Shown here: positions 1 to 64,000 of the stretch, one piece after another
Position numbering within the stretch: position 1 is the stretch's first letter
Layout: each line of letters starts with the position of its first letter
Assembly (NCBI GenBank): GCA_946807835.1
Contig: OX327706.1
Span: forward strand, 20,077,001-20,141,000
Source of the DNA: Ailanthus altissimus
Taxonomy: Eukaryota > Streptophyta > Magnoliopsida > Sapindales > Simaroubaceae
Direction: 5' to 3'
DNA: 64,000 nucleotides
Notes under the pieces: generated by a model
What the model was told of the DNA's origin: nothing
Database searches by the model: none
Seen by the model: the letters and a program-made list of their open reading frames with translations, nothing else
Position numbers and translations under genes: made by a program

Positions 1-795
1 AAATTGAAATTGGATTTAAAATTATGACATTTAACGTAATTGAAATTGAAATTGAAATTAGAATTACGACATTTAATGTAATTGAAATTGGAAATGAAAT
101 TATAGTATTTAATGTAATTAAAATAAAAATTAGATTTAGAATTATAATATTTAATGTAATTGAAATCGAAATTGAATTTGGAATTATAACATTTAACATA
201 ATTGAATTTAATATTAGAATCAATATTATAATATTTAACGTAATTAAAATTGAAATTAAAATTGAAATTAAAATTGAAATTAAAATTGAAATTAAAATTG
301 AAATTATAACAGTTAACGTAATTAAAATCGAAATTGAATTTTAAATTATAATAGTTAACGTATTAAAATAAAAAATTAAAATTAAAATTATAAAATTTAA
401 TATAATTAAAATTGAAACTCGGTTTAGAATTATAACATAAGTGAAATTAAAATTGAAATTGAAATTATAATATTTTAACGTAATTGAAATCAAAATTAGA
501 ATAAGAATTATAATATTTAACATAATTAATATCAAAATTAAAATTATAACTATAACATTAACGTAATTAAAATCGAAATTGAATTTAGAGTTATAATATT
601 TAACGTAATTAAAATCGAAATTAGATTTAGAATTATAATATTTAATGTAATTAAAATTAAAATTAAAATATTTAACGTAATTGAAATTATAATATTTATC
701 GTAATTAAAATCGAGATTAGATTTAAAATTATAACATTTAATATAATTAAAATTAAATTAAAGTTAAAATTATAACATTTAATGTATATAAAATT
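1..795. repeat. A+T-rich minisatellite-like array
   Basis: Degenerate tandem array built from two alternating modules: runs of the hexamer gaaatt/aaaatt and a spacer resembling ataatatttaacgtaatt. Repeat length varies (roughly 35-60 bp) because the number of hexamers changes from unit to unit. The open reading frames seen in both strands here are products of the repeat (Ile/Glu/Asn/Phe only) and are not genes. The array runs off the left edge, so its full size is unknown. Confidence 0.8.
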
Positions 796-2448
796 AGAAG
801 TATAATTGATATTATTTTAATTACTATAATTTAAAAAATTTTAATTAAATTAATATTATAATTTTATTTTTTATTATATTAATTCAAAATCCACTTAAAA
901 TTCGCGAATAACCCATTGCGAATTTTGTAATAAATACAAACTCGCAAATACAGATTTGATAATAATACTCTAAATCCACAACAAATTTAAAAAATATATA
1001 ATATTTTATTTTTATACAAATATAAATATAATATTAAACGTATCCGTCACAAACCCACCCATACCATCCCTATTCCATTCCTTTAACTTACATCCCCTGT
1101 TTTCGGAACAAAACAAACGTAACCTTTACCCTTTGGCTACCCCTTGTTTAGATTTTGCTAGTGCAAAAAGCTGGGAGGAGGAATATAAAATAAACCAACA
1201 ACCGCACACACCGAGTTGCTCCTCAAAACTCAAAAGGCACAAAAGTAGGCTTTTCAAATGCACAGGTATTGAAGCACGGGCCTCGTATATATAGTACATC
1301 TTAAGATAATGATTGCATATAGACAAAAATTGTATAACAGAGGCTGTTTGGTTGATAGGAAAATAAAAATAAGTGAGAGGAAAAGAGAAGAATTCTGAAT
1401 TGCTATAAACCGTATTTTAGAAGCCTTTTATTTTCACACCCTTACACTTAGAAGTAGCTGATATTTATACTACTTAATTGTAACTAATTGATATATAACA
1501 ATTATAACAAACTATAACAGCTATAATAAATTATGATGAGTCAACATAACAACTTAGTGTACAATTCTTTACGTGCTTCATCAACTTATACTCTGCTGTA
1601 GATTCTTCAGCATATCAGCTGAACTTGACCTGCAGATTCTGCATATTGTATACATGTAACAAATTGCAACAGTGTTTTGCAATTGGACTCAAATGAGCAG
1701 CTCCTTGCTCTTTGACAACATGTTTGGGTCCCATATCGCATACTATGTTTCTGAACATTGAAAAACCAAACTTTAATGTTTCATTTAACCTAATGTCTTC
1801 TCAAAGTTCGAAATTTGCCCTTGGAAGCCCTTCTCATTTCTGGATTTGTGTACGTATAGGCTATATTTCAGTTGCAAAATTTTACTCTTTTGGCTAGCTG
1901 TAAAAGAGATGATTTAAATGAAGCATAATGCCAATGGTAATCACTTTTAACACGAAAGCTGGAAACTACTGAATCATCCTTGCACCACAACAACACTCTT
2001 CGTTACATGAACAATAGTGGATTTGCACTGATATTGTGAAACAAAAATACAAACACAATGAAAGGTTTGTCTACAAACAACATTCATTGCAAATCTGAGA
2101 CGACTTTTATTGTAAGATACAAACACTTCACATGCTAAGAGGCACTAATTTGCATCAACCGCTCCCAGTGAATAAATCTTATTCCAAATCACACCTTGCC
2201 ATTATTAACTGCTACCTGAATTATGGATGTAGCAGGCTGCGCTACATGGCTCTGGCGCTGATACTGACATAAATTAATCAATCGATTAATTAATGTAGCT
2301 ATTAAGGCATGATTGAACCACAGATGCAGGAAACGAGAAATTTCCTTACTTTGGCAAAGAATCAATTTCTGTTTGTCTCAGACTTGCAACATATATTGCT
2401 ACAGGTGAGGAAAGGTTATGGCAACCAGGATCTAATACCATCTGCAAC
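796..2448. other. Intergenic, no gene recognised
   Basis: A+T-rich DNA after the minisatellite. About 1330-1700 has a composition and phrase structure (repeated ataacaa/ctataac) reminiscent of a decayed copia LTR, but I found no partner or target duplication. The part nearest 2449 is presumably the 3' UTR and downstream flank of the minus-strand APS kinase gene. No long ORF with a recognisable domain. Confidence 0.5.
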
Positions 2449-5424
2449 TTAGGCTTGCAGGTATCCTTTCTCATCCAAGTAAGATATAACAGTTTCGGCC
2501 ATATCACCCGGGGAAGGACAGTTGTTTCCTTTCTGTTCCAGTACTATCTGCAAAAGATGATGCTTTCAATTTTAATTGTTTGAATCTAAAAACTTTCGTT
2601 TGCAACTAAGAGGAGAGAAAAGAAAAGCATGATATATTGAACTTGCAGCAAACCAGTGTAAGAATCTGCGCGACTCCAGTTTAAAAGATGTTCCAGACTT
2701 ATTAGGTTAGGTGTGTGAATTGAGGTAGTCAAGATCAGACACTTTCAACAGGATCAGACTATTATTAACCAGATAATAGCCATTTCCTCCGACAAATGTT
2801 GGTTACTACTCGTAGAGAGTACTACCCGTTTTCTTAAAAATTATTATTGACTTGCGGGGACAATATTACATGTTTGTTGCTTTTTTAGATCATACACCAT
2901 TCATTTAGATAGATGTACATGTTGTGCAAGTTTGAATCTACACCAAACATGCATACCAACCTCACAGTTTAGTGGCAGTTCATATGGATCATCAATTCCC
3001 GTAAAACCTGTAACACACAGAACAAACATCTCATACCGACTTCCATATTGAGAACCAAATACACCAGATACGAAAAAACATCTGACATCCAAACAGGCAA
3101 AATTCATATGCAAATTAGACAATACCTTTGATTTTCCCTGCTCGTGCAAGCTTGTAGAGGCCCTTGGGGTCCCTTCCCTCGCACACTTGGAGAGGCACAT
3201 CCATGTACACCTGTAAAGATAATTTTTTTGAATTTTAACCGGCAACAGTAATTAGTGAATCTTCATTGGTTCAAAAGTTCTTTCCTTTGTACCAATGCAA
3301 AACATAGACTAAACCATTATCAAGCACCACATACCTCAACGAAATCTCCTTCTGGCAATAGTGCACGGCAGGCATCTCGATCTTTTCTATAAGGAGAGAT
3401 CAAACTAGCTATGCAAATAAGACCAGCATCTGCAAAGAGTTTTGCTACCTCTCCTGAAAATATGAAAACAGCAGATTGTAAGAAAGAATAAAAAGAAATT
3501 ATTTGAGAATAAGATTTACAAAACACACAATAGACATTACCAATCCTACGTATGTTTTCCTCACGATCTTCTGCTTTGAAACTGAGGTCACGGTTCAGTC
3601 CATGCCGACAGTTGTCCCCATCAAGAATGTAGGTTAGTTTTCCTCTTGCATGCAAGGCTCGACTCAAAGCACAGGCCAAAGTGCTTTTTCCTAAAATAAG
3701 AATTTAGAGCAATGTGAAAGGGATAGAGAGGACAGTGTAATGAAATTCAGGGTAAAGAGAGGTTCTCAAGTAAAATAAAGAACCTTCATATTTATCATAA
3801 AAGACATGTTAAATTTTCATGAGACCAAAGAGCAAAATAAAAAATTATTTCCAGTGTTCTATACTGGTGCCCCTCAATTCATTTAAAGAAACATGTCATT
3901 AACGAACCTGAACCACTGAGACCAGTAATCCATATGACGCAGCCCTTTTGCTGCAGTAACTGCTGCCTATCGTGTTTATCCACTGAACTTTTGTGCCACA
4001 AGACGTTTGATGAATTTCCAACGGTAGAAATCTGGTGCATATTTTTACCTGTTAGACGGTAAAAATTAGAACCCTTAATAGATCCATGCGAGCAAAAACA
4101 ATATGTTTAATAAACAACAAGTTTGGAACCACAGTTGAAGAAGCAAATTTAAGAAGTCAAGAGTAACAGTGGCATTTATGTGCAGGAGTAAAAATTCTGA
4201 TCGCTAAAACAGAAGCCACACATTTCACTTCATCAGAATTTCCATTACAGACACATTTTAAATATGACTACAACGAATTCAACTCCAACAAATAACTTCA
4301 CCAGCTAGTCAGCTAGCTAAAACAAATAATTGTTGGAAAGAATTAGGTACACTTACGACAACATTACACAACTAGAACTGCTATGTCTAGAGAAGGGCCC
4401 CAAAAAGTGTTAAATTGAAAATCCTACGATTATCTTCTTTATCTTTCTAATCTAAAAGTAATAAACTGTATAAACTTTACAGAAGTTAGTTCAAGAATTA
4501 AAGATAGTACCCAAAATTTCAACTCAAAAATAGCATGCCCTCTTTGTTCTTATTTACAGTAAGTGAACATTTTGAAGCAAAAGTAGACCTTCAAATTCAA
4601 AACTCTATGCTTAACAGAAACTATTGCAGTAAGTCACACATTATGAATCACATAATAGCAGCTATTATGAATAATACTCTACATACAAACTACTAATACA
4701 AACTAATGTGACATGATATGATTGGATGAGTAATTATCACATCTCTTAATCTCATTTATAGTATTGACAGCTTTTATTAACTCATTTAATTAAATCATGC
4801 CACCTCAAATTGTATAGATGAGTTTGTATAAATAGTACTAACTCTTTTATTATTTCTAGAATCACCAGATTAAAATAAGAAAAGAAAATAACAAAAGAAA
4901 TCAAGAAATGAACAGTGCTGAAGAGCTTATTTCCAACAAGGCAACCGCCATTCAAATTTGGTAACATTCTACGACATCTTCTCAATTGAAAATAAAAATA
5001 TCAACTAAAACCAAAAGTAATAAAAGGACAAACATGCACACAGAAATAAACAAAAACATACCATAAGCAATGAGTACTATTCTTGATTCTTATCCCAAAA
5101 AATATCAAAAAATATATATAATATAGTTTATTTTTCTCAAAATTAAAAAGCAAAAAAAACGTGAAAGTTGGAAACAATAATACCAGAAATGGCAGTAGAT
5201 TCATTAACCACTGACGCAGTTGACGACGACTCTTCTATTGTCTTAATCGGCTGCAAGGACCGCAACCTCACTTTACCACCACGAACACGACAAAAACCGA
5301 TCCTTGACACGTAGACAAATCCTAAGCTCTTCGCCGACGGTCCAGAGTCAACCTCCGGCGGCCTCCAAGAACCGCCAATCCCGGGCCAAGATTGAGCTCC
5401 TTGTACGGCGGCAGCCTTCTCCAT
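2449..5424 (-). CDS. APK: Adenylyl-sulfate (APS) kinase, plastid-type
   Basis: Seven exons on the minus strand: 5424-5184, 4048-3908, 3690-3541, 3453-3335, 3210-3126, 3007-2961, 2547-2449. All introns are GT-AG and the phases close to a 294-codon reading frame (293 aa), usual for plant APS kinases. The enzyme phosphorylates adenosine 5'-phosphosulfate with ATP to PAPS, the sulfuryl donor for sulfation of glucosinolates, peptides and other metabolites. Exon 1 encodes a Ser/Arg-rich leader without kinase motifs, compatible with a plastid transit peptide. Exons 2-3 join to form the P-loop GLSGSGKST. Exon 3 has the family motif [13 protein letters not shown], exon 4 the segment [12 protein letters not shown], and exon 6 [10 protein letters not shown] chose the ATG at 5424 (MEKAAA); an in-frame ATG at 5511 lies beyond a GA repeat that looks like 5' UTR. 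Which APK paralogue this is cannot be told by eye. Confidence 0.95.
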
Positions 5425-5460
5425 AGGCCAAAGCAAATCAGAATAGACGCTATTGTCAAC

Positions 5461-5489
5461 AGAGAGAGAGAGAGAGAGAGAGAGAGAAG
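5461..5489. repeat. (GA)n microsatellite in APS kinase 5' leader
   Basis: About 14 uninterrupted GA dinucleotides directly upstream of the chosen APS kinase start, with a shorter GA run near 5540. On the transcript strand this is a (CT)n tract, common in plant 5' UTRs. Confidence 0.85.
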
Positions 5490-5624
5490 ACTCTCGGCGA
5501 ATGTGAATCAACCGAAAATACAGGCGAGCTTGGCGGAGGAGAGAGAGAGAAAAAGAGGTTGGTTATATAACTGTAAATCGGGTTTAAAATTTGGAATGAG
5601 ACTCCGCGTTTGTTTATGAAATTG

Positions 5625-7502
5625 ATGATACACGTATATTATCAAGTTGATTCAGAGAAAGTGGCCTCGTTAAAAAATCGAGTTTGATTAAATATTATTG
5701 AGAGGGAAAGGTGGTTAGATTGGATTCGAAGAGTTCAGTGGAATTTTTGGAAGCTGAGTCGGAGTGTGTGCTTAATATTTCAGGAAAAATGGGGGAAAGT
5801 GTTTTTATAACAATAATTGAATTTGAATGGAATGGACAACTGGGCAGATTTTTTTATTTAATTGGCGGAGTGGGTGCTTGAAGTGAATGGTGACGTGGCC
5901 TTGTTGTTTATTTGTGCGTTTGCGTGGAGTAGATGGACCGTCTCATTTCGTTCACCTGGTGCTCGCTTTGCTGTCTTTTCCTACAATGAATTATGGAATT
6001 TGGTTTACAGCACATACCACTTTAATAGTAGTATTTAGGGATAAAATTTAGATTTAGATTCGGGGTTTTTTCAATCCGAATTTAGATTTAGATTTTTTTT
6101 TTGTTATAAACTCAGAATTCAGATTTTATTTGGAATTTTTTAAATTGGAATAGATCTGAGTTTAAACTCGATTTTTTTTTAATTTTTTAAGGTCAAATTT
6201 AAAATTTAAGGTATTTATTTTATAAAAATAATTATTAAATTCTTATATATTAAAAGTTAAAAATTGTAAGAATTAATTTTGAAATATTTTAAAATATAAA
6301 AAAATTTGGATCCAAATCGAATTTTCATATTTTAATAAAACCCGGATCTATATTTTTAAAAAAAAAATTTAAATCTAAGAAAAAATTAGAATTTTCTTAG
6401 ACCGAACCAAGTTTTTAGGTTTTCTTAAATTTGAATCTAAGCTAAATTACCATTTTTAATAGTATTAACACATTTCAAACTTTATATTTGAATTGTACCT
6501 TAATAAAATTATATATAATCAATTATTTATTTTATAAATCTCTAATTTTAAATTTTATTTATTGAGATAATAAATAATGTATTATTCATTAAATAGATTT
6601 ATAAATTTTTTAAATTATCTATTACCGTATTTCATTATTTATGCAAATATCCTTTCAATTGAGATGTTAGATGTCTCGTTTGTACATTAATTTTTAAATT
6701 TTATAATATATTTCAAAGTTTTTTTAATAAACAATGTTTAACAATATTTTTTATTTAAAAGATAAATGATTTCTTTACCATAGACATTTTGATAAAAATA
6801 TTTTTTGAGACCTTGTGTTTTTAGAAGTTATTTTATAATAGCACTTAAAGATTTCCACTTTTTTTTAAAAAAAAAAAAAGTAATCACAAGTAAGAGGAGT
6901 TGAGTAATAATTAAATCATTTTTTTTATAAAAGTATTATGTTAAATATAAACAATAACGTTGCATTAAAATAAATAATATTATATTTCTGAAATTTTAAT
7001 TTCAAAATTTTTATTTAAGTGATATGTCAATCATTCGTTAAATAGTTAATTTTATAACTTTTAAAATTATTATTACACCATTTTATTATTTAATAATTAT
7101 TTGACACATCATTTAAAAATTAAAATTTAAAAAGTGTAATATTACTCACATTAAATTTTTTTATAATATCACAATATTAGGACAAAAATAAGTATAATTT
7201 GAACATAATATTTTTATTTTTTTAATTTTCTATTTATGAAAATAAACTATCCCATTGCTTCAAAATCCTTTATAAACCAGGCATGAGCAAGATTTAAAAT
7301 TTAAATTTCTTGTCCATTTCAAAGGTTTACATTTATTACTTAGACTATCCATCACAATATAAATGGTGCTAACATTTTCTTATTAGAAGCGTGAGAGTGA
7401 AGAAAAGAAGAGAAATATGAGAAAATGATCTATACATATAATATACTAAATCATATATTTTATATATTAAGTTTTTTTGGTACCATGGTAAAAGAGATCT
7501 AA
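5625..7502. other. A+T-rich intergenic DNA, no gene recognised
   Basis: Very A+T-rich. About 6040-6440 contains repeated, partly inverted phrases (tttagatttagattcggg, aatccgaatttagattt, ctaagaaaaaattagaat), suggesting an old non-coding repeat. No ORF with a recognisable domain. The proximal part should hold the promoter of the APS kinase gene. Confidence 0.5.
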
Positions 7503-7647
7503 CATTATTTGATAAATTGATAAGTCGAATATTCTCGGCCCACCAAGCAAAACTGGTGGTTTCTTGGTCACGACCTGCTACAGCTAAAGTTTCATTAAAG
7601 AGCATTTTCACGGGGTAAAGTCTCCTCAAGGAATATAAGGTTTTCAT
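7503..7647 (-). pseudogene. psbC: Nuclear plastid DNA: 5' end of psbC (CP43)
   Basis: Minus-strand reading from the ATG at 7647 closely matches the beginning of the chloroplast photosystem II CP43 protein, including [19 protein letters not shown] and the following RLINLS, with scattered substitutions. The GTG alternative psbC start is also present at 7611. Similarity stops abruptly near 7503, so only about 48 codons remain. It cannot encode CP43 and is a fossil of plastid DNA transferred to the nucleus. Confidence 0.92.
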
Positions 7648-7695
7648 GAGATTGATTTTGAGCCGCCATCCAAGCACGGATACCCTCGTTTAAAT
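7595..7695 (-). pseudogene. psbD: Nuclear plastid DNA: 3' end of psbD (D2)
   Basis: The last ~33 codons of the chloroplast D2 protein gene, recognisable by [12 protein letters not shown] and the C-terminal segment ending in NAL before a stop at 7597-7595. It overlaps the psbC start by 53 bp from the ATG (17 bp from the GTG), the overlap found in land-plant plastid genomes. This shows the pair was acquired as one piece of plastid DNA. Similarity is lost upstream of about 7695. Confidence 0.92.
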
Positions 7696-8159
7696 GAGCA
7701 AGGAATACCTGTCTTTCTACTAAACAGGATGTATTGAACTTATAATTCATTAAATACTTTTTATAACTGTCAACTAAGTATCGTAAGTAAATTGTTCCCG
7801 ATTGTTTACTAATCGTGCTCATTGAAGAGAATAATTACGAGCAAAGGATTAAATTTTTAAAGCCTTATAAATTTATTATTATCCATACTAGTGAATGACT
7901 AATTAATTTTAGGACAATGTTATTAGTATGCCTTTTTTCTTTACTTGAAGCCAAGTTTTTTCTTTCCTTATCAATTAGTTTTACTTATAATTATGTTGTT
8001 AATACTTTTTATATTTTATATAATGATTATTTATAATTTATATATAATTAGTAATATTTAAAATTAATATCTCCAACAATCTAAAAGTCAAATACTGTTT
8101 ATACTTTTAATTGATTTTTTATGATTTTAAAAGTTTTTTATGATATGAAAGGGTTAAAG
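7696..8159. other. Intergenic, no gene recognised
   Basis: A+T-rich DNA between the plastid insert and the Mutator-like remnant. An open frame continues through part of it on the minus strand but carries no domain I recognise. Confidence 0.4.
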
Positions 8160-9902
8160 AATGTCAGAAGCCTAAGGTTTGGCAAAAGTGTTTGAAAGAC
8201 TCCTATAGTTTTTAAAATATCTAAAACAGCTTCATTCATTAGTAGTTTTTGTTTGTTTAAATAAAAGTAAGGTTAAGATAGTATTTGACATTAGGGTCTT
8301 TGATTTTAAAGAATATGTACATTATGTGCCATCCGATAGATGTAGTTTAATAGCCTTAGAAGTTGCAGCATGTGAGAAGATTTTTAATAACCCTTATTGC
8401 CATGGAAAAAATTTAAGATATGCCTTATAATACCTAATTGGTCACGATATTCTATAAGACTGAATGATGATAGTAAGTTGGTTAGTTTAATTAACAAGTG
8501 TGTGAGAACAGGGTGGTACAAAAATGGTTATAAAGGTTGAAGTATTGCCATTAGAAATGTTCACACCCCCAGTTAAGGCACCAAAAGGACTTAAACATAT
8601 TGTTGGCACAACAAAACCTAAAAGAAAATTATTCTTTGACCCAACAAACAGCCTAATTTATGCCTAAGATTGTCCTTTAACTTATACTGACATTTCTGCC
8701 TTTACCCTAAACTAATATGCTACTCCTCGACCATATCAATCATATCATAACTATACTAAACCATTGTCTTAGGTTTACTAAGCCTCACAAATTAGTTTTG
8801 CTAGCCCACCCCAGAAAAGATAAGCACGTGAAGTTGTGCCACCAAGTCTTTTCAATGAATTCCAATTCTAAGTATATAAGAAATCCTTAGCCTACCAGAG
8901 CAACCAAACTCAATGCAAATATAACATAATGTGCCACATATCCCTAATCTATTAAAGCATCAAACTCAGTGCAACTAGAACACAATGTGCCACAACAATA
9001 AAACTCACTGACACATACTTCTACCTTACAACAATAACCTAACTCAAATGAACCAAACACTTCTACCTTATGATTGAAACCAGATCATAACATGTTACAC
9101 ACTTCGACCTCACCACAACAACCAAACTCAGATAAACTATAGTTGAACGAGGATGAAACCCTTTGGTTAAATAATGAAATTAAAGAGGATGCTGATATTA
9201 GTTATAAGAAGGCATTAGAAAATGTTGATCTAATAGTGAGTGCTGAGACTGGTAGTGTTAGTGAAGGTAAAGGTGATCAAATTTTATCGAATTATGAATC
9301 AGATGATAGAGATGAATGAATCATCTCATCTTTTGATGATGACAACGAAGTTAGAAGAATAAGTGGTAAATTATGGAGGGAATATAAAAAAATAGGGTCT
9401 AATGAAGAAAAAAAATTATATGTTAGGATAGAATTTAAAAATGTGGTAGAATTTATACTAGTGTTAAAAAAACACTATGTGGTTTATGAGGATTTTGAGC
9501 TGAAAAGATAATAAAAAAAAAAAGGAGGTTCAAAGTAAGATGTGCATCAATAGATTATTCATGGTATATATATGCTGCCAATACTGAATTTGGTATTGTT
9601 TTTAGAATCCAATAGTTAGTGGATAAGCATAATTGTAATAGAGTATCAAAAATAAAGAAGCAACTTACATATGGATTGCATCAATCTTGCAATCCAGATT
9701 GAAGGATAACCCTAGAATTCTTTTTAGAGCATTAAATCGGGAACTGATTTCAAAGTATGGAGTGAATTATAGTAGAAAAAAATTATATAAAGCCAAGCTT
9801 GTGAAAATGAAGTTTAAAATGCCAGTGGAAGATGGTCCTATTGAGTTTGAGAGGTTCATGTTTAGCTTTCCTGTACTGACTTTCTTATTCTCTAGATCTT
9901 AA
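8160..9902 (+). pseudogene. Mutator-like (MuDR family) transposase remnant
   Basis: Decayed N-terminal half of a MULE transposase on the plus strand, broken by many stops and frameshifts. About 9320-9640 gives pieces like the MuDR N-terminal domain: an acidic stretch, then a segment of the type FKNVVEFILVLKKHYVV, then residues in the pattern VRCASIDYSWYIYAA that precede the Cys/His finger. About 9687-9830 encodes the typical downstream segment (LNRELISKYGVNYSRKKLY). Upstream, about 8280-8620 appears to be the more variable N-terminus. The catalytic DDE core and C-terminus are missing, the trace ending where a copia gag fragment begins. No terminal inverted repeats were identified. Confidence 0.7.
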
Positions 9903-10262
9903 AGTAGTTTAGTAATTATTTAAAGTGAATGTTTCCATACCATACTTTATAGCACCTTTCACTTCTCTATATGCATTAGGTAGTGAGTTTAAGAGAACAA
10001 TAACTTAATTTTTATTATTGATTATTTCACTAAAATTAGACAAATTAATGCATATTCTTTTAAACTTGTCAAATTCTCTTCTAATGCCTTAAATAAATTT
10101 GTTCAAAAATCAAAGAGTATTTCTTTTAAGAGGATCTTACTAGATAAAGATTTTGAGATATAAAGGGTTTCAAACTTACCTCATAGGTCCCTTGCAATGG
10201 TTTCTTCATTGAATTATTTTAACACATATTTGCCAATTGCAAGATAATTGTATTGTAAGTTG
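9903..10262 (-). pseudogene. Copia gag remnant adjoining an LTR
   Basis: Minus-strand translation gives frameshifted pieces typical of copia-type gag, e.g. the pattern LLNSLPNAYREVKGAIKYG near 9960-10000. It lies directly downstream (in element orientation) of the LTR at 10263-10984, so the two form the 5' part of one truncated element. Pol is absent. Confidence 0.6.
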
Positions 10263-10984
10263 TGTTGAAGCAGAAGCACACAAACAAGTAATATACAACC
10301 TAAGCAATAAGTAATTAAGAAACTAGAGAGAGAAATGGTACAAGAAGAACACACAAAATTACGTGCTTTGACAACTTGCCTACGTCCACGGCGGATTAAG
10401 ATCACTCACTTATGTTATTGAATCACAAGACACTCACAAAGTATGCCTTTTATAAGAAAGACTCACAAAAAAATACTATCTTTTGCAACATAGAGATTTT
10501 CTCTCACTAAGAATCACAAAGTATGCTTAATCACAAAGATATCATTAAGATGTCACTAAGATGTATTTAAAAGCCAATAGAGAGCCTTTATATAGGTTTT
10601 ACGACGTCCTAGGTTTGCCCTAAACGTGTAAGAGTCGTATTAAGAAGTCCTGAAGTAAGTGAGAGACGAAACAAGTCTTAACAAAATAGGAAAGACTTTA
10701 TTGCACTGGGCGTCGTGCGCCCAGCCCTCACTGCCACGACGCTGGTCACTTGGTGCCGCAATGCTCAAGTTCTGTTCTGGGAGCTGCGGCGACCAGGCAA
10801 CACCTAGCACCTGGTCGCCACAGCACCCACACCTGGGCACCGTGCCTTCCGTCTTTCACCTCTTTTCGAGTCCGTCTTTGATCCTCACGTACCCTACGCA
10901 CTTGGCTTGCTCTTTAACTTATATTTCGATGATTTTCAATCAATATTCTCATAAGTTGTTTAATCCATTTCTACCCTTTGTTCA
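10263..10984 (-). repeat. Copia-type LTR, minus orientation
   Basis: About 720 bp. The minus strand ends ...GCTTCAACA at 10263. It aligns over its whole length with 43451-44170 read on the plus strand. Matching landmarks include the segment with GAGGATCAAAGA, a G+C-rich middle part (about 10700-10860), and the tail with TTTGTGAGTG, ATTCAATAA and TCTCTCTCTAG. The upper boundary is approximate because the 5' ends of the two copies are diverged. Confidence 0.75.
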
Positions 10985-11630
10985 TCTGTTGCTGACATGC
11001 TTCCATCTTTAGGTTTCAATGAGACTTTGGCTACTTTTTGTTGAATCAACAAGACCTTTATTTTTTTTCTGCTGAAGGCTAAAGACCTTACAGCCATTGT
11101 ACTTCTCACTGCAAACTTTATTGTTTTCATATTGGATCTTGATTGAATGATTTGTGCTTTTATTCAAGAAAAGCTTTCTTGAACCAAGCTTTGGTATAAG
11201 TGTGGTACGACTATTGGATTAACAACCAAACCAACACTCAAAATTATATCCAATCAAAGATTAATCTGACACACAGTAAAAATCAAAGAGACACAAATCT
11301 ATAGTGGTCCGGTGCAGATTGAACCTATATCCATTTACCAAATTAATCAAGCTCACATAACTTGCACTATTAAACTTACTATTTATAACGAAGAATAATA
11401 CACAACAATATTACAGGATGAGCCCCCAAATCTTGCAAGAACAGTTTCTTTATAGGCACTAAAAATTATTCAATAACGAAACCCTAAAAATGATTATCCT
11501 ATTTCTTTCACCAATCACTTTGGAAATACCCTTTTTTATATAAGTAACACAGGTTTTTATGCTACTCTTTCTCTTTCTGCAAATCAGTTGCAGATGAGTC
11601 GCAAACGCAAAACAAAATGACAAAGCATAG
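10985..11630. other. Unclassified repeat-like DNA
   Basis: No ORF or gene motif recognised. The sequence looks like non-coding retrotransposon-derived DNA but I could not pair it with another copy in the window. Confidence 0.35.
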
Positions 11631-12112
11631 TGTCACAGACCTTTCGAGAACCGTGCGGTCTTAGACGCATTGCGTGCTAAGCAACCGAAAAAATTACATA
11701 AAGAAAAGAAGAAACACGCACACCAACTATTTGAAAGAATGCTCTCTATATTGCTGAAGAGAAAACACAAGCTATAAGATGCTTTGTACAAGTGAGGGTC
11801 TCTCATTTATATACTAACAGCCCTATTCAATCGACGGCTGAGATCTAACTGATCTAACGGTGTACATACAAGATAGAATAATATGCTATAGAATATTTCT
11901 AGATGCCATCACATATTCTATAGAATATTCATTTCTTAATTGGGGTTAACAACCCTAAAAAGTCATGGGCTTAGCCCGGTTCTTCATTCATGTCAGTGGA
12001 TCTTCTAGAAGCTCTGACCCGCGATCCATTCCAGTAGCCCTTAAGGCCGCTATAAGGTTTTGTCGCGCACTAAGTGTTCGAGAAAATACTTTAGAACACT
12101 TGGGGTGCGACA
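11631..12112. mobile_element. Candidate solo LTR (482 bp)
   Basis: Begins TGTC and ends GACA, a perfect 4-bp terminal inverted pair with canonical TG...CA ends. It is flanked by the direct repeat atag (11627-11630 and 12113-12116). The interior is less A+T-rich than its surroundings. No internal coding region, so a solo LTR is the simplest reading. The 4-bp rather than 5-bp duplication leaves some doubt. Confidence 0.5.
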
Positions 12113-12594
12113 ATAGCCAATTACTGGGTAGGAAAATTGCTTCCTTTTGAATTGCATAATCCACAAAACAACTTATCTCTTTAGTTTAATTACAAAATTG
12201 CCATTATGAGGAATGTTTCGTTTCGACCTTAATCCTACAATGTAAAACATCGTTATAAACCCCTTGATTTTACTAAAATTACTTTCAAATCATCAAAGCT
12301 TACAATTTGAAAAAGTAATTAAGCTATCTTAAATAGAACTTGATTTTCTAATTTGCATATTATTTGCTAATGAAAGCTTCCTTTGTTTGTGATACTATGT
12401 GTAAAAGATCATCTCTGGGCACGAATGATTGTATTTGATCTTTTTATATATTATTGCTTTGTTTTGAATGAGATTAATAATAATAATCAATTATTTGAAT
12501 GATATAAAAAATAATCGTTTGAATTAAAAACTAAATAAGAGAGAGAGTTTTGCTCTAGTGAGTAATGTGTTTACAATAAATAAATGGTAAGTTG
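12113..12594. other. Intergenic, nothing recognised
   Basis: A+T-rich flank between the candidate solo LTR and the old copia element. No ORF or repeat partner recognised. Confidence 0.4.
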
Positions 12595-12616
12595 ATGCAA
12601 TAAATTATCTTAAAAA

Positions 12617-12790
12617 TTATGTGCCAAATAATAAATGATTAATTGCTTCTTTAACAAATGGCAACCCATCTCTTTGCATGTAAGTTGCCTTTTTAGTATA
12701 AATATGGTTGTTTTGTAAGTTTAGATGACCACTTGAATACAATTCATTATTTCTTTCTCTCATCTCTTTACTTGCCTTATTTCCATTCAT
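12617..12790 (+). repeat. 5' LTR portion of the old copia element
   Basis: Aligns with 27420-27592 (shared landmarks: ATGTGCCAAAT, CCCATCTCTTTGCATGTAA, TATAAATATGGTT, GACCACTT). The copies are diverged by substitutions and small indels, indicating an old insertion. The upstream part of this LTR appears truncated relative to the 3' copy. Confidence 0.7.
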
Positions 12791-13190
12791 TTTCACTTTA
12801 TGTAACAACAAGTTATCTGCATAGGGATTTTATTTCAAGAAATATACCATCTATCCCTTTAGTCTCATATTTAATATAATTATTGTTATGAATATGCTTT
12901 GTAATTGTCATTAAATTGGATCCTCTATATCAAAATATAAAGGTTACTTTTATATGTTTTATTGGATTGTATAGCATCTCCATATTTTCTTATTTTGTAT
13001 TTTAAAGATAAAGAAGAAGAAATATATAGTATTGAAGTTCAGGATTTAAGAATTTGAAGATCTTAAAGAAGTTGAAGCATTATTTAGAAGAGTTGAAGAC
13101 TACATCAAGATATCCAACCTTACAAAGCTTAAGTTCTACACCTTACATAACTCAAGTGAGAGCTATTTATCCTGTATTTTAAATGCTAAG

Positions 13191-16036
13191 TGTAGTAACC
13201 AGTATCCATAACCGGTAAGAATATGTATATTTATATATATAAATATACGTATTTTATTTGTATGTGGGTGATCCTTGATTTATATATTGTTATTAGTAGT
13301 GTTTTTATAGGTTAAGGATATACTATTAGTATTGGGTTTATTTGCAAGACTTTGGAATTATTTTAGGGACCAAATTGTTATACTTTGAAAGTTTTGAGGG
13401 TGAATTCGTAAATACCAAAAATTAACCACTTAGTATAAAAATACACTTTTAAAAACCCTAATTCTCTCATTTTGGTCGAGCTACCCATTTTTAAGAGAGA
13501 GAAGAGAGAAATAGAGGAGAGAGAAAGAGAAGAAGAAGAAGAAGAAATTGGAATTTTTGGATCTTAAGAGGTATATCACAATTATTTCTTAATTTATTGG
13601 TGTTAATTATGTTAATTTCTTTAAGTTTTGATTTCTGGAAATATGTATAATTGAGGATTTGATGTGTATTTCGTATGATAGTTTGAGAATTGATGATGAT
13701 TTATAAGATAGTTTGATAAATCATGATGAATTGTGGAATTTTTGCTGGATAACCTCTTGATCTAGGAATTTTATAAATTTTTTTAATTCGATTCTGGTTT
13801 TGAATTTTGAGTATGTGAAATTAGACATGTTTAGGATCATCTGAGACTTTGAATCGACTGAAAATCTCAGAAATTGAATTTGTAGTGAATTTACCAAAAT
13901 GACCCTGGAATTCTGGAAATTTCCTGTGTAAACAGTATGATACAGTGGAAAATAATTTTTGACCTGCTGAATGATCTTTAAAAATTATGAATTTGTGGCA
14001 TATGATAATTTTATATGTCTAATATGATATACTCGGAATTGAGAATTTGGATCAATGTGGTTGAAGTGTTATGAATTTCTAAAGTGTATCAGCTCATTGT
14101 AGTATTTGATTAACAGATTTTTAAAGTTATGAAATAAAATAGTTTTAAAATACTTTTGGCAGTTATTTGGAAGCCAAATATTTATCATGGACTGAGATAT
14201 GTGTCAAGAGTAATTATGTGATAGTTTTATAATTTTTGAGTTAGTATATGATTTTATAAAATTGGGAGATTGAATACTGTTCAGTAAGTATCTTGATCCT
14301 GTCAGGTTTGTAGTTTGGATTCGATGGTGTGTATGGAATGGATTGTGTAAGAATTTTGATATAATATTCATATATAAGAAGTATATATGAGTCAAGAATG
14401 ATATATTCTTATTTCAGAGTAATTGGACATCATTTGATGTATTAGAAATTTTTGTTAAGTATAAGTGGTCAGAATGACAGGTTTTGAGAAACCAAATATT
14501 TAGACCAATTTGATGTGATAAATGCATTGTGTATAATTTTGTAAGCTATTTAAAGTATTTTGTGTGAATTTTAAGGCTTATGAAAGGATTAATCTCCATT
14601 GATAGGTTAAGGAGATTTAAGCCTTGTAGCTGAAAGTGTTAAGAGGTAAGTATACTAGACTTACTACTGGAATCACAATAAACATAATAATTGTTTTGTA
14701 TGATTTTGTAAATGGGGTTAAGAATATGTTTATGATATGTCAAAGTATATTTTGATATGAAATGTGAATATATGTTTATGAATGTGAGCATTGACATTGA
14801 GCATGGACATACATGTGTTTTTGAAAGTGAGCTTTCCAAAATAAGATGCGTTTAACAAAGAAAGCTTTTGAAGTGTAATATGTCCATGAGAAATATTTTG
14901 TGATTTGAGGGTACTTGAACTCACTGTTAACTTAGTAGGCATTTTATGTGATTTGTGGAGCCTTTATGTGTGGCCTTTCCTTCGGGATTGGTATATGTTA
15001 TGTGTTCCGTATGTAGGGAGGATCCTATTGGTACCTAAAGGAAGTGTGAGTCATCACATTCGTGTGGTGGCGTATTGGTACACGTGAGAGGACTCACCGA
15101 TGATCAGGGTGAGGGTTTGGCTTTTACCTTCGGGCATAAGCGTTATATATGTGTGATTTAAAGACCTCACTTGTACTATTCCTCTCATACGGTATGTCAC
15201 CTACGAGTGACATTTGGCTCATTATGTGATATGTGATATGTAAGTCCTACTAAGTAGTAGTTGAGTGATGGTATTCCTATTATGTGTTTTGAAAGAATGT
15301 GTAAGCGCTTACATGATATGTGATTTGATAAGATTATGATTTTGATTGATCACAGCATATCATACATATGCATTGTGTACATATATGTATTTGTATTTGA
15401 TATATGAAAAACTAGTATGCTTACTGAGTTTTATACTCATTATAGTTTATGGTGATTTCAGGTAAATAAGGTACATGTGTGCTTAGCGGATTTGGCAAGG
15501 CTTCTGCTGTTCCTTGGGTTCCCTAAGTTGCTAGGTTGTTGTGTGTTTCATTTGGGGACACGTGGGATAGGATATTTGGTTTGTCCCTATTGAATAAATA
15601 CTTATGTATTATTTCATTGTGTGTGGATTAGATTTGGTTTAAGTTTTATAAAGTGTGGTCATTGGATGATTTTAAGTAAGAATTTGCAATGGATATATTC
15701 TGGGCTCCCGGTAACAAAGTTGCTACTGGTGACGTAGTAGAGTGTTAATCTCTGAGAAAACTCTGCGTATCTCCGGTTTAATAATTGTCCCAGTCATAAT
15801 TCAATTGCTATAATTCTGAAAGAAATTGAAATGAATGTTTAAATATTGTCAAGAGAAGTTTATATTTATATGTTAGGTTATGGTTGATTTTAGTGTTGAA
15901 CTTACTAGCAACTTGCTAAGGATTTCTGTGTTGAATGAAAGTTGAGTATTTTGTGTAATATTATTTATGAGTGCACGTGCAGTGAATGAATGTAAGTGAT
16001 GTCGTGTGTCGGATCTTTTGGGTCTGGGGCGTGACA
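13191..16036 (+). repeat. 5' LTR of the young gypsy element
   Basis: 2846 bp, starting TGTAGTAACC and ending GCGTGACA. A purine-rich GA tract lies at about 13491-13553. Small ORFs inside are repeated exactly in the 3' LTR and show no known domain, so I do not call them genes. Confidence 0.95.
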
Positions 16037-16044
16037 GCTTTTAT

Positions 16045-16056
16045 TGGTATCAGAGC
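16045..16056 (+). other. Primer-binding site (initiator tRNA-Met type)
   Basis: TGGTATCAGAGC, complementary to the 3' end of plant initiator tRNA-Met, eight bases downstream of the 5' LTR end. It shows that minus-strand DNA priming is still possible for this element. Confidence 0.9.
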
Positions 16057-16419
16057 TAAGATATGATTCTGTAGACTTTTAAGTGTTGAGTCAAGGGAAC
16101 AGAGCAGATGCCAAATCCTTAGGATTGTATTTGTAGCTGTGTTGTGTAAAAGTTTGACATATTCCTTAAATGTTATATGATTTTGTGAAGATGAAACAGT
16201 ATCCAAGAACTGCTAAGATTGTTGTTGTTGTGGATAATGGTACCTTGTGGATCTTATGTTACCATTTAGAATTTTTTTAAGTTGTGACTAATATGCTTAG
16301 CAAGAATGATGTCGAATATCTTATAATGATAATTTGCATGTCATAGAGCAAATTGAGAAAATTTTCTCAATGACAAAATATAGAGAAGTTGAGTATTGAA
16401 GACATCAATTGAAACAACT

Positions 16420-16425
16420 TTTATT
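16420..16425 (-). terminator. Candidate poly(A) signal of the LOG gene
   Basis: AATAAA on the minus strand, about 47 nt downstream of the LOG stop codon. A plausible cleavage/polyadenylation signal; not proof of use. Confidence 0.5.
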
Positions 16426-16471
16426 GAAAAGGAAAACAACAACAATAGCAGCAACAATAATACAGTAAAGG

Positions 16472-17125
16472 CTATGGAGTGAGATTTAAGTCTATTTTGC
16501 GCTTCTTCTGACTGTCATAAGTAGACCAGTCTAACTGATGCAATGTTGGATTAGACAGAGGAATAAAAGACTGCAATTGATCAATCAGTTGATCAACAGT
16601 TGGAGCTGAAATAAAAATCCGTCGTGCTAGAAGTGGGATGAATTGTGTTCCCGCTGCATAGTCAAGAAAAGATATCAACCCGTCGTAAAAACCATTAACA
16701 TTTAACAAACCAATGGGTTTTTGATGGATTTGTAATTGTGCCCATGAGACAATTTGAAAAATTTCCTCCAAGGTCCCGAAACCTCCTGGTAGAGCTATGA
16801 AAGCATCTGCATGCCTAAGCATTTGAGCCATTCGTTCATACATAGATGAGACTTGTAACTCATCCCCAATTGTTTTTCCTACAACATTTTCAATAGCTAG
16901 AGGTTTTGGAATGATACCCAAAACTCGACTACCTTTATTGTGTGCAGCTTTTGCCACAGACCCCATTAACCCTCGGTTACCTCCTCCATATACTAAATGT
17001 ATATTTCGCTCAGCTAATACCTTACCAAGATTTTCTGCAACTTTTGTAAACTCTTCAGTATTCCCAGGGTTGGATCCACAAAAGACACAAATTTTTGTGA
17101 ATCGACGAGCTGAGGTTTCCTCCAT
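16472..17125 (-). CDS. LOG: LOG-family cytokinin riboside 5'-monophosphate phosphoribohydrolase, intronless, inside LTR retrotransposon
   Basis: Uninterrupted 217-aa reading frame starting at ATG 17125 (an in-frame GTG at 17137 lies upstream; plant genes start at ATG). LOG enzymes release active free-base cytokinin from its riboside monophosphate in cytosol and nucleus. Motifs: N-terminal ICVFCGSNPGN, phosphate-binding GGGNRGLMG, a conserved Arg in MYERMAQM, and the signature PGGFGTLEE followed by WAQLQIHQKPIGLLNVNGFYD. Length is normal for plant LOGs (about 210-230 aa) and no key residue is visibly lost. Plant LOG genes normally have several introns (established knowledge); this one has none, indicating a processed copy. 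It lies antisense to the retrotransposon between the PBS and a pararetroviral block in the same orientation as LOG. A TATA box sits upstream and a poly(A) signal downstream. Expression is not demonstrated. Confidence 0.95.
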   Translation of the reverse strand: MEETSARRFTKICVFCGSNPGNTEEFTKVAENLGKVLAERNIHLVYGGGNRGLMGSVAKAAHNKGSRVLGIIPKPLAIENVVGKTIGDELQVSSMYERMAQMLRHADAFIALPGGFGTLEEIFQIVSWAQLQIHQKPIGLLNVNGFYDGLISFLDYAAGTQFIPLLARRIFISAPTVDQLIDQLQSFIPLSNPTLHQLDWSTYDSQKKRKIDLNLTP

Positions 17126-17185
17126 TGTTATGCTCACCCTAATCTTTGAATATTTTTGAGTTTGTATAAAGATGCAATAATAATG

Positions 17186-17193
17186 TATTTATA
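17186..17193 (-). promoter_or_regulatory. TATA box of the LOG gene
   Basis: TATAAATA on the minus strand, 61 bp upstream of the LOG ATG, predicting a transcription start around 17155-17160 and a short leader. The 0.5-kb spacer upstream separates LOG from the pararetroviral ORF. Such spacers in caulimovirids hold a promoter, so the TATA box could be LOG-derived or virus-derived. Confidence 0.6.
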
Positions 17194-17720
17194 GAGAAAC
17201 AAATTGATAATAGCTGTGGAGCATATGTGTAAGTATGTTCAAGTATATATTTTTCTCGATTCTTGTGAGGTAAAACAAAAAAAAAGAGAATGAGTTTTAC
17301 TTTATCATTTTATAAGGGACAATAGGTCGCAAAATCTTGAATAAATATATGTTGATATGTAAGTGTGATAAAAATTGTGTCGGAAGTGTGATAAGTTAGG
17401 TAAGATAATTAAGAAAAGTCAATAAAAGCCTATTTCATGGATTTAGGGACTTAGCCATTTTGGCACTAATGGTCGACAATACATCAATGATTTGAAGACT
17501 TTTTGAGCTAACAATTGGACTTTGGACATGAGGCCAAATTAACTTTATTAATTACAAAGATTTTGTGGTCTTAACATTAATTTTTGGCCGATAGATTAAA
17601 AGCAGATATGAAGAAAGATAAAGCACACTTGACATAAAGATAAAACGGTAATCAGTCTCTCTTTGATGTGATAGAGCAACACGGATCTAGTTTCTGTGAA
17701 AATAGAAACAACAATGTAGG

Positions 17721-18848
17721 TCAAAATGAGTCTCCTTGGTCGCTTTCATCTGTGTCGTATCCGTGAGAGAGGAACTTATGGAGTTGTTGTTCCCATACAT
17801 TGAATGAGGGCTCTGGCGGAGTGGAATGTGGGTCTACCATATCTTGATCTTCTCTAGGTGAGCTGGTCTGGATGAGGGATGTGCTGGCTTCCTCTTGGAT
17901 TTGGGTGTCGGTTGGATAAGGTTGGGAGTCTTGAAAGAGGGATAAGTCAAGATTGGGTTGGTGTTGGTCAGGTTCTGTCGGGACAGGTGGCTGAGGCCAT
18001 TGGTGAAGGTTATCCATTTCTTGTCTGTATCTGGCATAATAAGTCATGTTTGGGATATGGTGATGGTGGGTAGAGTAATTTGTATTTCTATGATGTGAAA
18101 GATGACGTTTTTGTCTTTGTTGGAATTTGAGTATATTGGCAAAATTCAGTTCTTCTGCAAAGTCATCTTCAACCTGTTCCCAAGGCGCAGCATCTTCTGG
18201 GGAGATCCAAACGGACGGAGGAATTATCTGATTTTCTTGAGCAAGAATTCTTTCAAGTTCTCTCTTTTGCTAGATTACTTCTTCAGGCCAGAGCTTAATT
18301 GATCCCTTTAGTGAAAGGGTAAAGGTGAGGTAATCCTTGACAGTGGGGTAATAATGGATTTCATGATCTGAAACAATCATACCCTTTCGTTGGAGAAGTA
18401 AAACAGACCAAAGATGTTGTCTAGGGACTGCAGCATTTGTGTTGTTTGCAATCATGTGTTGAAATTTAGTTATCCACCATGTCTTTGGGTAAAACCATTG
18501 GAGAAAAATCAGGGCTGGATGATCTTCATCACATTTTTCTAATTTTTGGACGGTTCTAAGTAATGGGAATTCCATGGCGATTGTATATAGATCCAATAGG
18601 TACCATAACAAGTAAATGACAGATTTGGACCATTGGGAAAATGGGAAAAAATAGTGCAGGTGAAAGAAAGGGTATTCCAAGTTGAACAAAGGGCCACCAA
18701 GAACTGTGAGACCGTGTTCTTGAACTGCCAAGATGGCGTAGTGTCTGATGAATTCTTTGGCACGGGAATGAAGTGTTCTGGTTCTGATTAGGTCTGGAAA
18801 TTGTGGTGGAGAAAAAGGAACATGAGGAGTTATGATAATGGGATTCAT
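17721..18848 (-). pseudogene. Endogenous pararetrovirus-like downstream ORF, one internal stop
   Basis: Starts at ATG 18848 and reads about 375 codons to a stop at 17721, interrupted by a single in-frame TAG near 18270. The N-terminal two thirds is hydrophobic/aromatic with a run such as VQEHGLTVLGGPLFNLEYPF. The C-terminal third is Gln/Pro/Ser/Asp-rich and probably disordered. It follows an RNase H end in the same frame, the place where some endogenous caulimovirids (e.g. florendoviruses) have a second ORF of unknown function. Family assignment rests on this context and my recollection of similar plant-genome ORFs. No function is assigned. Confidence 0.55.
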
Positions 18849-19120
18849 TATGAAGATGGTAAGAGGGTTGGTTTTCTTTATTGCTAGAAAAGTGATTATG
18901 AGGTTTAGGCTATTTATAGAGTTTTGTGAAAGAAAATCAATAATCGTTTTGTTCTTTCCTTTTCCGTGGATGACGTTAAAGGAATAGTTGAAAAACCATA
19001 TTTGCCATCGCAATAATTGTGCTAGTGCAATCTTTTCTGTTTGAAACTGAGCATATTAGAAAAAAGCAGACATGTCAGTCTCAATGAGAAAATGATGTCC
19101 AATAAGGTGGACTATTTTTT
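18849..19120 (-). pseudogene. Endogenous pararetrovirus-like RNase H C-terminus
   Basis: Minus-strand translation contains the pattern RWQIWFFNYSFNVIHGKGKN followed by DFLSQ, characteristic of the end of the reverse transcriptase/RNase H polyprotein of Caulimoviridae (the Ty3 equivalent ends in ADALSR). An in-frame stop lies upstream near 19050 and the rest of the polymerase is absent. It is a dead fragment carried inside the gypsy element. Confidence 0.6.
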
Positions 19121-19529
19121 TTTTTTAAAGAGTTAGAGTAAGAGATATAATGTTGAGATCTATAGTTTAAGAATCATTGATCATTTAAGATCATACCTTC
19201 AATATTCTGATTTGAATGACAACTTAGTTGCGTAGAAATGCTACATTTTTTTTTTAATGATATCAAGGTAGTGAATGATATTATGACGTATGAGTATATG
19301 TTGAAGGGATTAAAATTTTTAAAGAAGTTAAGAATTTTATGTAAGAGATTAGTATGGGTATTCTACATCTATATTATTCTTTAATGAATGAAAGGTGAAG
19401 TGTATAGATACCCATTAAATATCGAACGAATGGGAAAAAAGAATAAAAATATGTGTGTATAATTTTATAAGTCCATAATGTGTGTCATATGTTTATTTTA
19501 TGGATATATGTTTCGTACTCCTCTCGTAT

Positions 19530-19754
19530 ACTCAGCTATGAGCCAACTTAGAGATAATCTAACATATGAATGAGTATTTATTAGGATTTTGGACCACAAT
19601 GAGCAAATCCTATATACAAGGAAGATTGCTTTGTAAATGTTTTATGAATAAACTATACAGTTGAAAAGGAAAATTGAGAATGAGAAGAAGAAATGAGATC
19701 TAAGTATCCTCATCTATGTGCTTAAGTTATGAATTTCGAGGACGAAATTCTTAT
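19530..19754 (+). pseudogene. Chromovirus pol C-terminal (chromodomain-like) remnant
   Basis: Plus-strand fragments resemble the end of chromovirus integrase/chromodomain: the pattern RILDHNEQILYTRKIAL followed by degenerate copies of the usual VxWxNHxxEEATWE region, then the common tail before the purine tract. Stops interrupt it. It is the only visible trace of the element's own gag-pol. Confidence 0.6.
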
Positions 19755-19767
19755 AAGGAGGGGAGAA
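19755..19767 (+). other. Polypurine tract of the gypsy element
   Basis: AAGGAGGGGAGAA directly before the 3' LTR, the expected plus-strand primer. Confidence 0.85.
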
Positions 19768-19768
19768 T

Positions 19769-22614
19769 TGTAGTAACCAGTATCCATAACCGGTAAGAAT
19801 ATGTATATTTATATATATAAATATACGTATTTTATTTGTATGTGGGTGATCCTTGATTTATATATTGTTATTAGTAGTGTTTTTATAGGTTAAGGATATA
19901 CTATTAGTATTGGGTTTATTTGCAAGACTTTGGAATTATTTTAGGGACCAAATTGTTATACTTTGAAAGTTTTGGGGGTGAATTCGTAAATACCAAAAAT
20001 TAACCACTTAGTATAAAAATACACTTTTAAAAACCCTAATTCTCTCATTTTGGTCGAGTTACCCATTTTTAAGAGAGAGAAGAGAGAAATAGAGGAGAGA
20101 GAAAGAGAAGAAGAAGAAGAAGAAATTGGAATTTTTGGATCTTAAGAGGTATATCACAATTATTTCTTAATTTATTGGTGTTAATTATGTTAATTTCTTT
20201 AAGTTTTGATTTCTGGAAATATGTATAATTGAGGATTTGATGTGTATTTCGTATGATAGTTTGAGAATTGATGATGATTTATAAGATAGTTTGATAAATC
20301 ATGATGAATTGTGGAATTTTTGCTGGATAACCTCTTGATCTAGGAATTTTATAAATTTTTTTAATTCGATTCTGGTTTTGAATTTTGAGTATGTGAAATT
20401 AGACATGTTTAGGATCATCTGAGACTTTGAATCGACTGAAAATCTCAGAAATTGAATTTGTAGTGAATTTACCAAAATGACCCTGGAATTCTGGAAATTT
20501 CCTGTGTAAACAGTATGATACAGTGGAAAATAATTTTTGACCTGCTGAATGATCTTTAAAAATTATGAATTTGTGGCATATGATAATTTTATATGTCTAA
20601 TATGATATACTCGGAATTGAGAATTTGGATCAATGTGGTTGAAGTGTTATGAATTTTTAAAGTGTATCAGCTCATTGTAGTATTTGATTAACAGATTTTT
20701 AAAGTTATGAAATAAAATAGTTTTAAAATACTTTTGGCAGTTATTTGGAAGCCAAATATTTATCATGGACTGAGATATGTGTCAAGAGTAATTATGTGAT
20801 AGTTTTATAATTTTTGAGTTAGTATATGATTTTATAAAATTGGGAGATTGAATACTGTTCAGTAAGTATCTTGATCCTGTCAGGTTTGTAGTTTGGATTC
20901 GATGGTGTGTATGGAATGGATTGTGTAAGAATTTTGATATAATATTCATATATAAGAAGTATATATGAGTCAAGAATGATATATTCTTATTTCAGAGTAA
21001 TTGGACATCATTTGATGTATTAGAAATTTTTGTTAAGTATAAGTGGTCAGAATGACAGGTTTTGAGAAACCAAATATTTAGACCAATTTGATGTGATAAA
21101 TGCATTGTGTATAATTTTGTAAGCTATTTAAAGTATTTTGTGTGAATTTTAAGGCTTATGAAAGGATTAATCTCCATTGATAGGTTAAGGAGATTTAAGC
21201 CTTGTAGCTGAAAGTGTTAAGAGGTAAGTATACTAGACTTACTACTGGAATCACAATAAACATAATAATTATTTTGTATGATTTTGTAAATGGGGTTAAG
21301 AATATGTTTATGATATGTCAAAGTATATTTTGATATGAAATGTGAATATATGTTTATGAATGTGAGCATTGACATTGAGCATGGACATACATGTGTTTTT
21401 GAAAGTGAGCTTTTCAAAATAAGATGCGTTTAACAAAGAAAGCTTTTGAAGTGTAATATGTCCATGAGAAATATTTTGTGATTTGAGGGTACTTGAACTC
21501 ACTGTTAACTTAGTAGGCATTTTATGTGATTTGTGGAGCCTTTATGTGTGGCCTTTCCTTCGGGATTGGTATATGTTATGTGTTCCGTATGTAGGGAGGA
21601 TCCTATTGGTACCTAAAGGAAGTGTGAGTCATCACATTCGTGTGGTGGCGTATTGGTACACGTGAGAGGACTCACCGATGATCAGGGTGAGGGTTTGGCT
21701 TTTACCTTCGGGCATAAGCGTTATATATGTGTGATTTAAAGACCTCACTTGTACTATTCCTCTCATACGGTATGTCACCTACGAGTGACATTTGGCTCAT
21801 TATGTGATATGTGATATGTAAGTCCTACTAAGTAGTAGTTGAGTGATGGTATTCCTATTATGTGTTTTGAAAGAATGTGTAAGCGCTTACATGATATGTG
21901 ATTTGATAAGATTATGATTTTGATTGATCACAGCATATCATACATATGCATTGTGTACATATATGTATTTGTATTTGATATATGAAAAACTAGTATGCTT
22001 ACTGAGTTTTATACTCATTATAGTTTATGGTGATTTCAGGTAAATAAGGTACATGTGTGCTTAGCGGATTTGGCAAGGCTTCTGCTGTTCCTTGGGTTCC
22101 CTAAGTTGCTAGGTTGTTGTGTGTTTCATTTGGGGACACGTGGGATAGGATATTTGGTTTGTCCCTATTGAATAAATACTTATGTATTATTTCATTGTGT
22201 GTGGATTAGATTTGGTTTAAGTTTTATAAAGTGTGGTCATTGGATGATTTTAAGTAAGAATTTGCAATGGATATATTCTGGGCTCCCGGTAACAAAGTTG
22301 CTACTGGTGACGTAGTAGAGTGTTAATCTCTGAGAAAACTCTGCGTATCTCCGGTTTAATAATTGTCCCAGTCATAATTCAATTGCTATAATTCTGAAAG
22401 AAATTGAAATGAATGTTTAAATATTGTCAAGAGAAGTTTATATTTATATGTTAGGTTATGGTTGATTTTAGTGTTGAACTTACTAGCAACTTGCTAAGGA
22501 TTTCTGTGTTGAATGAAAGTTGAGTATTTTGTGTAATATTATTTATGAGTGCACGTGCAGTGAATGAATGTAAATGATGTCGTGTGTCGGATCTTTTGGG
22601 TCTGGGGCGTGACA
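19769..22614 (+). repeat. 3' LTR of the young gypsy element
   Basis: 2846 bp, same ends as the 5' LTR. Differences noted by eye relative to the 5' copy at 19975, 20059, 20657, 21271, 21414 and 22574. Confidence 0.95.
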
Positions 22615-25600
22615 CTAAGGGACTCGACGAAACAATAAAAATTTGAAACAATGCACCTTTGCAAGATCGCACTCAAGTTACAATTTTCCTTTGCCATAAT
22701 TTTCATCAATCATTGAAAAGAATACATCATTATAAAGGACTCATGTCTGCTTTAGAATAACTTGAACAAAAGATTTGGTCAGTTGAAGTCAGTGATACTA
22801 TTAAAAACTCGTAATGAGTAGATACCATTGTATCTGCAAGATTTCAAGTCTGATTGCTTCATAATTAACATTATATGAATAAAAAGTAACGAATAAAGAC
22901 TTGTTAGAAAAGACAATTTTAAATTTTTATACCTCAAATAAAGTGCTATAATAACAATATCAAGCATGTGACTATAAGAAATATTCTAATTTGGTTTCAT
23001 TTCTCATTGTTGCTAAAAAGAATAATGAGCTTTTAATGAAGAATCATTAATCTTATCCTACTAGTGTTGCTCCAATACTTGAAGCAAATATTATCTCATA
23101 GAATCGTTAAATAAATGTGGCCTCACAGTCATAATGGTAATCATTGGCATGACCGTGGTCATGGTCATGGACATGGTTGAGATCATGGTTAATATAATTA
23201 TCGACCTTATAAAAATTATAATAAAAACAAATTCAAGTGGGATCGAAATGAAAGAATATAAGGAGAAAAAGTCCAAGATAAAGACACTTGTCTTTTAGGC
23301 AAAATAGAGGGTCATTTTTAGTGTGATTATCGTACGCCCAAACATTTGGCTAATTTGTACGAAACATCTTTGAAAGAAAATGGGAAGAATGTCAAGACCA
23401 ATTATATTGCTGACGTGAATCCAAGAAACACTACACATCTTGACATCTCAGACTTCTTTCGAGATACTAGTCTAAAAAATAATCACTTAGTTGGTGATAG
23501 AAATATTTATACCATATTAAATTTTAATTATTGTTCCTTTTTACATGTTTGTATTACAAGTTAATATATGTTGCTGTCTTGACATTTAATATAAATATTT
23601 CTTTTTTTCTCTCTTCATGAAGGATATAGATTTAAATAACAAATTATATGCTCTCATAAAATACAATGAAATATGTCTAGCAGATAATGTAACAACACCT
23701 ACAATCCTTCAAAATAAAAAGTATTTTTTTTTTAATTTGACATTAGTTAAAGCAAATGTGAATACTATATCAAGCTTTGTAAACTTGATTGAAGGTTCTG
23801 GAAGAGCTATGATCTTCTTAACAAACGACACAAAATATACATTCTTTATGCGTTATATCCACTAGATAAAGAAGATCCCTACTTATCTTCAAAGATATTT
23901 GTCATAATTGTTTCTATATAAAGACTACAAGGAAGAATAATGTGGAATATCTTTGTATTACTTCCAAACTCTCTAGCCAAAAGCAAACATTAGAGAAGTT
24001 CTTGCTTTCTCATATGGTTTATATTATATGACAATTAAGTATTTAAGAGTTATGCAACTACAAATAAAAAGCTAAAAGATCCAAAGACTTTTATACTTTG
24101 ACATGACCGTCTCAACCTTTCTAGATAAAAAATAATGAGAAGAATTATTAAAAATTCTTATGGATGTATAATGAAGAATCTGAAGATTATATCATCCAAC
24201 GATAGTATTTGCACTACTTATTCACAAGGCAAAAAAATGTTGGTTAGATTATCTCATTCTAAAATTAGTTTTGAATCTCTATCATTTTTTAAAAGAATTC
24301 AAATAGATATTTATAGACCAATACACCTGTCAAGTGAACCATTTCTCTACATCATAGTCCTGAATTATACATCTAGTGGGTGGTCACATGTTTATTTGCT
24401 ATCTACATATAATCTTACTTTTACTACATTATTGGCTTATACTATTAGATTACGTGCACGATTTTCAAATTACGTAATCAAGACCTTACATCTTGATAAT
24501 GCCAGTGAGTTTACTTCAAGACATGTAGTGACTACTGCATGTTAGTAGGAATATCGTAAAACATTCAATGCCACATGTTCACAACTGGAAAAGGGTTGGC
24601 AAAATCGTTCATTAAGAGACTCTAGATGATTGCAAGAACTTTGCTACTACATACTCAATTACCTGCTTCAGTATGAGATTATATAATTTTGCATACCGTA
24701 ACATTATAATACCTAAGGCTAACTGCTTATCACAAATATTTTCTATTGCAACTAATGTTTGGTCGTCAACCTGATATATCCCATCTACGTACCTTTGGTT
24801 ATGTTATAAAAGTTCCAATTACATCTCCTCAGCACACCAAGATGAGACCCCAACATTGTTTAAAATTTTATGTCGGTTTTGACTCACTATTTATTATCAA
24901 GTATCTCGAGCCCTTAATGAGTGATATATTTATTGTATATTTTACAAATTATCATTTTAATGAGATGAACTTTCCTTTATTAGGAGTGGGAAAAATGCCT
25001 TCAAAAAATAGGTAAGAATTATCCTAAAGAGTAACTCATGTCTCATCTAGATTTTTTGCACCATATAAAGTAAAAATAAAATACGAATGATATTTCATTT
25101 GCAGTAAATTGTAAATCAGTTGTCTAATGTATTTATAGATGCATAAAAAATAACCAAATCGTATGTGTTAGCTGTTAATATGCTAACCTGAGTAGTTGTT
25201 CTTAAAGAACAACTTATTGAAAAGGTAGTTGGGGAAATGTCTATTATGGGTCGAAAGCATAGTAAACCACTTGGTTTAAAAGATTCAATTTCACATAAAG
25301 AAAAAATACATAATTATGATCCTATTATAAATGATGCTTTAGCTATGGTTGAAAATACTCTTAAAGAGCGTAATGATCCTGATATAATAAGAGCCTTAGA
25401 AGTGACTCAAGTATTAGAAGTGATTCAAGACCCAGAAAAGCCTAGAAATAAATAAAGAATCATCGATGATGTATTTGTATTTATAATAGTTACTAAAACT
25501 ATGAATATTAATTCTAAATCATTGTATGTGGATGAATTCAGATTGAAGCATGATTGGCTAAAAAATCATTATTCAATTAAAATTGACTTCTTTAGCCAAA

Positions 25601-27169
25601 CGTGAAATATTTGGACTTATGATCTAAACACTAAAGTGTGTCAAACTCATTGGGTACAAATGGGGTTTTGTAAGAAACATAATGAAAAATAAAATAAAAT
25701 TATGAGATATAAGGCTAGAATAGTTGTTCAATGCTTTTTATAAAGATCTAGTATTCTCTTATAATAGATGTCACTATGTTTCGACTCTTGATCAATTTGG
25801 TTGTATACAAAAAACTTGACATGTGTGTTATGGATAGTGAAAGCCGACTTATATGAGTTAATTGATATTTATATTTATTTAAAGATCTTTGAAGGATTCA
25901 AAATACCCAAATTATTCCAATTACTACATTGTAACTTTTATCTTATAAAGTTATAAAAATTCCTATATAAGTTGAAACAATCTGATTGCATGTGGTATAA
26001 TCGCCTCAGTGAGAACTTGATGAAATAGGGATATATTAATGATTCCACTTATTCTTGTGTATTCATCAAGAAGTCAAAGTTTGCAACTTATGTCAATGAT
26101 ATAAATTTAATTGAACTCTAAAAGAGCTCTAGAAAACTATTAAGTACTTAAAAGTGAATTTAAGATGAAAGATTTGGAGAAAATTAAATATTGTCTCGGG
26201 CTGTGGATTGAGTATAGTTTAAATAGATTTTTCTCCATCAAACAACTTATCTTAAGAAAGTTTTGAAATGTTTTAACATGGATAAAGCTTTTCTATTAAG
26301 CACCCTAGTGGTCGTTCGGTCTTTTGATCCTAAAAATGATCCATTTCGTACTACAAAGATAGACAAATAGGTTTTTAGTATAGAAATACCTTATATAAGT
26401 GTAATTGATATTTTATTGTATTTAACATAATGCACTAGACCGAATATAACATTTAAGTAGTAAGGTTCAGTTCTGAACTAACAAGAAGATATTAGAATAA
26501 TGTTAAACATATATTTCATTATTTTTGTGGAATAATAGATTTTGGATTACATTATTTTTATAAGTTAATATAAATCCAGATCTTATTGATTATGCTAATG
26601 CAAGTTATTGATCCAATCCTCATAAAACTCGTCATAAATAGGATATATTTTTATTTATAATGGCACAACAATTTCTTTAAAATTTGCAAAGTAGACTATT
26701 GTTGCCACCTCTTCAAAGCATGCAGAATATCTTGCATTACATAAAACAAGAAAAGAGTATGTATGACTACAATCAATCATCCATTATATTTATAAAAAAA
26801 AACATATGAATTGTCCTCTAGTACATATATTTTATAACTACATATGAAGATAATGTTGTTTGCATTGCCCAAGTCAGAGAAAGATATATCAACGGGGACA
26901 TAACCAAGCATATCTCACTAAAGCTCTTATACACTAATGAACTTAAGAGATAAGAAAATTAATGTCAAAGAAATATATTTTATTGATAATTTTGTAGATT
27001 TATTCACAAAAGCATTGCCCGTATAAATATTTAAAATTTTGTAGATTTTTCACAAAAACATTACCCACATAAATATTTAAAAGGATCAACATGCCATTGA
27101 TATGCATTGTCTAAATAAAATATTAAATTGACACATGTTATTTTCAGGAGAGCTTCATATCAAGGGGAG
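22615..27169 (+). pseudogene. Degenerate copia gag-pol
   Basis: Broken by numerous stops and frameshifts but readable in order. A His/Gly-rich region followed by a decayed zinc knuckle with GHF..CDYRTPKHL lies near 23130-23345. A protease-region segment with CLADNVTTPTIL and LIEGSGRAMIFL is at 23617-23860. Integrase core is at 24135-24545 (LHLDNASEFTSRHV) and integrase C-terminal part at 24746-25015 (ISHLRTFGYV, YVGFDS). Reverse transcriptase is at about 25500-26230, where the catalytic YVDD box reads YVND near 26089-26100. RNase H is around 26560-26770. The element is long dead. Confidence 0.85.
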
Positions 27170-27620
27170 TGTAATATGCAAATAAAATAATTTCTACAAC
27201 CATTTTGAACATACAACATAGTACTCTTTTTTCTATTAATTAAGTTTTATTTCATTGAATTTTATTAATAAAAATTTATAACGGGACAATTGCACGTACA
27301 ACACTACTTTTTAATTCATCAAAAACTATATTTATTTTGCTTTGGTTTTGGTTTATTGAGTTTCTAAGGAGAGTGTTATATATCAATTTGTCTCTCACTA
27401 TAACTTTACTGAATATTAAGTATGTGCCAAATGACAAATGATTAATTGCCTCTTTAACAATTGACAACCCATCTCTTTGCATGTAAATTGCTTTTTCACT
27501 ATAAATATGGTTTGTTTCATAAGCTCCTATGTGACCACTTAAATACAATTCGTTATAGCTTTCTCCCGTCTCTTCACTTGCCCTAATTTTATATTACAAT
27601 TGTACAAACAAAATAGAAAG
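27170..27620 (+). repeat. 3' LTR of the old copia element
   Basis: Starts TGTAATATGC immediately after a polypurine tract (CAAGGGGAG at 27161-27169). Positions 27420-27592 align with the 5' copy at 12617-12790. The right end is uncertain. Confidence 0.65.
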
Positions 27621-28991
27621 GCAATCCGACATAAGAGTTTTCATCCCACTATATATCCCTCTTATTGATATCATGTTTACGAATTATGACACAATCTAAG
27701 CTAATTTAACAAATTAAGATAGCGTTGTTTTTTTTAAAAAAAATAAAATAAAATTTGAATACAATAATTTAAAGTTTGAATATATTTAAATTAAATAATA
27801 CTACATTTATATAGTTAAGATATAAAATTTATATTTTAATATGTATTATCAATCGGTGACTACTACTTTTTAAGTAGTTGTTGATTTTTTACATAGTTAT
27901 ATACAATACCAATTAATAATAAATAAAAAAATTATTACATCAATTAAAATATAAAATATATATCCCAATTATATAAATAAGTATAATATTACTTATTTAA
28001 ATTTATAAATAAAAAATTAAGATAGAGTCATAGATTTCTGTAGCCCTATATCTTAGGGAAGATTTTTTTTAAAAATTTTTTATTTTTTTTCTCACAATAT
28101 TTCTTATCTCATATAGGAGAAAATCTTTAAAATGTGCACTTTAAATAAAGAATAATACTACACATCTCAAGTTATATCTTAACTAAGTAATGATAATGTG
28201 TCAAGTCATTGGATGCAATGTATAATTTTAAAATTTATATCATATCACAACTCAATAATTGTCCGACGCATTATCATTATTTAAAATACAACTTAAGATG
28301 TGTAGTATTACTTTTAAATAAAGATATGCAGCTGATAACATTCATTTTTTTCCTGATCTTATTTATTATATTAATTTCCCATCATTAGTTAGTTCTAAAA
28401 TAATTATGTATGTAAAATTTTTTATTAGTTATACATATAAATAATGTGATATACACGTCCATCCCGCTAAAGTCTATTTGAGAAATTATATAGATGTCCA
28501 TCCCGCTAAAGAAAAGACCATTTGAGAAAGTTTACAATATTAATTTGTGATCTAATAAAGTTATGCCATGTATATATATTTTTTAAAACGAGTCAAATAA
28601 TCAAGATGGTAATTTCAATAATTAAAAACTAGTTAGGGCGTATATTTTGACTGATTTGTATCTACTATTTATTAAATAATTATTAATTTTTTATTATTTT
28701 TATTAATATAATAATTATACAATACCAACATTATTATTCAGTTATATGACCCCGTAAAGAGAATAACACACAATACCTTCTCCTCTTGATTGGAGGTTGA
28801 ATAGACGATTAATATTAGACCTGAGTTATGACCTCCTTTATCCACACGTAAAATTTCGCACTACTATCAAACTTCAGGTACTATCCTTAATTTTAGAATT
28901 CATCAATATTAGAAAAAAGAAGCCATAGTGAATAGTTAATACCTAAATCTACTCAATCGTCTAACCCAATCAAAAAAACAAAAATGATATA
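27621..28991. other. A+T-rich intergenic DNA with a MITE
   Basis: No gene recognised. Contains the MITE-like element 28151-28313 and a short imperfect duplication of gtccatcccgctaaag near 28458 and 28496. The end next to 28992 is the downstream flank of the NRL gene. Confidence 0.5.
28151..28313. mobile_element. MITE-like element with ~27-bp inverted repeats
   Basis: Left end aataatactacacatctcaa and right end (reverse complement) aagtaatactacacatctta form imperfect terminal inverted repeats of about 27 bp. The 163-bp element is bracketed by the direct repeat TTAAATAAAG (28141-28150 and 28314-28323). A 9-10-bp duplication suggests a Mutator-type MITE (inference). Confidence 0.7.
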
Positions 28992-31900
28992 TTATCTTAG
29001 AAAGTAGAGAGCTTCTCCTTTGTGAGAAGGTGAATCATTTGTGATCACCATGAAACTTTCGTCTTCTTCTTCATCTCCATCTCTATTTCCCGCTTTACCA
29101 CCGTCAACTCTGCTTAAAACTTCCTTATCAGACCTAGGTTTCGATGCCCGAAAAGCACTCTTTAATCCACTGATCAACCTCAGACCAACATTCTTCCTAA
29201 TTCTTGGAGTCTCATTACGCGAACCCTCTAACGATGAAGACCCTAATACTGCTCTCTCTTCTCTGCCACCAAACCGAATATTCAATGAAGAAACAGACCC
29301 TCTTTCACCTCTTTCAATCTTATTATTTCCCTTCCCATAATGGAAACTAGCTGATCTCCCCGACTCTAATATGCTTCTTTCCTTATCATGCACCCGCAGA
29401 ATCTCATTACTCATATCGTTAAGTTCAAATATTCTTTCTTTCTCGGTCTCATTCAGCCGCTTCTTCATGCTACTGAGTTCATTTTCCAAGCTTTGGATCC
29501 GCAAACTGGTGGCGCTCATTTCTGCCTTGAGTTGAGCTGCTTCGCGGAGTGCTGCATCGCGTTCGAGTATTGCACCTAGGGTGACAGGGTCTTCTCTCGC
29601 GTGATGGTGCATCAGAGAATAGTTATAAATACTTGCGGGGTAGATAGAGCGACGGGTGTGAAGCTGCTCAGCCAGCATTGCTTGGATGATGAATCGTAAT
29701 GGCATTCTAGGGTTTTGCACTGCGTGCAAGATAAATTGAGATGATAATTTGTTACAGTCAATGTTATTGCATAACTGCGCTTTCTGTTCCTCAGAAATCT
29801 TTCCACTTTGTTCCTGAAAAATAAAATTGAAAAAGAGAGGTAAAAATAATAAAATAAAATAATGGGAAAGCCAAAAAAATGCCACAATAACAATCCAGTC
29901 CCTACATTTTAGCTAAATCATAAGTAAAAACGTATTTACATTCTATTTTGTGCGTTCATCCCCGCGATTCCATTAATAAAATCAATGAATTAACTGTTAT
30001 CCGCCGGAAGCTTGAAACAAATAAGTGTCGAAATAAGCTGAATCTAGGTGGAGTAACAGTTAAATAATTGATTTTATTGATAGGTTTTTAACTGAACCTA
30101 GCAGCATTACAACAGGGACCTGCTTGCAAAATTTGAAAATTATGTTCATATTTGTGGGTTTTAGCAAAATTTAGGGACCGGGTATTCTAGTCCGAAAAAC
30201 TTATTGCAAGCAATCAATGTCTTACCTTGAGATAAAGATCGACGATTTCATAAATCACGTCGTGGCTGGTTAACCGTAGACTCATGGACTCGGCGACGAT
30301 CTTAAAATCCTCGTTGTCCAGCTTTACGACTTCGTCAAATAAGTTAATGATCCCATAACCTTCGTCCGTCAAACGCAACGCTTCAACGCACCTGCTCACT
30401 AGACACGCTGCCGTTTCCGCTTCGGGGAGCAAACTCAAACCCGAGCGGAAAACAATCAACGCGTACTCTCTATTAATGGCAACGATTTGACGGAAGTATG
30501 CTTCAGCTATCTGCCTTAGGCTCTCCTCCCCGTCGCCGTTAGTCTCCGTCATTTGAAGCAACTCAGCTGCTGTTCTCAGTGCCGCCACGTTGAATGGCGT
30601 TATGGCAATGCGGGCACCGTAACAGAAATCGGCTACTAACGAGAACGTATGGGCCGTTATTTTCAACGGGGGAGAGAGAATTAACTCAGATTGGTCGGTT
30701 AGTTGCCGTTTTAAATAATGGCTCTTCGATGTCAGCGGATCCTATGAGAAATAAATAAGAAAATATTAGGAGTGACCCATAATTTTCCATTAATTGCTTA
30801 AGAGTACGGTTCACGTTTCAAATGACAAGCACTAAAGACAACCATTAAAGTTCTTGTCTTCTTGATGGGGTAGGGTTTTGGGTCTCACAAGACTCATTGC
30901 TTCTGATTTTATGAATAAACCAACAAGCTAATTCGTTAAGATGAGTTATTGAAATGAAAGGTCCGTAAAATTGTTTAGAATTTGATCGCTAAGGTATTCT
31001 TTTGTATTTAAAAAATGTTAAGCTATTGTATGAACCTACTGCACATAGAAGGACACACGGGGGTGCTGGCCGGGGCTAATACAAAAATAAAAATAATTTG
31101 TTTATAAGTTAATTATTTACTAAATCATCCAAATTTTTTTATATTATTCAAAATTCTTTTTATTTCTTAAATTAACTTTCACTATAGAGATTTGTCTTAT
31201 TTATTTTAGTAAAGTAAGTATTTATTTGTATTTCTTATTTTAATAGGATGGGAATTATCTATTTTATTTTAATAAGGTTAGTATTTATTTGTATTTTTAG
31301 AATTGAGTACTATAAATAAGTTTGTTAGTTATAATGTATTATTTTATTTGCAATTTAGATTTATTCAATTATTTTAATTAAAAAATTTATTTAATTATGA
31401 AATATGAGTTTTATTATGTATAATATTAAATTTTATTATTCATGTACTTATAAATACAAAAAATTTATTATTAAATTTTATAAAATTATATCCTAAAAAA
31501 TTTAAGCCCACCAAAAAATAAATTTCGATTACGTCTCTATTACACTTCTCAACTCATATCATAATTTCATGAATTGAATGATGAATTCTTGTTATTTTCA
31601 AAATATACATTACATTTTTCACCAGCTAATTGGTGGTTATCACATCACTTGGATAAGAAAGAAATTAGGTTATGGAAGTGACATGAAAATCATTGAACGG
31701 TACATCACTTGGATAAGAAAGAAATTAGGTTATGGAAGTGACATGAAAATCATTGAACGGAAATTATAAAAAAAAAAATTTATTATATTTTTTCACCATT
31801 CAATTGGTAATTGTTACGTCACTTGACATAAGAGAAAATTGGGTTATGAGTTGAGAATAATAACATTATTCTTAATTTATATTTTGTGATTTAGAGTATA

Positions 31901-32588
31901 TTTTAGTATAATATTTTCTATAAAAAAAAGGAACAAGAATTAATGCTTGTTTCGATTTTATCGAAGATAGAATTTTAAATTCATTGTAAGGAAGCCTAAA
32001 ATATGAATTTCAAGACCCCATTCAAGACGCATTCTAGCAAAATCACACTCACCCTTTTACGTTACGGAAACCTTTTTTCTTTTTTTTTTTAAAAAAAAAA
32101 AAGAAGAGAAGGAGTGAGAATTGGGCACCGAAGAAACCTAGAAAGAAAATTGCTTGATCATCCTGGTGAATGCTGTGTCCTTTCTTCCCTAAATGAACTC
32201 AAATGCAAACATTAGATAAGAGTCGATGAATCAAACATACCTTGTGAAGATGAAAACACGTTCCCTGTACACGTATCAACACATCGGCCTGCCGCCCCTT
32301 AGCCAGTGACCTATCAAACAAAGAAACAAACAAACAAAATATTTCTACACAATTGTATTTCGAAGAGATAATTCCGAGATTTAAAACAAAATACCCTTTG
32401 TTATAAATTAAAATATTTATATATATAGAAAAAAAAACAAAAATAAATTACCATGATTGTACTCTGGAATGGAGAGTTGCAGGAGGAGAAGAGGGGCTTG
32501 GGGAGAGGGAAGGAGAAGAGCTAGAAGAGTATTCATATTCTTCTTCATAGATAGTGTCCACTACCCCTAAATTTTCCCAGCCCTTCAT
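28992..32588 (-). CDS. BTB/POZ and NPH3 domain protein (NRL family, At3g49900-like)
   Basis: Four exons: 32588-32452, 32310-32241, 30741-30226, 29813-28992. Introns are GT-AG and phases close to 515 codons (514 aa). NRL proteins are plant-specific; those with a BTB domain act as substrate adaptors for CUL3 ubiquitin ligases and several work with phototropins at the plasma membrane. Exon 1 gives MKGWENLGVVDTIYEEEYEY and a Ser/Pro-rich stretch. Exons 2-3 hold the BTB part (QADVLIRVQGTCFHLHK, then FSLVADFCYGARIAI). Exons 3-4 hold a shortened NPH3 region (LSSQFILHAVQNPRMPLRFI, AMLAEQLHTRRSIYP). A coiled coil (about residues 310-370 by eye) and a basic, charged tail follow. The canonical C-terminal NPH3 Tyr motif is not seen. 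From memory, start and length resemble Arabidopsis At3g49900. Specific role unknown. Intron 2 (1.5 kb) holds repeats. Confidence 0.92.
31530..31860. repeat. Intronic inverted/tandem repeat with exact 60-bp duplication
   Basis: Within intron 2 of the NRL gene. Two identical 59-base copies (31642-31700 and 31702-31760, period 60) begin acatcacttggataag and end cattgaacgg. A diverged third copy starts near 31790 (cacttgacataag...gggttatg). Flanking phrases ctcaactcatatcataa (about 31550) and ttatgagttgag (about 31843) are inverted, suggesting a MITE-like element whose interior was duplicated. Confidence 0.8.
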
Positions 32589-32599
32589 TTTCCCCCCCC

Positions 32600-33591
32600 T
32601 TTTTGGTATCCTTTTCTCCTCTTTGAAGATATATCACAGTTTTCTAAGCCTTCTCAATGCTGCTGCTGCTGCTGGCCGGTCGCTTATGTTATTGCCATTA
32701 GGCTTTTTTTTTCCTTTTATTTTCTTTTCGCTACTGTATTTATGGTGCATGTGATGGCTCTTAAATGCTAGCTTAAATGGCCTTGCCTGAATCAAATTAA
32801 TCCTTTTTAATTCTGAGAGAAATTCTCTTGGCTTGGTGATATGGGAAATATTATTTTGACCGATTAAATTGCATGTCAATGAAAATTTAGTGGGGCGTCG
32901 TATCACTAAATTATTTGTCTTGACTACTTAGATTGGGCCACGTGGTAAGATTTTATGAGTTATAAATGGAATAAATCTAATTGAATTTTACTTAATTACA
33001 AGAGATTTTACTGAGGAAACTTAAAAAAAAAAAAACATTTACACAGGTGGTTTTTTATGGATAGACATTGTACCGATAAAAGGTACTGTTGGTTTCGGCC
33101 ACTTAGACGAGGCCATGGCCATGCGGATAGAATTCTGACTTATAATTGATGGTATTGGGCTATTGGGTAGCTGTGATTAGTTAATGGTGATGTGAAACTT
33201 CAATGTCAAATCCATGCTTCATTCTTCTCCCCACGAGCAGCTGCTGTTACATTTCACCCATCTTAATTTGTTCACCAAGGTCCGCGTTTCAAAATTTATG
33301 AAGGGTCACTTCTCGATTGAGCATGGGCCAGATTCCATATTTAAATGTCTAATCTTGGCCTAACTTTTGATAGCGGAATATTTTTGCCTCAGGATAAGTT
33401 TAATGCTCACACCAAAAAGCTATAACTGTTTTAAAAATTCATTTGTTGATTGGTAAGACTACTAATATTAGAATGGATTTTTAATTTATAGTTTAGAGAA
33501 AGGTCTAATCGATACTGCTTATAAACTCGAGGGGAAGGAAGCGTAATAGTTGGATATCTAGCTTGTTATTGAGTGGGGATAATTTAATAGA
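32600..33591. other. Promoter-side flank of the NRL gene, no other gene
   Basis: Upstream of the NRL start. Holds a C-run (32589-32600 region), a (CTG)5-like triplet run near 32659-32675, and otherwise unremarkable A+T-rich DNA up to the copia element. Confidence 0.45.
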
Positions 33592-34028
33592 TGGTATTTA
33601 TAAATATTTGCAGAAAAATATATTTGAAATATTTTGTAGGAAAAAAAAAGTATGTGGAGGAGATTTATTAGTAGACAAGTTTTGGAATGGGATAGAAGAA
33701 ATGATAATTTTATTTATTTATTTTAAAAAAAGAAAGAAAGAGATTGCTAGATTTGGCTTTGGACGAACTTGTTAACTATTTTCTTAGCTTTGCTAGGAGT
33801 GAGTGATTCAACCCTATTTATATTTTCATACAGCGCCTTACACTTCAAGAATATCTCATTTAATATCATAATATTTTTAACTTATTACATATTGTTTTTT
33901 AGATTTTGAAACTTATTTTAGATTTATTTCAAATTATTACAAATTTTCTCATATATTGTAGATAATTGCAGATTTTTTTAAAAGATCATGTTAAACTTTT
34001 ATTTAGATGTTTTTCCTACATATTTGCA
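33592..34028 (-). repeat. 3' LTR of the minus-strand copia element
   Basis: Ends deduced from TG/CA dinucleotides at which similarity with 40639-41043 stops. The two copies are strongly diverged. Confidence 0.65.
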
Positions 34029-34148
34029 ATAGCTCAAACTTTGATCTTAGAAGCGCCTTGATAATATGTCTATAATTTATTATTCTATTTTGTAATATTA
34101 AATTCAATATGCTTATTTGTTAACGTCTCTCTCATAAAATGATGCTTG

Positions 34149-36498
34149 TGTTGGATTTAGTGCGTGATGCGTAGAAGTACATATAATTTGAAAGTTTATA
34201 AGTACGCAGCGAAAGTATTCATACATGTTATATACAATATTATATATTCAAGCACATATACTCATATATGTTCATTCAAGTATATACGTGAACATACATA
34301 AATCTCATATATATATATTCATATGTATCATATAAATAAATTGCATGTTAATAACCTACCCGGTTTTGAAGGTAGCTTTTCAATTTTTCAAAAACTCTAA
34401 TCTTCAATTGTTGAGCTCACCTTGAAGTATCCCGTTGCACAATTCTAGTTCACAACTGAAACGGGTGGGATTGTGAAGTTAGAATAGCAGTCACAAATTC
34501 TAGCAATTAGTGTTTTAACTCTTAAGACAATATTGGTACTTATGTTTTTAATTTTTACAAGAGATAAGAAGAATTAAGTGTCCGTTGTATTTGTTCCTAC
34601 ACAACCCTTTAGTAAGATCTTTTCAAATTCTTTTGCTCTTTGAAAAACACTTAACAAATTCTCTCAACTCTCTCATTTCCTCACTTGCACGAATTCTACA
34701 CCCTGCCATCTTCAAATTGAACTCTTCAATTTAGTTTAGTGTAAAATGATGGCTTCTTTCAGTGCTCCACCACCACTTATTTTTGTTTGCCATTTGCTTC
34801 AATAATAAAATAAGTAAATGCATCCAACAAATTGATTCATCCGTATGAATCAATTGTTAGAGAGTGAATGACAAATAAACAATATTAAGTGGTTACACCA
34901 CTTTTTAAGTGCACCATTTAACCATTTCAAAGTGGCCAATAATTCATATTATTAATAACAAGTGCTTACTTCATTACAAAATGGTGTTTGCCACTTATTC
35001 CAATTAATAATAATAATTCATTAATAAATAGATTATTAATAATTCAAAACTATTTTTGAATAAAGACATTTATCTTATTAGTATTTACCAAGTAAGGTAA
35101 ATAGGTAAATACATGGTAAATCATTCATAGAGTAAGATTGTGCCATTTGTCAATTTCTTATTTAGTTAACAACTCTTATCAACTAATAATATATTTTATA
35201 TACAAGTATTAACAAGTGTTTATCATAAGAAACCTTGAAACATATTATCACTTTGCTGAAATTTTTTGGACTAAATCATTCAATCCAATACGCTGCCCCG
35301 GTGCACAACGAGTATACTTTATATTATGAGACTCTCTAGATCTATGTCCAGTTTGTCATATGGAATTAGTTCATACGTCCGTGAACAATATCCCACACAC
35401 ATGTTACGGATATTATAAAATGGCGCATTAGACCATACAAGTTGAGGTTATAACATATTTGTATAATCCTTCCATCATTGATATCCTAGAAGAGCGGAGA
35501 TATAGATCAACACCATCAAATCTCCTTATGCTCAACCATAAACTTATCTATAGATTTGTATTTCAACAAATAATATCCGTAAATACTTTTACGATATTAT
35601 TTATCCCTAGGATAAAATTATTTTTTGGGTATTTCTGCTTATAACCATAAGACTTTCTGAAATACAATCATGGAGTTTCATGATATTTTACTCACCCAAA
35701 TGAGCTGATGAATCTCATATCTATACACACTGGGCTCCATGAGTATGGATCATACCCAACGACACTCAGTGGTCAAATCATGAAAGGTATCTGACATGTG
35801 TGAAACTAAAGTATAGTGGATCACTCATAAGTCCACTATAGCACTCAAGTCTAAAGACCACTAATACTACTCAACTCGAAAGACTCTCCATTGACGACTT
35901 TATGAGATGTCTATTAGAGGTCTTTGTGAGTCTATTCAATATTCAGTCCTTACTAGATACTTGTATTTCTATACGAGATTTCACTAATCTCATGGTCTGC
36001 CAAGATTAACCATCTGGACCATCTAGATATAGACATACACAGATCTATATATTTTAAAGTCTTCACTGATAAACCCGCAGCAGTGAAGATAGATTAGAAA
36101 CATAGGGTTTAAGAACATATTTGCATAACAAAATTTTTCAGCATCCTTTGCAACTCTTTTGCAACTATGTCATTACTAATATATTTTTAGGTCTTTATCT
36201 CATTTTAGATAAAACTTTAACTCTTTAAATTTTACTAACTCTTATAACTTGGTAACTCTTATCAATGCTAACTTTTAACATTTATAACTTTCAGCGTTTT
36301 TAACTCTTAGCACTGATCTAAACTCCTTTAGATCAGATCTAAACTCTTTCAAATCATATAATGTCTAAAACATTACAAGCATCTTACTATATATATATAT
36401 ATATAAAATAATTAGTGATATATTGAAATGATAATAGTATAAACATAAAGAAAATATTTATATATAAAAGAAATTGCACGTAAGCACAAATTCCAACA
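34149..36498. mobile_element. 2350-bp TG...CA insertion (probable solo LTR)
   Basis: Begins TGTTGGATTT and ends AATTCCAACA. The terminal ~20 bases form an imperfect inverted repeat, and the 5-bp direct repeat gcttg flanks it exactly (34144-34148 and 36499-36503). It sits inside the older minus-strand copia element. No gag-pol coding was recognised, so a solo LTR of a large LTR family fits best. A non-coding element of another class with TG...CA ends cannot be excluded. Confidence 0.8.
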
Positions 36499-39400
36499 GC
36501 TTGGTAGCAATATGTTTAGTTTTATTGTGAATACAAGATTTATTGCCACAATTATTGTAGACTTGTTGTCGCATAATACTTTTGTGACTTCATTCTGCTT
36601 TTTTTTCCATGGTCTTCAAATATTCTTTTAAGTCGTATTGCTTGACAAGTTAAAATTGTTACTACCACATACTCTACTTCAATTGATGATTGTGCTATTA
36701 TGGCTTGTTTTTTCGATAAGTGAAAATATAACCTGATGTGTTTTAATGTCGTCAATATATCATGCCTAATTAATGTTAGTATATTTAATTAGTCTTTAAT
36801 TTAGAGTAGACTTGTATTGTATCTCATAGTCCATTTTACTTTGTAGATATTTGAGGAACTCGATTTATTACTCCATAATGAATTTGGGTAGTTCCTTTAT
36901 AAATCTTGAGAGAAGGCTAGTAGTATACATTATGTTTAAACATGTTGTAGTTAGATATAATAGGCTCCTAATCCAGCTTTTGTAAAGCAAATCATCTACA
37001 TTCTTTTATCCATCTTTTTATGTATATATAATTTTCACTGGCGACCAAGTTATAGGTACAACTTTACATCTTGCATCTTGAACTTCTGAGGAAAATTTCT
37101 TTGTGTACTTCTCTTGGCATATAAAGACTCCTTTTAAATGTGATGTTATGTACTGCTCTATAATGAATTTGGAGTTGTTCCTGTATGAATATTCAAAAAA
37201 GGCTAGTAGCATACATGATATTTGAACATGTTATTGTTAGAAATAGTATGCTCCCAATCAAGCTTTTGTAGAGCGAATCATAGACCTTTTTTTATCCATC
37301 TTCTTTTTTTTTATAATTTTCATCGGTGACCAAAGGTATATATACAACTTTGTACCTTGCATCTTAAACTTCTTTACTAAATTCTCTATATACTTCTTTT
37401 AACATATAAAGACTCATTTTGGTTCTTAACTTATTTCGTTGCCAAAGAAGTAGTACATTAACCTAAGATTGCTCATCTTAAATGTTTTTATCATATTTTC
37501 CTTGAATTCTTGCACTATTTTTCTCATTGTTCCCTGTGTACATAAAGTCATCCATACATAAAGAGATAATATGAGTATTTGATTCAACTTGATTTTTGAT
37601 GTAGAATGTTAGCTCACTTTTTCTCATCTTGAAACTTGAATCAACGAAGTGGTTGTTTATGTGGTTTTACCATGCTTGCGATTCTTGCTTTAATCTATAG
37701 AGTTTTCTTCAATTTTAGAACTTTATCTTTGCTCCCTTGTTTCATGAAACCTTGTGACTGCTCTACATACACTTATTCTAATAAACCATTTAAGAATGTT
37801 AACTTTTCATCGATCTAATAGACCTTTCATTCGTTTTGAGTTTCAAATGCCACAAGTGCTCTTATAGTATTTAGTCATACTGTTGGAACAAAACTCTCAT
37901 TGTAATTCATACATGGTTATTGAAAGTAGGCTTTCACCATAAGTCATGCTTTGTATTTTTAAACCAAGCCTTATGGATTGATTTTAATCTTACACACCCA
38001 TTTAATACTAATAAGCTCTTTGTCTTTATGCAGCTTTACAAGCTCCCATTTCTATTTTTTTTTTCAATTGTTTTAATCTCTTCATATATAGCATTCCACC
38101 ATATTTCTTATTTTGTTGTTGCTTCAAACCTTTTTTATTCTAAAAATAAAAAAGTTATATGTCTTGTATATGTCATTAAGTTCTCTTACTCTTCTTGGTA
38201 AAGACTCAAAAGATTGTTTATCTTACCTTTTCGATGATGTTAAGGCATTCTTAAAGCTTATGAATTTGTCCCTTCACTTTTTTTCATTTCTTGTTGTGTA
38301 GTTTCCTTCTTTTATTTTAATAGTATTGTGACGTTTCTTTTCACAACCTTCTCTTCATTATAGTTCCATGAGGCTGGTTCATCAAACTCAACATTTTGGT
38401 TGAGCATTAGTTTCTTTATTTTTAATTATATATTTGATAGGTTTTAAATATGGCAGTGCACCCTAGAAATATTCAGTTTTTTTGTCTTTTCTTATCTTTT
38501 GTGCATCTTTTGGTTGAAACATAGACATAGCACAAACATCCAAATACTTTGAGATGTTGTGCCAAGGGCTTCTATTACTCTATGTCTCTACAAAAGTTGC
38601 GTCTTGTATAGCTTTTGTTGTACATATGTTTTGCAGGTATAATGTTGTATATACTGTTTTTGCCCAAAATAAATTAAATAAAACATTTTCTTTTAACATT
38701 GACCTTGCCATCTTTATGATTATTCTATTTTTTTTTCATTAAAAAAATTCCATTTTTTTCTTAAGCATAGACCATTGTCAATTGGTGCTCCACTCTTTCA
38801 TCTTCATAGAACTAGTTGAATTCTTTAAAAGTGTATTTTTTTTTTCTTTGTAGCTTTTAAGCTTCTTTAAGCAAAGGCCACTCTGTTTTTTGACATTGTT
38901 CTTAAACTTCTTAAAGATATTGAACACTTATGATCTTTTATGAAAGAAATATACCTATATCATTTTAATTTTAGTGTAGTTATTAATGAATAAGATAAAA
39001 TACATATTTTGGTTAAGTGATAGAGTCTTATAAGTCCGTAGATATCTATATGTACAAGCTCCAATGGTATTTTAGCTATGTGAAAAAAAATCTCTTATAA
39101 ATAATTATTGTTGTTGTTTGTCATATAGACAGCCTTCACATACATCACTGGTCTCTTATATGCTGGACATGTCTTTAATCATATTTCTCTATCGAAAATG
39201 TTTTAGTTCATGAATGTTAAAGTAACCAAACTTTTTATGCTATAGCCATGAATTTTTAATTTCTACTTCTATAGTTGTAATGATATTTTGCCACTAGAGA
39301 TGAAAGTTTTTATTTAGCATCTTTACTCCATTTATTATCTGGTTTTCATCTTTGTCATATATTATGCTAGTATTTCTAATAAAATGCAGAGAATATCCAC

Positions 39401-40623
39401 TTTCGATAATTTGCCTAATGCTCAGAAGTTGTGTTTTAAGTTTGGTACCAATAATACATCATTAATATATTTTATTTTATTAATATTTTGGATGGTATTA
39501 GACCATTTTCTTAGGCTTCTACCAATACTCCATTCTCCAATTTGACTTGTAATTTTATTGATGTGTTTATGATATAGAAGATGCTCTTGCCTTCTATCAT
39601 ATGATTATTGCAGGTGTTGTCCACTTATTGTGTGTCATTTTTCTCCTTAATAGTTGCTTGACAGAAGTAAACTCCTTATCTTCTTTAGAATAATTGGCTT
39701 GGTAAGTTTTCTTGAATCGATAATTTTTCTATAGGTGCTCGAACTTTTTACAATTGCGACATTTCAACTTCCTACAAAGCTAACAATCTTTTTTGGATGG
39801 TTAGTTTTTTCACACATGCTATATGGTGGATAATTTTTTGTTTTAACACATGGTTTTATTTGGTTATCTTATTATTATTTTTATTTTATCCCTTTGAATT
39901 TTTTTATATTTCTCCCATTTTTATATTTTGAGACTGCAAAGTTAGTTTAGACTAAAGACGCTTTCAATTGAACTTTCATTTTGCCTATTTAGTTATTTTT
40001 TCCTCTCATGTTTTTAGAAATCCCATTAAACTTATTATTCTACGAGTCAATATGTCTTTCGACTCTTCAACAGCAATGACTATAGGATCAATGTTGCAAT
40101 ACTAACAAATATTTTCTCCATACTTTTATTATCACTTATAATATCTCGTTGGCTCTCAATTGATTTACTTTTTTCTTTTACTCTTAAAAAAAATCTTGAA
40201 TGGACTCAAAATCTTGCATTTTGATATTTTTTAATCTTTTCTTAGAGATTGGAGTTTGATGGTATATACCTTGGCATTATCCCAAACTCTTCCTTTCAAT
40301 TATTTAAAATCTCCTTTATTGAAGTGGCACCAATAATTTTTGAAAAAATAGCATCAACCACCACCCATTGAATGGTAAAAAGTGCTTTATGTGTCATTTT
40401 GTGTTAGCTTTTTTTAATTTTTCATCTGCTTTTCAGACAAAGTAAATGTATCATTTGGAGTAGAAACACTATTGATATAAGTCTTGAGGAAAAAAAATCT
40501 AATTTTAATGCTCCAAAAATTATAATTTTTTTTAGAAAAAAAATGGGATTGAATTTAATGTTTTGTTAGAGACTCTATTGGCCATGATAAACCCTACTCC
40601 CAATTATTTTGAATAACTTAGGG
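36499..40623 (-). pseudogene. Degenerate copia pol (minus strand)
   Basis: In element order, from high to low coordinates, gag/integrase pieces run from about 40300 to 37900. Reverse transcriptase follows around 37900-37450, with the catalytic box read as LYMDDF near 37549-37560. RNase H lies at 36755-36560, with the pattern KKQAIIAQSSIEVEYV typical of copia RNase H. Many stops and frameshifts; no intact ORF. Confidence 0.75.
36865..37434. repeat. Tandem duplication (period ~285 bp) inside copia pol
   Basis: 36865-37149 and 37150-37434 are diverged direct copies: ataatgaatttgg at 36875 and 37160, then shared gctagtag.atacat, aagcttttgta, ttttatccatctt, gaccaa and catataaagactc.ttt. Confidence 0.75.
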
Positions 40624-40638
40624 TTATGATACCACTAA

Positions 40639-41043
40639 TGAAATTTATAGATATTTGTAGAAATTTTTTTTTGGAAAATCTTGTACCGAAAATATATGTT
40701 AAGAGGGTTAGTGGAAAAGTTTTGGAATAATATAGAATTAATGAAATTATTATTAAGAAAGGGTATAGATTACAAAGCTATGTTTTGGAGGGGGTTTATT
40801 AGCTATTTTCTTAACTTTGCCAAAAGTGAATGACTCAACCCCCAATTTATATTTGCATACACTAGCTTACACTTTAATAATATCTCACTTACCACCTTAA
40901 CATTTTTTTTACTTATTATATATTATCCTTTATATGTTTTAAACTTTTTTAGATTTCTTTTGAATTTTTTTTTCACATATTCTAAATAATTACATATTTT
41001 TTAAGATAATGTTAAACTTTTATTTAGATCTTTTAAAAGTGCA
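40639..41043 (-). repeat. 5' LTR of the minus-strand copia element
   Basis: Diverged partner of 33592-34028, adjoining the decayed primer-binding site. Confidence 0.65.
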
Positions 41044-41399
41044 TAATTTTTTAATAGTAATTCATATTTTTTCTCCGCCATTTTCCCCTCTCATTTGAAG
41101 TTTTGACTAATGTCACATCACCATATAGTTCTATATATTTATAATTAGTTTAATTTATTTAATAGACATTAGTCAGTTAAATTAGTAAAATGGAAGTTTA
41201 AAATTTGAATTATGTTTTTTTAAATTTTTTTTTAAAGGAGTAATTCAATTATGCCTATATTATTGGGTGGGTTTAACTTTAATTTATATTTAAATTTTTT
41301 TTTTGAATCTCTTTTTTTATACATATATATATATATATATTTATTTACATAGGGAGGGGGGATTTGAACACGATGCCTTTATTAAAGTGAGGTAGATGT

Positions 41400-42310
41400 A
41401 CTCTCTGTAGAGATTTAGATAGAATAGAAAATATAACATTTTATTCTCATTGATGAATGTTGAGTGTATTAGAGTTTATAATAAATTATAAAAAAAAATA
41501 GATAAACTTAAAAGAAAAATAAATCTAATAGAACTTAATAAGTTAAATAGTACTATGATACGAATTTATCTAAAAAAGAAAATAAATTAATATAAACTAA
41601 ATAATTAAATTAAAATATCAATTTATGTTAATTTCTTATCATACTCCTACAAAATAGAGCTTCGGTGGGAGAGTCTAATTCTATTCTTTAAAAAGAGAAA
41701 GCATGGAGAGAGTTTAATCTTATTATTTAAAGGAAAAAATTGAGTGCAAAGAAGAGATTTAGTAAAGGCTCCACAATAGTTAGAGCGGACAGTGATGCAA
41801 TGGCAAAGATGCAGAGAAATGGTGTTGTAACAATTAGGGAGCAGTGTTGAAGCATCGTGGAGTGTATAATGCTTGCTAATGTAATTGAAGGTTGTTAATG
41901 GAGTCCGAGTCTAATTGTGATAGCATTTGTAGCAACTCTAATGAAGACTTTTGAAAAAAGTTTGAAGCATTTGCCTATCTCAAAGTATATTTAACTTGAA
42001 GGAGTGTGAAATGAGAATAAGAAGAAAATATTAGAAAGGAAACAAATTTTGAAAAAAAAAATCAGAGAGAAATCAAAATATTGAATTGTATTTTTTTATT
42101 ATAAATGTTTGAATATATATAGAGTTTACAATAAATTATAAAAAGAAAAAAGATAATTCTAAAAGAGAAATAAACTTAATAATTTTTAACAAGTTAAATA
42201 CTACTAAGATAAGAATTTATTTTAAAATAAAAAAAATCAATTTAAACTAAATAATTAAAATGAAATCTTAATTTATCTTAATTCTTTATTACTATTAACC
42301 ATTTATTACT
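41400..42310 (+). mobile_element. Small LTR-pair remnant (TRIM-like or deleted copia)
   Basis: Two diverged direct repeats of about 200 bp (41455-41640 and 42118-42300; shared gagttta.aataaattataaa, aagttaaata.tacta.gata, taaactaaataattaaa) flank about 470 bp without pol. A sequence resembling a copia polypurine tract followed by an LTR start (gaaggagtgtgaaatgag, about 41998-42015) precedes the second copy. Boundaries are approximate. Confidence 0.5.
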
Positions 42311-42805
42311 GTATTATTAACACAAATGCACGAATTTCTCTTAGGTTATTAATTTTTTTCTTTTTAAAAAAATAATGATGGGTAAGATCAGTAACAAATT
42401 TGCAAGCCATGAATCAATGTGATAATAAAAACAGTGATGTTTTTTGAACTCATAAAATTTTTCATTACACCTATTTTTTAATAAAAAAAATATTAGAGTG
42501 AGGATATTTTCACACTAAAAAAATACTTTACACCCCTATTAAATTTTAAACAAAGAATGATTACTTTATAAACCCTGGATATCTCAAATATGCCCTCAAA
42601 TAATCTCTCTTGTTTTAACTTCTTTTTCTCTGTACGCCCTATAAAACACTAAAAGAAAAACTTCTTCTTTTAATAATTAAAATAGATTTACCCTTAATCT
42701 CTCACAATTTAAGAACTCATCTCCATCTAACATTAAAATGATTTATCTTCCCCAACTAATTTTTAAGTATTTTTCCTACTCTATCCATATATGTGTGTAT
42801 ATACA

Positions 42806-43003
42806 CAGGGTTTTTTTTAATTTAAATTTTTGACTTAAAATTGTGTTTTCATCCATTAATTGCATACAATCTAATAAGTTGGCATCACTAAATTTTATTC
42901 TGAATCTGAATTTACACCATTAATCATATGAAATTAATAGATAAAAAATTAAGTCGTAATTTTAAGTAAAAAGTTTAAATTAGAAGAACTCTGCCCATAT
43001 ATA
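42806..43003. mobile_element. MITE-like element with ~40-bp inverted repeats
   Basis: The left arm starting cagggttttttttaattt and the right arm ending at ctctgcc are imperfect inverted copies over about 40 bp (both contain taattta.a.tttttacttaaaatt when read inward). Total about 198 bp, no coding. The target duplication is unclear. Confidence 0.6.
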
Positions 43004-43450
43004 AATAACATTATTGGTCATACCAAAAAATTATCTTGAAGTGTTATCGCAATGAAATTAATGATCATAATAGTTTGGCTCCACATGTGAGATAGACTCA
43101 TGAGTGGCGCTATTTTGACCTGTTTTATTTATTTCATTAACTCCCTTTTTTATTGTACATTATTAAAAATTATAAAATAAAGTTTAAAAAAATTATAATG
43201 AAGGGTGTCTATTATGAAAACAATGACAAAAAACAAGAAATCATTATATAATAAATTAATAATTCTTTATTTGTAAGAGATATAATAAACTCTCATCTTC
43301 TTTGATTTTTTTTTTATCAATTGTTTAACATTTTGGTTTTTAGAAACTTAATAAAATGTGTTATTGCATAAGATACAGTTGATTTAGATGGTTTATTAAT
43401 GTTCGTAAAAGATCAATACTTTATTTATTGTATTTATGAGCTATTTGGAA

Positions 43451-44170
43451 TGTTATTTTTGTAACAAATATATATATCGTAAGAAAGTTGATTAAAAATT
43501 ATTAGAATATAATTTAGAGAATAAGTTAAGTGCGTTTGGTGCACGAGGATCAAAGATAAGGAGGTGAAAATATAAGTGGTGGTGCCCAGACATAGACGCC
43601 ACAGCTCCCAAGTTAGAATTTGAGCACCGCAACGCTAGGTGCCCAGCGCCGCGACGCCCAGGCGAGATATCCCACAGTCGCGGTGCTAGAGGCTGGATGT
43701 CGCAAAGCCCAACGCGAAATGTGTTTCTCTATTTGATTTCGACTCCTACTTGTTTTAGAATTCTCTAAAATAACTACCACATATTTAAGGTAAACCTAGA
43801 TCATCATAAATATTATATAAAAGCTCACTATTGGTTTAAACACACATCTTTGTGATCTTTATATATATTAGTGATCAAACACAAGTCTTAATGACATCGT
43901 TGTAATTATAGCATTCCTGATGATTTTTAGTGAGAGAAACTCTTTATTTGCAAGAGAGAGTAATTTCTTGTAAAATGCATACTTTATGAGTGCTTTGAGA
44001 TTCAATAATAAAATAGTAATCTTGATCTACCGTGAACATAAGTAAGTTGCCGAACCATATAAATTCTGTGTGTTGTTTCTTTTATCTTTTTCTCTCTAGA
44101 TTCTTAATTATTTGTTTCTGCATTATATTATTTAAAATATTTTGCTCGTTTGATTACTTTCGCTTCAACA
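43451..44170 (+). mobile_element. Copia-type solo LTR (720 bp), same family as 10263-10984
   Basis: Starts TGTTATTTTT and ends TTCAACA. It aligns, in opposite orientation, with 10263-10984, including the G+C-rich middle (43590-43720). No gag or pol follows, so it is a solo LTR. No clear 5-bp target duplication. Confidence 0.7.
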
Positions 44171-44388
44171 TAGACATATGCATAAAACATTAATAGGTAT
44201 AATAAAAATTTAGAAAATATTGAGATAGATAAATAATATAAAATAGCACTATTTTTATGATTTATTTAATTAGACTTTTTAAATAAAATTTTTAAAAGTA
44301 AAAAAAAGAGTTTTAAGAAAACAAATAATTGATCGTTTAGTCCAAAAAGATGTGACAAGAAGGCCTATGTCCAATTCCTTTGGTCCAA

Positions 44389-44460
44389 GGCCCAAGTACA
44401 AACCCTAATTTCCCCTCTCCATATAAATATCGTCGTCGCAAATTATACCCTCTATATAAT
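44389..44460 (+). promoter_or_regulatory. RPL26 promoter: site II, telo-box and TATA
   Basis: GGCCCA site II element (44389-44394), telo-box AAACCCTAA (44400-44408), TATAAATA (44422-44429) and a second TATA-like ctatataat (about 44452-44460). The site II plus telo-box pair is the known signature of plant ribosomal-protein promoters. A pyrimidine-rich stretch near 44485-44500 is a likely transcription start. Confidence 0.8.
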
Positions 44461-44524
44461 CATCACAAACTTTTCGTTCATTTAGCCTCTCCTCTTTGGC
44501 GTTGCTGCTGTCGCAAAACCGTAG

Positions 44525-44992
<468 letters not shown>

Positions 44993-47575
44993 TTTGATAA
45001 GAGGTTGCTTTTTTTTTTATTAAGGGTTTTGCTGAAGCATAACAGATTTATGGTTTTAGGATGTTTTGTTTTGGTACTGTCACTATAATATTTTTATTGT
45101 TGTGTTATGATGTTTTGAGGCTGGGGTTATGTTAGGACATTTAAGAAACCTCTTTTGAATTGTCTTTTTAAGTTCAATGCTATATTTTTAACTTCTTGTT
45201 CATGTTTCTCTTGTTGGTTCCTGATTTTGTGTGATTGCTGGCTTTGATTTTATTTGATGTGCTGTGGTTGTTGATTGAGATAGGCGATATGCAAGTCATA
45301 TGTATATTGTATTCGGTGTCCATGATTATCGTGTATTATTGTGTTGTGTGTGTTTTCAGATCCAGTTGTATGCTGCTGGTCATTGTGTTTTGGTTACACA
45401 ATATGTCAATGATTTTTAATGGGTGAATGAATTTGTGTTGTTTTATTGTATTGCTGCTTTAACGAACTATAATTTATAGTGAATTGGTCACAAATATGTT
45501 TGCTGTTGTGTTGTTATAAGTATTAAGTATAATTTTCATGTCTTGTTGCCCATACAAACAGAACATCTGGGTGTTTTGATTGATTAATTGGATTAATTAC
45601 ACGTTATGCTTGATTAGTTTAGCACTGTTTTTACATCACAGCCTTGTGCATGATTATGGCATAAGGATGTTGATGCTTAATGTAATTCACCAATAAACAA
45701 CTTCATGTGTGAGAATTACATTAAGTTAATGTTTTTGTGAATGTATTTGGTTATCTAAATGTGATTGAGTTAGTGATGCTGATGATTATCTCATTTGACT
45801 GCATTTTAGTACCGTATATAAATAATTTATACATTGAACCAATAAGGCATGAACCTGAATTTTGTTCTGGAAAACGGGACTGGACTCAAAGAACTTGTAG
45901 TCATCCTAAGGATTACTCTTTGTTTTAAATGAATTTCTAATCGTATTTTTATTTCATGATAATGCTGTTTAGCTGAATTACGAAAAAACAGTTAAGTCCT
46001 TATCTCTCCTTTTGCATGAGCACACAACTGCAGTCACATACTACTGTCTCTTATTGACACAACAGGATAACATTTTGTTAATTGACACTTGCCCCCCCCC
46101 CCCCCCCCCCCCCCGGCGTTTTTCTGTTAATCATCACCACTTGATACATGTTGTGCTTTCATGTTGCACTTTTTGATTGCGGTGTATTTGAATGTATTGT
46201 TAGTATATGGTTTGTCAGAGTGAATTGTTATAAAGCCTCTTTTTTTCTTTTTTTGGAGTAAACATATTTGATTTTGATTCCAAACGTTATATTAATTATG
46301 AAATCTTTAAAAGACTGCCTTTTAGTGCCTCAGATGGTAGTTAAGCTGCTATAGTAAAAAATTTGATCTCTTCAGCCATCCTTCGTGGATTCTGCAAAGA
46401 GGATCAATAAGCTGACTGGAAATGGCTCGATTTATCTGTAATTATTATTATTTTTTTAAATCCAAGTGGTAGATTTTATCTATTCTGATGAATAACTCGA
46501 ACTTGCCTCAGACTACATACTTTCATATGGTATGCAAATCATGCTTGCGCTTGGTCATGGAGACTGCTAATTTTGCATGAAGACCAAATAGATAATAGAT
46601 TGAGTCGATTGAAAGTTACCACTCTTTTTAGTGAAGTTTTTGATGTTGTTAGAAATTTGATTGGCCCGTTTGAACTGTGATCGGGAAAATCAACCAGATG
46701 CTTGTGAATTTTAATTGAAACACAGGAAGGTTAATTAATAATTTTTTGTATTGAACTCAGAATATTTGGCATGGTCCATGAGTTTTTAGAAAAAAGGAAA
46801 ATCATAGAAATTAAAAAAGTGGATTTAATCAAACTCAATCACGGTCGCAGAAAAATGCAATTGATGGTTCATTTGGTATCATCTGTTTATAATACCTTAA
46901 ATTTAACAATTCTATCTGACAGTCTACAGTGGTTTTCAAATCATTTTATGAAAAGGTTTTAGATAATATTTTATTTAAACATTTTTTAAGTGAGCGTAGA
47001 TGCTCGTTTTTAATAGCATAGAATGCTAAGTGTCACGATTTTTTGAATTCGCCCGGCCTCGTGCGAATTATATGTTTTATTTGACATAAGGCAACAAATA
47101 TATGTTTTATTTTCGTTTACTTTGAGAGGAAAAGTAAATTGGATACTTTGCCTATCAATTGAATGAAATATATTCTCCAAGATGTGATAGTCTAAACTCT
47201 AATGCTTTTTATTATTAATCTTAACCAACGGAAAAGATGTATCATAAAAAAAATTCACAAACTAACATTGAAGATCCCTCATGCTAATTAGACGTGTGAG
47301 CTGTAACCTGTCACACTGTCACAGTAAACAAGGCTTTAGGACCCAACACCAACGCTACCCTTTTAATTCTAAATAAGATCCAACGGTCCAAACTCCGCCT
47401 GTCACATCAATACCGTCACAGCCAATAACCCACTCCACTTCGCCACTTTCGTGCTAAGAAAATATATATATTTTTTTAAAAATGAAATAAACCCTCCCCG
47501 CTTCCGTTTCTCTTTCGCCATTTCTTCACACAGATCCTTGGATTTCGTCATTCTCCTCTTTGTGACTAGTCAACG
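44993..47575. other. RPL26 3' region and intergenic DNA
   Basis: No further gene recognised. The first ~200 bp are T-rich 3' UTR. A 23-base poly-C run lies at 46092-46114. The last few hundred bases before 47576 include CCAAT (about 47423) and pyrimidine-rich sequence fitting the VDAC promoter and leader. Confidence 0.5.
46092..46114. repeat. Homopolymeric poly-C tract (23 C)
   Basis: Uninterrupted run of 23 cytosines in otherwise A+T-rich intergenic DNA. Confidence 0.9.
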
Positions 47576-49781
47576 ATGAGTAAGGGACCGGGACTCTTCG
47601 CCGATATCGGGAAAAAAGCCAAAGGTGTTCATCACCGATCTCTCTCTCTCTCTCTCTCTGTGAATTTATATTTGTTTACTTTAAAATGTTGAAACTCTTA
47701 ATTATGCTTGGTTATTGTTTTACATGTAGATCTTTTGACGAAGGACTACAACGCCGATCAGAAAGTTAGTGTCTCGACTTGTAGCGCTTCCGGAGTGGTA
47801 TGTTATGTGTCCACTTCATTTATTGATCTAGCTTTCTTTAATGTCTTTTATTTGTATGTCATGATTGGATATCTAATTACGATTTGACGATTAATGAATA
47901 TTTTCTCATGAATTTTGGCTGAATGACTGTCAGGAGATTACAATTGGAGCCACAGAATTTGTTCTAGTGTTGTTGTAATATTTGTCTGAATTTTTATTTT
48001 TTTTATGTTTTTTGGTATTTGCTAGTTATATTGGAGTTCATTTACAGTTTAATGATTAATATACCTGATTGAATTATTAGGGAAGCTAAGATGAGTTAAG
48101 GTTTCTGTTAATATGAAAAATGGGATGTGTGTGTTCTTGTTATGTCAAAAGAAGATCCTAATCTTTTGTGTGTGTGTGTGTGTGTGTTTCTAATCTTTTG
48201 AGCATTAAACTTGCTGTCTTATGAAAACAATATAAAAAATGCATAAATTTTTTGGTATTATTGTTGGTATTGTTATTGCTAACATTCACTTTCTGGAAAT
48301 TCAACTATGAAAGATTTGTAGAAAATGCAGCTGTAAGCAGCATGTGATGTCATTTAGTACACTTAAAGAAGATTTTTTTTTAATGCCTTGATGAACCAAT
48401 CTTGAAGTTTTAATGGCCAAGTGGATTTGATCTATGCTTGGAGATTCATATATGATCATTGTTATTGTTTGTTTACACTAGATACATGATAGCTCAGTTT
48501 TGCTGCTAAGCTTGTTGTGGCTATTAACTCTAGAGCATTGTTATCTTTGCAAGTTTGAAGTGACTTCTATACATGTTCTGAAAGATATTTGAAGTGGTTG
48601 CAGTCTCCAAGTTTTATTTCATATGTGGAGTTATCACCATACTTGGTTTTCTTGAAGCGCGTTACCTCATTTAGAGCTGTCTGTGAATGGATTATGGTCA
48701 TGCTGTTTCTTTTGAATGAGAGTTGATGGTCAAGTTATTTTTCTCTTTGTTGGCTAGTTGTTGTATAAATTATCAACCTTTTTTTCTCTTTTTTAGGCAC
48801 TCACATCCACTGCAGTGAAAAAGGGAGGACTATCTACAGGTGATGTTGCTGCAACTTACAAGTATAAGAATGTTATATTTGATGTCAAAGTTGATACAGA
48901 ATCTAATGTGAGCTGCTTTGTCTTCTTCTTTCTCTGTTTTTGAAATATTAACTAGAAATTTCCTTCTTTGACGTAGCATGTACTTTCATTGTGTTCTGGT
49001 AGATCTCAACAAACTTCATTTTCACTGAGATCCTTCCTTCAACAAGGGCTATTGCTTCCTTCAAAGTGCCTGATTTTAACTCTGGCAAGGTATGAATTTC
49101 TGGCATCTCTTAAAATGAAAAGTTGTCAAAGATAATTTGCAGCTTTTAATTTGTTTTTGCTATTCACTTTGTAGTTGGAGGTTCAGTACTTCCATGATCA
49201 TGCCACCTTCACTACAGTTGTTGCTTTGAACCAATCCCCTTGTGTTGATTTTACTGCCACCATTGGTACCCCAACAATTGCTTTTGGTGCTGAGGCTAGC
49301 TATGATACTACATCTGGTAGTTTTACAAAGTACACTGCTGGCCTTAGTGTTACTAAACCGGATTCATATGCTTCAATAATTTTGTAAGTTTTCAGATCCA
49401 TTTTGAGACTACTATGTTAGCAATGTAGTTATCAAGAGGTGGTTTTTATTCTCTGTCGATCTGTGTTCTTCCAGGGGTGACAAGGGAGACACAATTAGAG
49501 CATCATATGTACATCATCTGGATAGTTTAAAGAAGAGCACTGCTGTGGCAGAGATCACCAGAAGGGTTTCAACAAATGAGAATACATTTACTGTTGGAGG
49601 ATCATATGCTGTTGATCATCTGACAGTGGTGAAAGCAAAGCTCAACAACCATGGCAACCTCGGTGCTCTGCTGCAGCATGAGGTTTTACCAAAGTCATTG
49701 CTGACAATATCTAGCGAGGTTGACACCAAAGCGTTGGAGAAAACTCCCAGGTTTGGGTTGGCCATTGCCCTCAAGCCCTAA
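47576..49781 (+). CDS. VDAC: Mitochondrial outer-membrane porin (VDAC)
   Basis: Six exons: 47576-47624, 47730-47797, 48797-48907, 49003-49089, 49175-49383, 49475-49781. All introns are GT-AG and phases close to 277 codons (276 aa), the standard plant VDAC length. The protein is a beta-barrel channel for metabolites and ions across the mitochondrial outer membrane. Visible hallmarks: N-terminal helix segment GPGLFADIGKKAKDLLTKDY, alternating polar/hydrophobic beta strands throughout, and the terminal strand GLAIALKP. Intron 1 has a (TC)n run and intron 2 (about 1 kb) a (TG)n run. Which of the plant VDAC paralogues it is cannot be decided here. Confidence 0.96.
47639..47661. repeat. (TC)n microsatellite in VDAC intron 1
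   Basis: About ten TC dinucleotides just after exon 1. A (TG)n run of about 12 units lies in intron 2 near 48163-48187. Confidence 0.85.
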
Positions 49782-52109
49782 TGGTTTTCTTACCAATTGA
49801 TGATGCACTGTCAGATTTTGGTACCATTTCCAATTTCATGTTGATACTTGAGAAGTGTTGTCAATAAGTAGTTCCACAGATATATTTGTTTCAAGGTTCT
49901 TGGTGACTGTGGATGAATTGTTTTGATGGTTAGGTGCTATTATGATCTCTTTATTTCTCTATTTTCACAACTTTTCTTTTGTAGTTTATGGAGGCATTTT
50001 GAAATTTTGCACATTCATTCCTCCCGGACGGAGGAGGTTATTGTTTTGATTAATGAGAAATTTGTTTATCACCCTCTGTTTCATTTATTTCACAAGTTAA
50101 TTTACTGGAGGTCGTCTTTATGCACGTCGCAAGAATGACTTAATTGATGAGAAATATGCTCGATTACGCTCGTGCTTCTGCCATCTTATTTTGTCGTGCT
50201 TGCTGCTAGGAAATAGAATGTTTACTTGGACAAAATAGTTTAGTTTCTAGTTCTTCGGTTTGGATGGCATTAGCCTTCTTGCTGGAACCGTAAATAGTCC
50301 TTTTTTTACAGTGCAAAAATGCGAACGTTAAACTTTTTAATTCAAATTCAGTTTAGAACTTTAATTAAGACAATTTTTATGAATTAGTATCTATTTGGTT
50401 AAATTTTTTTTACTTTATCAAAAAAGTTTTTTTAATGTTAAATTTTTTTTTAAATTTTTTTAATAATATTTGGTTATAATTAAAAAAAAATTAAAAATTA
50501 AAAAGTTATTTTATCTCTATTTTATCAAAAAAGTTTTTTTAATGTTAAATTTTTTTTTAAAATTTTTTGATAGTATTTAGTTATAATTAAAAAAAAATTA
50601 AAAAATTATTTTGTCTCTACTTTTAAAAATTTAAATTTTAAACTTTTAAAAATTAAGTTTTTTGAATTTTTTTAACATGTGGATAATATCATATATATTT
50701 TAATAATATTTTTTTTATTTTTATACGATACTCTTAATAAAAATAAATTCTATTCGACTAATAAATTTTTAATATTTTTTTAAAAATTATTATATTTATA
50801 ATTTTTCATATCTTTATAGTTATCATATTTTTATAAGAATTTATTAAAAAAATTTGTTAATTATTTTATTTTTTAAACAAAAAGAAGTATTATTTTATTT
50901 TTAATTTTTGTATTAATATAATAATTTATAATAATGTATTAATTATTATGTATTATTTTTATTTAATTATTATATTAAAAAAATTAAATTTAAGAAAATA
51001 TATGATAATTTTAAATTTATATGAAAAATATTAAATTATTTAAAATTTAAATAAAAAATTTATTAAATTTTTTAATAATTTAATAATATATAAATATTTT
51101 TAATAATATATAATCAAAAGATCTAATATTTTTTTAAAAATTAATTAATAATTTTTTTAAAAAAATTCCAATTCTAAAAATTTTATTTAAAACAAAATAA
51201 ACCTTTAATTTATAGAACGAACGTTCCCAGATCGCACATGCGAACATCCACGATTAAAAATAGTTTTTTATGAAAGAAGCCGTCACTTTACCCAGTAGTT
51301 CCATTAAATCGAAATACTTTTGAAAAACTATATTATAATATTATATTATGAAACATAAGACTATTTTCAGTATGGAGACATGGAAAGACGCAAAAGTCAA
51401 TGAGCCAGTCTTTCGAAAAGCAAAAGCGAAAGCAAAACACAATTATGTCGCCCCGTTGGTCTTCCGCGTAACAGTCCCAGAACGACTATGAGTAATGTCA
51501 TGCTTAAAACTTAAAAAACACTTATGACTAGCACTTAAATTTTTAATTAACAGCATCATTAATTAGTTCTTTATATCTTATTAAAATCACTGGTAAAAGA
51601 AATTTATTAAATCCTTTTGAGTTTTGACTCCTATTCACTCGTTCCTTTCCATAAGAACAGGAGATACGAAGGAAATAACGTTAATTCCAAATAAAATGTC
51701 ATCAAAATTCGGATCCCTCTTCACTCTCTTTCCTCTCCCGTCCGCAATTCCTTCCATTTTTCCGAATCCATTTAATATCAAAACGTGGACTTATTACACA
51801 AACCAAAATCACATCATCAACAAAAACAAAAAAAAACACAACGTGTCTTTATAAATTATCATTGCCTCACCAACACGGTCTTTTCACAAACATTGATTTT
51901 TCACCTTTATAAAATATATCATTTCCGAGCAATATCAACGAAATTTCGCAGTACTTTGTCTGCTTTTACCGGGAAGAACGATAACCCATTTGTTTTTTCG
52001 ATGGCTTTAGTCGGTCCAAGTTTTTCTTCGTAGTTTCTGAGCTACCTTCATTTGCTTGAAGAAACGAGAAACTGTTTATATATAGGATTTTTATAGGAGG
52101 AGCTAACTA
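49782..52109. other. VDAC 3' region, A+T-rich spacer, ACA upstream region
   Basis: 49782 to about 50300 is VDAC 3' UTR and flank. 50330-51190 is extremely A+T-rich and includes a diverged tandem duplication. 51240-52109 is the upstream/5' leader region of the Ca2+-ATPase gene; its small ORFs show no domain. No additional gene recognised. Confidence 0.5.
50415..50628. repeat. A+T-rich tandem duplication (period 107 bp)
   Basis: ttatcaaaaaagttttttta at 50415 recurs at 50522, followed in both by aatgttaaattttttttt and tttagttataat/tttggttataat. Confidence 0.8.
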
Positions 52110-55100
52110 ATGGAGAGCTATTTGCAAGAGAACTTTGGGGTGAAGCCAAAACACTCGTCTACTGAGGCCTTGGAGAAATGGAGACATCTATGCGGAGTTG
52201 TCAAGAATCCGAAACGCAGGTTTCGGTTTACTGCCAATCTCTCAAAACGTCATGAGGCTGCCGCTATGCGTAAAACCAATCAGGTCTGTTAAAAGAATGC
52301 CTTTAAATGTTTATGTTGTCATGCATGCAGTGAACCGGCTGCCATTGTAATGAATAAATGATGGTTTGCAGAAACCTGAGTCATGATTCACGATCCTTCA
52401 AATTGTTCATGTGGGCTGAAAAATTTACTTTTATGCAAAGCCTGCTCACTATGGATGACCCAAAACTGATAAATAATTTGTTTATCATTTTTTTCCTTCT
52501 TTTTACTGGTTTCCTAAAAATTTCATTTATATATATATATATTTTAAATTTTCATCTATTGCTATGTAGCGCTAAAAAATTTCATCACTGAACAATTGAT
52601 TCTCAGTTATACTTCCTTGAAATTTGAAACAAGAAAAACTCTGTTTTTAAACTGCCAAACGCGTTGAGATGCCAAAATGAGGCACATTGGTCACTGGTAG
52701 AGTGCCACTGAAAGTGCTAACATGATCATCATTTTTGAAAGAGGCTTGAATTTATGTTTCAATTTCTCGTATCAGAATGAACACTGTATTCTTTAGACAA
52801 TAAAAGGTTGATTCTACCATTTGACGCTCATCTTTATTATGTGATCATGCATCGAAATTTCATGATTATAGCAAATATCACGAGCAATCCGTTAATGATA
52901 TTGTGCTTCATTTTTCATAGCACAGTTTCTTTCTCTCAATTTAATTTCTATAACCTTTTTCACCAAACATTGCAGGAGAAGTTGCGCATTGCAGTCCTCG
53001 TTTCCAAAGCTGCAATTCAATTTCTTTTAGGTGAGTGAGCTTCTTCACACTTAACGTAAGATAAAGGTGTAAGTTTCATCATAACGTTCTTGCTCACCCA
53101 TCTTCATGGAATGTCTGCAGGTGTGACCCCAAGCGACTACACGGTACCTGAGGAAGTCAAAGCTGCAGGTTTTCAAGTGTGTGCTGAAGAGTTGGGATCT
53201 ATTGTTGAAGGCCATGATGTAAAGAAACTGAAAGTTCATGGTGGAGTCACCGGTCTTGCTGGAAAGCTATCCACGTCAACGACTGATGGGCTCAATACCA
53301 ATACTGATCTCTTCAATCGCAGACAAGAGATATATGGAGTCAATAAATTTGCTGAGGCCAAACTTCGGAGTTTCTGGGTGTTTGTTTGGGAAGCTCTTCA
53401 GGACATGACTCTAATGATACTTGGGGCTTGTGCTTTTGTGTCTTTGATAGTTGGCATAGCTATGGAAGGATGGCCTAAAGGTGCCCATGATGGCCTTGGG
53501 ATTGTTGCTAGTATCTTGCTGGTTGTGTTTGTTACTGCTACAAGTGATTATCGCCAATCCTTGCAGTTCAAGGATCTGGACAAGGAGAAAAAGAAGATTG
53601 CAATTCAGGTCACAAGAAATGGATTCAGACAGAAATTGTCAATATATGATTTACTTCCTGGCGATATTGTACATCTTGGTATAGGAGACCAAGTCCCGGC
53701 TGATGGACTTTTTGTTTCAGGATTTTCTGTATCCATTGATGAATCAAGTTTAACAGGTGAAAGTGAACCGGTGATGGTGAATGCTGAATATCCTTTTATG
53801 CTTTCTGGAACTAAGGTCCAAGATGGCTCGTGCAAGATGCTGGTTACCACTGTTGGGATGAGAACCCAATGGGGTAAACTAATGGCTACTCTTAGTGAGG
53901 GAGGAGATGATGAAACTCCATTACAGGTGAAATTGAATGGAGTGGCAACCATTATTGGTAAGGCAGGCCTTTTCTTTGCCATCGTGACTTTTGCAGTTTT
54001 GGTGCAAGGATTGCTTAAACAGAAACTGGCAGAGGGAAGCATTTGGAGTTGGGGAGGAGATGATGCTTTGAAACTGCTGGAATTCTTTGCTGTTGCTGTT
54101 ACAATTGTTGTTGTTGCAGTTCCAGAAGGGCTTCCATTAGCTGTAACATTGAGTCTTGCCTTCGCGATGAAGAAGATGATGAATGATAAAGCACTTGTCA
54201 GGCATCTAGCAGCTTGTGAAACAATGGGATCCGCTTCAAGTATTTGCAGTGATAAAACTGGCACACTAACAACTAATCACATGACTGTCGTCAAATCATG
54301 CATTTGCATGAATGTCAACGAAGTAAGTAAAGATATTGCTTCTACTTTGTGCTCTGAAATGCCTGATTCTGCAGTGAAACTCCTGCTACAATCAATATTT
54401 ACCAACACTGGGGGTGAAGTTGTTGTTAACAGAGATGGGAAACGTGAGATTTTAGGAACACCCACTGAGACTGCTTTGTTGGAGTTTGGCTTGTCACTTG
54501 GTGGAGATTTCCAGGCAGAGAGACAAGCATATAAAATTGTTAAAGTTGAGCCATTCAACTCTACAAAGAAACGAATGGGAGTGGTGCTGGAGCTCCCTGA
54601 AGGAGGCTTGAGAGCTCATAGTAAAGGTGCTTCAGAAATAGTCTTAGCTGCTTGTGACAAGGTAATTAATTCAAATGGTGATGTGATTCCTCTAGATGAA
54701 GAATCCCTTAACCATCTCAAAGCTACAATTGATCAATTTGCAAATGAGGCTCTTCGAACACTGTGTCTAGCCTTTATAGAACTGGAGAACGGGTTCTCAC
54801 CTGATGATGCCATTCCAGTTTCTGGGTACACTTGTATTGGAATTGTGGGTATTAAGGATCCTGTTCGTCCTGGTGTCAAAGACTCTGTTGCAGTTTGTCG
54901 TTCAGCTGGTATCACTGTAAGAATGGTTACCGGAGACAATATAAACACGGCAAAAGCTATAGCAAGGGAATGTGGGATTCTTACTGATGATGGTATAGCC
55001 ATTGAAGGTCCCGATTTCAGAGAGAAGACAACAGAGGAATTGCTAGAGCTAATTCCCAAAATTCAGGTGCTTTTACATTCTACTTACCAAAAACCTTTGT

Positions 55101-56708
55101 TCCCATTTGAGTGCTTAGTAATGAGGACACTTCATCTAGCTCATTTGTGACTGAAAATGGTTTTAACTTGTTTTTTTCCAGGTGATGGCTCGTTCTTCGC
55201 CTCTAGACAAGCATACATTAGTAAAGCATTTGCGAACTACATTTGATGAAGTGGTTGCAGTGACTGGTGATGGAACAAATGATGCTCCAGCTCTTCATGA
55301 AGCTGATATTGGACTAGCAATGGGCATTGCTGGAACTGAGGTGTGTACACTTCGAATACTTCTAAAAAGTGCAACATGCTCTAGCAATGGGCACTGGGTT
55401 TAAGATTTTCACTTTTCAATCAATTATTATCCCGGAACTAACACCCCTATATCTAAGGTTTTAATTAATAAGTCATTGAATTTTCTGACCTAATCTATTT
55501 ATGAATCAACTCTAGAGCTTCTCATTTAAGATCAAAACATCTGAATTCTGGTAAATACTGCCAATATTCTAAGTGATGTTATTCCAAAATTTCAGGTGGC
55601 TAAGGAGAGTGCTGATGTCATAATTCTGGATGATAATTTCTCTACAATTGCAACAGTAGCCAAGTGGGGACGTTCAGTTTACATAAACATTCAAAAATTT
55701 GTGCAGTTCCAGTTGACTGTTAATGTAGTTGCACTAATTGTTAATTTCTCTTCAGCTTGCTTGACAGGTAAGAAAGTGCACCATTTGCCTTTTTTTTTCA
55801 CCTGGAATTTAAATATTAAGCTTCTTTAGTGTTATGAATTACTTCCCCATTCCTTCTTATCCTTATGTATCGAACCATGGTTCAGGAAGTGCACCCCTCA
55901 CAGCTGTTCAGCTACTGTGGGTCAATATGATCATGGATACACTGGGAGCACTTGCACTTGCAACTGAGCCTCCAACTGATGAATTAATGAAGCGTCCGCC
56001 AGTTGGAAAGAGAGGCAATTTTATCAGTAATGTCATGTGGAGGAATATCTTAGGGCAGTCAATTTATCAGTTTATGGTGATATCGTTGCTTCAGGCTAAA
56101 GGAAAAGCAATATTTGGTCTTCACGGCCCAGACTCGACTCTATCTCTGAACACACTAATATTCAACTCATTTGTCTTTTGCCAGGTAACCTTCTCTCAAA
56201 TATTTCTCGAGCATTCTTTCAATACTATGTTTCCTCTTCTGTATCCTTGCATGTAAACTGGTAAATAATACTAGGCAACTTTAGATGCTCCCGAGTAATT
56301 GTTATGCTATATGCATGTAAAGTGGTAATAGTTATCCAATTTAGGTTACACAATAATTGAACCAAATAGGAAGTTCCTTATTCAGTCTTGTCTTGAGGTT
56401 CTAAGGAGGTGAGTCACATTTGACGTAGTGATCTTTCCATTTTCTAACTCTGTTTTCTCATTCTGTAGGTTTTCAATGAGATAAGCTCGCGCGAGATGGA
56501 GGAAATAGATGTTTTCAGAGGCATATTGGATAACTATGTTTTTGTAGCTGTCCTCAGTATCACTGTTATCTTCCAGATTATAATTGTGGAGTTTCTGGGC
56601 ACTTTTGCCAATACAACACCTCTCTCTCTTACACAGTGGTTTGTCAGCATATCCATCGGATTCTTAGGCATGCCAATTGCTGCAGTATTAAAGAAGATCC
56701 CGGTGTAA
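52110..56708 (+). CDS. ACA: Autoinhibited Ca2+-ATPase, P2B type (ACA1/ACA2-like)
   Basis: Seven exons: 52110-52283, 52976-53030, 53121-55066, 55182-55340, 55596-55767, 55886-56184, 56469-56708. All GT-AG; phases close to 1015 codons (1014 aa), as in Arabidopsis ACA2 (length from memory). The pump exports Ca2+ from the cytosol using ATP; relatives of this group sit in ER or other endomembranes. The N-terminal calmodulin-binding/autoinhibitory region is visible (about residues 20-48, [20 protein letters not shown]). Catalytic motifs: TGES (about 288-291), PEGLP in the Ca2+-binding membrane helix (about 411-415), phosphorylation site DKTGT (Asp about 454), and hinge TGDGTNDAP (753-761). The last exon carries the final membrane helices and ends in KKIPV. 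No lesion seen. Overlapping antisense ORFs are shadows. Confidence 0.96.
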
Positions 56709-57539
56709 ACCAGAAGAATTAGGGTTGTCATATTTCAGATTATAGTAGGAAGCCTATTCTTATCACAGATTGATGAAAATCTCTCTTCCTGCAATGGCAG
56801 AATTTATGGTGAATCAATCAGCCAGGAGTTTCGTCTGGTCTGATGCCTGTAGGAGATTCAAGTACATGAATATTAGAACCCCATAAGTCCCAAAAATTTG
56901 TGGGAACCCATTTTTTTGTTCTTTTCAAAATTGTCGTGTTTTCTTCACAGTACAAGGTTAGCGGAAATTAACTCTTGTAAGATGAAGATGCTGCTGATAT
57001 TTTTCAAGCATCTTTCTTTGGATTAAATTCAAGTTTGTAGGGTTGGCTAGTCTCTGCTTGTCTAATAATTGAAATTGTTCCTTGATTAAATATTTAACTC
57101 ATGTAACAATTCTTTTTTGGGGTGATCTTTCCCCTCGAGTTTTAAGTTTCTTGTAATTCCTTCTAATATGAAAGAATCACCATCTCTAAAAAAACACTGA
57201 CCTCTCAAATGATGCTGAAATTAACTAGTCTATTTATTCAACAACTGAAGATGCATTTCATGAAAATTAATACAGTATAAAGAGTAAATATTATGAGAAA
57301 ATTTAGTAGGCCTATGAACTTAGTAGATCGACAGTTGGAAGGTTGGAATGGCTTCACAGACGACATACTACTTTCCTCGTCAGTACCAAAGTTCTCATTC
57401 TCTTAAATAGCATAAAGATGTTTCACAGAAAGATATAAAATTGCTGATAGATGTCCTATCGTTATCTCATATAAAAGATTCCATCGAGGGTTTCCTAAAA
57501 AAGTTGACGTGGACGTTTTATGTTTTTTCTCTCGGCGTA
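56709..57539. other. ACA 3' UTR and spacer before the LINE
   Basis: No gene recognised. The first ~450 bp are the likely 3' UTR. The sequence at 57209-57223 (aatgatgctgaaatt) loosely resembles the sequence after the LINE poly(A) (aatgcatctgaaatt at about 62992), but I do not accept this as a target duplication. Confidence 0.45.
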
Positions 57540-57551
57540 CGATATTAATTT

Positions 57552-58283
57552 ATGCCGTTTCCTATGGGGAGGAAAAAACTTAGTAAAACGTCGCCGCTCG
57601 CCGCTCCTAGCCAACGCCTGGGACGATCTTCTCCTACTGTTTTTGTTGGAGCGATGGAGGCCGCTTATTGCAACCTTCCTGCTGCCGTCCCAGCCTCGTC
57701 GGGGCTGCCTCCGGCGGATGCCCCTCCGGCTATTTCTTCCAGTTCGGGAGAGCTTGCTGACCTGGCTGAAGTGTTGCCGTCTGTGTGTCCTGCTGTCTCA
57801 GAGCTGGCCGAGGGGCAGCCGGCTGTGTCTGCTGGTCCCGCTGCGGGTGTGGCCTCCGCCCCGATAACGAAGGGCGGCTGTGCCACGATGAACCAGGCTA
57901 CCTTGTCGCTGGCTTCCGCTGGCACTGGGACTGGACAAGTTTCTGTGGGAGCTGGTGCTGGGCAGGGTGTCGCCGGCACGGGAAATGGGCTGGCTTTCGG
58001 TGACGATGGTGCAGGGCTGGCTGCAGCTGGCGCTGGTGCTGGGCTGGTCTCCGACGGTGCGGGTGCTGGGCAGTCTCCTCCGTTGGCCGTTCGGGTTGGC
58101 TGCTGGGGTACTGCTGCATTGGCCGAAGGTTGCAAAAGCTCGACTTCAGTTTCTGCTACTGGTGGGCTGAGCTCCGGTGCGCCGCCCCTGGTCGCGGCGG
58201 CTACAGTGACGAAAAGAGGTGGCAGCAAGCCTACTGCTGTGCTCTCAAACCGGCCTTGGGTGTTCTTGTTTGCTGACAACTGA
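57552..58283 (+). CDS. LINE ORF1 N-terminal, Ala/Gly/Pro-rich low-complexity part
   Basis: 243-codon ORF from ATG 57552. After a basic start (MPFPMGRKKLSKTSP) it becomes an Ala/Ser/Pro region, then a Gly/Ala-rich stretch with repeats of the type GAGAGQ and GAGAGL (about residues 130-180). It is G+C-rich, unlike the rest of the window. It ends before the DUF4283-like domain, which continues in another frame, so the original ORF1 is probably frameshifted. A 204-codon antisense ORF is a compositional shadow. Confidence 0.55.
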   Translation: MPFPMGRKKLSKTSPLAAPSQRLGRSSPTVFVGAMEAAYCNLPAAVPASSGLPPADAPPAISSSSGELADLAEVLPSVCPAVSELAEGQPAVSAGPAAGVASAPITKGGCATMNQATLSLASAGTGTGQVSVGAGAGQGVAGTGNGLAFGDDGAGLAAAGAGAGLVSDGAGAGQSPPLAVRVGCWGTAALAEGCKSSTSVSATGGLSSGAPPLVAAATVTKRGGSKPTAVLSNRPWVFLFADN

Positions 58284-58339
58284 ACTCGAAGTTATGGAAG
58301 TGAACTACAATTTATCCCCCTATCACTTCAAATGGTAAG

Positions 58340-58960
58340 AAAATTGTTAAATTCAATTGCAATGAACTTAAAGAAGAGGAGAATAGATGGCAGCATGCGC
58401 TAATTGGTTGTGTGTATGGATTATTTCTTAGATTTCAACCGCTCTAAGCTTTTGTTATGAATCATTGGAAGCATTTTGGCTTAGTTTCGGTTCACTCCAT
58501 TAAAGAGGGGTTGTTTCTGTTTAACTTTGAGAATGGAATGAAAAAGCAGAAAGCACTTGAGGATGGACCTCTAACCTTTGATAAACGGCATTTGATTCTC
58601 AAAGCTTGGAAGCCTAGAATGGTAATGGATGTAGCCAGTATTAGAACTCTGTCTATTTGGGTACAATTCCCAGGACTACCGTGAGAATTCTGGAGCCCCC
58701 CACTCTTGAGTCGTATAGCTAGCTCATTGGGATCTCCTAAATTTTGCGATCAATGTACTTTGAATAGAACAAGGCTGGCATTTGCGAGAGTCCCGGTGGA
58801 AATGGATGTGGGGGGCGAGTTTCCTTCCATGATTACCTTAGAGGATGAAGAGGGTAACAAGGTTATGCAGAAGGTAACTTATGAGTGGAAGCCTACTGTC
58901 TGCCACAAATGTAAAGGGATTGGCCATGAGGGGAAAGACTGTAAGGTAGGAATAAAATAA
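58340..58960 (+). pseudogene. LINE ORF1 C-terminal: DUF4283-like and CCHC zinc knuckle
   Basis: Reads in pieces: HALIGCVYGLFLRF, then (from 58457) MNHWKHFGLVSVHSIKEGLF, LEDGPLTFDKRHLILKAWKP and LSIWVQFPGLP, typical of the DUF4283 domain of plant LINE ORF1. Stops near 58440 and 58682 interrupt it. The last piece ends with the zinc knuckle CHKCKGIGHEGKDC (about 58900-58942). This is the RNA-binding nucleocapsid-like protein of the LINE. Confidence 0.8.
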
Positions 58961-59274
58961 GTGTGGAAAGAAAGAGAGACGGTTTAGAACAATCAAGGAG
59001 AAAGAGAGGCACCTATTATCTACCCTAAAAAGCAGGAACAAAAAGAGTTAGATACAGGCAAAGCAGAGATGGATATACAGACTCCAGAAGGCAATGAGGA
59101 GAATGTCCCAATAGATAAGGCAATGAAACAAGTGCCAGGTAACAGAGGATCAGAGGTTCTTCAGGTAGTGGACAGATTCAACTTAAGGAAGACTATTACT
59201 CTGACGCATGATGTGGGAATTATAGGGAAGGGTCGACGTGCCACAAGGAGCTCTAAATCCCTAAAACGGGGACA

Positions 59275-62200
59275 ATGATCGCAAGCTGGAATATTCGGGG
59301 TCTTCACGACCCTTGTAAAAAATCAGAGGTACGGTCTCTGATTAAATCTTGTCGATTATGTATTTTGGGATTGTTAAAAACAAAAGTTAAACTATCTAAT
59401 CTAGATACCATTTGGAAGAAATTAGCCTTACGGGATTGGAAGTTAGAAAATAATTCTGAGTGTCTAGATATTGGAAGAATTTGGATTGTCTTTAATCCTG
59501 CTAGATGCAATGTCACGATCCTACAAAAGCACCAACAATTCATACATAGTAGAGTTCTTATCGATGGCATTGTGTTTTACTGGACTCTTGTTTATGGAGC
59601 CTCTACCCCTATGGAGAGAGAAAACTTGTGGAAGGACTTTGGTGATGGCTTGACTCCCAACACTACACATTGGTTAATCCAAGGAGACTTTAACAACGTC
59701 ATCAGCAACAATGATAAAATTTGGGGCCAATGGGTAAATGATAACATGGTGGAACAGTTTAAAAGTTGGATATCGAGACTAGAGTTATTTGAGTTAAAGA
59801 ACCATGGGTGTCGCTACACTTGGTGCAATAATCAAACTGGAGAACAACGAATTTGGAGGAAAATTGATTGGGCATTTGTTAATGGAAAGTGGTTAGATGC
59901 ATTAGCTTCCTCTGAGTGTGAAGTTTTACCAGCAGGCATTTCAGATCACTCTCCTCTTGTGGTATCCATCTCGAGAGCTTCCTATAGTGGTAATATTCCT
60001 TTCAAGTTCTTTAATGCCTGGTGTGCCCATTCTGAGTTTCACTCCACAGTTGAGCGAGTTTGGCAGCATGAATGTTATGGCCCACTAATGGCCCGGGTCT
60101 GGGTTAAACTCAAATTATTAAAACCCAAGCTAAAAGAGCTCAACAAAGTTTTTTTCTCTGATGTCCAGCAAAAGATAGAAGATTACAAAATGATGTTGAC
60201 CTCCTTACAGAGTAGTCTTATCCATGATCCATTTAACCAAATTCTTCAAGATGAGGAAATGGGCATTTATCAGCATTTAAGGGAACTTATTTATGCTGAA
60301 GAAAGCATTATTAGACAAAAATCAATAATAAGATGGATTCAAATGGGGGATTTAAATACCAGCTACTTTCATAAGTCAGTTAAGCAGAGAAGAGCTCGGA
60401 ATAGAATCACTTCGATTGAGAGACAAAATGGGGAAAACTCTGATGATCCCAAGGTTGTGAAAGAAGCCATAGTCGGTTACTACAAGGATTTGCTGGGTAC
60501 CAACACTTCCTATAGGGCGTCCATACAAAAGAGAATCATAGATGCTGGCCCTAAATTGAAGGTAGACGATAGAGACATACTGAATGCTCCAGTCACAGCC
60601 CAAGAAGTCAAAAAGGCTATCTTTAGCATCAATGGTGATAAAGCCCCAGGACCTGATGGTTACAACAGTCATTTCTTTCAAAAAAGTTGGCACATCGTTG
60701 GAACGGAGGTGACTGAAGCTGTGCAACATTTCTTCTCCTCAGGTCAGTTCTACAATCCCATAAATGCCACTACCATTACTCTCGTGCCTAAGATTCATAA
60801 TCCTCACAGTTTGGGGGACTATAGACCAATTGCATGTTGTACGGTCCTTTACAAATGCATCACCAAAATAATAACAGGTAGGCTAAGGAATGTGGTGAGC
60901 TATTTAGTCAACCCCAGTCAATCAGCCTTTATTCCTAATAGGAAGATAACCGATAATGTTTTACTGGCACATGAACTTATGAGGGGATATGATCGGAATA
61001 GTGGAAGCCCAAGATGTGCACTTAAGATAGACCTCCGCAAGGCTTATGATTTGGTCTCATGGGATTTCCTAGAAGAGGTATTGATGGGGCTCAATTTCCC
61101 TTATCACTTTATCAATATTATCATGAAGTGTGTCAGAATTAACATGTACTCAGTTGTGGTGAATGGCAGATTAGAAGGCTTTTTCCCGGGGAAGAAAGGT
61201 TTGAGGCAAGGGGATCCCATGTCCCCTCTGCTTTTTGTGTTGGCCATGGAATACCTTAGTAGAAGCCTAAGCAGTATTCCTCAGAATCAGTTTATATTTC
61301 ACAGGGGGTGTAAGAGGCTGCAGTTAAATCACTTGATGTTTGCAGATGACTTATTCTTATTCTCTCATGGCGATGACAGGTCAGTGGACCACTTTAAGCA
61401 AGTGCTTGATGATTTTTTAATGGTTTTCGGGCTACACCTTAACGCTGGTAAGAGCTTCATTTTCTTTGGGAATGTTTCTCAGCCTACCAAAGAGACAATT
61501 CTGCAGATCACTCAGTACAAACAAGGTGAGCTGTCTATCAAATACTTAGGTATTCCCCTAATTTCAGGTGGACTAAAGAAAGACCACTGTCAGGAGCTTA
61601 TTAATAGGATAACCTCTAGAATCTCAAGCTGGACTGTGAAATATTTGAGTTATGCGAGGCGGTTACAATTAATAAAATCTGTGATAATGAGTATGCACGT
61701 CTACTGGAGTTCTATATTTATCCTACCTAAGTCAGTCACCAAAGAAATTGAAAATAAATGCCGTAATTTCTTATAGCATGGAAGTAACCAACAGGGGAAG
61801 AGAGGATTAGTGGGTTGGAATGAGGTGTGCAAAGGAAAAAAAGAAGGAGGCCTAGGCATTAAATCTATAAGCTTATGGAATTTAGCGGCAGTTACTAAGC
61901 ATATCTGGGAGCTAGTTGCACTGAAATCCTCTTTATGGGCGAAATGGGTAATTGATAACAAACTGCAGAGGCTAAGTTTTTGGGGAATCACAAAGCCAAT
62001 GGACTGTAGCTGGACATGGAGGAAAATCCTTAGAATGAGAAGTCAGATAAAACAATTGTTCTCATATGAATTGGGTAACGGCAAATCTTTCTGTTTTTGG
62101 TGGGATCCATGGCTGAGTGGGGAGTCTATAGTTAATAAATTCCCCCACGTTGACATTTTGGATGCGGATATTCCACGGGATGCTAAGGTTAATGATCTAT

Positions 62201-62637
62201 GGCAGAATGGTCACTAGAACCTCCCGGATCCTTTGGATGAGAATACTGCTTAGGTATGGGATTATCTACGCAAAATATTTTCAATTACTGAAAGAGATGA
62301 TAGAATTTCATGGTCAGCAAACTCCAATGCAAAATTTTCTATTGCGAGTACTTGGAAGGGTCTCAAGATTAATGAGGCTAAGGTGGGATGGTATCAACTG
62401 ATATGGGGAACACAACATATGCCTAAACACAGCTTCGTTATTTAGTTGGCTTTGAAGAACAGATTGTCTACAAGGGACAGACTCAAAAAATGGGGGATTA
62501 TTCCTTCAGATGAGTGCCCCCTTTGTGATTGCGACAAGGAGACAATTTCACACTTATTTTTTCAATGCAGCTTTAATAGTGAAATATGGCATAGAGTCCT
62601 TATAGCGTGTCAGCTCACTCAATGCCTGGACAGATGA
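59275..62637 (+). pseudogene. LINE ORF2: endonuclease and reverse transcriptase, with stops
   Basis: The first 833 codons (59275-61776) are open. The apurinic-type endonuclease begins SWNIRGLHDP, with GDFNNVIS and SDHSPLVVS. Reverse transcriptase follows, with DYRPIACCTVLYKCITKII, IDLRKAYD, GLRQGDPMSPLLF and the catalytic FADDLF (residues about 689-694). A TAG at 61774-61776 replaces the Trp usual in the FLWHG motif. The frame then stays open to a TAG near 62215 and further stops follow. The zf-RVT domain (CPLCDCDKETISHLFFQC) is at about 62515-62570. Recently active, now inactive copy (inference from the few lesions). Confidence 0.9.
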
Positions 62638-62979
62638 CAATGAGTGATCTCCTATCTTTGTAGAAAATCCAATGGCAAGTCTATTTTCAACAAAATCAGA
62701 CGAGTCTCGTTCTGTGCTACAATCTATTTTATTTGGAGAGAGCGAAACTTGGTGGTCTTTAAACAGAAAACGCCTTCTACAAGAAATGTCCATCAAAACA
62801 TTAAGGATGTTGTCTGAATTAGATGTATAAGTGTTGTAAATGGTCAATAGATAGATCACATTGTAACTAATTGATAAATGTACTTATAATTTCTAAGAGT
62901 TGTAAGGTCTTAACTTGTCGCATTTAATTTTTTTTGTAATATCTGTTGGATTTAGCATTTATAAAAATCTTTACTTAAC

Positions 62980-62990
62980 AAAAAAAAAAA
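62980..62990 (+). other. LINE 3' poly(A) run
   Basis: Short oligo(A) directly after the LINE 3' UTR, marking the 3' end of the insertion. Confidence 0.7.
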
Positions 62991-63112
62991 TAATGCATCT
63001 GAAATTCCCATCTAGGAACAAATAACTTAGAAAATTTGGAGACTTATGGCCGAGACAATAAAGATATAAAACAAAGTCGTCTTAGCATAGTGGACAAGAA
63101 AATTCTACTCAC

Positions 63113-63408
63113 AGAAATGATCTCTTGCTCTCCAGACCGAAAATTATCCTTATCTGCCTTCTGATTCAAATTTCCAATGAGTAAGATGAATCTTTGACTA
63201 GCAAGGCATCCTGCAGTTAACTACAAATACGTAAAATAATAATAATGCACAGCCATCCCTACCAAATTTTAATGGAGAACCAACTGATTCAACCTTCCTT
63301 ATAAGCTTTGAGCACAACACAGCACCAACTAACAATGAAGTTTTCTCTTTTGATCTGGTTCTTTACATCAGCTGGCCTTCGCTCGGCCCTCCAAGTCAAA
63401 AGAAGAAT
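63113..63408 (-). CDS. Two exons of an unidentified minus-strand gene
   Basis: Exon A 63408-63294 (115 nt) and exon B 63210-63113 (98 nt) join through a GT-AG intron with a split Gly codon. Exon A is preceded by a CAG acceptor and exon B followed by GTGAG. The joined frame (71 codons) begins ILLLTWRAERRPADVKNQIK and ends in RSGEQEIIS; the Trp/Cys-rich WCCVVLKAYKEG at the junction argues for real coding. I do not recognise the family. Upstream exons should lie beyond the right edge; downstream exons, if any, are beyond the LINE. The acceptor could alternatively be at 63390-63389. Confidence 0.55.
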
Positions 63409-64000
63409 CTGCCCGAGAAAATTCAGCACGCAGTACATATTCTATAAGAGAAAAATAGGTTAAACTAACAAAGGTCTCTTGAGGTGGCACAAAGATCGTG
63501 GATCAATTCTCACTTAAATCAATTGGGTTGGGTTTTAATTCATATTTCATGTAATATCAAGCGGAAAAATGTATAAGAGAAAATCTACTTTGGAAAAGCC
63601 ACTTTAAGAATTATCATTGCCACAGCTGCAAAGGCAGTTTCAGGCAACAGCGTTATCTATCTACAGGTTTCCAGAATCATTTCCTCTTTCATGACAAAAC
63701 GTCATTATATTTTTTTTCTTGTTCTTTCAAATGTTTACTGTATTCACAAGAGTTCCAAATCATTCAAAATATATCTACCAAACTCATTTCTGTGGTACTT
63801 GTCATGAACAAGAAATGCTATTATCGTTTCATTGATTAGATTCAAAATCTAAGAAAATATTTTTTCCCTAAGCTGGATAGAAAACCATGTGAATTTTTAT
63901 TTACAATGAGGCATATATTGTATTCCCTTACAATTTAATAAACAAATTTGCAATAAATACTCCATCTATTCAAGATTCTGTCTCTTCTTCCATCATAGAA
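63409..64000. other. Probable intron/flank of the right-end gene
   Basis: No further exon could be supported by eye. A+T-rich, intron-like. Confidence 0.35.

Follow-up and report, generated by a model that had tools for sequence, protein, structure and literature searches.

The locus lies in a window of 64,000 nucleotides of Ailanthus altissimus (contig OX327706.1), by which we mean the whole stretch of DNA analysed. It consists of an LTR retrotransposon whose interior holds, on the minus strand, an intact gene of the LOG family and, beside it, the decayed remnant of what appears to be an endogenous caulimovirid. The features, in window positions, are as follows.

13186..13190, target site duplication CTAAG, left copy, 5 bp
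13191..16036, plus strand, 5' LTR, TG...CA, 2846 bp
16045..16056, plus strand, primer binding site TGGTATCAGAGC, tRNA-Met type, 8 nt past the 5' LTR
16420..16425, minus strand, AATAAA, 47 nt past the LOG stop codon
16472..17125, minus strand, intact intronless LOG-family gene, 217 codons, ATG at 17125, TAG ending at 16472
17186..17193, minus strand, TATAAATA, first base 68 nt ahead of the LOG ATG
17721..18848, minus strand, decayed ORF past the RNase H end, florendovirus ORF2-like by place and size
18849..19055, minus strand, C-terminal end of a caulimovirid-type RNase H, 69 codons, TAA ahead (19056-19058)
19755..19768, plus strand, polypurine tract AAGGAGGGGAGAAT, just ahead of the 3' LTR
19769..22614, plus strand, 3' LTR
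22615..22619, target site duplication CTAAG, right copy, 5 bp

The element has the full set of ends of an LTR retrotransposon, namely paired TG...CA LTRs, a 5-bp target site duplication, a primer binding site and a polypurine tract, and its LTRs differ at 6 of 2845 compared columns, all of them transitions (K2P 0.0021; another count, of 7 mismatches in 2849, takes in bases outside the LTR). An earlier note on this DNA had placed LOG antisense between the primer binding site and polypurine tract of a young element, and the LTR count together with the CTAAG duplication bears this out. At the mutation rates used for LTR dating, 1.3e-8 and 6.5e-9, the insertion is about 0.08–0.16 million years old; gene conversion could make the LTRs appear younger than their true age. 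The six differences (13191-22614) are all C/T or G/A, the pattern expected of methylated-cytosine deamination in a silenced element, and such deamination may have produced them.

The gag-pol polyprotein of an autonomous element is absent between the LTRs, because all three plus-strand ORFs of at least 60 aa found there overlap either LOG or the antisense viral block. We take the primer binding site to match tRNA-Met, and a short tail ahead of the polypurine tract presumably resembles the end of a chromovirus pol. In the accessible part of one source, primer binding sites of the tRNA-Met type are described for most chromoviruses and for copia lineages, and not for non-chromovirus gypsy elements (PMC6317226). 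Judged by its primer binding site, a type that copia elements share, the element probably has ends of the chromovirus type.

The rest of the window holds further repeats and genes. A diverged repeat array occupies positions 1-827 (17 copies of a 162-nt reference that overlap one another, spaced mostly 42 or 36 bases apart, also 41, 18 and 78), and two 100-nt repeats, 88% alike and 14.8 kb apart, flank the LTR element (12615-12714 and 27418-27517). By eye, a plus-strand ORF at 24135-24545 resembles a copia-type integrase fragment (no Pfam match), and a LINE-type element, likewise typed by eye, lies on the plus strand at 59275-62217, where an 833-aa ORF matching RVT_1 (1.7e-38) is followed by a 135-aa ORF without a Pfam match. 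Two nearby plus-strand host genes, those for ribosomal protein L26 (44552-44992) and a P-type cation (calcium-type) ATPase (53090-56256), form part of the codon-usage yardstick applied below.

The LOG frame lies near the 5' end of the element. As the earlier note had stated, it is complete, with 217 codons and both the GGGNRGLMG and PGGFGTLEE motifs (17125-16472, minus strand), and its product matches PF03641 with an E value of 2.9e-38. The protein scores 182 bits against NCBIfam TIGR00730 (cut-off 96.35), compared with 203.7 for AtLOG3 and 188.6 for AtLOG8; the PF03641/TIGR00730 domain extends across the whole protein and, with the PGGxGTxxE signature, identifies it as a member of the LOG family. 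When the internal region was simulated 300 times with a Markov model, the longest stop-free run was 191 codons, and 217 was never reached. Several introns interrupt the LOG genes of plants. The window protein aligns without gaps to the AtLOG3 chain 2a33 over residues 6-201, so that this stretch holds no intron and the description of the gene as intronless stands. Other searches were less informative: in PHROGs the single match was a DprA-like family (5.8e-12), and a single-sequence AlphaFold model had a mean pLDDT of 48 and was unusable. The protein also falls below the 300-bit cut-off of the NCBIfam equivalog NF058542 (CtkRMPhLog) with 123.3 bits; we rejected this as a sign against LOG function, because AtLOG3 (133.6) and AtLOG8 (116.7) fall below it too.

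The gene had also been credited with its own TATA box and poly(A) signal. Both motifs are present, and their value as evidence of a gene unit does not hold up: in random 100-nt stretches of the window (20,000 draws), TATAWAW occurs in 17%, TATAAATA in 3% and AATAAA in 16%. We rejected a promoter and poly(A) signal of its own as evidence of a working gene unit, since such motifs are frequent by chance.

Whether the product would activate cytokinin was considered by mapping the sites proposed for CgLOG onto it by alignment through AtLOG3. The proposed catalytic residues of CgLOG are Arg99 and Glu122, and its prenyl-group site, which the authors inferred without a substrate complex, comprises Met96, His97, Lys100, Glu125 and Trp129, identical in AtLOG3, OsLOG and CpLOG, as given in the available text (PMC4979012). 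The window protein has the catalytic pair (R98 and E121) and keeps two of the five prenyl-site residues (M95, Y96, M99, Q124, W128); the changes are H>Y, K>M and E>Q, at positions on which the five sequences it was compared with all agree. Overall, those five LOG-family rows have 42 columns without variation, of which the window protein keeps 36 and changes six, and the fall of three of those six on the five site positions has a hypergeometric probability of 0.015, a post hoc figure. Since three of the five residues proposed for the prenyl site are altered, it would be unsafe to assume that the protein activates cytokinin. The same source lists Lys100 in the adenine site too, so the K>M change could harm nucleotide binding in general; it also notes that MmLOG departs at the prenyl site, for which its authors suggest other cytokinins as substrates (PMC4979012). 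Judged from these residues, the product would still fold and probably hydrolyses some nucleoside monophosphate as a phosphoribohydrolase, and its nucleotide specificity may have shifted. It is doubtful that it activates cytokinin in the ordinary way, and the claim that the copy would make active cytokinin is not supported, although its catalytic Arg and Glu are kept.

The frame beside LOG is visibly decayed. The RNase H end and the ORF2-like stretch lie in one frame, and a TAG (18270-18272) splits the latter into one piece of 192 codons (22.9 kDa) and another of 182 codons (21.5 kDa). In a PDB search the 69-aa RNase H piece matched the 'Enzymatic polyprotein' 8r0s, which we take to be a caulimovirus enzyme (reverse transcriptase), at E 6e-4, the next match having E 0.9, and a 247-aa ORF at 18270-19013 aligned to residues 545-574 of 577 of the same protein (E 0.069). 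This match is of the caulimovirid RNase H type, with moderate support because it is short. Pfam gave no match for the 69-aa piece or for the ORF2-like pieces searched, and the PDB none for the second ORF2-like piece. A viral contig collection returned no relatives of LOG, the ORF2-like piece or the RNase H tail; no contig in it matched a caulimovirid RNase H pattern, so the collection has no power for caulimovirids. In florendoviruses, as far as the text at hand describes them, ORF1 ends in RH1 and is followed by a 45–58 kDa ORF2 of unknown function (PMC4241990). The stretch here fits such an ORF2 in place and roughly in size, and arrangement and size are the basis of the comparison. The viral frame carries two internal stops and is truncated, as against about 1.4 substitutions expected in it since insertion, so the viral part probably decayed before the element's last jump.

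The reading that we consider rather probable is of a recent, non-autonomous element, probably with chromovirus-type ends, that carries antisense cargo where gag-pol would be, namely a gene of the LOG family together with what is left of the 3' part of an endogenous caulimovirid. The element would have been moved in trans, by gag-pol proteins from an autonomous relative. Its LOG would belong to a lineage that diverged from ordinary plant LOGs in the distant past and changed rapidly, yet under constraint until recently, and the changed prenyl site would make the usual cytokinin nucleotides doubtful substrates.

The length of that constraint is the point at which a partly overlapping and non-exclusive explanation enters, that LOG is dead cargo which lost constraint at capture and is intact for lack of time. 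We give it a real if minor chance. About 0.7 substitution is expected in LOG since insertion, so the intact frame is uninformative on selection after that event, and we rejected the argument that the gene is intact and therefore functional since insertion. The six changes among 42 otherwise invariant positions also fit lost constraint, as does the raised share of pseudogenes among rice LTR-captured genes, whereas in sorghum 72.4% of the captured genes are expressed and purifying selection acts on more of them, according to the accessible portion of one study (PMC3726574). Further, if LOG and the viral piece have long been together, LOG alone stayed open, with no stop against two. Simulated neutral drift of the LOG frame (2000 runs for each divergence, substitutions only without indels, true K being about 0.76 of nominal) kept the frame free of stops in 34% of runs at a nominal K of 0.05, 11% at 0.1, 4.7% at 0.15 and 1.8% at 0.2. 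Stop-free runs being so few, constraint on LOG cannot have ended long ago.

The earlier note took the gene for a processed copy of a plant LOG. In the fuller form of this view considered here, a host LOG mRNA would have been captured recently by template switching in reverse transcription, and its copy would activate cytokinin and spread hormone dosage. The window protein is 48% identical to AtLOG3, 45% to AtLOG8, 45% to 5zbj (which we take to be the Pseudomonas aeruginosa LOG), 42% to YvdD and 38% to the protein of an Uliginosibacterium contig. AtLOG3 and AtLOG8 are 70% identical to each other, and AtLOG3 is no closer to the window protein than to bacterial 5zbj (48% in each case). Such divergence, with three of the five proposed prenyl-site residues changed, counts against a recent host copy, as does the missing poly(A) tail (the longest A-run is 7 in the 435 nt past the LOG stop), which LTR-mediated capture does not, however, require. 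For want of a tail we rejected an L1-type retrocopy outright. The gapless, intronless frame and host-like codon usage are what a host copy would show, its source might be an unusually divergent host paralogue, and such captures are common in plants in the accounts available (PMC5664825; PMC3726574), with between 1398 (rice) and 3898 (potato) genes inside LTR elements across six species (PMC5664825). We regard a recent host copy as unlikely; the simple processed copy of the earlier note is not supported by the identities.

The arrangement of the cargo suggests another route, in which a caulimovirid acquired LOG first and the joined RNase H-ORF2-LOG piece entered the LTR element later. RNase H, ORF2 and LOG are indeed adjacent on the same strand, sharing one orientation and following one another in that order; a TATA motif lies in the 595-nt gap between viral piece and LOG; and for Musa a chimera joining a Ty3/gypsy element to badnavirus DNA has been suggested in the part of the report available (PMC10377300). 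Against it, the codon usage of LOG is unlike that of the viral ORF: its codon choice fits the four host ORFs of the window that served as yardstick (two of the four without a Pfam match; +0.13 bit per codon) better than the viral ORF (−0.07) or the LINE (+0.05), which speaks weakly against a viral past of LOG. The three caulimovirid papers searched for the word cytokinin had 0 occurrences of it in their main texts. A virus-borne LOG is in our judgement improbable.

Horizontal transfer of LOG from a bacterium or fungus, which would account for both the missing introns and the low plant identity, has a similarly slim chance. The window protein is as similar to bacterial 5zbj as to AtLOG8 (45% identity each), and at 13 alignment columns it has the residue of a bacterial row where the plants differ. 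A tree of six sequences, with three bacterial rows, two Arabidopsis sequences as the plant side and no fungal row, nevertheless places the window LOG beside the two plant LOGs with support of 97/95; its end branch measures 1.7 and was flagged for its length. Nine plant-specific columns match the window LOG, one of them at a place where the bacterial rows have a gap. With the 13 bacterial-shared columns standing against these nine, plant origin is likely rather than proven. A contig-collection scan yielded one relative (that of Uliginosibacterium, with a best segment of 45% and 38% overall) in 28 matching stretches, a weak test of horizontal transfer because it used exact 8-residue seeds; an alignment-based scan likewise gave one relative, at 42%, in 39 matching stretches. 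Misassembly, in which an old host LOG locus was misplaced between LTRs, has nothing seen in its favour and is hardly credible given the matching 5-bp duplications, the primer binding site, the polypurine tract and the continuous internal sequence.

The preferred reading, of a recent element carrying a long-diverged LOG that was constrained until recently, leads to a stronger proposal, which we hold tentatively and think rather unlikely: that an LTR retrotransposon lineage has long kept a LOG phosphoribohydrolase with a remodelled pocket as an accessory gene of its own. If so, such elements would carry an enzyme that modifies nucleotides or hormones, and the gene would be more than passenger DNA and might serve the element through the state of dividing cells or through nucleotide pools. 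A structurally different element with an intact, remodelled LOG makes it a testable matter whether LOG enzymes are retained because they help the element, and interest would rise much if sibling copies show long-term selection or if the enzyme shows changed specificity. The occurrence of a host-type gene and a caulimovirid-like remnant in one element bears on the spread of endogenous viral pieces. For annotation, labelling such genes as cytokinin-activating is unsafe where the prenyl site is changed.

The maize element Bs1 is an LTR element with host gene cargo. With it, and with the pepper NLR and rice and sorghum capture elements, the present element has in common an intronless host-type gene in an element that lacks gag-pol and presumably moves in trans; it differs in that its gene is far from ordinary family members. 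Bs1 is named in the available text of one source (PMC7264820), according to which Grande, RIRE2 and Retand have additional antisense ORFs located between pol and the 3' LTR. Of the pepper NLRs that arose by retroduplication, about 72% are given as lying in LTR elements that lack gag or pol in the portion seen of another (PMC5664825).

The LOG product itself shares the whole domain, PGGxGTxEE and the catalytic Arg and Glu with AtLOG3 and AtLOG8 (2a33, 1ydh) and with the bacterial 5zbj and 1t35, the last presumably a Bacillus LOG, and differs from these plant and bacterial LOGs in an identity of 42–48% and in three of five proposed prenyl-site residues. The viral piece is like Florendovirus in that an ORF of about 44 kDa, in two pieces and without known domains, comes after its RNase H end; it is truncated and broken, and its RNase H and ORF2 share a frame, whereas in most florendoviruses they lie in different frames, according to the text at hand (PMC4241990).

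Two Athila-like elements with LOGL4 similarity were reportedly found by Steinbauerova et al. in 2011. A YgdH/LOG domain occurs in LTR-element consensuses of Citrus sinensis and C. clementina and, with a filter off, of Populus trichocarpa, a result that its authors call 'in line with' Steinbauerova et al. 2011 in the accessible text (PMC9289625). LOG cargo in plant LTR elements is therefore already described, contrary to the earlier note, which knew of no such family; in another source LOG is mentioned, in the part available, only within the cytokinin pathway (PMC8087826). The Citrus and Populus Ty3/gypsy elements resemble the present one in having a LOG-type domain between LTRs. Their consensuses were gathered with the reverse transcriptase domain as marker, as the available description has it (PMC9289625), whereas the window element has no gag-pol. 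By description, it differs from them further in its primer binding site, which is of the tRNA-Met type and not Athila-like, and in a LOG that lies antisense near the 5' end beside a caulimovirid-like piece. What is new here is the combination of absent gag-pol, a tRNA-Met-type primer binding site, an antisense LOG near that site, a caulimovirid-like neighbour and a remodelled prenyl site.
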